Source: Euryarchaeota archaeon (GTDB lineage: Archaea > Thermoplasmatota > SW-10-69-26 > JACQPN01). Taken from it: a DNA stretch of 64,000 nt. The notes under the pieces are model-generated. The model ran no database searches. It was not told the origin of the DNA and saw only the letters and a program-made list of their open reading frames with translations. Position numbers and translations under genes: made by a program. The DNA lies in contig JACQPN010000025.1 of NCBI GenBank assembly GCA_016207515.1, forward strand, positions 62,001 through 126,000. Direction: 5' to 3'. This document shows, piece by piece, positions 1 to 64,000 of the stretch (its first letter is position 1; every line of letters starts with the position of its first letter).

Positions 1-1322
1 GGGAACGGAGGCACCTGCGTTCTCGTCGCCTTGCTTCCTGCAGTGCCGTACACTGGGCTCCAAATAGTGCCCTGCAACGAATTCGGTTCGGCGTCGCAAA
101 CGGGGACCCCTTGGCCGGCCGCCGCGTCGCAGACGAGGGCCGCCTGCTCATTCACGAAGTCGACGATGGCGCCCGTCGACGACTGACGGCACGCAGCCTC
201 GTCGCCCGTGATCGTCGCGCAGGCAACGATCTGTGTCTCGTTCACCGTGTTTTGCACAAACGTGACGTGTGGTTGGGTGGCGTTTCCTGCGTCGGATTCC
301 GCGCTGTTCTCCGCATCGTTCAATCCAAGGAACAGGTCTTCCAGCGTCGGGCTCACCGACGAGTACTTGTCCACATCCGTGAACTTCGCCGCCTGCATGT
401 CCCAACCGCGCGGATCCCCCGGAAGCACCGGCGGGTTCATCGCGGCCACCATAGTGACGCTGAAGACCAGGCCTCCGCCGTAGTTCCAGAAGGGGTTCCC
501 GGAGTTCGTTATCCAAGCAGTGTTCGACGGACAGCCGGAGGCGCCATTGTCCTCGCTTGTCCTGTCGTCGAGCCGCTGGTCGGGCCCGAGCGCCGTCCGG
601 TTGAAACCGAAGAGTTGGCCCGTCGCACCGTCGCCGATGCCGTAATTACCGGGGTCGAGCCATGCGTAGGACACGAACTTGAAAGGCGGCGTCGGGGCGG
701 CCCACGTGCCGCCGTCCTCCAGCGTGCTCTGGCCACGCCATACGAACTCGTCCGCAGCGTTCGCGGGCGAGCCGACGAACTTGCAGACGTCGTCGATCTT
801 GTAGTCGCCGTTCTTGTCGTCCCAGTGGCCGAACCAGGCGAAGATCCCGTGGCGACCGGGGAGGAGAACGTCCTGCGAAGTTAGCCCGAGGTTCTTCATG
901 TGGTAATTGTAGTTCGCCCACTCCGAGGCGCCCGGCGAAGCGGGTTGCAGGAATATCATCGCGTCGAAGAAGAGTTCGTTGTTACCGAGGTCCCCCGCGA
1001 CGGCCGCAGGGTCGCATTGGCCGGCAAACGTCCCCGCGGGGTCGAGGTCGACCGCGGGCCAGACCTCGTCAAGATCCGCGATGCAGTTCTCGACCGGGGC
1101 GCCGGGAGACCAGTACTCGGTGGACTTGAAATCAGGCTCCAAGGTCACCCGGAGCCCTTCGTCGCGCACCATGACGCCCGTCGGGTTCTGCCCGATCGTG
1201 GTCCCGATCTGATCGTCGTAAAGGGCCCTGTGGCTCGCGCTCGAAAGTGGAGCTGCCGAGACGACCATGAACACTGCGATCGCTATACCGAATGCCTTCG
1301 ATGTACTGCCGCTATCCTTCAT
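1..1322 (-). CDS. Secreted protein, paralogue of the next gene (3' end outside window)
   Basis: An open frame runs from an ATG at 1322 to the left window edge, so about 440 N-terminal residues are visible. The start is fixed by a GGAGGT ribosome-binding site 8 bases upstream. Residues 1-32 form a signal peptide ending near SASHRALYDD. The rest aligns along its visible length with the neighbouring gene at 1577-4003: both share RDEGLR, ENCIADLD/TNCIADLD, LFFD.MIF.QPASPGASEW, the EF-hand-like stretch WDDKN.D.KIDD.CKF, a DEF.WRGQST segment and SGCPSNT. I recognise no enzymatic domain. The two genes look like a tandem duplication of an exported, cysteine-containing protein. Calcium binding is inferred only from the Asp-rich loop. 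Confidence 0.85.
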   Translation of the reverse strand, partial: MKDSGSTSKAFGIAIAVFMVVSAAPLSSASHRALYDDQIGTTIGQNPTGVMVRDEGLRVTLEPDFKSTEYWSPGAPVENCIADLDEVWPAVDLDPAGTFAGQCDPAAVAGDLGNNELFFDAMIFLQPASPGASEWANYNYHMKNLGLTSQDVLLPGRHGIFAWFGHWDDKNGDYKIDDVCKFVGSPANAADEFVWRGQSTLEDGGTWAAPTPPFKFVSYAWLDPGNYGIGDGATGQLFGFNRTALGPDQRLDDRTSEDNGASGCPSNTAWITNSGNPFWNYGGGLVFSVTMVAAMNPPVLPGDPRGWDMQAAKFTDVDKYSSVSPTLEDLFLGLNDAENSAESDAGNATQPHVTFVQNTVNETQIVACATITGDEAACRQSSTGAIVDFVNEQAALVCDAAAGQGVPVCDAEPNSLQGTIWSPVYGTAGSKATRTQVPPF

Positions 1323-1510
1323 ATCCTCAAACCTCCAAGAGAAGGACGGTCGTCCCCCTCAACCCGGGCCTCGATTCACGTACAGACTCAAAAGCTTTTT
1401 CCGGAACTTCTATGCGAAAATGAACAGAAAGCGGCAAAAGGACGGGTCAGGCGATGCTTCGCCGGACGATAGAGCTTGGTGCCGGATACGCTCGGGAAAG
1501 CCGAGGCTGC

Positions 1511-1562
1511 GGGGATAAAAGAAAAGAAATGAAAAGAAGAGGGGAGGCGAGAACGCCTCCCC
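1511..1562 (-). terminator. Hairpin plus T-rich tract after the 808-residue secreted protein
   Basis: Directly after the stop codon at 1577 a perfect 9-bp inverted repeat (1541-1549 with 1554-1562, four-base loop) is followed on the minus strand by a pyrimidine tract rich in TTTT runs. This is a convincing archaeal terminator and separates the two paralogous genes into separate transcripts. Confidence 0.8.
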
Positions 1563-1576
1563 ATGTTTTCGCTCGA

Positions 1577-4003
1577 CTACTCGTCGGTCACTGTGTGGAC
1601 ATCGACGTCCACCACGGTTTCCGTGACGTACCTGCCTGCCTCGTCCGGATCCGTCGACAATGGATTCGTATCAACGCGCATGGTGACCTCGGTGACTACG
1701 GCGAAATCGATTCCATCGTAATTCGCTCCGAGGAACGCCACCGCGTCCGTCCCCGTCGTTGCGGCACAAGACTCGTTCAACACGATCTCACCCGTCGTGA
1801 ACAGGTCGAAGGTCGTGCGGCCGGGGTTGTCGCCGTTGGTCGGTTTGCCGGGTTCCATGTGGTTCCAGCGCACGATGACGCCCTTGCCCCAGCTGCCCGT
1901 GGCATCGAGCTCGCCGTTGACCATTGGCACCAGCTTGACCCTGGAATCCAGCACGCGTCCTGCCAGGTTGCAGGCATTGAGCCACTCGCCGAAGCCCGGG
2001 TTTGCCGCCGTCCAGGCGGTGTAGTTGTTTCCACCTTGGACGCGGTAAGTGCCACCCTGGTCGTTGAAGCCGGTGCTGCCCACACCTATGACAAACGTTC
2101 CGTTCCCGTAGGGGTACGCCGCGTCCTGCGCCGCGCTAAAGGCGCCAGCGTGGACCCAATTGTCCAGGTTCTGGTCGAACCATTGGCCGACGGCCGCCGT
2201 CCAGTGATAGTTGTGGCCGGCCGCGAACGCGACATCGCTGTACTTGCCGTGGCCCGCGGAATTCGTGTACACGCCCGGAGTGTTGCCCGGCGTGAAGGTC
2301 GCCCCCCCGCCCGTGGACAATCCGACCTGCGGCGGGATCACGAAGGGCCTGTGGTTCGTCGGGAAGTACTGCTGCGGGATAGAATCTATCCACGCGTGCC
2401 ATCCCGATTGGTAACCCGCGTAACTGTTGCAAGAACCACGCGGCTGATCCGGCGTGTCGGTCGCGCAGCCGCCCGCTGCGTAACTCGTCCCGCCATAGGT
2501 CGCATTGCAGCTGGACGTCAATTCCGTGCCACAAGAGTACTCGTCGAACGGCGTGTTCGGTTCGTGAGGCATGGGCGGCTGCTGCGTGCGGGTCAACTTC
2601 GACCCGGCCGCGGCGTAGTACTGCCCATATGCATTCGCCCTCACCGAGTTCACGAACGTTACGGGGTTGAAGGCGCAGAGGTCCTCCCCGGACTGGTCGG
2701 CGACCTCAGCACAAACGAGCCCGACCGGGTCCGCGGCATTACAAACGTCAGCTCCCGCGCCGGCCGCCTCGTCGCAAGCCGTCCCTTCGGGGTCGCAAAC
2801 GTCTTTTCCGCTTTGCGTCTCAAGGTCGGCGCACGTGGCGATGAGCGTCTGGTTCGCTTGTTCGATCACGCCATCGATGACGGCGCCCGCCATGACGATC
2901 GCCGCGACTGTCGCGTTGCCTGCGCCGAATTCGGCGCTACGGGCCTGGTCGTTCAGGCTGAGGTAAAGCTCCTCGAGCGTTGGGTTGAGCGAGGCGTACT
3001 TGTCAACGTCCGTGAATAGCGCCTGGGAGATGTCGTACTGGCGCGGGTCCCCGATCGGAAGGAGGGCCGGGTTCACGGTCGTCACGATCGTGGTCGTCCA
3101 GACAAGGGAGTTCTCCCACGCGTAGAACGGGTTCCCGTTGTCAGACATGTAGCCGGTGTTTGACGGGCAGCCACTCGCCGCCGCGTCTTCCGAGGTGCGG
3201 TCGCTGTAGATGACCTCGGGGTTGTTCTTCTGCGTCCGATTGACGCCGAGGTTCCCGTCCCCGTCCGCGATGTCGAAGCCGATTGCTTCGCCGATGCCGT
3301 AGTCGTCGGTCGCGATGTTGTCGAAGATCTGCGGGAAAGTGGCGGTCTCTGATTGGAACTCACCTGGGTCGCCCCAGCCGCGCATTATGAACTTGAAGGG
3401 AGCGGATTGCGCGTTCCATTGTCCGCCGTTCTCGCCGGTGGATTGGCCACGCCAGATGAATTCGTCCGTGGCGCCGGCCAGGAACTTGCATATGTCGTCG
3501 ATCTTGCCGTCCTGGTTCTTGTCGTCCCAGTGGCCGAACCACGCGAACATCCCGTTCTTGCCGGGGAGGATCACGTTGTCGTTCGCGCCCAAGATGGTCC
3601 GCCTGTAGTGGTTGTAAGCGAACCACTCGCTCGCCCCGGGCGAGGCCGGTTGAGCGAAGATCATGGAGTCGAAGAAGAGTTCACCGGAGTTGGCCTTCAA
3701 GTCGTCTGCTGTTGCCGCCTCATCGCACGTGCCGCCATAGGTGACCGCCGTGTAGTCCATGTCGGGGTCGAGGTCGGCGATGCAGTTCGTGATCGGCGAA
3801 CCTGGAGTGTAGATCTCGGTCGATGCGAAATCGGGCTCATAGGTCATGCGTAGCCCTTCGTCACGGATGCCGCTACCTGGCACCGTGCCCGAATCATCAT
3901 ACGTCGCCCTGTGGCTTGCGATGCCCGTGGGCAAAGCTGTCACCAACATGGCGCCTACGATCGCGAACGCTGCCAGCCTTGAAACAGTGGTTCTGTTGCT
4001 CAT
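1577..4003 (-). CDS. Secreted Cys-containing protein of unknown function (808 aa)
   Basis: The start chosen is the ATG at 4003, because GGAGG lies about 9 bases upstream and the following residues form a clean signal peptide (MSNRTTVSRLAAFAIV... to GIASHRATYDD); a start at 4066 would add 21 hydrophilic residues. The mature protein has an EF-hand-like loop DKNQDGKIDD near residue 160, several Cys pairs in the middle, many Asn-X-Ser/Thr sequons, and no C-terminal membrane segment, so it is probably released or held non-covalently at the surface. It is a paralogue of the partial gene at 1-1322. No enzyme family is recognisable. A TATA box lies at 4078-4087. Confidence 0.85.
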   Translation of the reverse strand: MSNRTTVSRLAAFAIVGAMLVTALPTGIASHRATYDDSGTVPGSGIRDEGLRMTYEPDFASTEIYTPGSPITNCIADLDPDMDYTAVTYGGTCDEAATADDLKANSGELFFDSMIFAQPASPGASEWFAYNHYRRTILGANDNVILPGKNGMFAWFGHWDDKNQDGKIDDICKFLAGATDEFIWRGQSTGENGGQWNAQSAPFKFIMRGWGDPGEFQSETATFPQIFDNIATDDYGIGEAIGFDIADGDGNLGVNRTQKNNPEVIYSDRTSEDAAASGCPSNTGYMSDNGNPFYAWENSLVWTTTIVTTVNPALLPIGDPRQYDISQALFTDVDKYASLNPTLEELYLSLNDQARSAEFGAGNATVAAIVMAGAVIDGVIEQANQTLIATCADLETQSGKDVCDPEGTACDEAAGAGADVCNAADPVGLVCAEVADQSGEDLCAFNPVTFVNSVRANAYGQYYAAAGSKLTRTQQPPMPHEPNTPFDEYSCGTELTSSCNATYGGTSYAAGGCATDTPDQPRGSCNSYAGYQSGWHAWIDSIPQQYFPTNHRPFVIPPQVGLSTGGGATFTPGNTPGVYTNSAGHGKYSDVAFAAGHNYHWTAAVGQWFDQNLDNWVHAGAFSAAQDAAYPYGNGTFVIGVGSTGFNDQGGTYRVQGGNNYTAWTAANPGFGEWLNACNLAGRVLDSRVKLVPMVNGELDATGSWGKGVIVRWNHMEPGKPTNGDNPGRTTFDLFTTGEIVLNESCAATTGTDAVAFLGANYDGIDFAVVTEVTMRVDTNPLSTDPDEAGRYVTETVVDVDVHTVTDE

Positions 4004-4077
4004 TCGAATGATGCCTCCTACCGGTACTGCTGGAACTTGATTTGCCTCCCAACAGTGATACATCAATTAGAAAGTGA

Positions 4078-4087
4078 GTTTATAAAG
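4078..4087 (-). promoter_or_regulatory. TATA box of the 808-residue secreted protein gene
   Basis: CTTTATAAAC on the minus strand, about 75 bases before the ATG at 4003, predicting a leader of roughly 50 bases. Confidence 0.65.
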
Positions 4088-4371
4088 CTTGTCTCAAACC
4101 TGTAGTGACAAACAGCCCGGATTCGGACAATCCGACGAAATTCGAAGGGGAAGATGGTTCATTTGCCGGCCCCGAAGGTTGGGCGATGGCGCGTGGCCGA
4201 GATGGTGAAAACTAGAACACGAGCACCCCGTGCTCGCGAAACCAGGTGCTCGTGAGCCAGGTTCGCGAATCCACCGATTCAAACGAAGAGCGCCGAAACG
4301 ACCCCGCGGAAAGCCAGACTTTGGGCAAAGTTCAATATGGTCGCCCCTTTAGGACGGCGTGAGGACGAGAA
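4088..4371. other. Divergent intergenic region with a hairpin
   Basis: No gene is seen here. A perfect hairpin, CGAGCAC / GTGCTCG with loop CCC, lies at 4220-4236, followed by further GTGCTCG-like and TTCGCGAA words. A TTCAATATGG element at about 4331-4340 is a plausible TATA box for the plus-strand gene beginning at 4372. Confidence 0.5.
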
Positions 4372-7300
4372 GTGGAAAGGCCCCCGATTATTCTTGTTAT
4401 AGCCGCAGCGGCGGTCGCGGCGACCGTGTTTGTAAGCGGCGGGGCCGTCGGGAGCCATACGCCGGCAAGCGGGGATCCCGGCGGCATCCTCGGTTTGCCT
4501 GCCGTCCCGTACTGCCCGGAGGTCTCGATTACGGGATCCTTTCCCGGTTGGTGCGTCCTCGTCGAGGACGAGAACCTCCCCTCAGGCAACAATTATGGAA
4601 ACGACACGGAAGTGAATTCAAAAAGCCCGGATCGTGTCCATGGGAACCTCACTCTCCTCAACCTTTCCCGCGGGCCAAGCGACTTGAATACCGGGGTCTT
4701 CGTGACTTTCAACCTTTCCAAATTGCCGACCAACGCCACCCTCGTGACGGCGGCCCAGCAACCGACGGGCTCGAACATAGCCATCAACCCGCAGGCCTTC
4801 AGTGCATTCCTTCGACTCTACGTCTCGACTTACCTCGGAGATACAAGCAACCAAGTCATGGACGTCTACGAGGCAAACGCGACGTGGGACGATTGGAAAG
4901 CGACCTGGAACAACCAACCGCGGGCGGGTGCCCTCCTTCAAAGCCGCGGAACGAATTGCTCGACGGGAGCCCCGCCAAACACCAGCCCGACGACTCCTGC
5001 TCTTGCGAGTTGCCCGACAACCCAAGAATTCGACGTAACGACCACGATCCAGACATGGCGCGATCATCCGCAAAGCTACAATGGGTGGGTCCTCGTGGAC
5101 AACGCGCGGGGCAGCATCCCGACGATCGAGAACACCATCACATTCTTCTCCAACAACGACACCGATCGCCAGCACCACCCCAAGCTCTTCGTCTCCATCG
5201 ATAAGAACATCCCCGCGTTCTCGGACTTGCGCTTCAACGGGCGCATCCAGACCTACGCGAACCGCAACCAATCGTTCAACCTCACGTTCACCGCGTTCGA
5301 CCCGAAAGGCGACTTGCGCGATGTCCGCATCATCGTCCGAAACGATACGGGGCAGCTGTTCCTCAACGAAAGCGTCTTCTACAACCACACGGGGCCGACG
5401 TTCTTCAGGAACGGCCCGTTCAACTTCTCCGACGGCCGCTACCACGTGAACGTGACGGCCGTCGATTCAGACCGCAACTGGAACGTCACGGCGTTCAGGT
5501 CAGATTGGAACTTCACCATAGAATCCGTCAAGCCGAACGTGACGCAGGTGGAGGTGTCGAAGCGAAGCGCCGCCCAGGACGAGGCGATCAACTTCACGAT
5601 AAACCTCACGGACAACGGCGGCATCGCGTACGGGGACCTCTTGCTCACGAGGTTCCCGGGCAACGACACGCAGACCGTGAGGCTCCTGAAGAACTCCACG
5701 GACGAGTTCGGGAACGGCACGTACTACGCGAACCTCACGGATTGGGCCGCGGGGTTCTACTCCGGAAGGTTCCGGGGGGTCGACATCGCGGGGAACGTCA
5801 ACGAGAGCGAGGTGTTCAATTTCACGATCACGGACAACATCGACCCCATGATCGGAAGCGTCATGACAGACGCCCCCACGCGGGACGGGACGCTCTTCCA
5901 AGAAGCGGGCGCGAACCTCACTTTCGAAGTGAACGTGACCGACGCCTCACTCACCGGCGTCACACTAGTCATCAACCGGACGGGAGGAAACGTCACCAGG
6001 ATCGCAATGGGACCTGCGAGGGGGAACTGGACGGCGGCCGTCTCGCTCGTCGCGACGGGCCGATATTCCTTCAGCGTCAATGCGACGGACGCATTCGGAC
6101 ACGCGAGCGAAAGCGCCCCGACGCTCCTTGACATCATCCCGAGGGAACCCCCAAGGTTCTCCGCGCTCACGCCCAAGGACGCGACGTACGCGACGGCGCA
6201 TCCGAGGATGACGGCCACGGTGACGGACGCGAACCTCGACCCCGACGACATCCGCATGTTCGTCTCGGAGAACCTCCAGGAGGAACGACAGGTCCCCGCC
6301 GTCATCGTCGTACAGCCCGGGGGCCTCGCGACGATCGTCTTCGAACAGGCATCGTACTTCCACCAGGACCTCATCACGGTGCGAGTCGCCGCGTCGGACA
6401 GATTGGGCACCAGCGCCGAGGCCGTTTGGAACTTCACGGTGGACGCGCAGGCGCCGAGGACCGAGGCGGCGATTGCGGAGTTCTACCGGGTGAGCGGCGA
6501 CGTCTTGGCGATAAGCCCGAAGGAGGCGATAGCGTTGAACGCGGAGGACTCAGGCTCCGGCGTCGCCTTCACCACCGTCGCGATAAGCCGCGGCGACGGC
6601 ACCCCGTTCGCCTCGCTCACCTACGACGGACCGTTCAGCTTCGACGAGGAATTCGGCGGCGTCGAGCCCGACCGGTTCGAACTCCGCTACCTCAGCTCCG
6701 ACCTGGCCGGAAACGTCGAAGACACGTCGACCTTGCGGCTGCTCGTCGACGGGTCGCGACCGCTCATACTTCACGCGCCGAAAAACGGAAGCATCCGGGC
6801 GAAGGTGACGGACGCAGGCGTCGGCATCAGGGAAGCGGCCGTCTTCTACAGGACCGAGGAGGGCAGTTACGTGAAGGAGAACCTATTCCCCATTGCCGGT
6901 TCGAGCGATGAGTACGGCGCGGACCTCCAACCGTACCCTCGCGGCACGACGGTCTTCTACTACATCGTGGCCACCGACTTCATCGGGAACAAGATGAGTT
7001 CGGCGAGTGCCGCGACGCCGCATTCGTTCACCGAACCTAACCACGCGCCGAAAGTGGCGATAGTCGTCCCGCTCGCGGACTCGGTCCTTCTTGGCACGGA
7101 AAGGATATCGTGGGAGACGACGGATCCCGATAGCCAACCCATAGTCGTCGACGTCTCCATCCGGCCGACGACGGTCGTCGGTTTCACGCTGCTCGCCGAG
7201 AGGCAGGAAGGGACGGGAGACAAGAACTTCGACACGCGCCTTTTCCCCGATGGGACGTATGAACTGCGTGTCCAGGCGTCGGACACGCTCGTCTCGTCCA

Positions 7301-7755
7301 TAGCGTCGATAAACATCAGGATAAACAACACGGGCCTCGTGACGAGCCGCATCAACGTCTCGACGCAAGCGCCGGCCATCGGCGGGAACGTGAAGATCAC
7401 CGCGACCATATTCACGCCGACGCGTAGCGTCAAGGCGATAGTGTACCGGGACTCGGTGCTCTCAGCTGCCATAGAGATGCGTGACGACCGCACCGGCGGC
7501 GACGCCGTGCCCGAGGACGGCGTCTTCACCGCGACCTACAGGGTGCCCACGAAGGGGAATTACCGGGTCGACATCGAGACGACGCTTCAGGACGGTTCCA
7601 CCGAGATCATCGAATCGGCCCAGACGTTCACGGTCGAGACGTCGCTGCAGCAAGACATCGGCAGCAACGCGACTCTCATCATGGCCGCCGCCGTGGCGGT
7701 CGGGCTCATAGTCGCGGGGGCGTTCGTGTTCCTCCGCTTCACCGGTCGGGTCTGA
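4372..7755 (+). CDS. Large membrane-anchored surface protein with DNRLRE and Ig-like domains (1127 aa)
   Basis: GTG start at 4372, chosen because GAGG precedes it by 7 bases and a signal peptide follows (residues 1-25, IILVIAAAAVAATVFVSGG). Residues about 50-280 look like a DNRLRE/disaggregatase-associated domain: the TFNLSKLP, LRLYV and WDDWKATWNNQP signatures are present. The rest is a string of Ig-like or cadherin-like beta-sandwich repeats with VTDNGG, FNFTITDN and DxAGNV turns, dense in N-glycosylation sequons. A C-terminal helix (IMAAAVAVGLIVAGAFVFL) followed by RFTGRV anchors the protein, so it would project from the cell surface. Adhesion or envelope architecture is likely, but no specific ligand can be inferred. 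Confidence 0.85.
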   Translation: MERPPIILVIAAAAVAATVFVSGGAVGSHTPASGDPGGILGLPAVPYCPEVSITGSFPGWCVLVEDENLPSGNNYGNDTEVNSKSPDRVHGNLTLLNLSRGPSDLNTGVFVTFNLSKLPTNATLVTAAQQPTGSNIAINPQAFSAFLRLYVSTYLGDTSNQVMDVYEANATWDDWKATWNNQPRAGALLQSRGTNCSTGAPPNTSPTTPALASCPTTQEFDVTTTIQTWRDHPQSYNGWVLVDNARGSIPTIENTITFFSNNDTDRQHHPKLFVSIDKNIPAFSDLRFNGRIQTYANRNQSFNLTFTAFDPKGDLRDVRIIVRNDTGQLFLNESVFYNHTGPTFFRNGPFNFSDGRYHVNVTAVDSDRNWNVTAFRSDWNFTIESVKPNVTQVEVSKRSAAQDEAINFTINLTDNGGIAYGDLLLTRFPGNDTQTVRLLKNSTDEFGNGTYYANLTDWAAGFYSGRFRGVDIAGNVNESEVFNFTITDNIDPMIGSVMTDAPTRDGTLFQEAGANLTFEVNVTDASLTGVTLVINRTGGNVTRIAMGPARGNWTAAVSLVATGRYSFSVNATDAFGHASESAPTLLDIIPREPPRFSALTPKDATYATAHPRMTATVTDANLDPDDIRMFVSENLQEERQVPAVIVVQPGGLATIVFEQASYFHQDLITVRVAASDRLGTSAEAVWNFTVDAQAPRTEAAIAEFYRVSGDVLAISPKEAIALNAEDSGSGVAFTTVAISRGDGTPFASLTYDGPFSFDEEFGGVEPDRFELRYLSSDLAGNVEDTSTLRLLVDGSRPLILHAPKNGSIRAKVTDAGVGIREAAVFYRTEEGSYVKENLFPIAGSSDEYGADLQPYPRGTTVFYYIVATDFIGNKMSSASAATPHSFTEPNHAPKVAIVVPLADSVLLGTERISWETTDPDSQPIVVDVSIRPTTVVGFTLLAERQEGTGDKNFDTRLFPDGTYELRVQASDTLVSSIASINIRINNTGLVTSRINVSTQAPAIGGNVKITATIFTPTRSVKAIVYRDSVLSAAIEMRDDRTGGDAVPEDGVFTATYRVPTKGNYRVDIETTLQDGSTEIIESAQTFTVETSLQQDIGSNATLIMAAAVAVGLIVAGAFVFLRFTGRV

Positions 7756-7806
7756 CGACAGACGACGGGAGGCCCGTTTTGGTGACCGCGCGCGTCACGT
7801 GGCGGA

Positions 7807-7816
7807 GATAATTTAA
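7807..7816 (+). promoter_or_regulatory. TATA element of the GAPDH gene
   Basis: GATAATTTAATG-type AT-rich element about 40 bases before the GTG at 7851 in otherwise GC-rich DNA, predicting a leader of about 10-15 bases. Confidence 0.55.
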
Positions 7817-7850
7817 TGACAGGCCGCCCGATTAGTCGGCGGCGAAGCTT

Positions 7851-8906
7851 GTGACCCCTGGAAACATAGTACACGTAGTCGGCGTCGGCACCATCGGCGA
7901 ACCCCTCACGGGCCTTCTACTCCAGTACAGGAAGGAACTCGGGATCGACGAGGTCTCGTTCTACAAGCACAGCCCCCGGCTCGAGGATCGGCCGATGATC
8001 GTGGCCTTGCAGAGAAAAGGCGGAAAACTCGCAGTCGCCCCGGAAAAGAAGGCGGACTTCGAGAAGCTGGGCCTTCACGTCGCATTCACCGCCGAGGAGG
8101 CGATGAAAAGAGCGAGCGTCATCGTGGACGCTACCCCTGAGGATTCGGGCCTTGAGAACAAGGAAAAGCACTACACGAAGCTCAAGGACGTGAAAGGGTT
8201 CCTCGCGCAAGGAAGCGAGGACGGCTTCGGGAAACAGTACGCCTACGGAGTGAACGACAAGGCGATCACGAATGCCGACCGCTTCATCCACGTGGTCTCT
8301 TGCAACACCCACAACATCAGCGTGATACTCAAGACACTGGCCTTCGAGGGCGAACTTTCTAACCTCAAGGCCGGGCGCTTCATCTGCATCAGGAGGTCAT
8401 CGGACATCGGTGAATCGAAGCTCTCCGCGTCGCCCACGCTCGACAAGCACAAGGAGGCCGAGGGAACGCACCACGCGCACGACGTCGCCAACGTGTTCAA
8501 AACACTCGGCAAGGACCTGAACCTCTGGTCGAGTGCGTTGAAGACCAACACGCAGTACATGCACACGCTCTGGTTCAACCTGGAGCTATCCGAGCCCATC
8601 ACCAAGGAGGAAGCGATCCGACGCATCCAAGCGAACCCACTCATCGCGGTCACGAACAAGCAAAGCGCCAACGAGGTGTTCGCGTGGGGGCGCGACCAAG
8701 GTCCGTACGGGCGGATCCTCAGCCAAGCGGTCCTGTCGTTACCGACTTTGGCCGTGCGGGGGAACGAGGTCTTCGGGTTCTGCTTCACGCCCCAGGACGG
8801 GAACGTGCTTCTTTCGAACATCGCGGCGGTGACGAGACTACTTCACCCGGAGGAATGGGAGAAGAGGATGAGGGCGTTTGACGCGTTGATCGTGAAAGAG
8901 ATCTGA
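7851..8906 (+). CDS. gap: Type II (archaeal) glyceraldehyde-3-phosphate dehydrogenase
   Basis: This enzyme interconverts glyceraldehyde 3-phosphate and 1,3-bisphosphoglycerate with NAD(P) in the cytoplasm. Seen: an N-terminal Rossmann glycine motif GVGTIGEP (residues 11-18), VDATPE at 92-97, the catalytic cysteine in VVSCNT (Cys151), RRSSD near 181, and the histidine cluster HHAHD at 207-211. The length of 351 is close to the archaeal family (about 340). Several blocks, such as the residues after SCNT, differ from the usual TTGL, so this is a divergent member. With the phosphofructokinase and aldolase at 57-60 kb it completes the lower part of a reversible Embden-Meyerhof route. Confidence 0.87.
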   Translation: MTPGNIVHVVGVGTIGEPLTGLLLQYRKELGIDEVSFYKHSPRLEDRPMIVALQRKGGKLAVAPEKKADFEKLGLHVAFTAEEAMKRASVIVDATPEDSGLENKEKHYTKLKDVKGFLAQGSEDGFGKQYAYGVNDKAITNADRFIHVVSCNTHNISVILKTLAFEGELSNLKAGRFICIRRSSDIGESKLSASPTLDKHKEAEGTHHAHDVANVFKTLGKDLNLWSSALKTNTQYMHTLWFNLELSEPITKEEAIRRIQANPLIAVTNKQSANEVFAWGRDQGPYGRILSQAVLSLPTLAVRGNEVFGFCFTPQDGNVLLSNIAAVTRLLHPEEWEKRMRAFDALIVKEI

Positions 8907-9087
8907 AGGCTTCAGCCCGCCCAGGCTCTCACCCCGCGTGCTTCCCGTCCTTCCCAACGGGGGAAAAGTTTATGGGCGCCGGGCGTCAATACTCACGCAT
9001 TATACCCGCTGCCGTTCCTCCGGGGACGGCAGTTCATTAGTCTCCGGGCGCGGCCGTGGCGGAGGCGCGGGATATCTGGCGATTCCC

Positions 9088-9627
9088 ATGCACCGAGCCG
9101 CGATCTTCATCGATGGAGGCTATCTCGACAACGTAAAGAGGACTACGTTCGGGCCGAACCCTCCGCCATTGGATTTCCATTCCATGGGGGAGCACGCCGC
9201 GCGACCCGATGAGCGCCTGCGGACATACTATTACCATTGCCTCCCGCCACACGAAAGCCCCCCTTCAGAAAGCGATTCGCGCCGGTTCGGGGCGGCAGAG
9301 ACGTTCTTCAACCGCCTTCGCCGACTTCCACGGTTCGAGGTCCGTCTGGGTAAGCTCGCACGACGAGACGGACGGTTCGAACAGAAGCGCGTCGACATCC
9401 TCTTCGCGGTCGATCTTGTCCGGATGAGTTGGGGTCGCCACATCGCGACGGCGGGTCTCTTCACCGGGGACAGCGACTTTGTTCCCGCGGTCCACGCCGC
9501 CAAAGACGCAGGAATACTGGTGAAATTGTTTTATTCCCGGGGCGCTATCCACGATGAACTCTATGAGGCGTGCGACGAGCGAATCGAAATGGACCGGGAT
9601 TGGCTGCGCCAGTTTCTCCTCGGGTGA
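9088..9627 (+). CDS. NYN-domain (LabA/DUF88-type) putative ribonuclease
   Basis: The ATG at 9088 begins the conserved first strand AIFIDGGYL (residues 5-13), where the first Asp of the PIN-like active site lies. Further acidic residues are at VDILFAVDL (around 110-118) and FTGDSDFVPAV (around 132-142), the typical NYN arrangement of four metal-binding acidic residues; GILVKLFY follows as the last strand. Length 179 is normal for LabA-like proteins. The family is thought to cleave RNA; the substrate cannot be inferred. Possible TATA elements are AAGTTTATGG near 8966 and CATTATACC near 8999. The gene lies 6 bases before alaX and is probably co-transcribed with it. Confidence 0.85.
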   Translation: MHRAAIFIDGGYLDNVKRTTFGPNPPPLDFHSMGEHAARPDERLRTYYYHCLPPHESPPSESDSRRFGAAETFFNRLRRLPRFEVRLGKLARRDGRFEQKRVDILFAVDLVRMSWGRHIATAGLFTGDSDFVPAVHAAKDAGILVKLFYSRGAIHDELYEACDERIEMDRDWLRQFLLG

Positions 9628-9633
9628 GCGGGC

Positions 9634-10371
9634 TTGACCGAAGTCCTCTACCTGAAGCCTTGGGACCCAACCTCCGGCAGCCCCAGCCCCAACTACATCC
9701 GCGAATTCGACGCGAAGGTGACGAAGGTGACACCCGACGGGTGGGTCCTCCTTGATCGGACTGCGTTCTACGCGGAGGGCGGCGGGCAACCGTCTGACCG
9801 CGGTTCGTTGAAGTGGGACGGTGGCGAGTGCGAGATCGTAGACGTCTCCAAGAAGGGTGTGCTGAAACACAAGGTCAAGGGGACGCCACCTCCAGAAGGG
9901 GCCGCCGTCCATGGCGTCATCGATTGGGAGCTACGTCATCGTCACATGCGCATGCACACGAGCCAGCACACGCTCTCCGGCGTCGCCTGGAACCTCTTCA
10001 AGGCAAAGACCGCCGGGAACCAGATCCATGCGACGCACAGCCGCGTGGACTTCGCCCCCGCGAAGTGGAGCGACCAGGACGTGAAGCGCATCGAGGACGA
10101 GTGCAACCGGATATTCGCGTCGGCACTTCCGGTGCGCATCAGTGAAAAACCACGCGCCGAGCTAGAAAGCGCCCTGGCAGGCCGCTCGATCATCGAGGCC
10201 GTGCCGGCCGCCGTGAAGATGCTACGCGTCGTCGAGGTCGGCGACTACGACAGTTGCCCCTGCGGCGGCACGCATGTTGCCAGGACCGACGAGATCGGCC
10301 GCATGAAGATAGTGGAGCGGGAGTACAAGGGCAAAGACACTGAGCGCGTCGTCTACGAACTTTCCCCGTGA
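9634..10371 (+). CDS. alaX: Alanyl-tRNA editing protein AlaX
   Basis: This is a stand-alone trans-editing hydrolase that removes serine or glycine from mischarged tRNA-Ala. The Zn-binding residues of the editing site are visible: HTSQH (His108, His112) and CPCGGTH (Cys210, His214). The N-terminal GGGQPSDRG motif (about 49-57) marks the medium form, AlaX-M. At 245 residues it fits that form. The start is a TTG at 9634, 6 bases after the NYN gene stop, so the two genes form an operon. Confidence 0.93.
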   Translation: MTEVLYLKPWDPTSGSPSPNYIREFDAKVTKVTPDGWVLLDRTAFYAEGGGQPSDRGSLKWDGGECEIVDVSKKGVLKHKVKGTPPPEGAAVHGVIDWELRHRHMRMHTSQHTLSGVAWNLFKAKTAGNQIHATHSRVDFAPAKWSDQDVKRIEDECNRIFASALPVRISEKPRAELESALAGRSIIEAVPAAVKMLRVVEVGDYDSCPCGGTHVARTDEIGRMKIVEREYKGKDTERVVYELSP

Positions 10372-10510
10372 ACCGCCGTCGCCTCGGAAAAGGAAAACCA
10401 AGGGGCGCGACCGTGAAACGAGACTTAAGTATGGGCGCCCCTTTTCGAGCCTTCGTGACGGCAATAAGCCACGGGCCTCATCCGCGGCCCGGCGACTCGG
10501 AGGCGCCAGC

Positions 10511-11818
10511 GTGACCGGCCACCTCGTCGGCGTGCATCTACTCGGCAAAGACAGGATAGGGCTCATCGCCGACGTCTCCGGCACCATCAGCGAGCGCCAC
10601 GGAAACATCGTCCGCGTGGAGGAGACCTCCATAGAGGGTGTCATGGTGATGTTCATGGTGGTCGACCTTCTCTACGCACGAAACGCCGCCGAGAGCCGAC
10701 GGCTTGCGTCGAGGCTCAAGAGAGCGCTGGAAAAGAAAGGCGTCAAGGCCACTTTGTCGCCCATGCCGCAAGCGGAACTCACGCATGACGACGGTAGGAG
10801 GCCCGTCGTCGTGACGATCCTCGGCGCGGACAAGGTGGGAGTCATGCACGCGATCACCGGCACCATCGCAAAACGCGGCCTCAACATTGAGCGCATGCGC
10901 CACGTAGCGCAAGGCGATTTCATGGCCTTCGAGATAGTCGTCGAGGCGAAAACATCGGAACTCGATGGCCTACGCTCCGCCTTGCGCTCCACTTGCGAGG
11001 AGATCGGCGTCGACGCGGTCATCCAACCGGACTCCATCTACAGGACGCGTAGGCGCCTGGTCGTTTTCGACATGGATTCCACCATCGTCGAAGGCGAGAT
11101 GATCAACGAACTCGCCCGCTCTGCCGGCGCCGAATCGGCAGCGAAGGAGATCACCGACCGGGCGATGGAAGGGAAGATGGACTTCAAGGCCGCGCTCAAG
11201 GCCCGGGTGCGGCTCTTACGCGGCATGCCCGTCGCGGAGGTGGAGCGCATCGCCGAGAAGGTGAAACTGCAACCCGGAAGCAGGGAACTGCTTCGCACAC
11301 TCAAGGCGATGGGGTTCCGGACCGCCCTCGTCTCCGGCGGCTTTTCCATGTTCACGGACAGGATAAGGGACGACTTGGGTTTCGACCACGCCTACTCGAA
11401 CCGGCTTGTCGTCCGTAACGGCCGCCTCACCGGGGAAGTCGCCGGCGACATCATCGACTCGGTGAAGAAATGGGAGATCGTGGACGCTTTGGCGGCGCGG
11501 GAAGGGTTGAGCCATGACGAGATCGTGGCGGTGGGTGACGGCGCGAACGACAGGATAATGGTGAAAAACGCCGGCCTGGGGATAGCTTTCAACGCCAAGG
11601 ATGTCCTGAAGCGGGTCGCGCACGGGAGCATCAGCCGAGAGAACCTCGCGGGATTGCTCTTCGCCCTCGGCGCCACAGACGCCGACATAGAACGGTTCAA
11701 GGCGGCGGGGAAGAAGCATGCGCCGCGGGCGAAACGGCCGGGCCACCCGGTCGGGAAAAAAGCCACCAAGCCCGACCGGTCGAAGCGAAACGCTCGACGT
11801 GAGGGAAGAACGCCGTGA
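10511..11818 (+). CDS. serB: Phosphoserine phosphatase with two N-terminal ACT domains
   Basis: SerB catalyses the last step of serine synthesis, hydrolysing O-phosphoserine. GTG start at 10511. Two ACT domains occupy about 5-80 (LVGVHLLGKDRIGLIADV) and 97-170 (VVVTILGADKVGVMHAITG). The HAD catalytic domain starts at 183, with the nucleophile motif FDMDSTIVEGE, the SGGF motif near 275 and GDGANDRIM near 340. The ACT pair suggests feedback control by an amino acid. The last 40 residues are a basic Lys/Arg/Pro tail beyond the usual end, and this tail overlaps the convergent UPF0146 gene by 122 bases. An ACTTAAGTATGG element near 10423-10434 is the likely promoter. Confidence 0.92.
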   Translation: MTGHLVGVHLLGKDRIGLIADVSGTISERHGNIVRVEETSIEGVMVMFMVVDLLYARNAAESRRLASRLKRALEKKGVKATLSPMPQAELTHDDGRRPVVVTILGADKVGVMHAITGTIAKRGLNIERMRHVAQGDFMAFEIVVEAKTSELDGLRSALRSTCEEIGVDAVIQPDSIYRTRRRLVVFDMDSTIVEGEMINELARSAGAESAAKEITDRAMEGKMDFKAALKARVRLLRGMPVAEVERIAEKVKLQPGSRELLRTLKAMGFRTALVSGGFSMFTDRIRDDLGFDHAYSNRLVVRNGRLTGEVAGDIIDSVKKWEIVDALAAREGLSHDEIVAVGDGANDRIMVKNAGLGIAFNAKDVLKRVAHGSISRENLAGLLFALGATDADIERFKAAGKKHAPRAKRPGHPVGKKATKPDRSKRNARREGRTP

Positions 11819-12173
11819 GGTCGACCACCTCGCTTCCAAGCGGCGACAATGCGAATGCGGCGCCCACCCTCTTGGCGAGGATCGCGGCGTGGACCTGGAG
11901 TTCTTCAGGCATCCGCACCGAGTAAAGGAGCGCCGCCCCCAAGTACAGGTCCCCGTCCGGCGACGTGACGTCATCCACGTGGGCGAAGGTCCCCGGAGGA
12001 TTACCCTCGACGAGACCCTGCCTCAAATCCGTCACGTGGACCTCGCAGCCGGGAAGCAAGCGACGCCACTCGAGGGCCCATTCGAAGCGGTTTCCGACCC
12101 CCACCTCGACGATCCTTCTCGCACCCTTGAACCGATCGACGAGCCCGGCCGGGAGGACTGCCGCGTCCTGCAT
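11697..12173 (-). CDS. UPF0146 family protein (Rossmann-fold, methyltransferase-like)
   Basis: The ATG at 12173 is the only good start before the conserved glycine-rich strand RIVEVGVGNRFEWAL (residues 18-32). The family features VTDLR (about 50), DDVTSPDLYL-like segment and LLYSVRMPEELQ (about 82-93) are present. UPF0146 proteins are restricted to archaea and resemble small SAM-binding Rossmann folds, but their reaction is not established. The normal family length is about 130-140, and here the protein ends at 158 with a low-complexity Pro/Ala tail that overlaps the serB tail. Confidence 0.82.
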   Translation of the reverse strand: MQDAAVLPAGLVDRFKGARRIVEVGVGNRFEWALEWRRLLPGCEVHVTDLRQGLVEGNPPGTFAHVDDVTSPDGDLYLGAALLYSVRMPEELQVHAAILAKRVGAAFALSPLGSEVVDLTAFFPHVERFASTGRAWWLFSRPGGPAVSPAAHASSPPP

Positions 12174-12178
12174 CTGTC

Positions 12179-12187
12179 CTTTTATAG
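12179..12187. promoter_or_regulatory. TATA box in the UPF0146/GNAT divergent spacer
   Basis: CTTTTATAGAA on the plus strand sits about 25 bases before the GTG at 12208, the spacing expected for a leaderless archaeal start. Its complement also reads as a TATA-like word but lies too close to the UPF0146 ATG to serve it. Confidence 0.6.
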
Positions 12188-12207
12188 AACGCTTCCTTTT
12201 GACCCTT

Positions 12208-12645
12208 GTGTACAGGTTGAGGAACTTCCACCCGGAGGACCTTTTCCCTGTGCTGCGCCTGGCCAACCGCACCCTTGACGAGAACTACGACGGTGGCCTC
12301 TTCCTGCACTTGGCCGACCTGTACCCGGACGGGTTCATCATCGCGGAGGTCAATGGGAAGGTCGTGGGGTTCATCGTCGGCGTCGTGGAGAGGGCCTACG
12401 AGGCTAGGATACTCATCCTGGCGGTGGAGGACGACTACCGGAAGCAAGGCATCGGCTCGAAGCTTTGCAACCTCTTCATGGACAGGTTCCGGCAGGGGGG
12501 GATCCGCAAGGTGAAACTGGAGGTCCGCGTATCGAACCAGGGGGCCATCGGTCTCTACGAGAAGCTTGGCTTCGAAACGAAGAAGGTGCTGGCGAAGTAT
12601 TATGCTGACGGGGAAGACGCCTACTTGATGTCAAGACCGATCTGA
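12208..12645 (+). CDS. GNAT family N-acetyltransferase (RimI-like)
   Basis: The GTG at 12208 is chosen because it lies about 25 bases after a TATA box (leaderless) and immediately precedes the conserved N-terminal YRLRNFHPEDL. The acetyl-CoA binding pattern is visible: ILILAVEDDYRKQGIGSKL (about 69-87, with the R-x-x-G-x-G turn) and NQGAIGLYEKLGF (about 110-122). Length 145 is standard for the archaeal N-terminal acetyltransferase / RimI (Ard1-like) family, which acetylates protein N-termini. The exact substrate is not deducible. Confidence 0.88.
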   Translation: MYRLRNFHPEDLFPVLRLANRTLDENYDGGLFLHLADLYPDGFIIAEVNGKVVGFIVGVVERAYEARILILAVEDDYRKQGIGSKLCNLFMDRFRQGGIRKVKLEVRVSNQGAIGLYEKLGFETKKVLAKYYADGEDAYLMSRPI

Positions 12646-12698
12646 GCCTGCTCCATGGGCCTCATGGGGCTTGAGAAGGCGGCGAAGACAAGAAATCA

Positions 12699-12736
12699 GA
12701 AAAAAAGTGGAGGCGGCCTACCCGCTGGGCGGCCGC
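12699..12736 (-). terminator. Hairpin and T-run after the UPF0058 gene
   Basis: GCGGCC / GGCCGC arms (12713-12718 and 12731-12736) followed on the minus strand by CTCCACTTTTTTTC. It terminates the UPF0058 transcript. Confidence 0.7.
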
Positions 12737-12765
12737 TTCTGACACCAACCACGATGCTTAGCGTC

Positions 12766-13047
12766 CTATTGCGCCTTCAACTTCTCCAACCGACCGGCCA
12801 TGGAGGCCATCCGGTGGGAGACCTTTGCAGGGTTGCTAAGATCGCTGGTTGATACGTGTTCAGCGAGCTCTTTGCCCAGCGTGAATATCGCCCGCTTGTG
12901 GTCCGACTTGGACCTGTGAACGTGCAACGGGCTGACGTTCATCGCTTTGTAGTCCGCGAACTTGCTTATCTCTGCTCCGTTCAACTCAAAGTAGTTCTTC
13001 AGTTGACAGAGTAGTGTGTGCATCTGTATAAGTTCGTCCTTGTGCAT
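12766..13047 (-). CDS. UPF0058 family protein
   Basis: The ATG at 13047 (MHKDELIQMH) is preferred over the ATG at 13053, because the TGAGGG ribosome-binding site then lies at a normal distance. The N-terminal MHKDELIQ.H..L...K.YFE pattern and the later SP.HVH.SK.DH.RAIF.LG segment are the hallmarks of the archaeal UPF0058 family, about 90 residues long and of unknown function. The conserved His residues suggest metal binding, which is an inference. A TATA element (AGTTTTATC) lies near 13088-13098. Confidence 0.88.
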   Translation of the reverse strand: MHKDELIQMHTLLCQLKNYFELNGAEISKFADYKAMNVSPLHVHRSKSDHKRAIFTLGKELAEHVSTSDLSNPAKVSHRMASMAGRLEKLKAQ

Positions 13048-13053
13048 GCCCAT

Positions 13054-13320
13054 CCCTCAAGGCAATGACAGATATCGCGCGCGCCGAAGATAAAACTTTC
13101 CATGAAGATTTTTCAAGCACGCGATCGGTCGGAAATCGGATTTCAAGGGTCAAATGAAGATCAGTGACCCAAATTATCCGCCGCGATAAATCCAGAAAAC
13201 ATCACAATAATATTAATAAAATGTTAAAAATTGTCATTTTTCGCACCGGTGTCTGACGACGTCGAGAATGGAACGGACAGACGGCGGGCAAAAGTGCGCC
13301 CGCCATCTGGAGAACGTCGC
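13054..13320. other. AT-rich intergenic region between UPF0058 and dnaG
   Basis: No gene is seen. The part nearest the UPF0058 gene holds that gene's promoter. 13165-13245 is a run of AT-rich DNA unlike its surroundings, T-rich on the minus strand, and can serve as an archaeal terminator region for dnaG. A 7-bp hairpin (GGCGGGC / GCCCGCC, 13283-13304) lies just after the dnaG stop. Confidence 0.5.
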
Positions 13321-14766
13321 TTACTCGAGGTCCGCCTTGGTGACCACTTCCACAGAGGCGGGACGCTTCGTAATATTCCCGGTCTTCACGCCGACAAGTG
13401 TCGAGATGTTCTTCTCCGCCGCGATGTCGAGAAGCCGCTGCGTGACCACGCCGTCGAAGACGACCGCCTTGATGCTCGCCGTCTGGCGTTTCAGGCTGTC
13501 GGCGAGGTCGCGCACCGCAATCGGCTCGCCCACTTGCACTCCCGCGTCGTCGTAGACCACGGCTTGGAGTTTTCCGGAGAGCGTGTTGAGGACGGAAAGG
13601 TAGTTCGTCTCCCGGGCACCCGTCGGCTTCTCCGGTTCCTCCGCGGTCCACGCAGAATCGTCGGCGTCCTCGCCAGGCTCCGGCGCCCCGGTGGATTCCG
13701 CCATCGCTTCCACGCCTCGCGATTCCTCGAAGGCAGGCTCCGGCTCGCTCCATGCGGGCCGCTCCTGGCGCTCGGGCCGTCCCATCCTCTCGGGGCGATC
13801 CCGGCCGCGGTCGTCCCGCTCGTCGCGCCGTTCGCCACGGCCCGGCGGGGGACCTCGGCCCTGGAACTTCTGGGACTTTTCGGTCGTCCGGGGGGCGACT
13901 CCCTCGATCTTGAACATCTCGACGTACTGGTCCGCGGGGATCTTGTTCCGCAGACACTTCATGATCTGCTTCTGGGTCAACTCCTCGACCTCGCGGCCGC
14001 GGGGTGCCCGAGCGACGAAGTCGACCTCGGCCGTCTGGAGCAGTTCCTTGAGAATCAGGTCTCCGCCACGGTCGCCGTCGACGAATGCTGTTGCAACGCG
14101 TTCACGGGAAAGCTCGACCACAGATTTCGGGACGTTCGTGCCCTCGACTGCGACCGCGTTCTTGATGCCGTTCTTCAACAGGTTGAGGACGTCGTTACGT
14201 CCCTCCACAATCAGTATGGCGTCCGACTTCAGGATGTTGGGACCGGCTGGGGATTTCTCGGGCCCGTAGCTTATGAGCTCCTCGGTGCGCACCGCGGCAC
14301 GCACGTCCTCCATGAGGTCCGACGTGTCGTCCTTCGCTCCGTCCACGATGCTGTGGAGGAGTTGCTTCGCCCGGTCAGCCACCTGGCGGCGCTTTGTGAC
14401 GCGCACGTCGTCGATCGAAAGGACCTTTATCTCCGCCCGGCAGGGACCTACGCGGTCGATCGATTCGAGGGCCGCCGCCATGATGGCCGTCTCGACCTTG
14501 TCAAGGCTCGATGGAAGCGTGATGACGCCAGTGGACTTGCCGCGCTTGCTGTCCACATCCACCTCGATACGACCGATCCGACCCGACTTCTGGAGGTCGC
14601 GTAGGTCCAGCTCGTTTCCTAGAAGGCCCTCCGTCTGGCCGAAGATGGCGCCTACGACGTCGGGCTTCTCGATCACCCCATCAGCTTGGATCTGCGCCTT
14701 GATCAGGTATTTCGTCGTACTGGGGTCTATGTTCGTTTTGTCTCCTTCTTGAGCAACGTTGTACAT
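13321..14766 (-). CDS. dnaG: Archaeal DnaG (Toprim-domain primase-like protein)
   Basis: The start is the ATG at 14766, with GAGGAG 9 bases upstream; a start at 14820 would add residues not found in the family. The N-terminal domain begins MYNVAQEGDKTNIDPSTTKY, very typical of archaeal DnaG. The Toprim core has EGRND at 188-192 and DGDRGGD at 230-236, the metal-binding acidic residues. A charged, low-complexity Arg/Glu/Gly/Pro linker spans about 315-395, and the conserved archaeal C-terminal domain follows. In archaea this protein is associated with the exosome as an RNA-binding subunit and has primase activity in vitro. Length 481 is slightly above the usual 400-450 because of the linker. 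Confidence 0.95.
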   Translation of the reverse strand: MYNVAQEGDKTNIDPSTTKYLIKAQIQADGVIEKPDVVGAIFGQTEGLLGNELDLRDLQKSGRIGRIEVDVDSKRGKSTGVITLPSSLDKVETAIMAAALESIDRVGPCRAEIKVLSIDDVRVTKRRQVADRAKQLLHSIVDGAKDDTSDLMEDVRAAVRTEELISYGPEKSPAGPNILKSDAILIVEGRNDVLNLLKNGIKNAVAVEGTNVPKSVVELSRERVATAFVDGDRGGDLILKELLQTAEVDFVARAPRGREVEELTQKQIMKCLRNKIPADQYVEMFKIEGVAPRTTEKSQKFQGRGPPPGRGERRDERDDRGRDRPERMGRPERQERPAWSEPEPAFEESRGVEAMAESTGAPEPGEDADDSAWTAEEPEKPTGARETNYLSVLNTLSGKLQAVVYDDAGVQVGEPIAVRDLADSLKRQTASIKAVVFDGVVTQRLLDIAAEKNISTLVGVKTGNITKRPASVEVVTKADLE

Positions 14767-14982
14767 TGTGAGTAGCTCCTCTGCTGGAAAAAACAGTGCC
14801 GGATCGCGCTTCCTAACCAACTTCCGGAAGTCTTCCGGGGATTAGACTGCCTCTTCGCCCCTAAGGGGCAAAGCCGCGAGAATCAATCCAAGTCCCAAAC
14901 CATGGGGCGAGTTGTGAATGTGAATGCTTGAAGCAAGCACTGTTATTTCCAAAGCAGGAATACTAAGGCTCGCCTTATAAAG
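14767..14982 (-). promoter_or_regulatory. dnaG promoter and long structured leader
   Basis: A TATA box (CTTTATAAGG, 14973-14982) lies about 210 bases before the dnaG ATG, predicting a leader of about 180 bases. The leader holds three inverted repeats: TGCTTG/CAAGCA at 14925-14939, GCCCC/GGGGC at 14857-14869 and the palindrome CTTCCGGAAG at 14821-14830. Confidence 0.55.
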
Positions 14983-14999
14983 ATATCGTGAGTTCCGTC

Positions 15000-15398
15000 C
15001 TACGGCGCGGCGGTCTCCCGCAGCCGGGCGATGAAAGTGAACGCGCTCTCGATATCCTTGATCTCACCCTGTGCCAACCGGACGAATCGGCGGCGGAAAC
15101 CCAAGTCGGCCTTCACCTGGTTCGCCTCAAGCCCTTCGGAAAGGAGCCGCGCCAGACGCCCGCCCGTGCGGTCCCAGTCGACAAGGACGATCGCCCGCGC
15201 GTGTGATCGGGCGAGTCCCTCGCAGAGGGTGAAGATCTGACTACCGGCATTTATCCGGATGATTGGCCCCGCAAGTCCGAGTCGACGAAGCGCCGCCTCG
15301 TCCTTTGCGCCCTCGACCACGACCGGGACCTCGCGGTTCTCCTCTATCAACGCCTCAAGCCACTTTTCGATCCGCTCCAACCGCTCTTCCTCTTTCAC
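15000..15398 (-). CDS. UPF0292 Toprim-domain protein
   Basis: GTG start at 15398. This is a compact stand-alone Toprim domain of 132 residues: VPVVVEGAKDEAALRRLGL (about 24-42) supplies the conserved Glu, and IVLVDWDRTGGRLARLL (about 69-85) the DxD motif. UPF0292 proteins are archaeal and are predicted to be small nucleic-acid enzymes of the topoisomerase-primase fold; their reaction is unknown. It lies between DUF167 and dnaG, which has its own promoter immediately downstream of this stop codon. Confidence 0.87.
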   Translation of the reverse strand: MKEEERLERIEKWLEALIEENREVPVVVEGAKDEAALRRLGLAGPIIRINAGSQIFTLCEGLARSHARAIVLVDWDRTGGRLARLLSEGLEANQVKADLGFRRRFVRLAQGEIKDIESAFTFIARLRETAAP

Positions 15399-15471
15399 CG
15401 GCGTCCCCCGGGCAGAACGGCCGCGCGGGCCGGGATCTCGTGCGTCGTCGAGGGTTCGGGATCTCCCCCGT

Positions 15472-15777
15472 TCAAAGGCCTTCCCTCACCATGCGTTTGG
15501 CCGAGGCAAGCCCGACGCCGGTGACCCGGAGCGTCTTCTCGCGCGACTTGGCCCCCGAGATCAGTTCGACGGTCCCGCCCGCTGGCGCGAAGAACGCGTT
15601 CACCAAGGCCAAGAGCTCCTCGTTCGCCGCCCCGTCTTGGGCCCGGGAGACCACGCGCGCCTTCACGCGACCCCGCCACGCATCGAAACCGGCGGGAAAA
15701 AGAGCCGTCGAGGAACCGGGCTGGACTTCCACGAGGAGATCGAATCCCACCGCGGCCTTTCGGAAGGCCGCCTCCAT
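15472..15777 (-). CDS. DUF167 / UPF0235 (YggU-like) protein
   Basis: ATG start at 15777. The 101-residue protein shows the family core: LLVEVQPGSS at about 14-23, VKARVVSRAQDGAANEELL (about 38-56), with the typical A-x-x-G-x-A-N block, and LISGAKSREKTLRVTGV (about 72-88). The structure of the family is a small alpha/beta fold; function is not known. The gene starts 25 bases after mscS and is probably co-transcribed. Confidence 0.9.
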   Translation of the reverse strand: MEAAFRKAAVGFDLLVEVQPGSSTALFPAGFDAWRGRVKARVVSRAQDGAANEELLALVNAFFAPAGGTVELISGAKSREKTLRVTGVGLASAKRMVREGL

Positions 15778-15802
15778 CGACTCGGGGCCGTTGGCCGCCT
15801 AC

Positions 15803-17272
15803 TCACCCTTCCTTCATCAACCGCACGACGCGCTGCGGGAACGGGATCTCTATCTTCTCTTTCATGAGCGCCTTGTAGATTCCCTCCGTCACGTCGGAGC
15901 GCACGGCGTAACGGTCGCGGAAACTATCGACGAGGAAACCCGCGATGAAGTTCACCGAGCTGTCGCCGAGTTCGCTCAACTGGACAAAAGCCGGATACAC
16001 CGGGTCCTTCACCACCTTCTCATGCGAGGTGATGACGCCGAGGACGACCTTACGGACCTTTTCGGGATCGGTCCCGTAGGCGACGCCGAATTTCACGAAG
16101 ACGCGGTACTTCTGGTCCGGGTAACCGAGGTTCACGACCCGCTTCGACGCAAGCTGGTTGTTCGGTACCACGATGAGCTCGTGGTTCTTCCCGTGATAAA
16201 GACGGGTGCTTCTAAGGCCTATCCGTTCGACCCTCACGTACTCGCCGCTTTCGAGCATTATCTCTTCGCCTTCCGCGAACGGCTGGTCAAGAAGGAGGAA
16301 GACGCCCGAGAAGAAGTTCGATATGGTGTCCTGGGCGGCGAAGGCGATGACGGTCGTGAGGATGAAGGAGCCCGCAAGAAACACAGTGAGGTCGAAGCCG
16401 AGGGTCCCAAGGTAGTAGAGGATCGCCCCGATCCCGATGCCGACGGCGCTTATCTTGTCGAGAAGCGGAACGAGGACGTCGTCGAGCTTCGTGGTCGTCT
16501 TCTTCGCGACGTGCTCTCCGTAGAAGAAGAGGAAACTATGGACGAAGAGGTAGACGACGTAGGCGATGACACCTATGAGGAGGGCGCGCGAGATCTGGCT
16601 GATCGTAGATATGACCGGGGTCTGGGGGAGCGAGTGGAGGGATTGGACGGCCCCGAAGAAGACGATGAGGGCGAGCACCGGCCCGCGTAGCCTCACGATG
16701 ATGTTGTTGACGACCCACTTCGGAGCCCGCCCGGCAAGCAGCCTGATGATAGGGTCCTGGAAAAGCACTACCCATATCCCCACCGCCGCCCAGAAGAAGA
16801 TGTCCAGGAGGAAAACACCGTACTCGTTGTTCAAGGGCGCAGGAAGCGGATTCTCGAAAAGAGCGAGAACGAGCGGCTGGAAACGGACCTCGGCCGCGAA
16901 CTTGCCCTTGACGATGTGCGAGACGCCGAGGGATTGGTTGTAGACGAGGGCCGTTATCTCGGAATGCACCGGCGGCTGCCTCTGCGTCGGCGCCGTGACG
17001 CGCACCGTGATGTTCGTCGTCGAGCCGCTGGCGGCCGTGAAGGCTTGCGGGAAAGCCGTCGCGTTCCATCCGTCGCCGAGTTCGGGCGGAGACACGACGA
17101 CCTGGTACGCATCGAAATCCTCATTCACGAACGTCCATACGAAATCTGCCGAGCCGCCGGGCGGCAGGGCGGCTAGCTTCGCGCTGAACTGCGGCACGAG
17201 CGCCACCCCGGCGCTTACCGCAGGAGAAAGCATGATGAAAAGCAAGAGCGCGACGACGCTGTTCCGGCGCAT
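15803..17272 (-). CDS. MscS-family mechanosensitive channel with extracytoplasmic N-terminal domain
   Basis: The ATG at 17272 is chosen because a GATTAAAACC-type TATA element (near 17296-17305) lies about 27 bases upstream, giving a leaderless message, and a signal peptide follows at once (VVALLLFIMLSPAVSAG). Residues about 25-145 form a beta-sandwich resembling NPCBM-associated/alpha-galactosidase-like Ig domains, placed outside the cell. Four or five membrane helices follow from about 155. The pore helix and MscS beta domain are recognisable by the segment AAQDTISNFFSGVFLLLDQPF, and by VPNNQL. The channel releases solutes on osmotic downshock. The N-terminal Ig-like domain is an uncommon addition. 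Confidence 0.9.
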   Translation of the reverse strand: MRRNSVVALLLFIMLSPAVSAGVALVPQFSAKLAALPPGGSADFVWTFVNEDFDAYQVVVSPPELGDGWNATAFPQAFTAASGSTTNITVRVTAPTQRQPPVHSEITALVYNQSLGVSHIVKGKFAAEVRFQPLVLALFENPLPAPLNNEYGVFLLDIFFWAAVGIWVVLFQDPIIRLLAGRAPKWVVNNIIVRLRGPVLALIVFFGAVQSLHSLPQTPVISTISQISRALLIGVIAYVVYLFVHSFLFFYGEHVAKKTTTKLDDVLVPLLDKISAVGIGIGAILYYLGTLGFDLTVFLAGSFILTTVIAFAAQDTISNFFSGVFLLLDQPFAEGEEIMLESGEYVRVERIGLRSTRLYHGKNHELIVVPNNQLASKRVVNLGYPDQKYRVFVKFGVAYGTDPEKVRKVVLGVITSHEKVVKDPVYPAFVQLSELGDSSVNFIAGFLVDSFRDRYAVRSDVTEGIYKALMKEKIEIPFPQRVVRLMKEG

Positions 17273-17458
17273 CGGAAGGCACAAACGCGCCTGAAGATTA
17301 AAACCTTTCAAGAAAGCACGCGTGGCGTGAGCCGTCTTTCCACGCGCCGCCCTTGCCCATCCTGACGAGGCTTCACGCGGGCCCTCCCACCACAGCCTTG
17401 CGACCCGTCGAGGGGGGCTTGCAATCGCGCCTTCCGGCTCCCAGCCCGCACATTACGA

Positions 17459-18295
17459 CTATGTCCAGGGTCTTGTCGCGACCGTGAGCACCGCTTCCGC
17501 CGGGACGAATATCCGCGCGGAGCGCACGTAACGGCGCAGGTGCGCGCTCATCTCCTCGCGTACGATCTTCATCGCAACTTTGTCGAAATCCGCCCACCGG
17601 CGGGCGAAAGGCGTGGCGTAGCGCATCACGCGTTCGTACTCGTCCGGGTTGTTGAATGCCAATTCGCTCGTGAACCGTTCCTCGCGTATGTCCGTGAAGC
17701 CGGGCGAGCGAAGAAGTGTAGCAAGCGACCCCGGGGCGCCGAACCCGTACTGGTTCGGAGAAGCCCGCGTCGACGGGACGTGCTTCATCAAAGGCCGCAA
17801 GAGGCAGTCGATCGCTGGGACGCGCTCCGCGAGGCTCCAGACCACAAGGCCCACGCGTCCCCCGGGCTTCACGACCCGGTGCATCTCGCTCACGGCAAGC
17901 GCCGGGTCATGGAAACTTTGGAGCCCGAAGCGGGAGACGACGACGTCGAAGGTGGAATCGGGGAATTCGAGCGTCTCCGCATCCATCGTGCGGAAGTCCA
18001 CGTTACGCACTCCTTGGCCCTTCGCCGCGGCGCGCGCGATGTCGAGCTCCCGCGCCGCGATGTCGATCCCGACGACGCGACCTGCGGGTCCGACGATGCG
18101 GGCGGCCGTTATCGCGGGTTCCCCGAAGCCGCACGCGACGTCGAGCACCGCCTCGCCCTTGCGGACCTTCAGCATGTCTAGGAGGTGGTCCCCGTAGGGT
18201 TTGAGAAGCTGCAGGAGCTGGGGGCTGAAGCCACCACCGTGCGGATCCGATCCATCGTTCGTACTCGGCCTTGGTTCAATAGGTCGTAGACCCAC
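17459..18295 (-). CDS. Class I SAM-dependent methyltransferase (UbiE/COQ5-like)
   Basis: A GTG at 18295 lies 8 bases after GGAGG, and a TATA element (GGCTTAAACGC) is upstream; an ATG 3 bases after the same GGAGG is in another frame and would end early, so no frameshift needs to be assumed. The SAM-binding loop is VLDVACGFGEPAITAARIV (about 55-73), followed by GIDIAARELD, the acidic end of strand 2, and FRTMDAETLEFPDSTFDVV (strand 4 region). HRVVKPGGRVGLVVW is the post-IV motif. The length of 278 fits small-molecule methyltransferases such as those for quinones; the substrate is unknown. Confidence 0.85.
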   Translation of the reverse strand: MGLRPIEPRPSTNDGSDPHGGGFSPQLLQLLKPYGDHLLDMLKVRKGEAVLDVACGFGEPAITAARIVGPAGRVVGIDIAARELDIARAAAKGQGVRNVDFRTMDAETLEFPDSTFDVVVSRFGLQSFHDPALAVSEMHRVVKPGGRVGLVVWSLAERVPAIDCLLRPLMKHVPSTRASPNQYGFGAPGSLATLLRSPGFTDIREERFTSELAFNNPDEYERVMRYATPFARRWADFDKVAMKIVREEMSAHLRRYVRSARIFVPAEAVLTVATRPWT

Positions 18296-18500
18296 CCCAT
18301 CGACCTCCGTGCGAAACGGAATGGTACTGCCGCGTTTAAGCCTTGTCGAGATGATGAGCACCGATCAGAAAGAAAAAGGTCGGAACGTCTAGCCAAGAAA
18401 ACACGACGGGGCCGACAGCCATCGTCCCACCGGACCGCCTCGACCCGCCCCTTTTTCGCCCATTGACTCGGAAAGGTTGATTAGTCGGCACGGCGACTTC

Positions 18501-20240
18501 ATGTGGATTCCCGACATGGGTCGTGCCACGAGAGGCAGGGAGGCGGTCGTCATCGCGATCACTCTCCTCGCCGCCTTTCTTGCTGGTTGCATCTCACCCG
18601 CCTCCGAGCTATCGGCGCAGGCGGATGTCGGTGCCGCAGTTCCGATTGGACATGCGGGCCTTACCAAACCCGTCCTACTACCTGGAAAGTTCCTGAGCTT
18701 CAAGGTGGTTTCGTTCGACGGCACAAGACTCCATGTGGACGTCCAATTGCCGGACGCCCCTGGCCCGTTCCCGACGCTCGTCGATTACACGCCTTACAGC
18801 ATCCTAGGGGAGCAGCGCTGGGCCCTCGGGAAGGAGAACGCCGTCGTCCAAGCGGCGGGGAACTTCTCGTTGGGACTTGCGAACTACTACGTGCCCCGCG
18901 GTTACGCCGTGGCGGTGGCGCACGTGCGCGGCACCGGCGAAAGCGAAGGGTGTCTTACGGTCGGCGGTCCCGAGGAAGGAAAGGACGGCTACGAGATCGT
19001 CGAGGCCATCGCCAAGCAAACGTGGTCGAGTGGGAAAGTCGCGCTCATGGGCACGAGTTGGGTCGGCACGACCCCCATCGAGACCGCCGTCTTCGAGCCG
19101 CCGCATCTTACGACCATCCTGCCGATAAGCAGCGTCTCGTCCTGGTACACGTATTACTTCGAGAACGGCGTCCAGCGCATCAACGGGGACCCGCCTCCCG
19201 GCTCGTCATCGACCGACCCGGCGTTTGATGTGGCGCTCTCATGGACTCCAGGTGTTCGGACGAGCGTCGCGGAGCCCGCCGAGGAGATCGCGTGCACCTC
19301 CGAGTTCACGCGCAAGTACTACGTGGAGGACGATTACGACGACTATTGGAAAGCGCGAAACCACGCCCTACTGTCCGGAAAGATCACCGTCCCCGTGCTC
19401 TACGCCCAAGGGTTCAAGGACGAGAACGTCGCGACCGACATGATCCCGCAGTTCTTCCCGCTCGTCACGTCTGAGAAGCGAGCATTCTACGGACAGCACG
19501 CCCATGGGGTCCCCGGCTCCCGCCAGTACTTCACCAACTACACGCACCGTTGGCTCGACCACTTCATGCTGGGGCTCGAGAACGGCGTCCTCGAAACACC
19601 CATCGTCCAAGTCGAGGACAACCTCGGCAAATGGAGGGGCGAGGCGGATTGGCCGCCAAAGGACGTGAACGTCTCGCGCCTATGGTTCGCAGGCGAAAAC
19701 AGGTTGCAGCCCACGGCGCCGACGGCCAGAAGCGTCTCGTTCACGGATGACGGGCAGGGGTCCGAGGACGCGAACCTGGAAGGCGTGAACCACGTGACCT
19801 TCGCCAGCGGCCCGCTCGACGTCCCTATGCATGTCGCCGGCGCCCCGAGGACCCACTTGGAGGCGGCGACCGATCTAGCGGACACGAACTTCGCGGTTCT
19901 CGTCTACGATGGGGCCCCCGACGGCACGAAGGCGTTCCTCACGCGAGGATACATCGACGCGAGGCACCGCAACGGCCTGGAAAAGGGCGAGGACCTCGTC
20001 TCCGGCGCCAGGTACGAAGTGGAGTGGGACTTGCACCCGAGGGACCATGTGGTCGCCGCCGGGCATCGGATCGTGGTCGTCGTCAAGTCAAGCGACGCGT
20101 ATGTTTTCAGCGACGAAGAAAAAGCGACGAACACGCTCTTTTTCGGGGCGGACGGCTCCTGGATCGATGTCCCGCTCGTCAACGACACGCCACGCACGTA
20201 TCTTGATGCCGCGACCGTCCCCTCTGACGCCGTCGATTGA
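18501..20240 (+). CDS. CocE/X-Pro dipeptidyl-peptidase (S15) family hydrolase, lipoprotein
   Basis: A signal peptide ends in the lipobox LAGC (Cys about 31), so the enzyme is anchored outside the membrane. The alpha/beta-hydrolase part resembles peptidase family S15: DYTPYSILGE, then AVAHVRGTGESEG (oxyanion region), and the nucleophile elbow GTSWVG. An acidic residue and His are supplied by YAQGFKDENV and YGQHAHGV. The C-terminal third (from about 400) is the jelly-roll domain of the family. It probably hydrolyses peptides or acyl esters at the cell surface. The start is uncertain: ATG 18501 and ATG 18516 both leave a good signal peptide. Confidence 0.85.
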   Translation: MWIPDMGRATRGREAVVIAITLLAAFLAGCISPASELSAQADVGAAVPIGHAGLTKPVLLPGKFLSFKVVSFDGTRLHVDVQLPDAPGPFPTLVDYTPYSILGEQRWALGKENAVVQAAGNFSLGLANYYVPRGYAVAVAHVRGTGESEGCLTVGGPEEGKDGYEIVEAIAKQTWSSGKVALMGTSWVGTTPIETAVFEPPHLTTILPISSVSSWYTYYFENGVQRINGDPPPGSSSTDPAFDVALSWTPGVRTSVAEPAEEIACTSEFTRKYYVEDDYDDYWKARNHALLSGKITVPVLYAQGFKDENVATDMIPQFFPLVTSEKRAFYGQHAHGVPGSRQYFTNYTHRWLDHFMLGLENGVLETPIVQVEDNLGKWRGEADWPPKDVNVSRLWFAGENRLQPTAPTARSVSFTDDGQGSEDANLEGVNHVTFASGPLDVPMHVAGAPRTHLEAATDLADTNFAVLVYDGAPDGTKAFLTRGYIDARHRNGLEKGEDLVSGARYEVEWDLHPRDHVVAAGHRIVVVVKSSDAYVFSDEEKATNTLFFGADGSWIDVPLVNDTPRTYLDAATVPSDAVD

Positions 20241-20291
20241 GCCCGTGCCGTGACGGTCAGCCTAATCCGGTAGGACGCGGTTTTCACCCCC

Positions 20292-20798
20292 GTGCGCGCG
20301 CTTCCTCTCCTCGCTTTCGCTATCCTCGTCGTCTCGGGATGCACGTCGCCGCCCCCGCCGGACCCCGCGCCGGACCCGACGCCTTCGAACAACAGGACGA
20401 CGGACAACACCGACTTTGAGACGACACCGCCAGAAGTGCTGCCCGGCGGCGAGAACGCCGATATCCGCATCCGCCTCGTTGACCACCGCGTCGGCGCCGA
20501 GTCGTTGCAAGTCGTCTTCGACGTCATGAACAAGCGAAGCGATGCCACGTACATCTTCGGCTATGCGTTCCTCAACACGACGAAGGGCGCCACTTACATA
20601 GACCTCCCCGGCTCCATCCCCGCGGGCCAAGAACGCCGCTTCACCGCGCAAGAGAACGATTCGAACGACGTGGCGCACTCGCCGTGGCAACGGCTCGACT
20701 TCTACTATCAGGTGGACGACGAGACCCCATACGGGAGCGACGAGGCGTTTGCGATAGACTTGCAAGGGCGAGGGCTCCCTTCCAAAGTGGCCGCCTGA
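20292..20798 (+). CDS. Small lipoprotein of unknown function
   Basis: GTG start at 20292 (51 bases after the hydrolase gene). The signal peptide ends in the lipobox VSGC (Cys17), followed by a Pro-rich spacer (TSPPPPDPAPDPTPSNN) and a beta-rich domain of about 110 residues containing VDHRVGAESLQVVFDVMNK and a closing RLDFYYQVDDE. The pattern suggests an Ig-like fold of the DUF4352 kind, but I cannot assign a family. It is probably displayed at the surface together with the preceding lipoprotein hydrolase. Confidence 0.75.
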   Translation: MRALPLLAFAILVVSGCTSPPPPDPAPDPTPSNNRTTDNTDFETTPPEVLPGGENADIRIRLVDHRVGAESLQVVFDVMNKRSDATYIFGYAFLNTTKGATYIDLPGSIPAGQERRFTAQENDSNDVAHSPWQRLDFYYQVDDETPYGSDEAFAIDLQGRGLPSKVAA

Positions 20799-20991
20799 AG
20801 CCGCCTTCCGGCACGAGCCCGACTGGCCCGCGGTAGCCGTCTGGGACCGCGCGGCGCTCCGCCCCTCGCGATGTCACTCGGCCAAGACCGGAGCGAGGGT
20901 CGCAATGTGGTTGCCAACGGACGTAACCGGTCCTCCTCCTTTCCGCGCCCGTGAGAGAAGCGATAAGGCGGGAGGCTGTTCGTCGGGGTCC

Positions 20992-21096
20992 ATGGAACTC
21001 CGCAATAGCCCTCTCAACATAATTTCAAGGATCTGCTGGCTCTGCAACCAAGCCGTATCGAGCTGGCGCCCGACCTGCCCCAACTGCAGGACCTAG
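20992..21096 (+). CDS. Micro zinc-ribbon protein (34 aa)
   Basis: An ATG at 20992 opens a 34-codon frame that ends 2 bases before the GTG of the HTH-FHA gene. It encodes MELRNSPLNIISR followed by a single treble-clef/zinc-ribbon: C-x-x-C (CWLC, Cys15 and Cys18) and C-x-x-C (CPNC, near the C-terminus), 10 residues apart with a Trp between. The Cys spacing and exact abutment with the next gene argue for a real product rather than chance. Zinc ribbons of this type are often fused to FHA domains, and here the ribbon is separate. No clear ribosome-binding site is seen. Confidence 0.55.
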   Translation: MELRNSPLNIISRICWLCNQAVSSWRPTCPNCRT

Positions 21097-21098
21097 AC

Positions 21099-21845
21099 GT
21101 GCGCCGAGAAACGCCCTCGTGGGCGACCGAAGCCGAGATCGACTTCGGCGAGCTCGCCCGTGCCCTGAAGCTCCTGGCCCACCCCAACCGGCTCGCTCTC
21201 CTTTACCTCCTGCGCTGGCCGAAGATGCTCGACGAGATACACCTCACCCCCAGCGCCTCGAATGCCGGGGCCTCGCCGGATAGACGCATCTCGCGACAAG
21301 CGGTCCGTGGGCATCTGGAACAATTGAAGGAAGCGGGCCTCATCCGGGTCCGAAGCACGGGGCGCGGCGGAAGGCGCGAACGCCAAGAGTACGTGCTCGA
21401 TCCTGCGCGGCTCTTCGCGGTCGTGGACGAGATGCGCAAGCTCAGCACGTTCGAACCCACGGTCCCCTTGGATCCGTTCGCCACGGAAGACCTCAAGCAC
21501 CAGTGGGGACCCGAGTGGGTGAATGGATTGAAACTCGTGCTCATCAGGGGCGTGCAGGTGGGCAGGGTCTTTGCGCTCCGGGACATGGAGGTGAGGCCAT
21601 CCAGAGGTTGGGTGATAGGCCGTTCACGGGAGGCGCATGTCCCGCTTGAGTACGACCATTACGTCTCGCCCGAGAACACGGAGATAATCAAGACCGGAAA
21701 CGAGTACCGCGTCCTCGATCTTCGGCACGCCAAGAACGGGACCACCCTCAACTGGAAAAGGCTGCCTCTCGGCGGCGAGGCCCGGCTTGAGAACGGCGAT
21801 GTCATCGGCGTGGGGCGATCGCTGCTCCTCTTCAGAGCGACGTAA
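21099..21845 (+). CDS. Winged-helix (ArsR-like) regulator fused to an FHA domain
   Basis: GTG start at 21099. Residues 15-110 form an ArsR-type winged helix: LARALKLLAHPNRLALLYLL, a helix ending ISRQAVRGHLEQLKEAGLI, the recognition helix, and the wing VRSTGRGGRRERQEYVLDP. Residues 150-248 form a forkhead-associated domain: GWVIGRSREAHVPLEYDHYV (the G-R-S strand), VSPENTEI in place of the usual S-R-x-H, NGTTLNW, and GDVIGVGRSLLLF. FHA domains bind phosphothreonine, so DNA binding may be tied to Ser/Thr kinase signalling. The loss of the usual SRxH His is notable. It is likely co-transcribed with the micro zinc ribbon. Confidence 0.87.
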   Translation: MRRETPSWATEAEIDFGELARALKLLAHPNRLALLYLLRWPKMLDEIHLTPSASNAGASPDRRISRQAVRGHLEQLKEAGLIRVRSTGRGGRRERQEYVLDPARLFAVVDEMRKLSTFEPTVPLDPFATEDLKHQWGPEWVNGLKLVLIRGVQVGRVFALRDMEVRPSRGWVIGRSREAHVPLEYDHYVSPENTEIIKTGNEYRVLDLRHAKNGTTLNWKRLPLGGEARLENGDVIGVGRSLLLFRAT

Positions 21846-21990
21846 AGCGGGGGGCGCTCGGACACCTGGTCACCGGAGAAACCCCACTGTGTCTCGTCCC
21901 GAGCGCGTTTGACGCCGTGGCCGCCCTGCCATGGCCTTTGTAAGAATCGTCTGGGAAACGCGATCTGCCATGATAAGATGAAACTGAAGC

Positions 21991-22034
21991 CGAAAAGAAA
22001 AGAGAACGGAAGCGGAGCCGTATGTCACGCTTCC
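21991..22034 (-). terminator. Terminator after the ACT-domain gene
   Basis: GGAAGCG / CGCTTCC arms (22008-22014 and 22028-22034), then GTTCTCTTTTCTTTTC on the minus strand, about 20 bases past the stop at 22056. Confidence 0.7.
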
Positions 22035-22055
22035 GGGGCAAGCACGAGTCGCCCT

Positions 22056-22469
22056 TTACTGCGCTAGGATCTTGCGCGCAGAAGGGACATCGTCCACATG
22101 GAACGCGATCTCGATGTCGCCCGGCGTCTGGGAAGCGAGTTGGTAGCAGGCCTCCACGTTGACGCCGCTCGCGGAGAGGCTCTCGCAGAGCCGTCCGAGC
22201 ACACCCGGTACGCCGCGGGTCCTCACGGTCACGAGCTCGTTCACGCGGTAGGCGCGGTTCGCGTTCTTGAGCCAGTTCTCGGTCTTCGTTACGTCGCCGG
22301 TCGTCGTGACGAAGCGGAAGGTCCCGAACTCGCCCTGCGGCTGGATCGAGAAACCGATGATGTTGATGTTCGCGCTTCCCAACGCCTTCGCCACCGGGGC
22401 GAGGGTCCCTGGCTTGTTCTCAAACGAAATGACGAATTCGCTGCTCATTGTGCCGACTTCATGGTTCAT
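22056..22469 (-). CDS. ACT-domain protein (two ACT repeats)
   Basis: The start at ATG 22469 has GGAG 8 bases upstream; ATG 22448 (MSSEF) is a possible alternative. Residues about 12-75 are one ACT domain (FVISFENKPGTLAPVAKAL, then NINIIGFSIQP), and residues about 78-137 a second (VRTRGVPGVLGRLCESLSASGVNVEACYQ). There is no catalytic domain, so this is a regulatory, amino-acid-binding protein of the stand-alone type seen beside amino-acid pathway genes. The neighbouring gene context does not identify the ligand. Confidence 0.85.
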   Translation of the reverse strand: MNHEVGTMSSEFVISFENKPGTLAPVAKALGSANINIIGFSIQPQGEFGTFRFVTTTGDVTKTENWLKNANRAYRVNELVTVRTRGVPGVLGRLCESLSASGVNVEACYQLASQTPGDIEIAFHVDDVPSARKILAQ

Positions 22470-22685
22470 GCTTTTCACTCCGGCCTCATGACGCGACAAC
22501 GCGCTCTTGCGGAAGCCTAGGCCGAGGCTTGCGGCTGCAAGCCGCCCCTTGCGCGGCGTGGAATCGACGGCCCGAAGGCGTCCGCGTTGTGAGAAAGCCG
22601 CGCCAAGGCAGCGCGGTGATTCGTCCAGTATCGCCGCGGAAGCCCCGCGCAGACTCGGGCCCCGCCCTATGCCTCTTGTTGCAAT
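22470..22685. other. GC-rich intergenic region with inverted repeats
   Basis: No gene is seen. Two adjacent inverted repeats stand out: AAGCCT/AGGCTT (22513-22530) and GCGGCT/AGCCGC with loop GCA (22531-22545). No AT-rich promoter is visible for the ACT-domain gene. Confidence 0.45.
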
Positions 22686-22763
22686 GCGCGCCCGGAAACT
22701 GCCGCCAACACCAAACCGCGATCGCACCCGAATAGCCCCGTCTGGATTCGAACCAGAGCCAAG
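22686..22763. repeat. Second copy of the tRNA-Gln 3' end with its flank
   Basis: This 78-bp segment repeats 22796-22873 with four mismatches, offset 110 bp. It contains the last 30 bases of tRNA-Gln (T arm and acceptor strand) plus 48 bp of downstream flank, but not the 5' half, so it cannot make a tRNA. Confidence 0.9.
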
Positions 22764-22842
22764 GCACCCTTTTTGCTCGCCCCGGCTCGCAAAAAGCGCG
22801 CCCGGAAACCGCCGCCAACACCAAACCGCGACCGCGCCCGAA

Positions 22843-22915
22843 TAGCCCCGTCTGGATTCGAACCAGAGTCAAGAGATCCAGAGTCTCCTATGATTGGCCG
22901 CTACACCACGGGGCT
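22843..22915 (-). tRNA. tRNA-Gln (anticodon CTG)
   Basis: Read on the minus strand, the acceptor stem AGCCCCG/CGGGGCT is perfect, the D stem has the archaeal G10-U25 pair, the anticodon stem GGAGA/TCTCT encloses the loop CTCTGGA (anticodon CTG), the variable loop has 4 bases, and the T arm is TCTGG-TTCGAAT-CCAGA. The discriminator is A. No intron and no encoded CCA. The 3' end lies inside a 78-bp repeat copied 110 bp downstream. Confidence 0.93.
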
Positions 22916-23090
22916 GATTTCCACCCAATTATTCTTCTGCCCCGGGGCGCGGGTGACGACCGACAGGGAGTCACCCAGCGCCACGGGGCTTCCAAAACGA
23001 GACCTCGTGGGGTTGTTTGCACCCCGCCGGCAACGTGCCAGCGAACCGGAGCCGTACAATCAGGCCATCCGCTGATTCCGCGCCGCCTCT

Positions 23091-26000
23091 TTAACCTTTC
23101 TTCGTTGGAGGCAACGGCCCCGCCTCGAGCCACCCTTTGAGCGACCTCAAAGTGAAGTCGCCTTCCTTTGCGGCCCGGATGGCCGAGACGGCGGCGGTCG
23201 CCGCGCTCATCGTCGTGATGAACGGGATCTGGAGCTCGACGGCGAGGCGGCGCATCATGTAGCCGTCGCGTCGGGCACCTCGCGAAAGGGTCGGCGTGTT
23301 GATGATGAGGCTGACCTTCCCCGAACGCATGAGATCAAGGACGTCCGGGCTTTTTCGCTCGCTGATGCGCCACACCGTCTCGCATGGGATGCCGAAGTCG
23401 CGCAAGTACGTGGCCGTCCCCTTCGTGGCGGCCACCTGGAAGCCCATCTCCGCGAGTTCCTTCGTGAGGGGGAGTACCTTGTTCTTGTCCTCGTCGCGGA
23501 CCGTCACATAGACGCGGCCGGCCAATGGGAGCTTGTTGTACGCCGATTCCATCGCCTTGTAATATGCGCGTTGGAAGTCCGCATCGATGCCCATGACCTC
23601 GCCCGTGGATTTCATCTCAGGGCCGAGGATGCTGTCCACCCCGACGAGCTTCTGGAACGGGAAGACACTCGCTTTCACCGCGACGAGGCTACCGGAGACG
23701 GGGCGAAGGTCGAGGTCTTTGAGCTTCGCCCCGAGCATGAGCCGGGTCGCGATGCGGGCGAGCGGGATGCCGGCGGCCTTGCTCACGAACGGAACGGTCC
23801 TGCTTGCGCGCGGGTTCGCCTCGAGGATGTAGACCTTGCCGTCTTTCACGGCGTATTGTATGTTCATGAGGCCGACGACGCCAAGTTCGGTTGCGATCCG
23901 CTCCGTGTAGAGCTTGATCGTGGACATGATCTCGCGGCTCAATGTCTGCGGCGGGAGCACCATCGTCGCGTCGCCCGAATGGACGCCGGCCTCCTCCACG
24001 TGCTCCAGTGTCCCGCCGATGAACGTGTTCGTCCCGTCGCACAACGCATCCACATCCACCTCGATCGCATTGTCGAGGTACTTGTCTACGAGGATGGGGT
24101 GCGCCTTGCTGACCTTGACCGCCTCCCTCATGTAGTCCTGCAAGTCGCTCTCATCGTAGACTATCTCCATCGCCCGCCCGCCGAGGACGTAAGAGGGGCG
24201 GACAAGGACAGGGTAGCCGATGCGCGTCGCGAGGTCCTTCACTTCCTCGAAGTTCCGGCCGACGCCGCCTCTTGGTTGCGGGATCTTGAGCTTCTCCATG
24301 GCGACGTTGAACTTCTCGCGATCCTCCGCGGCGTCGATGGATTCGGGTGGTGTGCCGAGGACTTGGCAGGCCAACTTGTGGCGTTTGATCGCCGCCGCGA
24401 GCGGCATCGCCAGGTTCACCGAGGTCTGGCCCCCGAACTGGAGTATGACGCCTTCCGGCCTCTCGCGCATGATGACGTGGAGGACGTCTTCGAGGGTGAG
24501 GGGCTCGAAGTAGAGGCGTGTCGACGTGTCGAAATCCGTCGACACCGTCTCGGGGTTGTTGTTCATCATGATGGCCTCGAGGCCCATTGAGCGCACCTCT
24601 TTGGCCGCGTGGACGCAGGCGTAATCGAACTCTATCCCCTGGCCGATCCTTATCGGCCCGCTTCCGATGATGAGGATGCGCCGGCCGCCGGTCTTTGGCA
24701 ACTCGTCGCCGGATTCGTACGTCGAATAGTAGTAGGGCGTGTTTGCGGCGAATTCGGCCGCGCAAGTGTCCACCATCTTGAAAGTCGGCACCGTTCCGGA
24801 GGAGAACCGCATGTCACGCACGTCGTCTTCCGACTTTCCCGTGAGTTCGGATATCCGCTCGTCCGAGACGCCGAGGAGCTTCGCCGCGCGTAGGCTGCCC
24901 GCATCGAGACGTTTGCCGACCGCTTCCTCCGCTTCGACGATGTTCGTCAACTTGTCCACGAAGAAAGGATCATAGGAGGAGAGGTCGCAAATGCGGTCGA
25001 CACTCCACCCGCGCCGCAAGCCTTCCGCGGCGCAGTAGAGCCGGATGTCGCCTGGGACCCGAAGCTCGCGTTCCAGTTCCGCGTCGGTGAAGGGGGGGCA
25101 TTCGAGGCCTGTTCGCGACGTTTCGAGGCTCCGGATGGCCTTCGAAAGGCTCTCCTCGATGGTGCGGCCGATGGCCATCACTTCACCGGTGGATTTCATC
25201 TGTGTCCCAAGCCTGCGGTCGATGGTGCGGAACTTGTCGAACGGCCACCGTGGGATCTTGGTTATGACGTAATCGAGGGCCGGTTCGAAGCTCGCCGGCG
25301 TGTCTCCTGTGACTGGGTTCTTGATCTCGTCGAGGCGCATCCCGACGGCGATCTTCGCGGCGACACGGGCGATCGGGTAACCGGTGGCCTTGCTAGCAAG
25401 TGCCGAGGATCGGGAGACACGCGGGTTCACCTCTATGACACGGTAATCACCGGTCTTTGGATCGACGGCGAACTGCACGTTGCAGCCGCCCTCGATCTTC
25501 AACGCCCGGATTATCTTGATGGCGGCCGAGCGGAGCTTCTGGTGATCGACATCGGAAAGCGTCTGTGCAGGAGCGACCACGATGGATTCGCCGGTGTGTA
25601 TCCCCATCGCGTCGATGTTCTCCATGTTGCAGATGATGACGCAGTTGTCGGCCCCGTCGCGCACGACCTCGTACTCGAACTCCTGCCAACCGAGCACCGA
25701 TTCCTCGATGAGGACCTGGCCGATGCGTGAATACACGAGTCCGCGGCCCGCAATCTCCGCGAGTTCGTCTTCGCCGTAGGCGATGCCGCCGCCTGTGCCG
25801 CCGAGCGTGAACGCAGGGCGGACGAGCACCGGGTATTTGCCAAGGAGTTTCGCGGCCGCCACCGCCTCCTTCACGGTCTTCACCGCATGGGCCAAGGGGA
25901 CGGGCTCTCCTATCTCCTCCATCGTCCTCTTGAATAGGTCGCGGTCTTCCGACTTTGCTATCGCGTCGGGCTGGGTGCCAAGGAGTTCGACGCCGTACTC

Positions 26001-26327
26001 CTTCAGGACACCCTGTTCGAAGAGTTCGGAGCAGAGGTTCAATGCCGTCTGGCCGCCCATGCCGCTCATGATGCCTTGCGGCCGCTCCTTCTCGATGATG
26101 CGCGAGATGGATTCGACCGTCAGAGGCTCGATGTAGACGACGTCCCCGGTCTCAAGATCGGTCTGGATAGTCGCCGGGTTACTGTTGACTATCACCGTCG
26201 CGTAGCCCTCCTCCCGGAGCGACAGTGACGCTTGACTTCCCGAGAAATCGAACTCGGCGGCCTGGCCGATGACGATGGGGCCGGAGCCAATGATCATGAT
26301 CTTCTTGAGGTCGGTCCGTTTCGGCAA
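23091..26327 (-). CDS. carB: Carbamoyl-phosphate synthase large subunit
   Basis: CarB makes carbamoyl phosphate from bicarbonate, ammonia (delivered by CarA) and two ATP, feeding pyrimidine and arginine synthesis. The protein starts at a TTG (26327) with GGAGG 10 bases upstream. Two homologous ATP-grasp halves are evident: the first with IIGSGPIVIGQAAEFD and ARPAFTLGG-like segment, the second with IIGSGPIRIGQGIEFD near residue 555 and VRPSYVLGG. A C-terminal MGS-like regulatory domain (from about 940) follows. Length 1078 is normal. carA lies 42 bases upstream in the same operon. Confidence 0.97.
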   Translation of the reverse strand: MPKRTDLKKIMIIGSGPIVIGQAAEFDFSGSQASLSLREEGYATVIVNSNPATIQTDLETGDVVYIEPLTVESISRIIEKERPQGIMSGMGGQTALNLCSELFEQGVLKEYGVELLGTQPDAIAKSEDRDLFKRTMEEIGEPVPLAHAVKTVKEAVAAAKLLGKYPVLVRPAFTLGGTGGGIAYGEDELAEIAGRGLVYSRIGQVLIEESVLGWQEFEYEVVRDGADNCVIICNMENIDAMGIHTGESIVVAPAQTLSDVDHQKLRSAAIKIIRALKIEGGCNVQFAVDPKTGDYRVIEVNPRVSRSSALASKATGYPIARVAAKIAVGMRLDEIKNPVTGDTPASFEPALDYVITKIPRWPFDKFRTIDRRLGTQMKSTGEVMAIGRTIEESLSKAIRSLETSRTGLECPPFTDAELERELRVPGDIRLYCAAEGLRRGWSVDRICDLSSYDPFFVDKLTNIVEAEEAVGKRLDAGSLRAAKLLGVSDERISELTGKSEDDVRDMRFSSGTVPTFKMVDTCAAEFAANTPYYYSTYESGDELPKTGGRRILIIGSGPIRIGQGIEFDYACVHAAKEVRSMGLEAIMMNNNPETVSTDFDTSTRLYFEPLTLEDVLHVIMRERPEGVILQFGGQTSVNLAMPLAAAIKRHKLACQVLGTPPESIDAAEDREKFNVAMEKLKIPQPRGGVGRNFEEVKDLATRIGYPVLVRPSYVLGGRAMEIVYDESDLQDYMREAVKVSKAHPILVDKYLDNAIEVDVDALCDGTNTFIGGTLEHVEEAGVHSGDATMVLPPQTLSREIMSTIKLYTERIATELGVVGLMNIQYAVKDGKVYILEANPRASRTVPFVSKAAGIPLARIATRLMLGAKLKDLDLRPVSGSLVAVKASVFPFQKLVGVDSILGPEMKSTGEVMGIDADFQRAYYKAMESAYNKLPLAGRVYVTVRDEDKNKVLPLTKELAEMGFQVAATKGTATYLRDFGIPCETVWRISERKSPDVLDLMRSGKVSLIINTPTLSRGARRDGYMMRRLAVELQIPFITTMSAATAAVSAIRAAKEGDFTLRSLKGWLEAGPLPPTKKG

Positions 26328-26369
26328 GTTATTGCGGCCTCCAAGGATACTTGAAGAGGGCGAGCACCA

Positions 26370-27554
26370 CTAAGGCGCGCCCCCCGTCTGTCGCGCGTCC
26401 GCCGGCCGCGCCGCGAGGCCGGATCCATCCATTCGGATGTTGGGGACGTTGGAGGCCGTCGCCCCCTTGTCGAGCCAGGCCTTGTAGCGGTCGAAAAGGA
26501 AGTTCGTGTCCTGCGGGCCGGGGCACGCCTCGGGATGGTATTGGCTGGAAAGTATGGGAAGGCGCTTATGCCGCAAGCCCTCCACCGTACCGTCGTTCGC
26601 GTTGACCTCCGTGATGACTATGTCATCGGTCACGGAGCCTGCATCGACGGCGAACCCGTGGTTCTGGCTCGTGATGTAGACGCGACCCGTCTCAAGGTTC
26701 TTCACGGGCTGGTTCGCGCCCCGGTGCCCAAACTTCAACTTGAACGTCTTGAGGCCGAACGAGAGCGCAAGAATCTGGTGGCCAAGGCAGATGCCTTGCG
26801 TCGGGTACTTCTCGGCGAGGGCGCGAAGCGTCGGGACGGTGTGCTTCAGGATCTCGGGGTGCGCGGGATCCCCTGGGCCGTTCGAGAGGAAGATCCCGTC
26901 GGGATGAAGATTGGAAACGTCCTCCGCACGCGCATTCCAGGGGACCTTGTAGACCGTCTTGAACCTCTGCCGGAGGTTTCGGACGATATTCTCCTTGACG
27001 CCGGTGTCAAGGAGAGCCACCCTTCCAGATTGCCCTGTTCCTTTGAGTTCCCGAATCTCCTTGACGCTTACGCCGGCGACAAGATTCTCCTTCTCCGGGT
27101 GAGGCCTCGATCGGACCTCGCGGACCAGGTCTTCGTCGGTGTTGTCCGTTCCTGGGTCGATCATCGCAAGGAGCGTGCCGCGCTCGCGGACTTTCACCGT
27201 CAAGGCGCGGGTGTCGACGCCGGCGATTCCCGGGACCCCGTATTCGCGAAGGAAATCGTCGATGGTCTTCGTGGAATCACGATGCGACGGTTTCCTGCAC
27301 CATTCCCGCACGACAAAACCCCAGGCCTTGACACCGTCGCTCTCCCCGACGCCGGGGTGGATGCCGTAATTTCCGATGAGCGGGTAGGTCATCATGAGGA
27401 TCTGGCCCGCATAAGAAGGGTCGGTGAGGGCCTCCTGATAACCGGTCATCCCGGTGTTGAAAACGAGTTCCCCGAACACCGAAGTGTTGGCGCCAAAAGA
27501 AGCCCCGCGAAATATTGTGCCGTCCTCCAGCACGAGTCGCGCGGGTGTATCCAT
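26370..27554 (-). CDS. carA: Carbamoyl-phosphate synthase small (glutaminase) subunit
   Basis: CarA hydrolyses glutamine and channels ammonia to CarB. ATG start at 27554. The N-terminal CarA domain (RLVLEDGTIFRGASFGA, FNTGMTGYQE) is followed by a class I glutamine amidotransferase domain with the nucleophile in GICLGHQ (Cys256) and the His-Glu pair in QYHPEA (about 350). The length of 394 includes a C-terminal tail of about 30 residues that is low in complexity. A TTTTATAG TATA element near 27582-27592 predicts a leader of only a few bases. Confidence 0.97.
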   Translation of the reverse strand: MDTPARLVLEDGTIFRGASFGANTSVFGELVFNTGMTGYQEALTDPSYAGQILMMTYPLIGNYGIHPGVGESDGVKAWGFVVREWCRKPSHRDSTKTIDDFLREYGVPGIAGVDTRALTVKVRERGTLLAMIDPGTDNTDEDLVREVRSRPHPEKENLVAGVSVKEIRELKGTGQSGRVALLDTGVKENIVRNLRQRFKTVYKVPWNARAEDVSNLHPDGIFLSNGPGDPAHPEILKHTVPTLRALAEKYPTQGICLGHQILALSFGLKTFKLKFGHRGANQPVKNLETGRVYITSQNHGFAVDAGSVTDDIVITEVNANDGTVEGLRHKRLPILSSQYHPEACPGPQDTNFLFDRYKAWLDKGATASNVPNIRMDGSGLAARPADARQTGGAP

Positions 27555-27581
27555 CAGATAAGACCTGCGGATAATGAGCGT

Positions 27582-27592
27582 ATGCTATAAAA
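27582..27592 (-). promoter_or_regulatory. TATA box of carAB
   Basis: CCTTTTATAGC on the minus strand, about 30 bases before the carA ATG, giving an almost leaderless transcript. Confidence 0.65.
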
Positions 27593-27631
27593 GGGTTTCA
27601 GACGACCCTGGAAGGGTCGATCGTTCCGATG

Positions 27632-27650
27632 GGGGGAGCTTCGCTCCCCC
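27632..27650. other. Perfect 8-bp hairpin in the carA / surface-protein spacer
   Basis: GGGGGAGC / GCTCCCCC arms with loop TTC. It lies between the carA promoter and the end of the Cys-rich surface protein gene. It lacks a T tail on either strand, so a simple terminator role is not obvious. Confidence 0.6.
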
Positions 27651-27763
27651 TAACGTGGGCGCCCAAACGGTCCCTGACGCTCCGGCGGGGCTCCGTGCTT
27701 TTCCGAATGGCCCGGGGCCCTCGAGTCTCGCAACCTTCGGTGTTCCGATCCAGCCTTTCTTGC

Positions 27764-30700
27764 CTACGGTCTCCGGCGCGCCGTCACGATCACGACCGCC
27801 GCGAAGAGGGTGGCCGCGAAGGCGAAGATCGATTCGAAGCCGGGGATGCTTCCGCCCTTCGGCTGCGAGACGGTCTCGTTCTTCTGCATCTGCTGCCCCG
27901 TGGTCTCGTCGCCGCTCGACGTGTCCTCGGAGGGCGATTGTGCGGTCGCCACGGTGCCGCGGCCAAGCGTTATCTTGTGATCGCTGAAGTGCTCAAGGCC
28001 CACGACGACCTGGACGATCGTCTCGTTCGCGGTCACGAAATAATCCGCCTTCGTGGGGTCGAGCGCCTCCTCGATGGTCGTCGCCTCGGTGAGGTCGACG
28101 CCGTCGATCTCTATGACGAGCTCAGAGAGCGGCACCGGCAGGGTCTCACGGTCGAACGTAAGGACGACGCTTCGGCCCTCCTCTTCCGTCGAAGCCACAT
28201 CCACGGTGAGCGATTCATCGGTCACGTTCGAGACCACCAACGTCATATCCTCGCCCGTGTAGTCGGTCACGTCGGTGACGACGTCGCCGTCGCGGGCCAG
28301 GAGACTGACCTCTGCGCCGAGTTCGCCTGCCGCGAGCGCGCTTGCGATGTCGAGCCGCGTCTCGCTTTCGAGGCCCTCCTCGGGAATCGCCATGAAATAG
28401 GCACCCTCGCCGGCGCCAAGGTTCACGTCGACGGTCCCGTCGCCGAAGTCGGCGTCTGCGGGGACGATCAAGACGCCGCTCGACTCGTCCGGTGAATCGC
28501 CTCGCGCGATGACGCGCACGGCGCAATACGCGGTCTCCTTCCTCTCGGTGTCCTGGCAGGCCTCCACGTCGGCCGTGACCGTCTTCGTTTCGGAGCTTGA
28601 GAATTCGACCGCGGTCTCGTCACCCACTTGGAACCCCGTGCCGTTGGTCCCCTTGGGCCGGGTGTAGGCTAGTACGCCCGCGCCGTTGTTGTGGAGTTCC
28701 ACCGTCAGGTTCTCCGTTCCGGCGACCACGGTGCTTCCGGCGGTCGTGACAAGTGGCGTCTCGTCCGAACCCGACGCCCGGACGCTGTCGAAGAACTTCC
28801 TTCCGCCGACCTCGAAGTCGGTGACGTTGAAGCCTTGGCCGAAGCGGGCGTTCACGAACTGGCCGCTCATGTTCTCACCGTCAAACGACGGCCGTGCGAA
28901 GAGTCCGCTCAAGGCCCCCTGGTCATGGAACTTCTTGAGGTCGCTCTCGTTGAACTTCCCCCATTGCTCTTCTCGAAGCACCACGCGCCCGGTGTTGAAT
29001 CCCGCGCTCTGGTTGCCCATGAACTTCTTCCACGCGGCGTAAGCCTCGGGCCCGGCTTCGGGGGGCGGCGGGGCGAAAAGCAACGGTGGCCCGCAAGGGG
29101 CCGGCGGCGGAGCGCAGTTACGGGGCGGCTCGAAGCCCTCCGGCGGGAGGTACGTGCCGTTCTCGAACCTTGGCCTTGGGAAGCAGGAGGGGAAGCCGCG
29201 AGCGTCTCGCGTCGGTTTTTCGCCCTCCTCGCAAGGCTTCGGTGGCGGCGGCGGTGGCGGGATGCAACTTGGCGGGCCCGTCTGATTGAACACGGGCTCC
29301 TCGCCCGCCGTACAGAACTTGGGCGGCGCCACACATGGCCTGAATCCGCCCTCCACCTGGGCTTGGGCGTGGCAGCCGCCGCCCGAGGCGGGTGCGAAGC
29401 AACGGTTCTCTTCCTTGCCTTCGGCCGTCTTGGTTGGTCTACATTCCTGCGGCGGTTTGCAAAGGTAAAGGCCGGTCTCGGTGTCCGCGGTGCAAAACGG
29501 CGGCGGCGTGCACTCGGGTGTAGCCCCGATCCTTCCGTCGCATTCCTTCGGTGGCTTGCAAAGCATCGCCCCGTCCTTTGGCTCGCATTCCGGGATGATC
29601 GCGGGCCCGCATGGTCCGCCGCAATCATGGCGCACTGGACAATGGAACTTTCCGGCATCGTCCCGTTTACAATCGGGGGGCGGGTTGCAACCGTTCTCCG
29701 CCTTGCAATCCGGCGGAGGCGTACAGATCATCTCATCGCCCTGCTGTTCGCAAGGCGGCGGGCGGGGGCCGCACGCTTGTCCGGGCGGACAATCGCCCGG
29801 TGGTTGACCAGGCGAGATACAACCCTTCTCGGGATCAAAATACGTGTAAGGGGGACACGCGGCACCCTGGGGTGCCTTGCACCGGTCCGTCGTCGAGTTC
29901 TCGCCCCCAGGTTCGCACCCGGGCGGTGGCCCACCTTGGCCACCCTCGCAATACTTCTTTTCTGAGTTCCATGAGGCGCCGGGCGGGCATTGGAAGCCTC
30001 CGGATCCGCCTTCGACGCACTGCTTCTTCTCCCAATTGAAATAGGAACCGGGCGGGCACGGGGGCGGCGCTTCGCCTTCACGGCAACGGAACCCGTCGAA
30101 GAACTGGCCGGACGGGCACTGCTTGGGCGGCTCGCCCGGCGTACAGGATTGCCTTGAGAAATCGAAGTACTGGCCCGGCGGGCACTGCGACGGCGGCTGG
30201 CCATCGACGCAGGCGGCGCCGTCCCAGTGCTTGCCTTCGCCACAACCTTGCTGCGGCGGTGGCGTCATGCACTGCTGCCGGTATTGGTCCCACCAGGATC
30301 CCGCGGGGCAGTCATGGGGCGGGGGCGGGGTGCCGACGGCGCATTTCTGACCGTCCCAATATTGGCCTTCGGGGCATTTCGAGTAATCGGAATCGACGCA
30401 ACGTTGGCCGTCCCAGTGGGCTCCCGGCGGACATTGGAAGCCACTGCTCTCGAACGGCGTGCACTCCTTCTTCTCGAAGTGGTAGAAAGTGCCATCGGGG
30501 CATGGCGGGGGCGGCGTGCCCTCGGAGCACATGTGGCCGTCCCAGTACTGGCCTTGCGGACATGAAACGGCGTTGCCTCCGGCCGACGCATCGGACGTGC
30601 AAGTCTGTTTTTCAAAGCTCCAATAGGTCCCTGCCGGGCAGGGGGGAGGCGCCTGACCTTCGCGGCACATCTTACCGTCCCAGAACTGGCCCTCGGGGCA

Positions 30701-31564
30701 TGCAGCACCCGGCGGCGGCGCGGAGACGCACTTGGCGCCGTCCCAGAACTGGCCTTCAGGGCACTGTGGGCGCGGGGCACCCCCACCACTCACACACTTC
30801 TGGCCGTCCCAGAACTGATCGGGGGGGCATTGGAACGAACCCCCGCTCGATGAGACGCATTTTGCCCCGTCCCAGAACTGGCCCTCGGGGCACCGGGGTT
30901 GGTTCGGAGGCGGGCTCCCGCTCACGCACTTCGTACCGTCAAAGAACTGGCCGGACGGACATTGAGGCGGCTGACTCGTCGAGGAGACGCATTTCGAGCC
31001 GTCCCAGAACTGGCCGGACGGACACTGTTGCGTCTGTTGCTGTGGACACTGCCCATTGACCGGCTGCGAGCCATCCGGGCAGGTCGTCGGTTGAGTGGTC
31101 GAGCTCACGCACTTGGTGCCGTCCCAGACCTGGCCCGAGGGACACTGCGGGGGCTGGCTCGTGGAGCTTACGCACCTCGTCCCGTCCCAAACCTGACCGG
31201 ACGGACATTGGGGCTGCTGCGCATCGGGAACGCAGGCGCCATTCTCCAAGTGCTGCCCCGTCGGACAGGTTTGCTGTTGGATCGGCTGGCAGCTGGGGGG
31301 TGTGCCGGTGGTGCCGGAGGGGCACGTGTTTGAACCCGACGAACCAGAACAGTTCGGGGGCGTGCCCGTTTCGCCGGGCGGGCATTGCGTCGGCTGCGTG
31401 CCCCCTGAAACACAATTGCCAGAGGGGTCGTGGACCTGATCGGGCGCGCAATGCGTCGCCGCCGCGATCCCCAATATCACGTTCGACCCCGGCTCCGCCA
31501 GAAGATAGGCGTTCGGCGGGACGAGCGTCATGGCCATCACGAGGACTATGATGCGGGCTTTCAT
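27764..31564 (-). CDS. Giant Cys-rich repeat surface protein with PGF-CTERM anchor (1266 aa)
   Basis: A signal peptide (residues 1-24) is followed by about twenty tandem cysteine-paired units of the type CPSGQFWDGTKCVSS, each 20-40 residues with two Cys, running from about 50 to 560. Proline- and Cys-rich variants then continue to about 800, where CKPPxECxx and PPPPPPKPC segments occur. From about 830 to 1200 the protein is a non-repetitive beta-rich region (GRVVLREEQWGKFNESDL...). The C-terminus is SIPGFESIFAFAATLF followed by a hydrophobic helix and ARRRP, a good match to the PGF-CTERM sorting signal processed by archaeosortase A. It is therefore likely cut and lipid-linked on the surface. 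Minus-strand TATA (ACTTAAATG) is near 31595-31606. Confidence 0.85.
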   Translation of the reverse strand: MKARIIVLVMAMTLVPPNAYLLAEPGSNVILGIAAATHCAPDQVHDPSGNCVSGGTQPTQCPPGETGTPPNCSGSSGSNTCPSGTTGTPPSCQPIQQQTCPTGQHLENGACVPDAQQPQCPSGQVWDGTRCVSSTSQPPQCPSGQVWDGTKCVSSTTQPTTCPDGSQPVNGQCPQQQTQQCPSGQFWDGSKCVSSTSQPPQCPSGQFFDGTKCVSGSPPPNQPRCPEGQFWDGAKCVSSSGGSFQCPPDQFWDGQKCVSGGGAPRPQCPEGQFWDGAKCVSAPPPGAACPEGQFWDGKMCREGQAPPPCPAGTYWSFEKQTCTSDASAGGNAVSCPQGQYWDGHMCSEGTPPPPCPDGTFYHFEKKECTPFESSGFQCPPGAHWDGQRCVDSDYSKCPEGQYWDGQKCAVGTPPPPHDCPAGSWWDQYRQQCMTPPPQQGCGEGKHWDGAACVDGQPPSQCPPGQYFDFSRQSCTPGEPPKQCPSGQFFDGFRCREGEAPPPCPPGSYFNWEKKQCVEGGSGGFQCPPGASWNSEKKYCEGGQGGPPPGCEPGGENSTTDRCKAPQGAACPPYTYFDPEKGCISPGQPPGDCPPGQACGPRPPPCEQQGDEMICTPPPDCKAENGCNPPPDCKRDDAGKFHCPVRHDCGGPCGPAIIPECEPKDGAMLCKPPKECDGRIGATPECTPPPFCTADTETGLYLCKPPQECRPTKTAEGKEENRCFAPASGGGCHAQAQVEGGFRPCVAPPKFCTAGEEPVFNQTGPPSCIPPPPPPPKPCEEGEKPTRDARGFPSCFPRPRFENGTYLPPEGFEPPRNCAPPPAPCGPPLLFAPPPPEAGPEAYAAWKKFMGNQSAGFNTGRVVLREEQWGKFNESDLKKFHDQGALSGLFARPSFDGENMSGQFVNARFGQGFNVTDFEVGGRKFFDSVRASGSDETPLVTTAGSTVVAGTENLTVELHNNGAGVLAYTRPKGTNGTGFQVGDETAVEFSSSETKTVTADVEACQDTERKETAYCAVRVIARGDSPDESSGVLIVPADADFGDGTVDVNLGAGEGAYFMAIPEEGLESETRLDIASALAAGELGAEVSLLARDGDVVTDVTDYTGEDMTLVVSNVTDESLTVDVASTEEEGRSVVLTFDRETLPVPLSELVIEIDGVDLTEATTIEEALDPTKADYFVTANETIVQVVVGLEHFSDHKITLGRGTVATAQSPSEDTSSGDETTGQQMQKNETVSQPKGGSIPGFESIFAFAATLFAAVVIVTARRRP

Positions 31565-31682
31565 GAGGGGACCCTCGGACGCGAGCTTCCGGGCGGCATT
31601 TAAGTCCTTTCAGTTTTCCCCGACGATGTAGAAATGGCTAGGCGGCAACGCTCAAGTAAGGGAAAAGGTCGGGGCCGTCAGG

Positions 31683-32699
31683 TCATCGGCCTTGGCGTCG
31701 TCGTTGTGCCGCCACGAGTAGATGAGACAGAAGGCCCGCGACTGCAAGCGAAATGAAGGGCGTCGGGGCGGGGACTTTCAGGCCAGGCGACAACAAGCCG
31801 TTCTCGTCCGCGCTGGCGTCGTGCGGCGGAAAGATCGTGACCGTCAACGTGCCGTTCCCGGTGTGCCCCTGTTCGTCGATGGCCGTCACCGTCACGATGT
31901 AGGTGCTTGCCCGGGGGAAAACGTGCAAGACTTCCGGCACGAAACTTCGCGTGTCCACCGCGCCGTCCCCGTCAAAATCCCAATCATAGGCCGTGATGTT
32001 GGTGGCGGGCGATGAGGCGTTCGCGCGATACCCGAGCGCAATGCCGGCCCGGCCCGACTCGTTTCCGGTGACCCGGACCGTGATGTCGCCCGGGAGCAGC
32101 TTCAGGAGGGTGACGTTCGCGGAGGCGAGATACGCGTCGTCTCCGTTGAACAATGTGGTGAGGTTATGGACACCGGCCCGCAGCGCAGTCCTGTTCAGGA
32201 GACCCGTGGCCGTACCCTCGATCGTGGTTGACGCCCCAAGCTCCTCTCCTTCGAGGAAGAAGCGTATCACCCTCGACGAGATGCCGCGTCCCCGCGCGTC
32301 CTCCAACGTGGCCTTGATAGTGACCTGCGTTCCTGCCTTTCCGACGACCTCAGGGACCGAGAGTTTCGTCGGCGAGCGGGCGACGGTGACCGACGTGACA
32401 TTGCTCGATGATTGTCCTTGCGAGTCGAAGACCGCGAGAAGCACCGTGAAGAGGCCTGCCTTCTCGTAAGCGTGGGCCACCTTCGGGCTCGTCGACGTGG
32501 TATTCGCGCCGTCGCCGAAGTTCCAGAAGTAACTCCTGATATCGCCATCCGGATCGCTCGAACCGCTTGCGTCGAAGATCATCGTCTCCCCGACAGTCAC
32601 GGGCTCGGGAGTCGCTAGTCGCGCGACCGGTGGCGCCGCTTCCGCTGGGGACGCGAAAATCAAGAGAAGGAGGGCGGAAAGAACGAGCGCCCTCCTCAT
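31683..32699 (-). CDS. PKD-domain surface protein (338 aa)
   Basis: ATG start at 32699, only 9 bases after the stop of the preceding gene, so translation is probably coupled. A signal peptide (MRRALVLSALLLLIFASPAEA) is followed by a PKD domain (about 25-108) with the hallmark YFWNFGDGANTT, a central Ig-like domain (about 112-205), a second PKD-like domain (about 205-290) with YDWDFDGDGAVD, and a C-terminal anchor (KVPAPTPFISLAVAGLL then QRRRQGR). The arrangement suggests a stalk or adhesion protein. It is probably the partner of the 1090-residue PKD/FN3 protein that precedes it. Confidence 0.85.
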   Translation of the reverse strand: MRRALVLSALLLLIFASPAEAAPPVARLATPEPVTVGETMIFDASGSSDPDGDIRSYFWNFGDGANTTSTSPKVAHAYEKAGLFTVLLAVFDSQGQSSSNVTSVTVARSPTKLSVPEVVGKAGTQVTIKATLEDARGRGISSRVIRFFLEGEELGASTTIEGTATGLLNRTALRAGVHNLTTLFNGDDAYLASANVTLLKLLPGDITVRVTGNESGRAGIALGYRANASSPATNITAYDWDFDGDGAVDTRSFVPEVLHVFPRASTYIVTVTAIDEQGHTGNGTLTVTIFPPHDASADENGLLSPGLKVPAPTPFISLAVAGLLSHLLVAAQRRRQGR

Positions 32700-32708
32700 T
32701 CGAGCACC

Positions 32709-35700
32709 CTACTTGCGGCGCCGCAGCGCCACCGCGCCGGCGATGGCCAACAGGGCCAGTGCCACACCAGGGCCCGGGATGAGGGGCTTCGAGGCGGGCT
32801 TCGCCGCGCCGTTCTCGATCGTCACGGTGACTTCCCTTGCGACGGTGTTCCCCGCCGCGTCGTAAGCGATCGCCTTGATGGTGTGCGTGCCATCCTTGAA
32901 GTCCGTCGTATCGATGCTGAAGTCGTAGGGCGGATCGACTTCGAGGTTGACCTTTTCGCCGTCGACGAAGAACTCCACCTTGGTGACCCTGACATTGTCG
33001 GTCACTATGGCGCTGATGGCGATCGTGCCTTTCACCTTGGAGCCGGCCGCGGGAGCGACGAGCGAGACGATCTTCGGGCTCTCCGTGTCGGGTAGCGTCA
33101 CCGTGAACGACCAGGATTCGGTCGCAGTGTTACCGGCGGCATCGGCCACGCTTACAACGACGGCGTGCGAACCGTTCGCCAGCGCCGTCGAGGGCGTGAA
33201 ACTCAGGCCGTTTGCAGTCGTGGTAACGCCCGAGGTAACTCGTGTCCCGTCAAGCGTCAAGGTGACGGATGATGCGACCACGCCGACGTTGTCGGAGTAC
33301 GTGATGGCGATCTCCGGCTTGTTCGTCTCCACGGTCGATCCATCGGCGGGGCTGGCGTTTCCAAAGGCCGGCTTGGTCGTGTCCGCCGCCGGCACCGTAT
33401 TGACGATGAACGTCCAATTCTTGGTCGCCGCGTTACCTGCCGCGTCCTTCACAGTGAGGCTAACGGCGTGCGAACCATCCGAAAGGGCGACCGTCGGCGT
33501 GAACGCGACGGACGTGGCGCCAGCCGTCGCGGAGACCGCGGAACCGTCGAGCTTGAGGGAGACGACGGCAACGTCGATCCCTACGTTGTCGGAGTAATCC
33601 GCGCCGATCGTCGGCGTCGCGTCCGTGACGGTCGACCCGTCCGTCGGCGTCACACCGGCGATGACCGGGAGCGTCGTGTCGGCGGCCGTGGTCGTCACGC
33701 TGACCGTGAACGTCCAACCGGTGGAGCGGGACCCGAAGCAGTTCGCGATGGTCACGTTGATCGTGTGCGAACCGTTGGTGAGGTTCGCGGCCGGCGTGAA
33801 ACTCACGGAACTCGTCCCGAACGACGGCCCCGAGGTTTGCGCGGTCCCATCGAGCTTCAGCTGCGTCGTGGTGAGGGCGCCGTTGCCGGTGTAGGCCGCC
33901 GAGATCGTCGGCCGCGCCGTGTTCGTGACCGTGGCGCCGTCGCTAGGCGTCAACGTGCCGAAAGACGGGAACGCCGTCGATGTGCATCCCGTCGAGCCGC
34001 TGTCCCCGCTGGAGCCGGTCGTCGTTGAGGCCGCGACAAAGGTCGCCCCGCCCAACCTCTCGGTGGATTGGCTTCCTTCGTTGCCGGACGCGTCCACGGC
34101 GGCAACCGTGTAATTGTACGCGGTCCCGTCCACTACCGTCGTGTCGCTGTAGCTCGTCGTCGTGACACTAGTCCCGGTGGACAGGGCCGTGAGCGTCTCC
34201 GTCGTATTGGCCGGTTTGCGGTAGACTTTGTAATACGCGGCGGCGTTGTTGGAGGTCGTCGAGGGCGCAGTCCACACGAGGTTCATCGTCGCCGTTCCGT
34301 TACGGTAGGCCACGAGTCCACTGGGAGATCCCGGAGTCGCTTTTCCCAACACCTCTGTGGTCAGCGCTCCTTCGTTTCCGAAGGCGTCGACGGCCGACAC
34401 GTTGTAAAGGTACGCCGTGCCGTTGGTGAGGCCCGTATCGGTGTAACTTGCCGACGTGACGGTCGTTCCGGTCGACAGCGCTGCCGCCGTGCCGGTGGAC
34501 GTCGAACCGCGCCTGTAGACTTTGTAATAGCTGACCGTGTTGTTCGTCGTGGTCGTGGGAGCCGTCCATGTGAGACTCATCGTGGTGTAACCGGTGCGAG
34601 TCGTCGCGAGACTGGCGGGTGTTCCGGGGGGCGCGGGGACGAAGTACGGGTCCGCCCTTCCCGCCGATGGCTTGCTCGCGGTCTCGTTCGAACTGTCCGT
34701 CGCGTTGATGTAGTAATAGATGCCCTTGTCGTCGATCCATGAGCCGTTGAGCGCCCCAGTATAGGTCGTGGCGACCGAGAGGTTATTGAACGCCGAGGAA
34801 GGCGCAAGCACCCACGTGCTAGAATTGCCCGTCTTGTAGAACAGGGACACGTTCGTGATGCCGCGACCGCCGTTACCGGCAACCACCGCGGTGACAGTCG
34901 AATCAGTGCCCGCCGTCGCGGAGGTGAGGTTCGTGTGGGTGACGGTAGGCGCAAGCGCGGACGAGACGCCGATGGTGTAGACGGCGGAACCGACTTCGTC
35001 GGCACCGCTCGGGGCAGTGCCATTGTTCTGCGACGCGTCTTGGCCCTTGATCCAATACTGTACGCCCGAACTTGTGACCGCCGAAGCCGGGATCTGCCCG
35101 GTCCAGTTGGTGCCGGTTCCGCGCGACATGTTCACGGTCGTGAACGTGCCGCTCGTGCCAACGCGGTACTTGATCTGTACGATCGAGACGTTGAGGTTGT
35201 CCGTCACGTCGGCGGTGAGGTTCACTGCCGTGCTAGCGGTCCCCGACGTGGTCGCCGTGTGCGTCACCGTCGGTGCCTGACTGTCACTCACATTGATCGT
35301 GAAGTTCGTCGACGGGGCGCCCGCGGGTAGGAGCGCCGAGTTAGGCGTTCCAGGCTTTGTGTCGACCGCCTGGATGTAGTAGTTCACGTTCGCCGTGGTG
35401 ACCGTGCCCGGGATGCTCGCGTAATACACCGCGCTCGTCCCGACCCGCGTCATGGTCGTGTTGACGTACGACGATCCAGTGGTGTTCTTGTAGAACAACG
35501 TCACCGCGGAGACCGCCACATTGTCCGTGACGTTTGATGTGATGTTGATGGCGGACCCGGCCGTGGGCGTCGTCGAGGGCTGCGTGTGGTTGATCGTCGG
35601 CGCGACCGTGTCGTTCGCGCGCACCGTCACCGTGGCCGTGTCGGTGGCCGTGTTCGCCGGCGATTCGTCGTCGGTGACCGTGAGAGAGACGGTGTACGTC

Positions 35701-35981
35701 CCCTCGGTCGTGTATGCGTGCGTCACCGATTGACCGGTGCCCGAATTGGAACCGCTACCGGAGTCGCCGAAGTTCCACGAGTAGAGGATCAGGTTGTGAC
35801 CGCTCGAGGCGTTGCTCCCCGACGCGGAGAACGACGCCGAGGCACCCGCCACTATCTCCTGGTCGGCTCCGGCATTCGCGGTGGGGCCTCCGTTATGGGC
35901 GCTCGCTACACTTGAAACGACGAGACAGGCGAGAAGCGCCACGAACGTCGCACGTACTATTGATCCGACCCTTTCCTCCAT
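32709..35981 (-). CDS. Multidomain PKD/FN3/Ig-like surface protein (1090 aa)
   Basis: The ATG at 35981 is used because GAGGG lies 8 bases upstream; a start at 35996 adds five residues. After the signal peptide comes a PKD domain (about 30-120, LYSWNFGDSGSG), three Ig-like units with TxPTxTHT boundaries, then two fibronectin type III domains (about 445-640, TMSLTWTAPTTTTNN and the sister TMNLVWTAPSTTSNN), and four Ig-like units of the type PxxGSTVxxxxPxIxxxYSDNVG up to about 1000. The C-terminal anchor is LIPGPGVALALLAIAGAVAL followed by RRRK. Such proteins are surface stalks. Internal repeats have diverged but are clearly related in pairs. Confidence 0.88.
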   Translation of the reverse strand: MEERVGSIVRATFVALLACLVVSSVASAHNGGPTANAGADQEIVAGASASFSASGSNASSGHNLILYSWNFGDSGSGSNSGTGQSVTHAYTTEGTYTVSLTVTDDESPANTATDTATVTVRANDTVAPTINHTQPSTTPTAGSAINITSNVTDNVAVSAVTLFYKNTTGSSYVNTTMTRVGTSAVYYASIPGTVTTANVNYYIQAVDTKPGTPNSALLPAGAPSTNFTINVSDSQAPTVTHTATTSGTASTAVNLTADVTDNLNVSIVQIKYRVGTSGTFTTVNMSRGTGTNWTGQIPASAVTSSGVQYWIKGQDASQNNGTAPSGADEVGSAVYTIGVSSALAPTVTHTNLTSATAGTDSTVTAVVAGNGGRGITNVSLFYKTGNSSTWVLAPSSAFNNLSVATTYTGALNGSWIDDKGIYYYINATDSSNETASKPSAGRADPYFVPAPPGTPASLATTRTGYTTMSLTWTAPTTTTNNTVSYYKVYRRGSTSTGTAAALSTGTTVTSASYTDTGLTNGTAYLYNVSAVDAFGNEGALTTEVLGKATPGSPSGLVAYRNGTATMNLVWTAPSTTSNNAAAYYKVYRKPANTTETLTALSTGTSVTTTSYSDTTVVDGTAYNYTVAAVDASGNEGSQSTERLGGATFVAASTTTGSSGDSGSTGCTSTAFPSFGTLTPSDGATVTNTARPTISAAYTGNGALTTTQLKLDGTAQTSGPSFGTSSVSFTPAANLTNGSHTINVTIANCFGSRSTGWTFTVSVTTTAADTTLPVIAGVTPTDGSTVTDATPTIGADYSDNVGIDVAVVSLKLDGSAVSATAGATSVAFTPTVALSDGSHAVSLTVKDAAGNAATKNWTFIVNTVPAADTTKPAFGNASPADGSTVETNKPEIAITYSDNVGVVASSVTLTLDGTRVTSGVTTTANGLSFTPSTALANGSHAVVVSVADAAGNTATESWSFTVTLPDTESPKIVSLVAPAAGSKVKGTIAISAIVTDNVRVTKVEFFVDGEKVNLEVDPPYDFSIDTTDFKDGTHTIKAIAYDAAGNTVAREVTVTIENGAAKPASKPLIPGPGVALALLAIAGAVALRRRK

Positions 35982-36010
35982 GATGTTTTCCCTCATTCTA
36001 CAAGCCCCCG

Positions 36011-39000
36011 TTAGACCCTCGCAACACTCAATTCGATGTCTCCACCGCCGCTTGCGAGGCTCAACGCCTCTCGCGACGTGGTCGGGGCGCTGCCGGCGTA
36101 GTTCGACGAAGCCTGGACCACCGTCATGGTACTGTTCCCGATCTGACTTCCCGTGGAATTCAGGAAGCGAAGCTCGTAGACACCCTCGGGCACGTCCCTG
36201 CTAGTGTTCAAACCGAACTGGAAGAACCCGGTCGTGTTCGTCACCGTGAAGTTCGAATAACTGAACGACCCGAGACCGGTCGCGTTACTTGCCGTCGCAT
36301 TCCGGATGATGAGCACGCTTATCCCGCTCACGTTCGCGCCCGTTAGGTTGCCGCGGACGTACCATGGGGTCGACGCCGAGAGGGTGACAAGCACCTCGCC
36401 GTTGTCGCCAGCCGCGATAGGCAGATTATCCACCTGAAGCACGGGGATACAACCCGGAAGCAGGATCTGGTAGCTGTAGTTACCAGGCGGAAGGTCCGTG
36501 AACGAGGTGTTTCCCGTCGAATTCGTGTACTGGAGCCGACCGAAGCCCGTGGAATCGTCCCACAGGTTCACGTACACGTTCGGCTGATTGCTCGCCCCAT
36601 CCGTGACGCGGAAGCGTACATTCCCCGGCGATTGGAGCACGACGTTCACGTCGGCGCAACCGGGCTTGCTCGTCCCACTGAACACGCAATCACCCGTCGC
36701 GTTCACGACCAACGCCGCTCCGAAGAAACGCGGCGGCTGACCCGATCCTGGGTCGACGTTCACGTCGAACGTGGATGCGGGCAATCCGCTCAAGTTGTAG
36801 AACCCGGTCGCGTTCGTGGTCGTCGACCCGCCGGCCCCAAAGAGGGCCGGAGACCAGATGTTCACGTTCGCGCCCGATATCGGCGTCGTCCCATCGCTTT
36901 GGAACACGTAGCCCGTCACGGTCTTTCCACCGGAGAGCGTGATGTTCCCGGCATCCGTGGAACCGCTCGCGGCCCACGAGACGTCGACACTCGTCGGGAC
37001 GAATACGCTTCCCTGCGGCGGGTCGATCCTAAGGTGGTAAGGCGACGAGCCGGGGTCGGATAGACCGCGGACCGTGAAGCGACCGTCGCCACCCGTCATC
37101 GTCCAACCGAAGCTTCCGCCCTCGACGAAAGCGTTAACGAACGCGAAACTGACGCCATTACCGCTCGAATCGATGACGCGACCGAAGATCTCGCCACCGC
37201 GCCCAAGGCTGATGTTCGAGAGATTCGCAACAGCTCCAGAGAACTGCGTGATCAATCCCGTCGTCGTGTTGCCCGACGTAACGTTGATCGGCACGATGTT
37301 CGTCGATTGGTACGCGCTGTTGAAGAAGCCAGGGTCGACGAAGAGACCATAGTCGTTCGCCGGAGCGAGCCCGCTCACGTTGAAATGACCAGTGATGTTC
37401 GTTTGTCCACCGCCGCCCGAATTCGTGGTCGGCGAATAGACCCACACATTGGCGAAGTTCATCCCATCGCCGGTGTCCGCCTTGAACACCTGGCCCGAAA
37501 TCGAGCCACCCGCGCCCAATGTGAAGTTCCGCACGATGCTCTCGTTCAAGACGACGTTCTGCGCCTCGACACTCGAAAGACCGGAACCGAACGGAGCCTC
37601 CACACGGAGGTTGTACGTCCCGGCGTTCAAGCCACGGATCGTGTAATCACCCTCAAAGTTCGACTGCGCGAACCCGAACGCGCCGAAGAAGCCGAAGCTA
37701 CCTATCTCCCACGCATTGATGAACGCGTTCGAGACGTTGGTGCCGTCGGTCTTGTTGATCTTCCCGCTTATCGTGATACCGGCGGAAAGGTTCACGAAAC
37801 CGATGTCCGTCGTAGAACCGGCGGTCACATTGATGTTGTTGCGCTGAGCGCTCGTCAAGGACGACCCGAAAGGCGGGAACACGTTCAATTGGTAATTCGC
37901 CGAACGCAGCCCATCGATCGTGAAACGACCGTCCGGACCCGTCGGGGCCCCACCCCAACCGCCCTCGAAACTGAACACGTTCACCCACGCGTTCTGGACC
38001 GCACTCGTGCCATCAGTCACGCGACCGGTGAGTATTCCACCACTGTCCAACGTGAAATTACGCCACGCCGTCGATGCAACCAGGATGGACTCCCCAGTCC
38101 CGAAGGGATCCACCTGGGCGCTGGAGAGGCCGGACCCGAAGGGCGGATCCACGAACATGCCGAAACTACCGTTCGAGAGTCCACCGATGCGGTAGAACCC
38201 GTTCGCGTCCGACTGGGCGAAGCCGAAGCTTCCACTGAAGTCCTGGTTCGCACCCGGGGGCCCGAATTGGATCTTGAACGCGTTCACGAACGCACGCGAG
38301 ACCGGCGCACCCGCTCCAGTGAAGATGAAGCCCTGGATCGCCCCACCCGTCGAGAGCGTGATGTTGCCAAGTTCCTTCGCCTCACTGTCGTTGAGCTGCA
38401 CACGATCTTGGCGGAACCGCCTAAGGTCGCTACCGAACGGCGGATTCACTTCCACCGAATAGTTGCCCGCGACGAGGCCGCGAACAAGGAAACAGCCCGT
38501 GCTGTTCGTCTGACCGAAACCACCGCCACCGAAGAACCCACCAGGGCCTTCGATGAAGGGGAACACGTTGATGAAGAGGTTCGAAAGCGGTGCGCCATTG
38601 TCGTCACGAACGCAACCAGTCATCGAACCGCCCGTGCGGAGAACGATGTCCCCGAGGTTCGTGTGGTTCCCAGCCGTGACGGCTATGGAAGATGACGATT
38701 CGTTCGTGGAGAAGCCCGTTCCGAAGGGCGGCTCGACACGGTAACGGTACGAGCCCGGCGTCGTCCCCGTGAGGTTGAAAACACCCGTGGCGTTCGACTG
38801 TCCGAAGTTGTAACGGAAGTCGCACGGCCCGGGCCCGAAACAATCACTGAACACATTCACGTTCGCGAACGCAATCGGGTTCCCGCTACCGTCCACGACG
38901 CGGCCGCCGATCGAGGCGCCGACACCCAGCGTGAAGTTCTGGATCGTCGTGTTTCCCTGGGTGACGGTCACGCCGCCGGTCCCCGAGAAGAAGTCGAAGA

Positions 39001-41668
39001 ACAGGCTTGCACGTTCGAGCGGCGAACCGAACGGAGGCTCGACTTGCATTCCATAGGTGCCTGGCGCGATGTTCAACGTGTAGTTGCCCGTCGCATCCGT
39101 CTGCGTGAAGCCGCCGCCGGACTGGCCGAAGGCATTGATGTTGGCGCCTGCGACACCGCTGCCGTTCGTCTGCGTCACGCGGCCGCTGATGCTACCCGGC
39201 GGCGAGAACGTGTAATTGAAGTAGATGAGGCTCACGCTGTTCTGGTTCACGTTCGTGAACGTGATGTTGTTCTCCTGGTTCGGGATGAACGCGGACCCGA
39301 CACCCGGCGCCTCGATGAACATGTCGTAACTGCCGTTCGCAAGCCGCGTTATCGAGTACGGCGAAGCGGTCTCGGCGTAACCGAACTGGTTGAAGATCGA
39401 GTTCGGGTCTTGGGGAGGCGGAGCTTCACCGCCGCCGGGTCCCGTCTCCTCGAAATGCGGGAACACGCTGATTCGAGCACCCGTGATGTTCGTGCCGTTG
39501 TTGAAACGGATCGTGCCGTTGATCGTGCCCCCGTAGAAAGTGGTCGGGCCTTGGAACTGCGGCCGGTTGTTGAAGGATAGCGTGATGTTCGCCCAGACGA
39601 CGGTCCTGTTAACCACATCGCTGCCCGTCACCGTCACGCTGTTGCTGCCGTAACCGAAGTCAGGCGTTCCCATCTCGACCGTGAACGGGCCGGCGTTCAC
39701 CGAGCACTGGTAGAACCCGGTCTCGTTCGTTTGGTTGCCAGCGACAAAACTGCCGCTCGTCGTGTTCTTGATGCCGAGTCCCTGGAACGTGGCGGGGTCG
39801 CCGAACTCGCTCAAGACGAACCCTTGGAGCGTCGCTCCGCCGGAACCGACGAGACAGACTCCGCCCGGGCCACCCGGGCCGCCGGGACCGCCGCCCGAAC
39901 AATCCGGGTCCTGGTTGTCGATCATGCCATCGTTGTCGTTGTCGATACCGTCGTTACAGACGGAGAACCCGAACTCGCCCGACGGGCCGCCGAACTCGCC
40001 CTGGCTGAACGTGTCGTTGGCCAGGATAATGATGTTCACGTTCGACCGGTCGGAGCCGAAGAGGCCGACCATCGCCGGCGGGAACCCGCCGTGGAAGCCG
40101 AATGGCTGTCCATTCTGCGGTTCGTCGCAGGTTGACGTGGGGCCCGTGGTGTTATCGGCGAACGCGACGACGTTGTAGGAACCGTCAGCGACGGAGCTCA
40201 ACGTGTAGAACACATCGAAGAAGCTCCCGGAGGGGCTCATGTTCGTGACAGTCACGTTGCCGCTCGCCGGCGGGCCGGTCATGTACATGCCGGCCGGCTG
40301 TGGATCGTCGAAACTCGCGAACGCCGCTACGCAGACGCCAGAGGACGATCCAGGTTGCACCTCGAAGAGAACGTGGCCCGTGATGTTGTGGAATCCACCA
40401 CCGACGAAATCATTGAACTCGCTTTGGTCGTCCGGTCCGTCGCAGCCGGGATCCGAGAGGTCTATGAAACCGTCAAAGTCATCATCTTGACCATTGCTAC
40501 AGATTGCTGGCCCGCCACTGACGAATCCCGACTCGCTCTGATCGTGGACCCCGGTGCATCCCGGATCGTCGGGAAAATCGGACAGGTTGTTGAAGTCGTT
40601 GTCAACGCCGTCCGAACATTGCGTTGGGGGGAGATTGATGAGCGTCAGATTGTCCACTTGCCAGACACCCCGCCCCGTGGTATCGATGCTGAAATCGACA
40701 AGCCGTGTCGACCCCGGTGGCACCCGGACGTCGAAAGCGAAATGCTGGTATGGTCCGACCGCCGGCGACGCGAAGCCCACGTCCAAGAAATAGGATCCAT
40801 TTCCGACAAGCTCGAACTCGACTTGGAACCCAATGCCGGCGGACGTCTGGTTACCGGAGACTTTTTTCACATCCGCGTTCAAATTGAGGATGCCAGTGCC
40901 GTTCTCCGTCGCGTTGAGGGATTGGTTCGCCTGCACGAAGGAACCATTCGAATTGCTCGTAATCTGAAGCGCGAATAGACCGGCCTGCGGCGTAGTGTTG
41001 ATGCGCTCGACGGGCTCGTCGACCGTCCAATAAAGGGTCCAGTTGTCGGCGTCAATCCCCGTGCCGTTCTCGAAGCCACCGTTCGCGAGTTTGTTCGAGG
41101 TTGGAGGAGGGGCTGCAGCGCCGCTGGAAATCGTAATCTGGAATGACATGATCACCGGTGAACCGTTTCCGTCCGCGAGGTTCAATGCTGCCACCGTCGC
41201 GGTTCGCATATCGACGTCGACTCCGGCACCCGTGAGCCGAACCGACAGGCCAAGCGGAATGGTCTCGACAGAAACCGCAGTCCAGTTGAGTGAACCAACT
41301 CCCGCGTCCGCGGCGTAGCTCAATGTCAAGTTCCAAACGATTGTGGCCGCCGGCGGAATGACCGACCTATCGAGTTTTCGAAACTCAGGCGTTGGGTCCA
41401 TCGGATAGCTTAGGTAGAGCTGCGCATATGGGGGCCCCGGGGGCGTAGGCGCCTCCGGGATATCAAAGGCTGAATCAAAACCATTGGTGGCGTTGTCCGA
41501 AACGCCTATTGTAGAGTCGTCAGAAACGGAGTTTGGCCCACTAAACGAGATGGAAACGAGCCAATCGGATCCATGCGAGGCCAAGGCGGGCGGGAGCACG
41601 GCAACGCCCGAAACCACTATAGCAACCACGACGCTTAGCGACGGAATTTTACCTACTTTCCTTACCAT
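36011..41668 (-). CDS. Giant secreted protein with carboxypeptidase-regulatory-like repeats (1885 aa)
   Basis: ATG 41668 is chosen: GAGGT lies 8 bases upstream. Signal peptide to about residue 30; then a 140-residue module also found near the C-terminus of the subtilisin next door (ATNGFDSAFDIPEAPTPPG). A jelly-roll, carbohydrate-binding-like domain follows (about 180-345, LANGGFENGTG). Three calcium-type motifs of the form NGxDxDxDGxxDxxDPxC occur at about 350-425 and again near 600. From about 650 to the end lie some 13 repeats of 80-90 residues of the carboxypeptidase regulatory-like type (GSISGRVTQTNGSGVAGANIN..). No membrane anchor is present at the C-terminus (ELSVARV), so it is probably secreted or bound non-covalently. 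A TATA element (CAAATAAGTAAG) lies near 41738-41750. Confidence 0.87.
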   Translation of the reverse strand: MVRKVGKIPSLSVVVAIVVSGVAVLPPALASHGSDWLVSISFSGPNSVSDDSTIGVSDNATNGFDSAFDIPEAPTPPGPPYAQLYLSYPMDPTPEFRKLDRSVIPPAATIVWNLTLSYAADAGVGSLNWTAVSVETIPLGLSVRLTGAGVDVDMRTATVAALNLADGNGSPVIMSFQITISSGAAAPPPTSNKLANGGFENGTGIDADNWTLYWTVDEPVERINTTPQAGLFALQITSNSNGSFVQANQSLNATENGTGILNLNADVKKVSGNQTSAGIGFQVEFELVGNGSYFLDVGFASPAVGPYQHFAFDVRVPPGSTRLVDFSIDTTGRGVWQVDNLTLINLPPTQCSDGVDNDFNNLSDFPDDPGCTGVHDQSESGFVSGGPAICSNGQDDDFDGFIDLSDPGCDGPDDQSEFNDFVGGGFHNITGHVLFEVQPGSSSGVCVAAFASFDDPQPAGMYMTGPPASGNVTVTNMSPSGSFFDVFYTLSSVADGSYNVVAFADNTTGPTSTCDEPQNGQPFGFHGGFPPAMVGLFGSDRSNVNIIILANDTFSQGEFGGPSGEFGFSVCNDGIDNDNDGMIDNQDPDCSGGGPGGPGGPGGVCLVGSGGATLQGFVLSEFGDPATFQGLGIKNTTSGSFVAGNQTNETGFYQCSVNAGPFTVEMGTPDFGYGSNSVTVTGSDVVNRTVVWANITLSFNNRPQFQGPTTFYGGTINGTIRFNNGTNITGARISVFPHFEETGPGGGEAPPPQDPNSIFNQFGYAETASPYSITRLANGSYDMFIEAPGVGSAFIPNQENNITFTNVNQNSVSLIYFNYTFSPPGSISGRVTQTNGSGVAGANINAFGQSGGGFTQTDATGNYTLNIAPGTYGMQVEPPFGSPLERASLFFDFFSGTGGVTVTQGNTTIQNFTLGVGASIGGRVVDGSGNPIAFANVNVFSDCFGPGPCDFRYNFGQSNATGVFNLTGTTPGSYRYRVEPPFGTGFSTNESSSSIAVTAGNHTNLGDIVLRTGGSMTGCVRDDNGAPLSNLFINVFPFIEGPGGFFGGGGFGQTNSTGCFLVRGLVAGNYSVEVNPPFGSDLRRFRQDRVQLNDSEAKELGNITLSTGGAIQGFIFTGAGAPVSRAFVNAFKIQFGPPGANQDFSGSFGFAQSDANGFYRIGGLSNGSFGMFVDPPFGSGLSSAQVDPFGTGESILVASTAWRNFTLDSGGILTGRVTDGTSAVQNAWVNVFSFEGGWGGAPTGPDGRFTIDGLRSANYQLNVFPPFGSSLTSAQRNNINVTAGSTTDIGFVNLSAGITISGKINKTDGTNVSNAFINAWEIGSFGFFGAFGFAQSNFEGDYTIRGLNAGTYNLRVEAPFGSGLSSVEAQNVVLNESIVRNFTLGAGGSISGQVFKADTGDGMNFANVWVYSPTTNSGGGGQTNITGHFNVSGLAPANDYGLFVDPGFFNSAYQSTNIVPINVTSGNTTTGLITQFSGAVANLSNISLGRGGEIFGRVIDSSGNGVSFAFVNAFVEGGSFGWTMTGGDGRFTVRGLSDPGSSPYHLRIDPPQGSVFVPTSVDVSWAASGSTDAGNITLSGGKTVTGYVFQSDGTTPISGANVNIWSPALFGAGGSTTTNATGFYNLSGLPASTFDVNVDPGSGQPPRFFGAALVVNATGDCVFSGTSKPGCADVNVVLQSPGNVRFRVTDGASNQPNVYVNLWDDSTGFGRLQYTNSTGNTSFTDLPPGNYSYQILLPGCIPVLQVDNLPIAAGDNGEVLVTLSASTPWYVRGNLTGANVSGISVLIIRNATASNATGLGSFSYSNFTVTNTTGFFQFGLNTSRDVPEGVYELRFLNSTGSQIGNSTMTVVQASSNYAGSAPTTSREALSLASGGGDIELSVARV

Positions 41669-41698
41669 GCGTTCAACCTCGCTGTAGTGCGTGGGCAC

Positions 41699-41950
41699 GG
41701 CCGCTACGGCCGCTCCCGCTGGAAATAACGAGAAGAATTCCCTTACTTATTTGTTTGGGTTGAGGCCCTTCGGAAAAAAAGCTCGGATGAATCCACTCAA
41801 TGCGACTACGTTGTAACACCTTCATGCGAAACGCGCCCCACGTCTTCGCCCCGCGTCGGGCGTACGCGGCATCCCCCACATTGGAAAACTGCGGGGAGGG
41901 GCGCCACCAAACTCAATCCCTCCGCCGTTCCTCATGTTGAGCGGATCCTG
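41699..41950. other. Intergenic region upstream of the 1885-residue gene
   Basis: Apart from the TATA element near 41738-41750 on the minus strand and an A-run (41774-41781) nothing gene-like is seen here. Confidence 0.5.
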
Positions 41951-44900
41951 TCACCGTCTCTGTAAGGCCGAGCAATCTTGGAGTGCGTAAACCCAGTACC
42001 CCCTTCCCGCATCGATCGTGGTAGTGCTACGGTACGTCCTTTGAGGGTTCTCCCAGGCGTACACGGAGCTTGTCAAGAGGCAGTTCGGAGGGACCGTTGA
42101 AATCGCGGCGACCTCGATGCTAGCCGACGTTGCCCCCATGAGATTCCAACCGCGCCCAAGATTCGAGGTTAACAGCGAAACCGGCTGGCCAACAACGGAA
42201 ACGTTGATGCCATTGTACGCAAAGACCCAATATGCCGCGCCCGGTTCAAGCCTTGAGGCCTGCTCATAACGCCTGCCCGCCGCGTTCCAGCGATAAGCAA
42301 CCGCTTGTCCGGCACCGAAAAGTGCCGTCGGACTGCCGTCCTCTACTTCTACAGGGAGTGAAAACAGATTCCAACCTCGGTGAACGGGAACAACCATCGT
42401 TGTGGTGCTAGCGATGATTATGGAAAGGTTGTGGTCACCCTCGGCACCGATATCGAAGCTGGCAACACCCTGCGTTCGCATGTCGACTCGACCCTCGGGT
42501 GTAACGAGGGTGACACTCATTCCCGATGGCAACTCATCGAAGTTGCCGGACGTCCACGTGACATTAACTCGATTCGGACTAGACATATAGTGTAATACGA
42601 GCGTCCAGTTAAGGGGGGATGTCGTGCCTTTCACGTTCTGGTCCAATCGTCGAAGGTCCGCCTCCTGTGCTGGCGAATTCGACAGATACAACTGCACGTG
42701 CTCTCCGGGCGGCATGGGGGGTTCCGGTCGATCCCAGAAGGCATCGAAGCCATCAGTCGCATTCGCCTGCGCGCCAATCGTTGCCGAGTCGGAAAATAAT
42801 CCAGTAGTTACGTTCAGCGTAGCGGTAAAGACGGGAATTTGCGAACTCGTTTGCGAAGCGAATCGCACACCCATGTTGGTGGCCGCGAATTCCGAGTAGG
42901 TGTAGCGCAAGCCGGCCAGACCACTGTCGTTCTCAGTCCCAACCGCGGTCCGCGCACCATCGCCGTCCGTCGGTGCATTTTTTAGCATGCACTTGGCGTC
43001 GCCTTGCTCCCACAACTGGATTTGGAACGTTACCCTGGGACCATTGTAGTAATGGGGAACGCCGTCATACTCGGCGACGAAAACCCGATTTGGCTCGGAC
43101 CCGATTGTCTCGTACTGAATGACGCCCGCCACGCCTGGGTGCAAATCTTCCCACAAGCAGGCCACGTAGTCGTTTGGCGTCGCAGGGGATGGAGGTGCCG
43201 GCGGTGTGAAGGATGCGCACCCTGACGCGCTTCCGAGACACAATAGGCCATTGCTGGATATGATGACCCTACTCCTTGGAGTCCCGTACCAATTGAAATT
43301 GAATGGCAACTGGATAGGGGCACTCGTGTCGTCATCTCCAAGCGACACCCGCGTGCCACCAGAAATGATTTTCCAATCGAACGGCACAAGCGCACATGCG
43401 TATCCGCTCGCGTCCGGACCCACGATCTCACAGAAAGGTGGAGGGCCGAGTGACGTCGCAGAAGCTTCGACGCTCCTTAGGCCCTCGCCAACCCCGTTCA
43501 GGGCCGTTACTCTATAATAGCGTGTTGTGCGCGTCAAAAACCCCGTGTCGACGAACGAGTACGCCGTCCCGGGCGCCTGCCCGATAAGCGCGAGTGTCCC
43601 GCTCGAGTTCCCTCCATACACGCGGAAGGCGGTGACGGGTGCGCCTCCGTCATCTGAGGCGCGCCAGAAAAGCGTAATCTGATCCGCTTGCGGGCCCGCG
43701 TACGCAATGGGCGATGAAGGTGGCGATGGCAGGGCCGGCGTCACGGACGGCGTGAAACTAAACCCTAGGCCCTCCGCTGCGAATTCCGAAAAAGCCAAGC
43801 GTACTCCAACGGTCCCATTCAAGTTTTCCGTTGCCGCGGCCACCAATCTGCCGTCGCTATCGGTCGATACATCTATGAGTATGCAACGGACCTCGCCGTC
43901 CTCTCCAATCTGAATCTGGAACGTATTAGTGAAATTCGACATGTAGTGGGGTATGTCTCGGTATTCGACCACGAATTTGCGGTTGGGCTGCGAGCCCACA
44001 CGCACATATGAAATGTTCCCCCCGTATCGGGGGTCTAGGTCCTCCCAGTAGCATGCCGCGAAATCGTTGGGGACCGACGAAGATGGAGGCGTCGACGGGT
44101 ACCAGATCCAGCAGCCCGTAGGCGTGAAGCAGACGAGGCCGTTGCTCCCTATACTGACATTCCATCGCGTCCGCCCATACCAGGATATGTTGAACCCGAG
44201 GTCGATTGGCAGCGATACCTCGTCGTCTCCCATTATGAGGGACGTGGCACCGGACATATTGGCCGGCTGAACGACCGCGAGTCTGCATTCATACCCGCCG
44301 GCGTCCCGTCCGGCAAATTCACACGCCGTGGGCGTCGTGGGCGGCGTAGAATTCGTCTCGCCGCTGAGAATTCCCTCGCCGGCGGAATTGACCGCCGCCA
44401 CGCGGAAGAAACGTGACTGCCCCTGGGCGACACCCGTGACCGTATGCGACGAGGCTGTGCCAGCGACGGTCGCCATAAGGTTTGTGTTTCCGCTCGCATT
44501 TCCCATGTAGATTGTGTAATTCTCTATTGGTCGGCCACCGGTTCGCGTTGGTTGGTCCCAAGCAATTGTGATTTGACCGGCGCGGGGCCCGCTGAGGGCG
44601 CGGAGACTTGGTGCGTCCGGCGCCGACGGCGCCGGCGGAACAAAAGACACACCCACCGAGGTCGCCGAGAACTCGCGATAGGCCAACCTAAGACCCACTA
44701 CGCCGTTTCCATTTTCGGATCCGGCGGCGGTTGCGATCCCATCCATGTCCGAAGCCACCGTCGAATACATGCAAGTCGCGGTTCCATCCTCTGCCAAATG
44801 GATTTGAAAACTGTTTGACCCGCCGCGGAAGAAATGGGGAACACCCGAGAATTCGACAACGAACACTCGCGACGGCGCCGTACCGACCGTCGCGTAACGA

Positions 44901-47173
44901 ACCGTTCCGGCGCTTCCCGGGTCAAGGTCTTCCCAGAAGCAAGCGATGAGGTCGTTGGGGGCCGACGAACTTGGGATCGGCGTGGGATTGTAACCGGCAC
45001 AACTAGTCGGGACAAAGCATACCAGCCCATTGCTTCCTATATACACATAAGGATTTGACAATCCGTACCATGGAAACAAAAATGGCAAAGTAATGGCCGA
45101 CGAGACCGAGTCGTCCCCGAGAGCGACCGTCGTTCCCGCCGTTAGGTTGCGCCACTCGAAGGCGGCGATTCCACATGTGTAACCTGCCCCATCCAAGCCC
45201 ATTTCACATCCAAGGAGTATGGTGGTATTCCGGAAATTGTTGCTCGTGTCCGTCTCCCCCGGCACCGCCAAAACCTCCGCCGCGAGAATCAGCGGGCTGC
45301 CTGTCTCGGGGAGGACCCATGTGAAGTTCACCAGAGTGCTTGCGCCGGCGGTAAGATCACGTGGCGTAGATTCGTTTACCACCGTAGAATTAACACGCGT
45401 GCTCACCACGACACCGGACTGGTTTCGGCTACCAAGATTTCGCACTTGAACGGATACTACCGCGGGCGATGAAGGCAGGAAAAGGCCGCTGGTCGGGGTA
45501 ACGGATATCGTTTGAACCGCCAGGTCGTCGGAGACCAGGCGGTAACCGCCAACGGCTCCAAGGGATTCAACGACGCCTGCCCCGTAGTTGTTGTCGGCTC
45601 CCACGATACCCCGGTCGACAGAGGTTGCCTGAAGCGTAGCGAGCACCGAGCTCGGTTGAAAGCTTAGGTTTGCGCGCTGAATCATTAACGCAATGAGGCC
45701 TGCCACGTGAGGTGTGGCCATACTGGTCCCGCTCATCCGGACGAATCCAGTGGTCGTGCCTGCGTCAGCGGAACTTACTCCAACGCCGGGAGCTGAGATT
45801 TCTGGCTTCAGTCGTCCATCCGCGGTAGGACCGCGGCTGGAGAAGGAGGCCACATTCGCGGAGTTGTCGACGGCACCGACCGTTATGATGTCCCGCGCGC
45901 TTCCAGGGATGCCGACCGTGTGGGCGTTTGGACCATTATTCCCGGCCGCGAAAACTGTGACGATACCTGCTTCCGACGCCCGAGTAGCGGCGAGCTCCAT
46001 AGGTGACGTCCCATCGCCATTGACGTTCGCGCCCAAGCTGGCAGAGAGGACATGAATGCCCATGACCGTACGGTTTCCGATTGCCCAGTCGATGCCACCA
46101 ATTATCCACGACTCAGTGCCCATTCCCGCGCTGTCAAGTACCTTTATTCCAATTAGGCGAGCGCCAGGAGCCATGCCGATATTTGGTCCCCCGCATCCCG
46201 TTCCGGCGGCGATGCCGGCGACGTGTGTCCCGTGGCCATGATCGTCGTAGGCCGTGAGGTGACGACCGTTAACGGCATCGAAAAACGCTGAAATCTTGGG
46301 GTCCGCGGTCGTGCGATTGTCATCGAAATCGTCCACGCTACAATGGGAGGAATCGATTCCCGTGTCCAAAATCGCTATTCCCACTCCTGACCCATTGACG
46401 GCATACATCGCGCGCGCCTGAGGGCCCGCGATGGATGGCGCGGAGCTGGCGAGTGAGGCACGAAGGATGGCGTCGTGGTAGACCCGTGCCACGCCCGGGA
46501 TGGTAGCAACTTCCTGGATCGCCCCAGCCGGGAGGGAAACGGAAAAAGCGGCCACGGATTCGAAGCGCTTCAAGAGCTTTGCGCCTGCCCGTTCAAGAGG
46601 GACGACGGAAGTCTCAAACGCTTCCGAATTCGCAAACAGGACTATGACAGGCAATTCCATGTCTGATGGCACCTCGGCCACCATATGGTCGAGCACATCC
46701 TCGATTCCGTTGTTGTCGATATCCCCCCGGTGACCGACCGCCAGTTGAAGCTCTTCGATCCATAGGGACCCATCCGTGAAGGCATGGTTGCGGACCATGC
46801 TCATCTTGGGCGCGGAGGTCCCTGCGACGCCATCGCCGTGATCGTCGACTGTGTTCGGCGCCGGAATCCGCGAACCAGCGCCCGCTTTCTCGGGGCGCTC
46901 CACGTCTTTCGGACGTTCTTCAGGAGGCGACTCGCTAAAGGGTCCGACTACCTTTCCAAAAACAGCCCCATCGGACGTCGCAGGCACGGATGCCGTATCG
47001 TGGACCTCCGCGGATCTCGCGGTAGGCTCGTCAGGCCAGGAGCCAGTGGCCAACAAATCCGAAGGGGTTCGTGGCGGGTAAACGTCCACCAGGCTGTCTG
47101 GCGGGGGCCCTGTCACCAAGAGGACCAAAAAAAACACACAAATGAATCTCCAGAGCCGTGGCCGTGCGTGCAA
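41951..47173 (-). CDS. Secreted subtilisin-like protease (S8) with nidogen-like and FN3 modules (1740 aa)
   Basis: TTG start at 47173 with a GGAGAGG region upstream and a TATA box (AGGTATAAGAAT) near 47211-47222. A signal peptide is followed by a proregion (about 130-250, inhibitor I9-like). The peptidase domain has Asp270 in DTGID, His314 in HGTHVAG, Asn412 in AGNNG and Ser484 in GTSMATPHVAG: a complete catalytic set. A CARDB-like domain (about 545-640) follows; then three copies of a 190-residue Cys-paired module resembling NIDO (GDDxVSxxIxLPFxFxWYG ... PNDxxACxWEDLDP), each separated by an FN3 domain; then the shared 140-residue Ig-like module; finally two GWNLxS units. It is a secreted endopeptidase; no anchor is present. 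Confidence 0.9.
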   Translation of the reverse strand: MHARPRLWRFICVFFLVLLVTGPPPDSLVDVYPPRTPSDLLATGSWPDEPTARSAEVHDTASVPATSDGAVFGKVVGPFSESPPEERPKDVERPEKAGAGSRIPAPNTVDDHGDGVAGTSAPKMSMVRNHAFTDGSLWIEELQLAVGHRGDIDNNGIEDVLDHMVAEVPSDMELPVIVLFANSEAFETSVVPLERAGAKLLKRFESVAAFSVSLPAGAIQEVATIPGVARVYHDAILRASLASSAPSIAGPQARAMYAVNGSGVGIAILDTGIDSSHCSVDDFDDNRTTADPKISAFFDAVNGRHLTAYDDHGHGTHVAGIAAGTGCGGPNIGMAPGARLIGIKVLDSAGMGTESWIIGGIDWAIGNRTVMGIHVLSASLGANVNGDGTSPMELAATRASEAGIVTVFAAGNNGPNAHTVGIPGSARDIITVGAVDNSANVASFSSRGPTADGRLKPEISAPGVGVSSADAGTTTGFVRMSGTSMATPHVAGLIALMIQRANLSFQPSSVLATLQATSVDRGIVGADNNYGAGVVESLGAVGGYRLVSDDLAVQTISVTPTSGLFLPSSPAVVSVQVRNLGSRNQSGVVVSTRVNSTVVNESTPRDLTAGASTLVNFTWVLPETGSPLILAAEVLAVPGETDTSNNFRNTTILLGCEMGLDGAGYTCGIAAFEWRNLTAGTTVALGDDSVSSAITLPFLFPWYGLSNPYVYIGSNGLVCFVPTSCAGYNPTPIPSSSAPNDLIACFWEDLDPGSAGTVRYATVGTAPSRVFVVEFSGVPHFFRGGSNSFQIHLAEDGTATCMYSTVASDMDGIATAAGSENGNGVVGLRLAYREFSATSVGVSFVPPAPSAPDAPSLRALSGPRAGQITIAWDQPTRTGGRPIENYTIYMGNASGNTNLMATVAGTASSHTVTGVAQGQSRFFRVAAVNSAGEGILSGETNSTPPTTPTACEFAGRDAGGYECRLAVVQPANMSGATSLIMGDDEVSLPIDLGFNISWYGRTRWNVSIGSNGLVCFTPTGCWIWYPSTPPSSSVPNDFAACYWEDLDPRYGGNISYVRVGSQPNRKFVVEYRDIPHYMSNFTNTFQIQIGEDGEVRCILIDVSTDSDGRLVAAATENLNGTVGVRLAFSEFAAEGLGFSFTPSVTPALPSPPSSPIAYAGPQADQITLFWRASDDGGAPVTAFRVYGGNSSGTLALIGQAPGTAYSFVDTGFLTRTTRYYRVTALNGVGEGLRSVEASATSLGPPPFCEIVGPDASGYACALVPFDWKIISGGTRVSLGDDDTSAPIQLPFNFNWYGTPRSRVIISSNGLLCLGSASGCASFTPPAPPSPATPNDYVACLWEDLHPGVAGVIQYETIGSEPNRVFVAEYDGVPHYYNGPRVTFQIQLWEQGDAKCMLKNAPTDGDGARTAVGTENDSGLAGLRYTYSEFAATNMGVRFASQTSSQIPVFTATLNVTTGLFSDSATIGAQANATDGFDAFWDRPEPPMPPGEHVQLYLSNSPAQEADLRRLDQNVKGTTSPLNWTLVLHYMSSPNRVNVTWTSGNFDELPSGMSVTLVTPEGRVDMRTQGVASFDIGAEGDHNLSIIIASTTTMVVPVHRGWNLFSLPVEVEDGSPTALFGAGQAVAYRWNAAGRRYEQASRLEPGAAYWVFAYNGINVSVVGQPVSLLTSNLGRGWNLMGATSASIEVAAISTVPPNCLLTSSVYAWENPQRTYRSTTTIDAGRGYWVYALQDCSALQRR

Positions 47174-47210
47174 ACGATTTCCGCCTCTCCGAATGGGCAG
47201 GGCAATGCCA

Positions 47211-47222
47211 ATTCTTATACCT
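47211..47222 (-). promoter_or_regulatory. TATA box of the subtilisin gene
   Basis: AGGTATAAGAAT on the minus strand, about 45 bases before the TTG start. Confidence 0.65.
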
Positions 47223-47336
47223 TTCCTCCATGGAAACCGTGTAGCATTGTGAAGTTGGCGGAAGCCGATTTCTTTGTACTGGTCAGCGACTGGGATGACA
47301 ACTATCCTCGCGGCCCAGCCATCTCATAGTTGATTA

Positions 47337-48621
47337 GGGCTCGTTAGCAAATAAGTGCTTTAATTAGGGGCTGGTGCCATCCGTGTTCGTTGGATGCACA
47401 AGCCCTGAAGCGGAAGCTCGCAGCACTTGGCCCGGCGCTGGACGAGCGGAGCCGGAGGCTCGTGTTTGCCGCAGAGGCCCAAGCGTTGGGCCGCGGTGGG
47501 ATCGCGTCCGTGCATCGAGCCACGGGGACGGCCCGCAGCACCATCGAGCGAGGTATCAAGGAACTCGAATCGTCACCCAAGGACACGTCCCGGATCCGCA
47601 GGCCCGGCGGTGGACGCAAACGGCTCGTGGAGAAGGACCCCAGACTCCAGCCCGATTTGGAACGCCTCGTGGAACCCAGCACTCGGGGAGACCCGGAGTC
47701 CCCGGTTCGCTGGACCCTCAAGAGCGTTCGCACCTTGGCCGAGGAACTCCAAAAGCAGGGGCACAAGGTGAGCTACCCTGTGGTGGCGGAACTCCTGGCC
47801 GAGGCGGGGTACAGCCTCCAGGGCAACCAGAAGACGAAGGAGGGCAGCCGGCACCTCGACCGCAACGCCCAATTCGAACACATCAACGCGAGCGTGCTGC
47901 GCCAACAACGCGCGGGACAACCCGTGGTCAGCGTCGACACGAAGAAGAAGGAACTCGTGGGTCCCTTCAAGAACGCCGGCAAGGAGTGGCGACCCGAAGG
48001 AATGCCGGAACGCGTGCGCGTCCACGACTTTCTCATCGAGGAAAAGGGGAAGGCCGTCCCGTACGGCGTGTACGACCTCACGCGAAACGCGGGATGGGTT
48101 AGCGTGGGCGTCGATCACGACACGGCCTCCTTCGCCGTGCGGACCATCCGGCGGTGGTGGCAGAAGATGGGCCGCTCCGCCTACCCAAAGGCAAAGTCGC
48201 TTTTGATCACGGCCGACGCCGGCGGAAGCAACAGTAGCCGATCGCGCCTATGGAAGTGGGAGCTCCAACGATTGGCTGACCGGACGGGACTCACGATCCA
48301 CGTCAGCCACTTTCCACCCGGCACGAGCAAGTGGAACAAGATCGAGCACCGACTCTTCAGCTCCATCACCCAGAACTGGCGCGGCCGGCCCCTGGTCAGT
48401 CTCGCCGTGATCGTAAGCCTCATCGGAGCCACCCAGACCCGCACCGGACTGCGGGTCCGAGCCGAATTGGACAAGGGTACGTATCCCAAGGGTCGCGAAG
48501 TCTCCGACGAAGAAATGGCTCAGGTCGACTTGCGCCCCGACCCGTTTCACGGCGACTGGAACTACGCAATCAGACCCCATGGCCGAATGGCGAAATAAAT
48601 CGTTTATTTCCTGACGAGCCC
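47337..48621. mobile_element. ISAzo13-type insertion sequence
   Basis: A single transposase gene lies between imperfect terminal inverted repeats. Counting from the adjacent A/T, the left end AGGGCTCGTTAGCAAATAA (47336-47354) matches the right end AGGGCTCGTCAGGAAATAA (48604-48622, complement) at 17 of 19 positions. TTA occurs on both sides of the GGGCTCG...CGAGCCC boundaries and may be a 3-bp target duplication. The element is 1285 bp, complete, and probably recent. It sits about 30 bp upstream of a dead methyltransferase paralogue. Confidence 0.8.
47390..48598 (+). CDS. ISAzo13 family transposase
   Basis: TTG start at 47390, 402 residues, complete. The DDE catalytic core (RNase H-like) shows VVSVDTKKKE (first Asp, about 182), LLITADAGGSN (second Asp, about 269), and WNKIEHRLF (Glu, about 325), the pattern of the Rhodopirellula/ISAzo13 transposases. 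The N-terminal part has a helix-turn-helix (ATGTARSTIERGIKEL). Since no frameshift or stop is seen, the enzyme may be active. Confidence 0.93.
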   Translation: MDAQALKRKLAALGPALDERSRRLVFAAEAQALGRGGIASVHRATGTARSTIERGIKELESSPKDTSRIRRPGGGRKRLVEKDPRLQPDLERLVEPSTRGDPESPVRWTLKSVRTLAEELQKQGHKVSYPVVAELLAEAGYSLQGNQKTKEGSRHLDRNAQFEHINASVLRQQRAGQPVVSVDTKKKELVGPFKNAGKEWRPEGMPERVRVHDFLIEEKGKAVPYGVYDLTRNAGWVSVGVDHDTASFAVRTIRRWWQKMGRSAYPKAKSLLITADAGGSNSSRSRLWKWELQRLADRTGLTIHVSHFPPGTSKWNKIEHRLFSSITQNWRGRPLVSLAVIVSLIGATQTRTGLRVRAELDKGTYPKGREVSDEEMAQVDLRPDPFHGDWNYAIRPHGRMAK

Positions 48622-48652
48622 TTAGGTGCGGATTCCTGGGGAAAATCTGGCA

Positions 48653-48862
48653 ATGCTTAAATGTCCCCGAAGGCTGAAACCGGATCGCCTCCATCTCACC
48701 CGGCTCGGGAACCTCCTCCGAAAGCTCTGCACGTGGGACGGCCCGATACGGGTCGGCTGGATCGCCCATGCCTTTTTTTCGCGTCTACCGAGATCCACGG
48801 CTACCGCTACGTGGCTCTTGTCAAAGCGACGTCCAGAGTTTCGTTGGTCCGAGGTCGGGTAA
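48653..48862 (+). pseudogene. Truncated paralogue of the MidA/NDUFAF7-like methyltransferase
   Basis: Beginning at an ATG (48653) in the same place as the GTG of the intact gene at 50477, the fragment encodes KCPRRLKPDRLHLTRLGNLL... up to CTWDGP, matching 25 or more of about 29 residues of the intact N-terminus, with most DNA differences at silent positions. After CTWDGP a 20-odd-base insertion shifts the frame; a degraded MPF.R sequence follows at 48769, and no other part of the enzyme can be found. The IS element lies just upstream. Confidence 0.75.
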
Positions 48863-48953
48863 TTGGCGTTATCGCCTCTCGTTCCGTCTGTCGTGTCCGG
48901 GCCTCTCCTGTGGCCATGCTGAGTGGCACGCTGGACGATCCCAGGGTCAAGCC

Positions 48954-49577
48954 TCAGGGTTTCATGTTCAAAGCGAATATCCTTTCGAGTGCCAACCGCA
49001 TCGCGTCCCGTTTGCGCTCGGGACGCAGGGCGACGATGCGATTAACTTCGCCCCGACCGAGCATTTCACCCGAAGCCGACAGAGTCTTCGCCATCTGCAG
49101 CAGGTCTTCGCTGAACCTTGCCTTTTGCGCACCGACACGATCAAACATCGCCTCCGCCTTCATGGCAACGAGGTGCTCCCAGGATGGGACGTAGATGTCG
49201 TCGGCCTTCCCCGCCGTCATGACCGCGTCTTTGAGTACCTCGGGCGAGATGAAGTCCTCCCGACCCTCGATGAGTTCCACCGGGACGTCTCCATTGGGTG
49301 TCGGCACGTAAAGCGATATGCTCGCGCCGTCGGGTTCGATCCTGTAGTGCCCGTGGAGCGCCGCCGCCACCCGTTCGATGACGGCAAGATAATTTTCCAC
49401 GTCGCCGACAGGGAACGGGTGGAGATCCATGTCCTTTGTCGCGCCGTGGTGCCCGGTCTTGAAAAGTCGGGCGGTGCTTCCGAGGACGAGGAGGTGGAGG
49501 CCGTCCGTGTGAAATTCGCGGGCAAGCAATCGCAATACTTCCCGCTGTTCGTCATCAGAGACGAGACCGCCGCTCAT
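48954..49577 (-). CDS. AbiEii-like nucleotidyltransferase toxin
   Basis: ATG start at 49577 overlaps the stop of the upstream gene by four bases (ATGA). The nucleotidyltransferase signature G-S-x(n)-D-x-D is visible as LVLGSTARLFKTG (about 30-42) and KDMDLHPF (about 47-54), and a third acidic residue may be in PVELIEGREDF. Length 207 fits the minimal NTase domain. Homologous fold members of type IV toxin-antitoxin pairs (AbiEii/AbiGii) transfer nucleotides to RNA targets, such as tRNA, and stop growth. Assignment is by signature and gene order, as the sequence is divergent. Confidence 0.72.
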   Translation of the reverse strand: MSGGLVSDDEQREVLRLLAREFHTDGLHLLVLGSTARLFKTGHHGATKDMDLHPFPVGDVENYLAVIERVAAALHGHYRIEPDGASISLYVPTPNGDVPVELIEGREDFISPEVLKDAVMTAGKADDIYVPSWEHLVAMKAEAMFDRVGAQKARFSEDLLQMAKTLSASGEMLGRGEVNRIVALRPERKRDAMRLALERIFALNMKP

Positions 49578-50338
49578 GGCCCTGCACTCTCCTTGATCAA
49601 TTCATCGCCCAAAGCTTGGCGCCTTTTGGCGAGGAAGCCAGGGAGAACGATCTGCGGGTCTGTGGCCTCAAAGACCTTTGGATCGGTGCGGATGTTGAAG
49701 TAATTGAAATGACGCGCGGTCGCCGCATCGATGCGCGTTCCCTTGAGGATCTCTTGTGCGGCGGCGACCTCTCGCGGAAGGCCGGTCGCGGCGAATAGCA
49801 GCGCCGCGTCTTCGGTGATCGTGGAGGGGATGGAGAACTTTTCGCCAAGCACCGATAGAAAACGCTTCTCGCTGCGATAAGCATCGCATTGGAACGCGTC
49901 GATTTTTGGAGCAGTAGCCGCGCCCTTATGGGAAAAGACGGGCCAAGCGCGATAAGGGACGTACGACGTGAGGGCTAGTGTCGGAAGACATGCGAAGGCG
50001 TGCCGGATCTTTAAGGCGGAAAGGGCCGCGTTGAGCGTCAAGAGCTCGCCCCAATAAGGTGAGAGAGACCAGGCGCGGATGGCAACACTCGGGTCGACGG
50101 CGTAATAGGCACCTTGCGCAATGCGTACTAGGAGTCGCGCGCGGACCCCGACGTGCGCGAATTGGCGCGCTCTTGTCCCCGTGCCAAGCACGTCCTCGAT
50201 AGTGGCAAGATCGAGCTTTCCTGGAGGCGACAGGCGAAAATAGGCATCTAGGGCCCACCGTGGAGGAGAAGGAGGATCAGGGGATGAGCCCACCACAAGG
50301 ACCGGTGTTTCCCCTATTTGTTTGGTCTTTACTAACAT
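49574..50338 (-). CDS. AbiEi-like antitoxin / transcriptional repressor
   Basis: ATG start at 50338. A 254-residue protein with an N-terminal winged-helix-like segment in which ARLLVRIAQGAYYAVDPSV (about 85-103) resembles the wing of AbiEi family antitoxins (LxR.xRGxYxV). Its stop overlaps the toxin ATG by four bases, and a GTTATG-N5-CATAAC inverted repeat lies just upstream of its start, the layout of a self-repressing antitoxin. The rest of the protein (about 110-250) is not recognisable. AbiEi assignment therefore rests mainly on gene order and the wing. Confidence 0.6.
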   Translation of the reverse strand: MLVKTKQIGETPVLVVGSSPDPPSPPRWALDAYFRLSPPGKLDLATIEDVLGTGTRARQFAHVGVRARLLVRIAQGAYYAVDPSVAIRAWSLSPYWGELLTLNAALSALKIRHAFACLPTLALTSYVPYRAWPVFSHKGAATAPKIDAFQCDAYRSEKRFLSVLGEKFSIPSTITEDAALLFAATGLPREVAAAQEILKGTRIDAATARHFNYFNIRTDPKVFEATDPQIVLPGFLAKRRQALGDELIKESAGP

Positions 50339-50346
50339 TCATAGTT

Positions 50347-50363
50347 GTTATGAACCCCATAAC
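50347..50363. promoter_or_regulatory. Inverted-repeat operator upstream of the AbiE-like operon
   Basis: GTTATG-AACCC-CATAAC, a perfect 6-bp inverted repeat with 5-bp spacer centred 17 bp before the antitoxin ATG. Confidence 0.65.
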
Positions 50364-50476
50364 AGATAAGAGTTTGGGCGTCTTGAGCTAGGACCCCGCG
50401 ATTCGAGATGTTTCAGCCCCAGTTTCCAGAGCTTGGGCGGCCCTTCCACTTTTTGACGGCCTCGCCATTACAGACC

Positions 50477-51658
50477 GTGACGAAATGCCCAGAACGCCGT
50501 CTGAAATCCGACCGACCGCACCTCACGCGCCTAGGGAACCTGCTGCGCAAACTCTGCACATGGGACGGCCCCATGCCTTTCTCCCGGTTCATGGAGTTCT
50601 GCCTCTACCACCCCCAATGGGGTTACTATTCGACACCGCGTGAGAAAATCGGCGCTGATGGCGATTACTATACGTCGTCGTCCTTGGGCCCGGCGTTCGG
50701 ACGCACGCTAGCGCGCCAGTTCGCGCTGATGTGGGAAGCATGCGGGCGTGGCCGCTTCACGCTCGTGGAGATGGGCGCCGGCCGGGGCGTTCTCGCGCGG
50801 GACGTGATCACGGCACTCGCGAAGGAGCGACCGGAGTTCCTTGCAGATCTCCGCTACCATATCGTCGAGGTGAGCGACGCGATGGCCGCGGTGCAGGCGA
50901 AAACACTGGCACCACTTGACTTGCCGGCTGGGACGGTCCGGCGGTTTTCCGACCCCGGCGAATTACGATCTGTACGTGGATGCTTTTTCTCGAATGAACT
51001 CGTGGACGCCTTCCCCGTGCATCGCGTCGAGATGAGCGGCGGAGAGCTGCTCGAAGTGCACGTCGACTACGATGACGATGCGGACAAGTTCGAGGAGCGG
51101 CTCCTCGAACCATCCACTCCGACCCTGGCGAAGTATCTCGACGAACTCGGCGTGAAACTCGTCGAGGGACAGCGCGCGGACCTCAACCTCAATGCGCTCG
51201 CATGGCTCACCAAGGTGAACGCGGCCCTCGACTCAGGGTTCGTGCTCACCATCGACTACGGCCACGAGGCGAAGGAACTCTACTCGACGGCGCGCATGGC
51301 GGGCTCGCTCGTCGCCTACAAGGACCACCGCGTCTCGAACGACGTCTTTGCGAACATCGGCGAACAGGACCTCACGACGATGGTGGATTTCACCAGCCTA
51401 CGCAACCTTGCAGAGGAGTTGGGATTACGGCAACTCTTCTACGGGACCCAACGGGATTATCTCACGAGGTTGGGGATACTCGACACTTTCGCCCGCCCCG
51501 GACGCAGCGACGACGAGATGATAGCTGATCTGGCGATCAAGAATCTTGTCGTGCCGGGTGCGATGGGCGAGATTTTCAAGGTCCACCTTGTCGCCAAGGG
51601 CGTGGCGGTGGAGCCCGAACGCGTCATTCCGTCGACGGCTGATCCGGCACTTGGCTAG
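50477..51658 (+). CDS. MidA/NDUFAF7-like SAM-dependent methyltransferase (DUF185)
   Basis: GTG 50477 is chosen because the dead paralogue also begins at the corresponding codon (M-x-K-C-P). The protein has the family N-terminus PMPFSRFMEFCLYHPQWGYYS (about 32-52), the class I SAM loop LVEMGAGRGVLARDVI (about 100-115), and VRGCFFSNELVDAFPVHRV (about 175-193), the N-E-L-x-D-x-x-P motif, which is the hallmark of DUF185. In mitochondria the family member methylates an arginine in a complex I subunit (NDUFS2). In archaea the substrate is unknown; a respiratory subunit would be a fair guess. Confidence 0.87.
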   Translation: MTKCPERRLKSDRPHLTRLGNLLRKLCTWDGPMPFSRFMEFCLYHPQWGYYSTPREKIGADGDYYTSSSLGPAFGRTLARQFALMWEACGRGRFTLVEMGAGRGVLARDVITALAKERPEFLADLRYHIVEVSDAMAAVQAKTLAPLDLPAGTVRRFSDPGELRSVRGCFFSNELVDAFPVHRVEMSGGELLEVHVDYDDDADKFEERLLEPSTPTLAKYLDELGVKLVEGQRADLNLNALAWLTKVNAALDSGFVLTIDYGHEAKELYSTARMAGSLVAYKDHRVSNDVFANIGEQDLTTMVDFTSLRNLAEELGLRQLFYGTQRDYLTRLGILDTFARPGRSDDEMIADLAIKNLVVPGAMGEIFKVHLVAKGVAVEPERVIPSTADPALG

Positions 51659-51749
51659 ATTCCGCGTGGACGCGCGGCTCGACCCTGTCTTGCAAGCGGA
51701 GATCGACCTGGCCGTCCGACATCACGGCATGTCTGCGAGCCAACCGTAA
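51651..51749 (+). pseudogene. Possible fragment of a ribbon-helix-helix protein
   Basis: A 32-codon frame starting at a TTG that overlaps the methyltransferase stop encodes ARFRVDARLDPVLQAEIDLA, which reads like the strand and first helix of an RHH protein, and stops abruptly. It overlaps the end of the convergent relE-like gene. It may be a remnant cut by arrival of the toxin-antitoxin module. Confidence 0.3.
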
Positions 51750-52003
51750 CCGTCTTTCCGGTGGAAGATCCTTAGGACGACCACATCACGGTCAAGGGTG
51801 AAAGCGATCCGCCACTCGCCGACCCGCAGGCGGTACATCGGTTGGGCCGGATCCGCGTCGAGCCGCTTCACGTCGAGAGCGTTCGAGATTCCACTCGGAT
51901 CCTCGGCGAGCCCCCGTAGCGCCTTCTTGAGGCGTCGTTTCACATCGGGCGATAAGCTTCGGAAAACCGGGGCAGCGTGGACGGGATCGAGGATGACCTT
52001 CAC
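51722..52003 (-). CDS. RelE/ParE family toxin
   Basis: ATG start at 52003, overlapping the antitoxin stop by four bases. The 93-residue protein shows the family pattern: SLSPDVKRRLKKALRGLAEDP, LDADPAQPMYRLRVGEWRIAF (the R-x-G-x-x-R strand core) and VVVLRIFHRKDGYG at the end. RelE toxins cleave mRNA in the ribosome A site. Conserved Arg in YRLRVGEWRI and the C-terminal Tyr/His suit an active enzyme. It is probably neutralised by the adjacent antitoxin. Confidence 0.87.
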   Translation of the reverse strand: MKVILDPVHAAPVFRSLSPDVKRRLKKALRGLAEDPSGISNALDVKRLDADPAQPMYRLRVGEWRIAFTLDRDVVVLRIFHRKDGYGWLADMP

Positions 52004-52191
52004 AGGTCTTCCAAATCCACGTACTGGCGGCGCGGGGTCGACGCATACTGCTTGCGGAGTTGTTCGACGAAATCGTCCCGCTGGACTCGATCCATGAGCG
52101 CGGTGAGGATTTCCGGATAGGTCATTCCAGCGTGACCGTACGTTTTGAGACGGTCCCGCACCGCCTCAGGAATGGAGATCGTCGAGGTCAT
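52000..52191 (-). CDS. RHH-type antitoxin partner of the RelE-like toxin
   Basis: ATG start at 52191. A 63-residue protein with an N-terminal RHH-like segment (TSTISIPEAVRDRLKTYGHAGMTYPEILTALM, strand and two helices, about 2-34) followed by a basic and acidic tail that would wrap round the toxin. The length, four-base overlap with relE and three direct operator repeats at its start identify it as the antitoxin. Confidence 0.8.
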   Translation of the reverse strand: MTSTISIPEAVRDRLKTYGHAGMTYPEILTALMDRVQRDDFVEQLRKQYASTPRRQYVDLEDL

Positions 52192-52216
52192 GTACAGTCA
52201 TGTAGCGTCATGGAAC
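52187..52216. promoter_or_regulatory. Three tandem 10-bp operator repeats at the antitoxin start
   Basis: GTCATGTACA, GTCATGTAGC, GTCATGGAAC follow one another with a 10-bp period. The first repeat overlaps the antitoxin start codon; a CCTTATG TATA-like element adjoins the last. Confidence 0.75.
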
Positions 52217-52274
52217 ATAAGGTTTTCGGGAGCGCGTCCGGAAAAAGCGCGGTACGCCCTTCAGTACGCCCTAA

Positions 52275-53408
52275 TCATCGCATTTCCATCGGCACCCACT
52301 TCTGTTCCTTTGGACCCGTGTACTCCGATTCAGGCCGGATAAGCCGATTGTCCTTGTGCTGCTCCATCACGTGCGCCGTCCAGCCCACGATCCTCGCCAA
52401 TGCGAATATCGGTGTGAAGAGGTCGGCCTCTATGCCCATGTAGTGGTACGCGGATGCGCTGTAGAAATCCACGTTCGCATCAAGCGACTTCTGCTGCTTC
52501 ATGATGGCCTGGATCTTGGTGGACATCTCGTACCATTTCAGGTTCCCGGATCTTTTCCCGAGCCTCTCGCTGATGTCCTTGAGATGCACCGCCCGCGGAT
52601 CCAGCGTCTTGTAGATGCGATGACCGAACCCCGGCACTTTCTCCTTCCGTTGTAGTTTGCCGTTCACCACCTCATGCACGCGCGACACGTCACCTATCTC
52701 CTCGAGTAGGTGCATCACCTCGGTGTTGGCCCCACCGTGGAGCGGCCCCTTCAAAGTGCCGACGGCGGAAGTCACGGCCGAGTGCATGTCGGCGAGCGTC
52801 GAGGCCGTGACGCGCGCCGCGAACGTGGAAGCGTTGAACCCGTGGTCCGCGTGTAGCGTGAGGCAGACGTCGAAATCGCGTTTGATCTCCGCGTCGGGGT
52901 CGGTGCCTTGGAGCATGTAGATGAAGTTCGCGGCGTGCGAAAGAACGGGGTTCGGGGCGACGGGTTCCTTGCCGGCCCGTAGGCGCGAGTACGCGGCGAC
53001 CATCGTTGGAAGCTTCGCCGTGAGCCGTATGGCCTTTCGGATGTTCGCTTCCGGCGCGTTGCTTCCAACATCAGGGTCGAAAGCGCCAAGAAGCGAGACA
53101 CCTGTCCGCAGCACTTCCATGGGCGCCGTCCGATGGGCCATGAGTTTCAACGTGTCAAGGATCTCGGGTCGAAGTTCACGTTCAGCGACGAGTCTTTTTT
53201 CGAGGTCCACAAGATGCGACGCCTTCGGGAGGAGGCCATACCAAAGGAGGTACGCGACCTCTTCGAACGTCGCGTTCGTGGCCAACTCCCCGATGTCGTA
53301 CCCGCGATAAGTGAGGATGCCACGCACCCCATCGATGGATGACAGGGATGTCTTCCCGACAACGATGCCCTCGAGTCCGCCTTTTTCCGTCGGCAAGGTA
53401 CTGACCAT
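52275..53408 (-). CDS. gltA: Citrate synthase
   Basis: This enzyme condenses oxaloacetate and acetyl-CoA to citrate. The ATG at 53408 lies 25 bases after a TATA element (ACATAAATACGC, 53425-53437), so the message is probably leaderless; a TTG 12 bases upstream is the alternative. The active-site residues are visible: His224 in GPLHGGAN, His263 in GFGHRIYK and Asp314 in NVDFYSA, plus HADHGFNAST (about 186-195). Length 377 suits the small archaeal/Gram-positive type. A methylcitrate synthase role cannot be ruled out from the sequence alone. Confidence 0.93.
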   Translation of the reverse strand: MVSTLPTEKGGLEGIVVGKTSLSSIDGVRGILTYRGYDIGELATNATFEEVAYLLWYGLLPKASHLVDLEKRLVAERELRPEILDTLKLMAHRTAPMEVLRTGVSLLGAFDPDVGSNAPEANIRKAIRLTAKLPTMVAAYSRLRAGKEPVAPNPVLSHAANFIYMLQGTDPDAEIKRDFDVCLTLHADHGFNASTFAARVTASTLADMHSAVTSAVGTLKGPLHGGANTEVMHLLEEIGDVSRVHEVVNGKLQRKEKVPGFGHRIYKTLDPRAVHLKDISERLGKRSGNLKWYEMSTKIQAIMKQQKSLDANVDFYSASAYHYMGIEADLFTPIFALARIVGWTAHVMEQHKDNRLIRPESEYTGPKEQKWVPMEMR

Positions 53409-53424
53409 CTGTACTACCAAGTTA

Positions 53425-53437
53425 CGCGTATTTATGT
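53425..53437 (-). promoter_or_regulatory. TATA box of citrate synthase
   Basis: GACATAAATACGC on the minus strand, centred 25 bases before ATG 53408; predicts a leaderless message. Confidence 0.65.
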
Positions 53438-53500
53438 CTGCGGAAGCAAGAGTAATGACAGGTCACGTCAAGGCGCGCTTTCCACGGGACGGGCCAGATC

Positions 53501-55273
53501 CTATCTTGGCCTCGAAAGCTCTTCCAAGACGCGCCTTGCGATGGCGGGCGATATCCCCGGTACGTTGGACAGTTCCTCGACGGAGGACTCCCGGATTTCG
53601 TCCAGGCTGGCATAATGCATCAAGAGCGCGCGTCTCCTCGCAGGCCCGAGACCCGGTATCCCGGCGAGAAGCGACTCCCCCGATATGGATCGCCGTTTCA
53701 CCCTTTGGTAGGTGATCGCGAACCGGTGCGCCTCGTCGCGTATACGGCGAAGGAGAAGGAGCGCATGCGGCGACCTCGTGGTGTCGAGCGGCAGCGATAC
53801 ATCCTCCTTGAAAACGCTCTCCTCCCCCTTGGCGAGCGCGATCAACGGCACGTCGAAAACGCCGGCTTCGTGCACCGCCTCGATCGCCTTCGCAAGTTGG
53901 CCGCGGCCGCCGTCGACAATGATGAGGTGCGGAAGCTCCGACGCACTTTCCCGAAGCCGCCGGTAGCGACGGTAGACGACCTCCCGCATAGCGGCGTAGT
54001 CGTCGTTTGCCTCCCGCGAGAGCTTGAACCGGCGGTAGTTCTTCTTGTCGGGTCTCCCCTTCTCAAATGCGACCATGCTGGCGACGACGCCCGTCCCGCC
54101 AAGGTGCGAGATGTCGAAGCATTCGATCCGAGTGGGCGCATCAGCCAGGCCAAGCAAGGCCCCTAGTTCCTGCGACTCCTCATCGAAGCCCGCTTCGCCT
54201 CTACGCGCCACGTACTGCCCGAGCTTGAATTCCGCGTTGAGTCGCGCGAGCTTGACGAGCCGCATCCCCCGGCCGCGAACGGGGCTCGAGACCACCACGC
54301 GGGAGGCGCGCTTCTCGCTCAAGAGCTCCGAGATCGCTTCGAGGCCTTCGACGCCCGGCGGCGCGTAGATCGCCTTCGGAAGGTTCGGCATCTCGCCGTA
54401 GTAGCGGGTCATGAACTCGCCGAGGGCCTCCTCGTTCGTGCCCGTGGACCGTAGGTGAAACTCCGCTTGCGATGCCACGCGTCCGGCGCGTGACATCACG
54501 ATCACGGCTACACCCAGACCGCCTTGGGCCGCGAGGGCGACCCCGTCCGCGTCATCGGCCTTTGCAACGAGCATCGCCTGCCGCTCCATCGTCTTGTGCA
54601 TCGAGGCGAGGCGGTCTCTTAGGCGCGCTGCGCGCTCGAATTCCTGCTTGTCCGAGGCGGCCTGCATCTCCGCCTTGAGGCGCGCCTTCACTTCGTCGTC
54701 GTGGCCGGCAAGGAAGCGCTTCGCCGCGTCGACGGCGTCCATGTACTGTGCCCGGTCGACGGCGTCGATGCATGGCCCGAGGCAGGTGCCGATCTGGTGG
54801 TTGAGGCAACCGCCTTTGACGAACTCGCGACAATCGCGTATGCCGAACACCTCGCGGGCGACTTTCAACGTCTCGCGCGCGGCGCCGGCGCTCGGATAGG
54901 GCCCGTAGAAACTCCCCTTCGCCGCGACCTCGCGCACCATGTCGATGCGGGGAAAGTCGTCCGCGGACAATCTGATGAACGGGTAACGCGTGTCATCTGC
55001 CAAACGGATGTTGAACGGTGGTTGGAACCGCTTGATGAAGTTCGATTCCAGGATCAAAGCTTCCTTCTCCGTGGGAGCGAGGACGACCTCGATGTCGACC
55101 GAGCGCGACACCATCTCGGCCTTTCTCAAGTCGAGGTCCGTGGAGAAGTATGAGGAGACCCGATCCCGGAGCGAACCCGATTTTCCGACGTAGAGCACTT
55201 CGCCGGCGGCGTCCTTGAAGAGGTAGACGCCGGGTGTGCGAGGAAGCGTCTTCGCTTTTGACCGTAGGTCCAC
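53501..55273 (-). CDS. uvrC: Excinuclease ABC subunit C
   Basis: UvrC makes the dual incisions of bacterial-type nucleotide excision repair. GTG start at 55273. The GIY-YIG nuclease is at about 12-90 (PGVYLFKDAAGEVLYVGKSG), a Cys cluster (CREFVKGGCLNHQIGTCLGPC-like region) near 150-170, the UvrB-binding UVR domain at about 200-235, the RNase H-like second nuclease with CFDISHLGGTGVVASMV near 385 and IVDGGRGQL near 455, and tandem helix-hairpin-helix motifs at the end (IPGLGPARRRALL). Length 590 is standard. UvrA and UvrB genes are not in the window. This system in archaea is regarded as acquired from bacteria. Confidence 0.95.
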   Translation of the reverse strand: MDLRSKAKTLPRTPGVYLFKDAAGEVLYVGKSGSLRDRVSSYFSTDLDLRKAEMVSRSVDIEVVLAPTEKEALILESNFIKRFQPPFNIRLADDTRYPFIRLSADDFPRIDMVREVAAKGSFYGPYPSAGAARETLKVAREVFGIRDCREFVKGGCLNHQIGTCLGPCIDAVDRAQYMDAVDAAKRFLAGHDDEVKARLKAEMQAASDKQEFERAARLRDRLASMHKTMERQAMLVAKADDADGVALAAQGGLGVAVIVMSRAGRVASQAEFHLRSTGTNEEALGEFMTRYYGEMPNLPKAIYAPPGVEGLEAISELLSEKRASRVVVSSPVRGRGMRLVKLARLNAEFKLGQYVARRGEAGFDEESQELGALLGLADAPTRIECFDISHLGGTGVVASMVAFEKGRPDKKNYRRFKLSREANDDYAAMREVVYRRYRRLRESASELPHLIIVDGGRGQLAKAIEAVHEAGVFDVPLIALAKGEESVFKEDVSLPLDTTRSPHALLLLRRIRDEAHRFAITYQRVKRRSISGESLLAGIPGLGPARRRALLMHYASLDEIRESSVEELSNVPGISPAIARRVLEELSRPR

Positions 55274-55430
55274 ACGCTTCTAGGGCGCAACATGGATTAG
55301 GTTTTTTGCCGCCCTTTGGAGGAGTCGCGCCGCATCGCCAGACGACCGTTCGACCATCTCGACCGCTTCGCTTCCCCGGCCCGGGGCGCTGGGGCGACGG
55401 CTTGAATAGCCTTGCGACCGTTCAACGGGC

Positions 55431-56009
55431 GTGTCGAAGGGCCCTGCGAAGGACAAGGGGAAGACGGAACCCGTGAGGCGCGCCCTTTTCATCGGCCGTT
55501 TCCAACCGTTCCACAACGGGCACCTGAAGGTCATCGCCGACATCGCGAAGGACTTCGACGAGGTCGTGATAGGCATCGGAAGCGCCCAGGAAAGCCACAC
55601 CTTCAAGAACCCCTTCACGGCGGGCGAGCGTTTCCACATGATCGCAGCGGCGCTCGATGCGGCGGGTGTCCACAACTATCACATCGTCCCGATACCTGAC
55701 GTGAACCGGAACAGCATGTGGGTGGCCCAGGTCCGCTCATTCGTCCCGCCTTTCCAGGTCTTCTTCAGCAACAATCCGCTCGCAACGCGCCTATTCTCGG
55801 AAAGCGGCCACGAGGTGCGTCCGGCCCCGTTCGTCGAACGCGAGAAGTACAGCGGCACATCAGTGCGCGACGCTATCCGCATTGGCACGGCCTGGGAGGC
55901 TCTCGTGCCGAGCGCGGTCGCAAGCATCATCAAGACCGTGGACGGGGCCGAGCGCATCAAGGAACTACGTCGCTCGGACGCCGCGGCCCGCGAAGGTGCC
56001 GACTCCTGA
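55431..56009 (+). CDS. nadM: Nicotinamide-nucleotide adenylyltransferase (archaeal NadM)
   Basis: NadM joins ATP and nicotinamide mononucleotide to form NAD. The nucleotidyl-transferase motif GRFQPFHNGH (about 22-31) holds the catalytic His pair, and SGTSVRDAI (about 143-151) is the second conserved block. The GTG at 55431 lies about 25 bases after a TTGAATAG TATA-like element, suggesting a leaderless start; a GTG at 55473 (MRRALFIGRF) would give the shorter, more typical 178-residue form. Both begin before the conserved motif. Confidence 0.93.
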   Translation: MSKGPAKDKGKTEPVRRALFIGRFQPFHNGHLKVIADIAKDFDEVVIGIGSAQESHTFKNPFTAGERFHMIAAALDAAGVHNYHIVPIPDVNRNSMWVAQVRSFVPPFQVFFSNNPLATRLFSESGHEVRPAPFVEREKYSGTSVRDAIRIGTAWEALVPSAVASIIKTVDGAERIKELRRSDAAAREGADS

Positions 56010-56102
56010 ACCGTGGGAACATGCGGGCGGCCGCCGGTCCGACCCCGGTTCCGCCGCGCATCTTACGTGACTAATAAATGCAATGACCTCCAATCCAGCC
56101 GC

Positions 56103-57179
56103 ATGGCGATGCAACCGCCAGAGGCCAAACCCGACCCGGGACTCGAGAAGCGAGGCGTATGCATCGCGATAAGCCGGGCCGGGAAACCCGTAAGGCTCTT
56201 TGCGGACAGCCCCTCGGAGTTCATCTCCTGCATCAAGGACGCGGAGATCGCCTGGGTCAACTTCTCGGTGCAAGACCTCGACAAGGACGGGGTGGCCGTT
56301 GCGAGCCTCCTTGGTTTTTCCGGAAGCCTCGTCACGTTCCTCACGGAGCACCGGCAAAGCGCCTATGACGACCGCGAGACGGAACTGGGGATCAAGCTCC
56401 CGGTCGTGCGCGTGCACGCGATGGACGTCGACACTTTCCCGCTCGTGGTCTTGATCCGGCGGGGCCTCATCCTCACGCTTCACGACAAGAACGTCACGCG
56501 GATGGCCAAGTTCGCCCGCTACGCCGACACGTTCATGCGAAAGATCAAACCGGAGACCCCCTGGAACGACAAGCTCACGATAGTCCTCATCCGCCTCATC
56601 AACGAGAACAACGACAGGAACTTCGATGGGTTGAGATCCATCCAGGAACGCGGCGAAGACCTCGGAAAATACCTCATCAATCCGACGCAGCCGTCGACGA
56701 CGCTGGGCCCCCAGATCTACTCGATGAAGCACGCACTCATCGCCTACCTTGATGCCCTCTGGGCGACGCTCGACGTCATCCAGAACCTTCGTTACGGGGA
56801 CGCAGAACTCATCAGCGACGACGAGACGATCCTCGGACGCGTTGGCGTCCTGGCCGACGACGTGACCCGCCAGATCAGCCTTTCGGAGCACATGAGCGAG
56901 GTCTTGGCCTCTGGCCTTGAGGTGTTGCAATCCATCTACAACAACCAATTGCAGCTTCTCAACAACCGGCTCACCTTCGTCGTCACGTGGCTCACGATCC
57001 TCGGCACCGCGGTCCTCGTCCCGAACACGCTCGCAACGATCCTGTCTAACCCCGCGTACGGCCTTGGCCCGGCCGACGCGGCGTGGTACACTACGGTCAT
57101 CGTCGGTTCTACGGCCGGGGCGACGGTTCTCACCTGGTTCGTGGTGAGGCGTTGGCTGCAGCCGCCGGCGACGCCGTGA
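56103..57179 (+). CDS. CorA-like divalent-metal transporter lacking the GMN motif
   Basis: ATG 56103 lies about 27 bases after the TATA box ACTAATAAATG (56070-56080), so the transcript is leaderless. The N-terminal cytoplasmic alpha/beta domain (about 15-170), the long helix (about 200-290) and two C-terminal transmembrane helices with NNRLTFVVTWLTILGTAVLV and TTVIVGSTAGATVLTWFVV are CorA features. The selectivity signature GMN after helix 1 is replaced by SNP (LVPNTLATILSNPAYG). The family moves Mg2+, Co2+ or Ni2+ and has relatives (ZntB) that move Zn2+ with altered motifs. Substrate is therefore uncertain. Confidence 0.82.
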   Translation: MAMQPPEAKPDPGLEKRGVCIAISRAGKPVRLFADSPSEFISCIKDAEIAWVNFSVQDLDKDGVAVASLLGFSGSLVTFLTEHRQSAYDDRETELGIKLPVVRVHAMDVDTFPLVVLIRRGLILTLHDKNVTRMAKFARYADTFMRKIKPETPWNDKLTIVLIRLINENNDRNFDGLRSIQERGEDLGKYLINPTQPSTTLGPQIYSMKHALIAYLDALWATLDVIQNLRYGDAELISDDETILGRVGVLADDVTRQISLSEHMSEVLASGLEVLQSIYNNQLQLLNNRLTFVVTWLTILGTAVLVPNTLATILSNPAYGLGPADAAWYTTVIVGSTAGATVLTWFVVRRWLQPPATP

Positions 57180-57277
57180 TCTCGGCGCACGTGAGAACAG
57201 GGCATCAATCGGGGCGGGACTTCATGTGAGGCCCGTGACGCGGCTCGGGTGCGGCGCCAAAGCGTCCATGCGGCACC

Positions 57278-58711
57278 CTATTCGCCTTCGCCCGCCGCCA
57301 TCTCGGAGTGGAACGCGCCACGTGCAGGAGCCGACCATACGGGCGGCGCGCCGTCCATCATTGCGTATCGGTTGGCCAGTCCCTGCGTGTCCTCGACCCC
57401 GAGCTTCTTGAAAAGAAGCGTGAAGCGGGCCTCCATGTCGTCCATGATCGCCGAGCGCGACGGGTCCTCAAGGCCCCAGAGCTCCTTCTTGAACCGACCG
57501 AACGCCTTCTTCCTCGTCTTGTAGATGAATTGCTCCTGCGAGTCCTTTTCCTTCTTCTCCGCCGCGAGGTCGCTCGTCACCCACGCGCGGATGCGATCCG
57601 TGAGAGCCTTCGGGAAAGCGGGGTGGTCGAAGAGGAGGTTCTGGAACCCCGTTGCGAGGTGTATCTCGATGGTGCCCACCGGCGGGAACTTGTCGAACTC
57701 CGTCTCCGCCAACGTTGAGGCGCCGTGCTGGACGGTGCCCCCGAGGCCGTACTTCTCCCGGCAGAGGCGGCTCATCGCGTCATGGATGTCGAAGCGTACC
57801 TCCATCTTCGTGACCTTCCCCGCCGCATCCACCTTGCCGCCGTGGGACGTGCCTGTGTTGATCGAGATCTTCGAGGGGCCCGGGGAGCGGCCCGAACGTG
57901 AAAGCTCCTCGCGGTAAGTCTCCATGTAGGCCTCGAGTTCAAGGGGGGTCGTGACGTGCGCGCCCACCTCGCCTATCTCGCCGCCGACGCTGATGACGAC
58001 ACCCGGCGGTTGGAGCCGCCTGATGTGGGCGCACATCTCGGCCGAAAGAGTCGCGTTCAGGCGCTGCTGTTCGCGCTCGCCAGGCTTTGAGAGGTCGACG
58101 AGCGTCGACGCGTCGATGTCGATGTTCCTGAAACCGGCTGCCACCGACTCGTCGATGAGGTCCAGTATCGCCTTCTTCTCCCGCGCAGGGTCCTTCGGGT
58201 ATTTGCTCGCCGAGAACTGGTAGTGGTCCCCTTGGAGAAAGAGGGGGCCGCGGAAACCTTCCCGGATGGCCGCCGCCGCGACGACCGCTGCGTACTCGCC
58301 CGGCCGCTGGTCCGTGTACCCGATCTCGCTTCTTGCGATCTCGAATATGAAGGCACCGACTTTCGCCCTCTTTGCCGCCCGGATCGCCGCGCGGGATACA
58401 TCGTATGTGGGGCCACGGATGTTGAAAGCGGGCACCGTCAAGTCGCGCGACGACTCCCCGGTTCCCCGCGCCACGTAAAACGCGTGGGTGCTCGCCGTCT
58501 TGACCCCGAGAGCGTGGGCCGCGGCACGTATGATCCAGCGTGCGCGGTCTTTCACCGGGCCCGGACCGAAGACCGCCGTGTGGACGAGGTCGTCGACGAG
58601 TTCGGCCTCCAACAACTCTTCATCCAGTATCCTGACGCGGTCGTTCGTCACATTGATCCCGGAGGCGAGGCCCGCTTCGAGCTCCGCCGTGGTCTCATGG
58701 ATCTTCGCCAT
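57278..58711 (-). CDS. Class II fructose-bisphosphate aldolase-like protein
   Basis: The ATG at 58711 is chosen (GGAGAG 8 bases upstream); a GTG at 58720 overlaps the stop of the phosphofructokinase gene by four bases (GTGA). Recognisable class II blocks are VPAFNIRG (about 95), GPLFLQGDHYQFS (about 158-170, with the metal-binding Asp-His), GFRNIDIDAST (about 195-206), GGEIGEVG (about 245), SINTGTSHGGK (about 283-293), and VQHGASTL (about 326-333), the metal His and loop. Length 477 is more than the usual 300-350. Pairing with PPi-dependent phosphofructokinase supports the role: cleavage of fructose 1,6-bisphosphate or the reverse condensation. Confidence 0.82.
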   Translation of the reverse strand: MAKIHETTAELEAGLASGINVTNDRVRILDEELLEAELVDDLVHTAVFGPGPVKDRARWIIRAAAHALGVKTASTHAFYVARGTGESSRDLTVPAFNIRGPTYDVSRAAIRAAKRAKVGAFIFEIARSEIGYTDQRPGEYAAVVAAAAIREGFRGPLFLQGDHYQFSASKYPKDPAREKKAILDLIDESVAAGFRNIDIDASTLVDLSKPGEREQQRLNATLSAEMCAHIRRLQPPGVVISVGGEIGEVGAHVTTPLELEAYMETYREELSRSGRSPGPSKISINTGTSHGGKVDAAGKVTKMEVRFDIHDAMSRLCREKYGLGGTVQHGASTLAETEFDKFPPVGTIEIHLATGFQNLLFDHPAFPKALTDRIRAWVTSDLAAEKKEKDSQEQFIYKTRKKAFGRFKKELWGLEDPSRSAIMDDMEARFTLLFKKLGVEDTQGLANRYAMMDGAPPVWSAPARGAFHSEMAAGEGE

Positions 58712-58716
58712 ATCGG

Positions 58717-59982
58717 TCACTCTCCGAACCGTGAAAGCCTTTCAAAACGACGCTTGAAGCCAGAGGGTTCGAGATGGGCCGCGGCCGAGAGGAGTCCAAG
58801 GCGTCCTTCGTCCGAGAAGTCACGCCCGGTGAGACGCGCCTGGATGTGGCGGGCGTGCGTGAACGTCGCGCCCCTGACATCGACGCCGCGCACGCGCACG
58901 CGCCCTGTCTTCGCGTCGCGAAGGTCTTCGAACCCGAGAGGCGCGAGTTTTCCGTCCTGGAGCGCGATCATCGCGTTCCCTTTTCCGGTCTCAAGGAAAT
59001 CAACCGCACCGACGCCTAACGTTCGCGTGTACTGCACATCGAAGGCAACGGGGTCCGCGCAGCGAAGCTCGTAACCGATCTCCTTCGCGATGATAGCGAC
59101 GTCGAGACCGCGTTCCTTGAACCGGGGCGCTAGGACGTCCTTCACTATCCGGCCAAGAGACACCTCGGAAAGACGCGGGTGGCCATGCTCGTCCCGCTCA
59201 AGGTTCCCGACGTGAGCGAAGTCGCCCTCGCCGAGGAGGTCGAGTAGGCCTTCCGCGAGGATGACGAGGCCCCACGGTTCGCCGTGGGAAATACGCTTCA
59301 CGATCGCTGCTTCGCAGAGGTCGGAGATGGTGCCGAGGTCGACGTTGCCATCGAACTCCTCGGGGATGACGGTGAGGTCTGCGCCGCTTGACACGCCCAT
59401 CCCGAGCGCAAGATGCCCGGCCGTGCGGCCCATTGCGGTAACAATCACCCAGCGCCTCGTCGTGCGGGCATCCTCACGCAGGTTCACACAAAGGCGCGAA
59501 CCGAGCGCTTTCGCCGTTTCGAACCCGAACGTCGGGGCGCCGCCCGGAAGGGGCAGGTCATTGTCTATCGTCTTCGGCACGTGCGCGACGCGTAGCTGCC
59601 CTTTCGATGCCTCGGCCACCTTGATCGCGCTCGTTGCCGTATCGTCGCCGCCAAGCGTCACCAGGTCCGTGACGCCCAGTTCCTGGAGGCATGCGACGAC
59701 GCGTTTCAGCGCCTCCGGATCCTTTTGGGGGTTGGCCCTTGACGTGTAGAGGATTGAGCCGCCGCGCGTCTCGATCCCCTCGACCGCGCGGCGGTCGAGG
59801 ACGCGCACGTGCGACACATCCCCTTTCATCAAGTACCGGAAGCCCTCCGGGACGCCGAGGACTCGCCAGCCACGCGACTCGCCGGCCAAGACCACCGCGT
59901 TGATGACGCCGTTGAGGCCTGGGGCCGGGCCGCCGCCTACGAGGATCGCTACCGTCCGCTGTCCATCTGTTGACGCGTTCAT
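58717..59982 (-). CDS. pfp: Pyrophosphate-dependent 6-phosphofructokinase
   Basis: This enzyme phosphorylates fructose 6-phosphate using pyrophosphate and is reversible. ATG start at 59982 (MNASTDGQRTVAILVGGG); a TATA-like element (GAAATATGG, about 60010-60018) is about 27 bases upstream. The glycine-rich loop GGGPAPGLNG (16-25), GGDDT (111-115; Asp in place of the Gly of the ATP type) and PKTIDND (136-142; Lys in place of Gly) are diagnostic of PPi use. GFETA and GRTAGHLAL follow. Length 421 fits. The gene overlaps or adjoins the aldolase gene and is the first gene of that operon. Confidence 0.92.
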   Translation of the reverse strand: MNASTDGQRTVAILVGGGPAPGLNGVINAVVLAGESRGWRVLGVPEGFRYLMKGDVSHVRVLDRRAVEGIETRGGSILYTSRANPQKDPEALKRVVACLQELGVTDLVTLGGDDTATSAIKVAEASKGQLRVAHVPKTIDNDLPLPGGAPTFGFETAKALGSRLCVNLREDARTTRRWVIVTAMGRTAGHLALGMGVSSGADLTVIPEEFDGNVDLGTISDLCEAAIVKRISHGEPWGLVILAEGLLDLLGEGDFAHVGNLERDEHGHPRLSEVSLGRIVKDVLAPRFKERGLDVAIIAKEIGYELRCADPVAFDVQYTRTLGVGAVDFLETGKGNAMIALQDGKLAPLGFEDLRDAKTGRVRVRGVDVRGATFTHARHIQARLTGRDFSDEGRLGLLSAAAHLEPSGFKRRFERLSRFGE

Positions 59983-60185
59983 CGGGACGCGTGAATGAGA
60001 GCGGTGACCATATTTCAGGATTCCCGCGCGGGGGAAGCGCGGCAGCGCGCGGTTTCGGGTCCGACGCTTGGAACATTTGGAGAAACGAGGATAATCGGCG
60101 AGGGCGGCGGGGCGGCCCGGGAGGGTCTTCGGATCAGCGCAAGATCCCAAAACACGCCAATCGGACCAGCCTTCAAGGAATAAGA

Positions 60186-60195
60186 CTATATATTA
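60186..60195 (+). promoter_or_regulatory. TATA box of the RGG/zinc-ribbon gene
   Basis: CTATATATTA, a strong TATA element; transcription should start near 60216, giving a leader of about 50 bases before the ATG at 60267. Confidence 0.7.
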
Positions 60196-60266
60196 GGCGG
60201 TTCTGACAAGAGCGTGCACGGGTGATGCTCACGCATCGCCTTTGCTCAAAAGAAGGTAAGAAAACA

Positions 60267-60464
60267 ATGGGACAGTATGGAGACAGGCGCGGTGGCGGCG
60301 GCGGTGGCGGTGGCTTCCGTGGCGGCTTTAGCGGCCCTCGGGAAATGCACGACGCAGTATGCGCAGATTGTGGACAGAAGACGCAGGTACCATTCAAGCC
60401 GACCGAAGGTCGGCCCGTGTACTGCCGCGACTGTTTCGCAAAGCGCCGCCCGGCTCGATTCTAA
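60267..60464 (+). CDS. Small RGG-type zinc-ribbon protein (65 aa)
   Basis: ATG 60267, preceded by AAGGT. Residues 5-25 form a Gly/Arg-rich tract (DRRGGGGGGGGFRGGF), an RGG-type RNA-binding region. Residues 31-60 form a zinc ribbon: C-x-x-C (VCADCG, Cys32/Cys35) and C-x-x-C (VYCRDC, Cys53/Cys56), with the typical internal VPFKPTEGRPVYC. The core is the widespread 'CxxCx-ng zinc ribbon' family, usually linked to cold-shock or ribosome-associated small proteins. A strong promoter and a T-rich tract downstream (60510-60532) suggest a monocistronic, abundant message. Confidence 0.82.
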   Translation: MGQYGDRRGGGGGGGGFRGGFSGPREMHDAVCADCGQKTQVPFKPTEGRPVYCRDCFAKRRPARF

Positions 60465-60509
60465 AGAGCTAGGCGGACAGTAGGCCCCTCCGGTTTGGGG
60501 GGGTTGGTA

Positions 60510-60532
60510 TTTTAGTTTAGATTTTTGGGTTA
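60510..60532 (+). terminator. T-rich tract after the zinc-ribbon gene
   Basis: TATTTTAGTTTAGATTTTTGGG on the plus strand, about 45 bases past the stop codon; an archaeal U-rich terminator without a strong hairpin. Confidence 0.5.
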
Positions 60533-60586
60533 CGGGAACGGCTGTCACACCATTCAACGCGAGGATGCATCTCGATAAGGAGGCAT

Positions 60587-60989
60587 TAAAGGAAAGTGCC
60601 GGGCCCCAGTCGGAGTCCCATGCGTGGACTCGCCCGTCGGCGCGTCCACTATGGCGGCTTGACCTCGAAAGCATGAAGGAAAAGTGACGGGCGGCGCCCG
60701 TGGACTCGCTTCCGCTCGTCCACCACGTCCTCGGCCGCTTCGCGGCCTGCGGCGGTCAGGCCGGGAAAAAATGAAAGGAAAGTGACGGGGACCGGTCAGA
60801 GTCCCCGTCGGGGGGAGGCTGTTTATCAGCTGGAGTACTTCGGGATCGCCACTGAATTGGCGCCGCCGAGGCGTTTTCCGTGCAGGCTTTTGCGGCCGCA
60901 AGGCCGCAAAAGGGTGCGGGTCGGAGGCTGTTGATGATTTGAAGAAGTCGCGGGGGCCCCTCAGCCCCCGCGGCGGCTTTTTCCGTGCA
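60587..60989. repeat. Array of duplicated hairpin modules downstream of ftsZ
   Basis: Five related modules fill the space. Module A (GGAAAAGTGACGGG type) occurs at 60591, 60678 and 60777 with following hairpins; between the first two and after the second lie GTGGACTCG ... CGTCCAC hairpins (60624-60649 and 60701-60724). Module B occurs twice (60814-60884 and 60923-60989, offset 109 bp): both begin GGAGGCTGTT and end TTTTCCGTGCA and enclose different strong stems, for example CGCGGGGGC/GCCCCCGCG in the second. A 10-bp stem TTTTGCGGCC/GGCCGCAAAA (60888-60911) separates them. No protein is credible on either strand. Confidence 0.7.
60763..60809 (-). terminator. Strong hairpin-T-tract terminator within the array
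   Basis: GACGGGGAC/GTCCCCGTC (60784-60792 and 60801-60809, 8-base loop), followed on the minus strand by CTTTCCTTTCATTTTTTCC. It could end the ftsZ transcript or a small RNA from module B. Confidence 0.65.
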
Positions 60990-61043
60990 CGCTGGCGGAA
61001 CCATCCGGTCCCGCCGCGTGCGAAGGCAGAGAACTTCTTGATC

Positions 61044-62156
61044 TTAGTTGATCCAGGGTATCTCGAGGTTCGGCCCGTCCTTCTTGTTCCCGAGCGATTC
61101 GCGTAGCGCCTTTGTCGCCGTCGCTCCGGGGCCGAGGATCTGCGGGCTTTGGACACCGGTCATGATGGCCATGACGCGCATCCTGCCCTCGAAGTCCTCG
61201 TTCACTCGCGCACCCCAGATCACGTTCGCCCGCGTGTCCATGTCGAAGGTCAAGGCCTGGGCGACCTGCTCGGCCGCCTTGAGGCTCAAGTCGGGCCCGC
61301 CCGTGATGTGGAGGAGGCACCCGGAGGCGCCCTTGTAATCCACGTCCAGCAGCGGGTGGTTCAAAGCCTCGGACACGACCTTGTTGGGGTCGTTCGACTT
61401 CGCTTCCCCGTAGAGCATGACAGCGATGCCGCCGCAACCCATGATCGTGCGGACATCCGCGTAGTCGAGGTTGATGAGACTCGGTTGCGTGATCGTCTCG
61501 CTGATGCCCTTGACGGTCTCGGCCACGAGCTGGTCCATGACGGAGAACGCCTGGTCGATCGGGAGGTTCGGCACGTACTGGAGCAACCTGTTGTTGTCGA
61601 GCACGATGACAGTGTCCGCTTCCTTCCTGAGCTTGTTGAGGCCGTCCTCACCCTTGAGGAGCCTCGCGCGCTCGACGTTGAACGGTGTGGAGACCATTCC
61701 GATCACGATTGCGCCCTTCTTTTTGGCGATACGCGCCACCACGGGGGCCGTTCCGGTCCCGGTGCCGCCGCCCATTCCGGCGGTGACGAAGACGAGGTCT
61801 GCGCCTTCGAGGAGTTCCTCGATGTACGGCTGGGCCATCTCTGCGCAGCGCTCCGCGACCTCCGGGTAGCCGCCGGCTCCGAGGCCGCGCGTTATCGACT
61901 TGCCGATAAGGAGTTTCTTGTCCGCTTGTATGCGATCGAGGTGCTGTTTGTCCGTATTGATGGCGATGGTCTCAGCGCCCCGGACACCCACCGAGTGCAG
62001 GCGGTTTATCGTGTTGTTGCCCGCTCCTCCGCAGCCCACGATGACGATCTTGGGCTCACCGACTCCTTCGAACTCGAAGTCGGTCTCGGTCGTTTGCGCT
62101 TCTTCGCCTTGTGTGTCCGGTGCGTTCTTTATCGCGTTTGTGATCAACGACTGCAT
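61044..62156 (-). CDS. ftsZ: Cell division protein FtsZ
   Basis: FtsZ is the tubulin-like GTPase that forms the division ring. The ATG at 62156 has GGAGG 9 bases upstream, whereas the 62231 frame is only a leader. GTP-binding features: [15 protein letters not shown] (about 38-52), the tubulin signature [10 protein letters not shown] (about 128-137), and [10 protein letters not shown] and DQAF in the T7 loop region (about 195-220). The C-terminus ends in a short peptide EIPWIN. Length 370 is typical of archaeal FtsZ, and acidic N-terminal extension [14 protein letters not shown] is present. The gene is preceded by cdrS-like and a long leader with a stable multibranch fold. Confidence 0.96.
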
Positions 62157-62225
62157 CCCATCTATCCTCCATTTAGGGACGTTGCTCGTCCCGAGAGCCC
62201 GCCCCAGTTCGAGGCGGTCTATCGC

Positions 62226-62327
62226 GCACACACCGCTTGTGAGGTGGAGACGGGTTTGACCCCGTCTCTCCTCGCGAAGCGCGGCATATCAGTAGCCTTT
62301 GAGGGATCTCTCCCTCGGTCTGTGTGC
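62226..62327 (-). ncRNA. Multibranch RNA element in the ftsZ leader
   Basis: A 7-bp closing stem, GCACACA (62226-62232) with TGTGTGC (62321-62327), encloses three perfect hairpins: 8 bp GAGACGGG/CCCGTCTC, loop of 6 (62247-62268); 4 bp CGCG/CGCG with loop AAG (62273-62283); 6 bp GAGGGA/TCCCTC, loop of 4 (62301-62316). All arms pair without a mismatch. It lies between a TATA-like CCTAAAAAGC (62393-62402, predicted start near 62370) and the ftsZ start. Being nearly symmetric, it could fold on either strand. No known riboswitch is matched. Confidence 0.5.
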
Positions 62328-62392
62328 ATCCCATTGCCCCATCGGAAGCGTGAGCCTCCGTTGAGGTTCGCAACCCCGTTGCGCCCGGCCCG

Positions 62393-62402
62393 GCTTTTTA
62401 GG
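62393..62402 (-). promoter_or_regulatory. Likely TATA box of ftsZ
   Basis: CCTAAAAAGC on the minus strand; start predicted near 62370, giving a leader of about 215 bases before the ftsZ ATG. Confidence 0.45.
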
Positions 62403-62431
62403 CATCCCATCCTATCAGTAAGGCCTGAGTT

Positions 62432-62662
62432 TCATTTCTTGACAACGTCGTCGAGGTCGATGGTCTCGCTGCGCGCTTGCGATAGGCGCTTGCGAAGTTC
62501 CATCGTTTCCAAGGCGTCCTTGGCTTTGGCGCGATAGAGCATCCGGGCCGCCTCGCGCAACGCTTCGCTGCGTGTCGCGAATTGGCCGCCGGAGATGAGA
62601 CTGTCAAGATCCGCGAGCTCCTGAATGGGGAGCCGGATTGTGACCCTCTCGCCTTGATCCAT
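62432..62662 (-). CDS. cdrS: CdrS-like ribbon-helix-helix regulator
   Basis: ATG start at 62662 with GAGG 9 bases upstream. The 76-residue protein has the RHH fold: strand ERVTIRLPIQELADLDSLI (about 5-23), turn SGGQFATRSEALREAARMLY (about 24-43) and a basic/acidic tail. The first 45 residues strongly resemble CdrS of haloarchaea, a small RHH factor that controls division genes and is encoded with ftsZ2; here too it directly precedes ftsZ on the same strand. It is expected to bind DNA as a dimer. An inverted repeat sits in its own leader (62735-62747). Confidence 0.8.
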   Translation of the reverse strand: MDQGERVTIRLPIQELADLDSLISGGQFATRSEALREAARMLYRAKAKDALETMELRKRLSQARSETIDLDDVVKK

Positions 62663-62734
62663 CGTGCATTCCTCTGTTCTTGACGCTCTGGGACATCGGT
62701 TGTGCCGACCGAAGTCGTCGAGTAGTCCGAGCGA

Positions 62735-62747
62735 CGCACACTGTGCG
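62735..62747. promoter_or_regulatory. Inverted repeat in the cdrS leader
   Basis: CGCACA-C-TGTGCG, 6-bp arms and one central base, between the TATA box (CTATTTATATTCC, near 62788-62800) and the cdrS start. It is a plausible operator for the RHH product. Confidence 0.5.
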
Positions 62748-62787
62748 CCTATTGTCGGACTTTGTCAGACATCAATTGCACATGGGA

Positions 62788-62800
62788 ATATAAATAGTTT
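62788..62800 (-). promoter_or_regulatory. TATA box of cdrS
   Basis: CTATTTATATTCC on the minus strand; transcription should start near 62768, giving a leader of about 105 bases. Confidence 0.65.
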
Positions 62801-63095
62801 ATCAAACGACGCCGGGCCGCGAAGCGCTCCCGCCGAAAAAATATCCTCGCGAGATGATATTATCTTTCTAAGAGAGCGAAACAGGAACCGCCATTCCGAC
62901 CACGTCATCGATAACACCATCGCCGTTCGATTCTATCTGTGCATCGGAATGAAATGCCGTTCCAGTGGAAGCGGGGAGCGGCACCGTTTCCGGCGGAGAA
63001 TGACCCAGCGCCCGAACCTCAACACACGGGGAAGCTGCGCCGCGCCCGCGAGATTCTACGTAGACGCGTCTTGGTGATCCGGCTCGAAGCCACGC
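62801..63095. other. Intergenic region
   Basis: No gene is visible. The AT-rich part (62801-62880) belongs to the cdrS promoter; the remainder is GC-rich and unremarkable up to the repeats beginning at 63096. Confidence 0.4.
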
Positions 63096-63138
63096 AACCG
63101 CCAACGGGGACCGACAAGACGGTGTCTTCGAGGTCGCC
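63096..63138. repeat. Repeat Y, distal copy
   Basis: 43 bp (AACCGCCAA...GGGGACCGA...AAGACGG...) repeated at 63282-63324, offset 186 bp, with three mismatches. Each copy contains an inverted repeat, AAGAC/GTCTT or GAAGAC/GTCTTC, with a three-base loop. Confidence 0.85.
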
Positions 63139-63191
63139 GCAGGCGGCCGAACCCGGCGAGGATGGAGTGGAAGCCGAAGGCTTCCACGATA

Positions 63192-63242
63192 CGCCCGCCT
63201 TTGGTGCAGCTTTGGCAAAGATGCAGTCCCGCCTCCCGGATT
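63192..63242. repeat. Repeat X, distal copy of the tRNA-Tyr 3' end and flank
   Basis: 51 bp identical to 63321-63371, offset 129 bp. It includes the last 16 bases of tRNA-Tyr (CCCGCCTCCCGGATT on the plus strand) and 35 bp of its 3' flank. Confidence 0.9.
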
Positions 63243-63281
63243 CTCGACAATTCGCTTCGCTCGTCCCCTTGGAATCCGGAT

Positions 63282-63324
63282 AACCGCCAAGGGGGACCGA
63301 GAAGACGGAGTCTTCGAGGTCGCC
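63282..63324. repeat. Repeat Y, copy next to tRNA-Tyr
   Basis: Adjoins repeat X (63321-63371), so that X and Y form one unit downstream of the tRNA that recurs at 63096-63242 with a 53-bp insertion. Confidence 0.85.
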
Positions 63325-63355
63325 CGCCTTTGGTGCAGCTTTGGCAAAGATGCAG

Positions 63356-63476
63356 TCCCGCCTCCCGGATTTGAACCGGGCACCTCCTGATGACTGCGCG
63401 CCTGCGACGTGCTGATGTCGAAAGACCGTATGTGACTCTACAGTCAGGCGCTCTAACCAGACTGAGCTAAGGCGGG
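63356..63476 (-). tRNA. tRNA-Tyr (GTA) with a 46-base intron
   Basis: On the minus strand: acceptor CCCGCCT/AGGCGGG with C1-G72 typical of archaeal Tyr, D arm GCTC...GAGC, anticodon stem CCTGA/TCAGG, loop CTGTAGA (anticodon GTA) and T arm CCCGG-TTCAAAT-CCGGG, discriminator A. The loop is interrupted after position 37 by an intron of about 46 bases (near 63390-63435), the canonical archaeal position where a bulge-helix-bulge is spliced. A TATA box (CATAAATATGG) lies about 60 bases upstream, at 63533-63543. Confidence 0.93.
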
Positions 63477-63587
63477 TGATGACCACATGGTCTTTTCCCG
63501 GACCAGGGGTCAGCCTCACAAACGACCGACCATATTTATGCTTTCCCAAGGAGAAAAGTCGAGGCGCCTCCCGTTCTCCCAGTCACC

Positions 63588-64000
63588 TCATTTCTTCTTT
63601 GAGCTCTCGTTCTCCGCGCGGGTCCCGAGCTCGGCGCTCCTACGCGTTGCGACTTCGACCGCGTCGATGAGTAGCGCACGTAGGCCGTTACGCTCCATCG
63701 AGTGCAACGCCGCGATCGCCGTTCCGCCAGGAGACGTCACAAGGTCCTTGAGCAGCCCCGGGTGTTGACCGGTGTCCGCCACCATCTTCGCCGACCCGAG
63801 AACGGTCTGTACAGAGAGGATGTTGCTCGTGGACCGGGAAAGGCCCATCTTGACTCCGGCGTCGGAGAGTCCTTCGATTATCTGGAAGATGTACATCGGG
63901 CCCGTACCGGATCGGCCCGTGACCGCGTCCATCAACGATTCGTCCACGGCGACGACGACACCGACGGCTTTGAAAATCGATTCGGCCACACCCGCCTCCG
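63588..64000 (-). CDS. proC: Pyrroline-5-carboxylate reductase, C-terminal part (5' end outside window)
   Basis: ProC reduces pyrroline-5-carboxylate to proline. The frame is open to the right edge; the visible 137 residues are the dimerisation domain: DAVTGRSGTGPMYIFQIIEGL (the V-T-x-x-S-G-S-G-P-A-Y block; Thr and Met are substitutions), QTVLGSAKMV, GQHPGLLKDLVTSPGGT and IDAVEVATRRSAEL. The end (ENESSKKK) is complete. The nucleotide-binding half is outside the window. Confidence 0.93.
   Translation of the reverse strand, partial: EAGVAESIFKAVGVVVAVDESLMDAVTGRSGTGPMYIFQIIEGLSDAGVKMGLSRSTSNILSVQTVLGSAKMVADTGQHPGLLKDLVTSPGGTAIAALHSMERNGLRALLIDAVEVATRRSAELGTRAENESSKKK

Follow-up and report, generated by a model that had tools for sequence, protein, structure and literature searches.

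The question raised by this locus is what the array of hairpins and repeats behind ftsZ is made of and how it came about. The array lies in the window, by which we mean the whole analysed stretch of 64,000 nucleotides, and occupies a gap of 579 nt (60465-61043) between two convergent genes: a small protein gene that reads as a zinc-ribbon (CxxC..CxxC) protein on the left (60260-60464, plus strand) and ftsZ on the right (61044-62231, minus strand). A modular hairpin array had been proposed for this gene-free gap from the letters alone, and its presence was confirmed. The gap reached a best direct-repeat score of 20, whereas none of 60 dinucleotide shuffles exceeded 13, and it holds four hairpins, compared to a shuffle mean of 0.67 and a maximum of 2. 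In 40 other stretches of the window, the hairpin count averaged 0.65 with a maximum of 3, so that none was higher, whereas at least one of these stretches scored higher for direct repeats (68.5). The array exceeds chance.

Three A repeats are present at 60585-60619, 60673-60707 and 60771-60805, the first being 83% identical to the third across 35 nt and the third carrying a hairpin at 60784-60809 (GACGGGGAC..GTCCCCGTC). While the number of A-type modules given by the sequence-only reading was right, their motif, GGAAAGTGACGGG, is exact in copy 3 only (copy 1, GGAAAGTGCCGGG; copy 2, GGAAAAGTGACGGG), and as a module it has no other occurrence in the genome. The two GTGGACTCG..CGTCCAC hairpins were also found as described, at 60624-60649 (GTGGACTCGCCCGTCGGCGCGTCCAC, detected by pattern search) and at 60700-60723 (GTGGACTCGCTTCCGCTCGTCCAC, with BLAST matches to other intergenic and tRNA-flanking copies); we refer to them as F1 hairpins a and b. 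To their right, on the plus strand, the first B repeat (60813-60872), with left part GGAGGCTGTT.. and an inner stem of its own, is followed by F2 hairpin a (60873-60917; GTTTTCCGTGCAGGCTTTTGCGGCCGCAAGGCCGCAAAAGGGTGC), which has a perfect inner stem of 11 bp. The second B repeat (60920-60977), with a 9-bp hairpin at 60949-60972, is followed by F2 hairpin b (60978-61021), a variant of the form TTTTTCCGTGCACGC-TGGCGGAACC..GGTCCCGCC-GCGTGC. Composite F2 copies at C5 and C21 (G000:C5:27243 and G000:C21:139.3 kb) have a first half that corresponds to this last hairpin, and its TTTTTC(C/T)GT..GCGGAACC half recurs in them. The array signals run beyond the end first assigned to them, to about 61021.

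Known families of repeats or RNAs do not account for the gap. Its A repeats diverge by at least 17% and are spaced 88 and 98 nt apart, unlike CRISPR, and a search of Rfam returned no match for the gap at gathering score and only chance-level matches at E values up to 5, in agreement with the earlier statement that the array is unlike RNase P or SRP RNA. The gap was compared by BLAST with its own genome (2.67 Mb, 25 contigs). This revealed partial copies elsewhere, and reading them gave the two dispersed hairpin families F1 and F2; the A and B repeats, including the left end shared by the two B copies, are absent elsewhere in the genome.

F1 is a GTGGACTCG-loop-CGTCCAC hairpin, which on the opposite strand shows facing GA dinucleotides in the stem. 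By pattern search, it has eight exact matches in the genome, compared to none for the reversed-pattern control, and no matches in four relatives of the same order. Six of the eight copies lie within 300 nt of a tRNA gene (p=1e-10). Upstream of a tRNA-Gln gene (L256:2600-2990, on G000:C18), we also observed tandem units composed of the first 12 nt of the tRNA, an F1 hairpin and the complement of the acceptor strand; these units resemble tRNAs with a hairpin in place of the body, and an integrase gene lies directly downstream.

F2 consists of GTTTTCCGT followed by a hairpin of the form NNAC-G-CTTTT(T)-variable stem-(A)AAAAG-G-GTNN, or, in a shorter form of the consensus, TTTTCCGT-NNAC-G-CTTTT-variable stem-AAAAG-G-GTNN; the 5' flank is conserved, as is a G.G mismatch within the stem. 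Pairing of the outer stem amounts to 98% across 11 divergent copies, and slid controls fail. Three stem pairs show changes on both sides, with GC/CG exchanges at the two outermost pairs, and covariation reached 0.298 compared to 0.109 in shuffled alignments (0/500). The inner stems are wholly different between copies, yet they pair. Judging from these alignments, the F2 stem is maintained by compensatory change. Like those of F1, the genome-wide counts of F2 rest on pattern searches: CTTTTN{8,28}AAAAGGGT gave 19 matches, almost all of which fold back, compared to three for reversed-pattern controls, and about 20 copies are present in the genome. Elsewhere, the pattern was found once in G001, three times in G002 and as one clear copy in G016, and a stricter version occurred in 11 of 390 Thermoplasmatota genomes with zero control matches. 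Among viral contigs of IMG/VR, four matches were obtained, three of which are apparent chance matches without a fold; the fourth contig (L379) carries a true tRNA-F2-tRNA-end unit, although chimeric assembly may have linked this unit to the phage genes. No description of F2 was found in the literature as far as our incomplete coverage reached.

These families bear directly on the proposal that the B modules represent a tandem pair of small RNA genes whose ends are conserved. Both modules do share their ends, with a common left part of 22 nt (77%) and a common right part of 26 nt (85%), and differ in their inner stems, as had been noted; the structural covariation of F2 would also suit an RNA. 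However, the common right end is the start of F2, which is dispersed in many contexts, whereas the common left end occurs nowhere else, and neither an Rfam match nor a promoter was identified. The modules are two copies of the dispersed F2 hairpin plus a local repeat, and we consider a pair of small RNA genes very improbable. Conservation of a module in relatives, which that proposal had entailed, holds for the F2 structure in the 11 of 390 genomes; A and B are local.

Comparison of the same gap in relatives did not recover the array either. A conserved small RNA behind ftsZ was considered and rejected, as most downstream regions are without such hairpins, and the orthologous gaps showed no recognisable conserved array. 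Among relatives of the same order, G004 has a serial repeat of its own behind ftsZ (GGGGGAGACTGGCTTTCGA), unrelated to the array in the window and without a recognisable F1 or F2. In this independent array (L215:1230-1445), four GGAGACTGGCTTTCGA-like repeats recur at intervals of about 53 nt, their hairpins vary, and a short GGAGRCTG resemblance was noted.

F2 is strongly associated with tRNA genes. Nine of the 20 copies lie within 250 nt of one (expected 0.2, p=4e-13). At C5, C20 and G016, F2 abuts a fragment of the tRNA 5' half; at tRNA-Phe, tRNA-Gln and others, it abuts the tRNA 3' end. Within the window, an F2 copy on the minus strand (22764-22811) lies between the tRNA-Gln gene (22843-22915, minus strand) and a duplicate of the 3' end of this tRNA. 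Its direct-repeat score is 105, compared to a control maximum of 36, and across the locus (22764-22915) the second copy of the 3' end and its flank ends inside F2. Overall, partial duplicates flank 19 of 51 tRNA genes in this genome (control 0.65) and 6 of 35 in relatives. Elsewhere in the window (62868-63549), the 3' end of a tRNA-Tyr gene that contains an intron is repeated downstream together with about 30 nt of flanking DNA, and hairpins lie between the original and the duplicate.

In three further genomes (G055, G059 and G189), F2 lies inside a tRNA gene, and Infernal aligns the tRNA across it; in the copies from these genes that were read by eye, F2 sits in the anticodon loop as an intron, with its T tract on the tRNA-sense strand. 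In two distant genomes (G253 and G256; L355, L356, L364, L369, L370, L373 and L374), F2 was seen beside apparent tRNA halves in hairpin-rich DNA, which suggests very long tRNA introns or split tRNA genes.

The intron copies weigh against the view that the array serves the two convergent genes, and similar hairpins the tRNAs, as bidirectional or serial transcription terminators, duplicated since strong termination is useful there. This view draws on the convergent arrangement of the gap, on the T tracts that F2 has on both strands, often 3' of a gene in sense orientation, and on the A repeats, which on the minus strand read as a hairpin followed by CTTTCC..TTTTTT. Termination within a tRNA gene would destroy the tRNA, though, and at C23 and C21 F2 lies between promoter-like DNA and the start of the tRNA. 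Occurrence in 11 of 390 genomes is also unlike a terminator, and the recoded gene ends described below are left unexplained by termination. The serial terminators suggested by the sequence-only reading thus do not fit these F2 copies, and we regard this explanation as unlikely.

Many F2 copies are located between two copies of a gene end, with local alignment scores far above cross-locus controls; several have no flanking repeat, and for copies without a nearby direct repeat no second copy was found within about 7-13 kb. Such direct repeats flank F2 at tRNA genes and at protein genes alike. At five protein genes, synonymous differences between the two end copies affect 25 codons and nonsynonymous ones 4 (p=5e-10), with 26 of the 31 changed bases at third positions. 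One of the five reads as the gene of ribosomal protein uS10 in G001; two others of the five appear to resemble those of a sulfite-oxidase-like molybdopterin enzyme and a PAC2-like protein. The uS10 locus (L310:413-713) consists of the gene with a recoded 3' end, the F2 hairpin and the displaced old 3' end. The two copies agree throughout their first ~60 nt; recoding is limited to the last ~30 nt and is entirely synonymous. In G003, a member of the same family, uS10 is uninserted, and its end differs within 33 nt at 6 positions from the displaced copy and at 12 from the functional one. Simple duplication cannot produce recoded ends of this type, but DNA that enters and completes the gene with an end of its own can. 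On these comparisons, F2 between gene-end copies is evidently the signature of an integration that replaces the 3' end of the gene.

If hairpins promoted replication slippage, local DNA would be duplicated in tandem and no mobile element would be needed. Such slippage would account for the exact tandem copies at tRNA-Phe, C19 and G002 and for the strictly local A and B repeats, and some tRNA arrays could be plain tandem duplications. Slippage cannot yield differences that are nearly exclusively synonymous and confined to the last 30 nt, nor can it explain why genes and genomes that are unrelated share one F2 sequence, which makes it improbable as the general explanation.

REP/RAYT and Rickettsia palindromic elements are short palindromes dispersed in intergenic DNA and RNA genes, a description shared by the hairpins seen here. 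A single-strand transposase of the Y1/RAYT type, such as acts on REP or IS200/IS605-derived elements, might have moved F1 and F2 as REP-like palindromes, with the gene-end copies being coincidental tandem duplications. Both families are short intergenic hairpins, and the conserved 5' flank and G.G stem mismatch of F2 recall REP hairpins. Yet a second gene-end copy adjoins F2 time and again, the inner stems of F2 vary completely between copies, and elements of the REP/RAYT type are not known to duplicate or recode gene ends. Gene-end duplication, recoding and fully variable inner stems set F2 apart from these palindromes, and we hold a REP-like origin to be about as improbable as slippage.

Our favoured reading, with a probability of roughly 0.58, is that short mobile hairpin elements piled up behind ftsZ and have since decayed, with F2 entering at gene ends. 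F2 would be a structure-conserved hairpin cassette that enters a locus at a gene end, as in site-specific integration into gene 3' ends; the incoming DNA would carry a replacement gene end together with the hairpin, and the old end would be displaced downstream. Further insertions and local tandem duplications would then build arrays, with tRNA genes as the most frequent sites. For the gap behind ftsZ, this would mean that F2 and the genome-specific F1, each present twice, accumulated together with duplicated local DNA (A and B), after which the array diverged. The gap is read as a pile-up because it holds two F1 and two F2 copies and because the order B1-F2a-B2-F2b is that of repeated units at tRNA genes, where [repeat-flank-F2] occurs twice. 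The sequences themselves show the two families, the association of both with tRNA genes, the gene-end copies on either side and the mostly synonymous divergence of these copies; as to mobility, the reading compares sequences from metagenome-assembled or draft genomes. We infer that a recombinase made the F1 and F2 inserts. These inserts probably travelled as small units and are not what is left of larger elements, and the ftsZ gap presumably formed like other F2 loci, as an old and decayed pile-up. Gene ends were also sought in the gap itself. When both strands of the A and B repeats were read as C-terminal coding sequence, an apparent peptide similarity (LDLESMKEK / LDKEALKES) emerged, but it is out of register with the DNA alignment. 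The differences between the repeats show no synonymous bias, and neither A nor B was recognisable as the end of a gene, so that this assignment was dropped.

The combination of a structure-conserved hairpin with gene-end integration recalls several known systems. In integrons, attC sites are recombination-site hairpins with conserved structure, variable tips and a conserved asymmetry, all of which apply to F2; unlike attC, F2 is accompanied by no recognised integron platform or attC core motif, and it inserts at gene ends instead of an attI site.

Integration into gene 3' ends with tandem accretion of decayed elements follows a known logic (PMC5704250, PMC3146451), exemplified by CIMEs and accretion arrays at att sites, such as the ICE/IME relics of Streptococcus and the ssrA islands of Dehalococcoides (PMC3146451, PMC5704250). 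F2 loci share with CIMEs the direct repeats of a gene 3' end, serial inserts, the loss of integration genes and the replacement of the target end by an incoming copy. Target-end repeats occur on both sides of the insert at many F2 copies, though not at all, and the recoded gene end with a displaced old end is seen at the five protein genes, with the uninserted uS10 of G003 for comparison. In contrast to CIMEs, F2 inserts measure roughly 60-250 nt, and one hairpin is common to many unrelated target genes. The genome encodes five tyrosine integrases, four of which adjoin tRNA genes; no second att copy was found for the tRNA-flanking integrases, and none of the five could be linked to F2. No larger element pairing an integrase with an F2 end came to light, nor did an att-to-att element with F2, a further difference from CIMEs.

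A second parallel is provided by the transposed tRNA introns of Thermoproteales (Fujishima et al. 2010, cited in PMC4090602) and by the mobile element that disrupts a tRNA in Caldiarchaeum (PMC3293823). The likeness lies in similar sequences in several tRNA genes, including the intron position in the anticodon loop, and in tRNA 5' fragments left nearby. F2 differs in not being confined to tRNAs, as it also occurs downstream of protein genes and in the gap behind ftsZ; the array in the window is not inside a tRNA gene, in contrast to the F2 copies of G055, G059 and G189.

A broader and more tentative idea, which we think possible but rather doubtful, is that F2 represents a new family of miniature mobile cassettes of Thermoplasmatota. 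The recombination site would be a folded single-strand hairpin with a variable tip, and each cassette would bring its own recoded gene end, so that many tRNA and protein genes could be entered without harm, even as introns. If the favoured reading of the array as an accumulation of integrated hairpin elements is right, F2 would represent a route by which archaeal tRNA genes gather fragments and introns, and essential genes such as uS10 would tolerate insertion, with the insert providing a synonymous replacement end. It would caution against calling such hairpin arrays small-RNA genes, and F2 would serve as a searchable marker for a little-noticed class of small mobile DNA.
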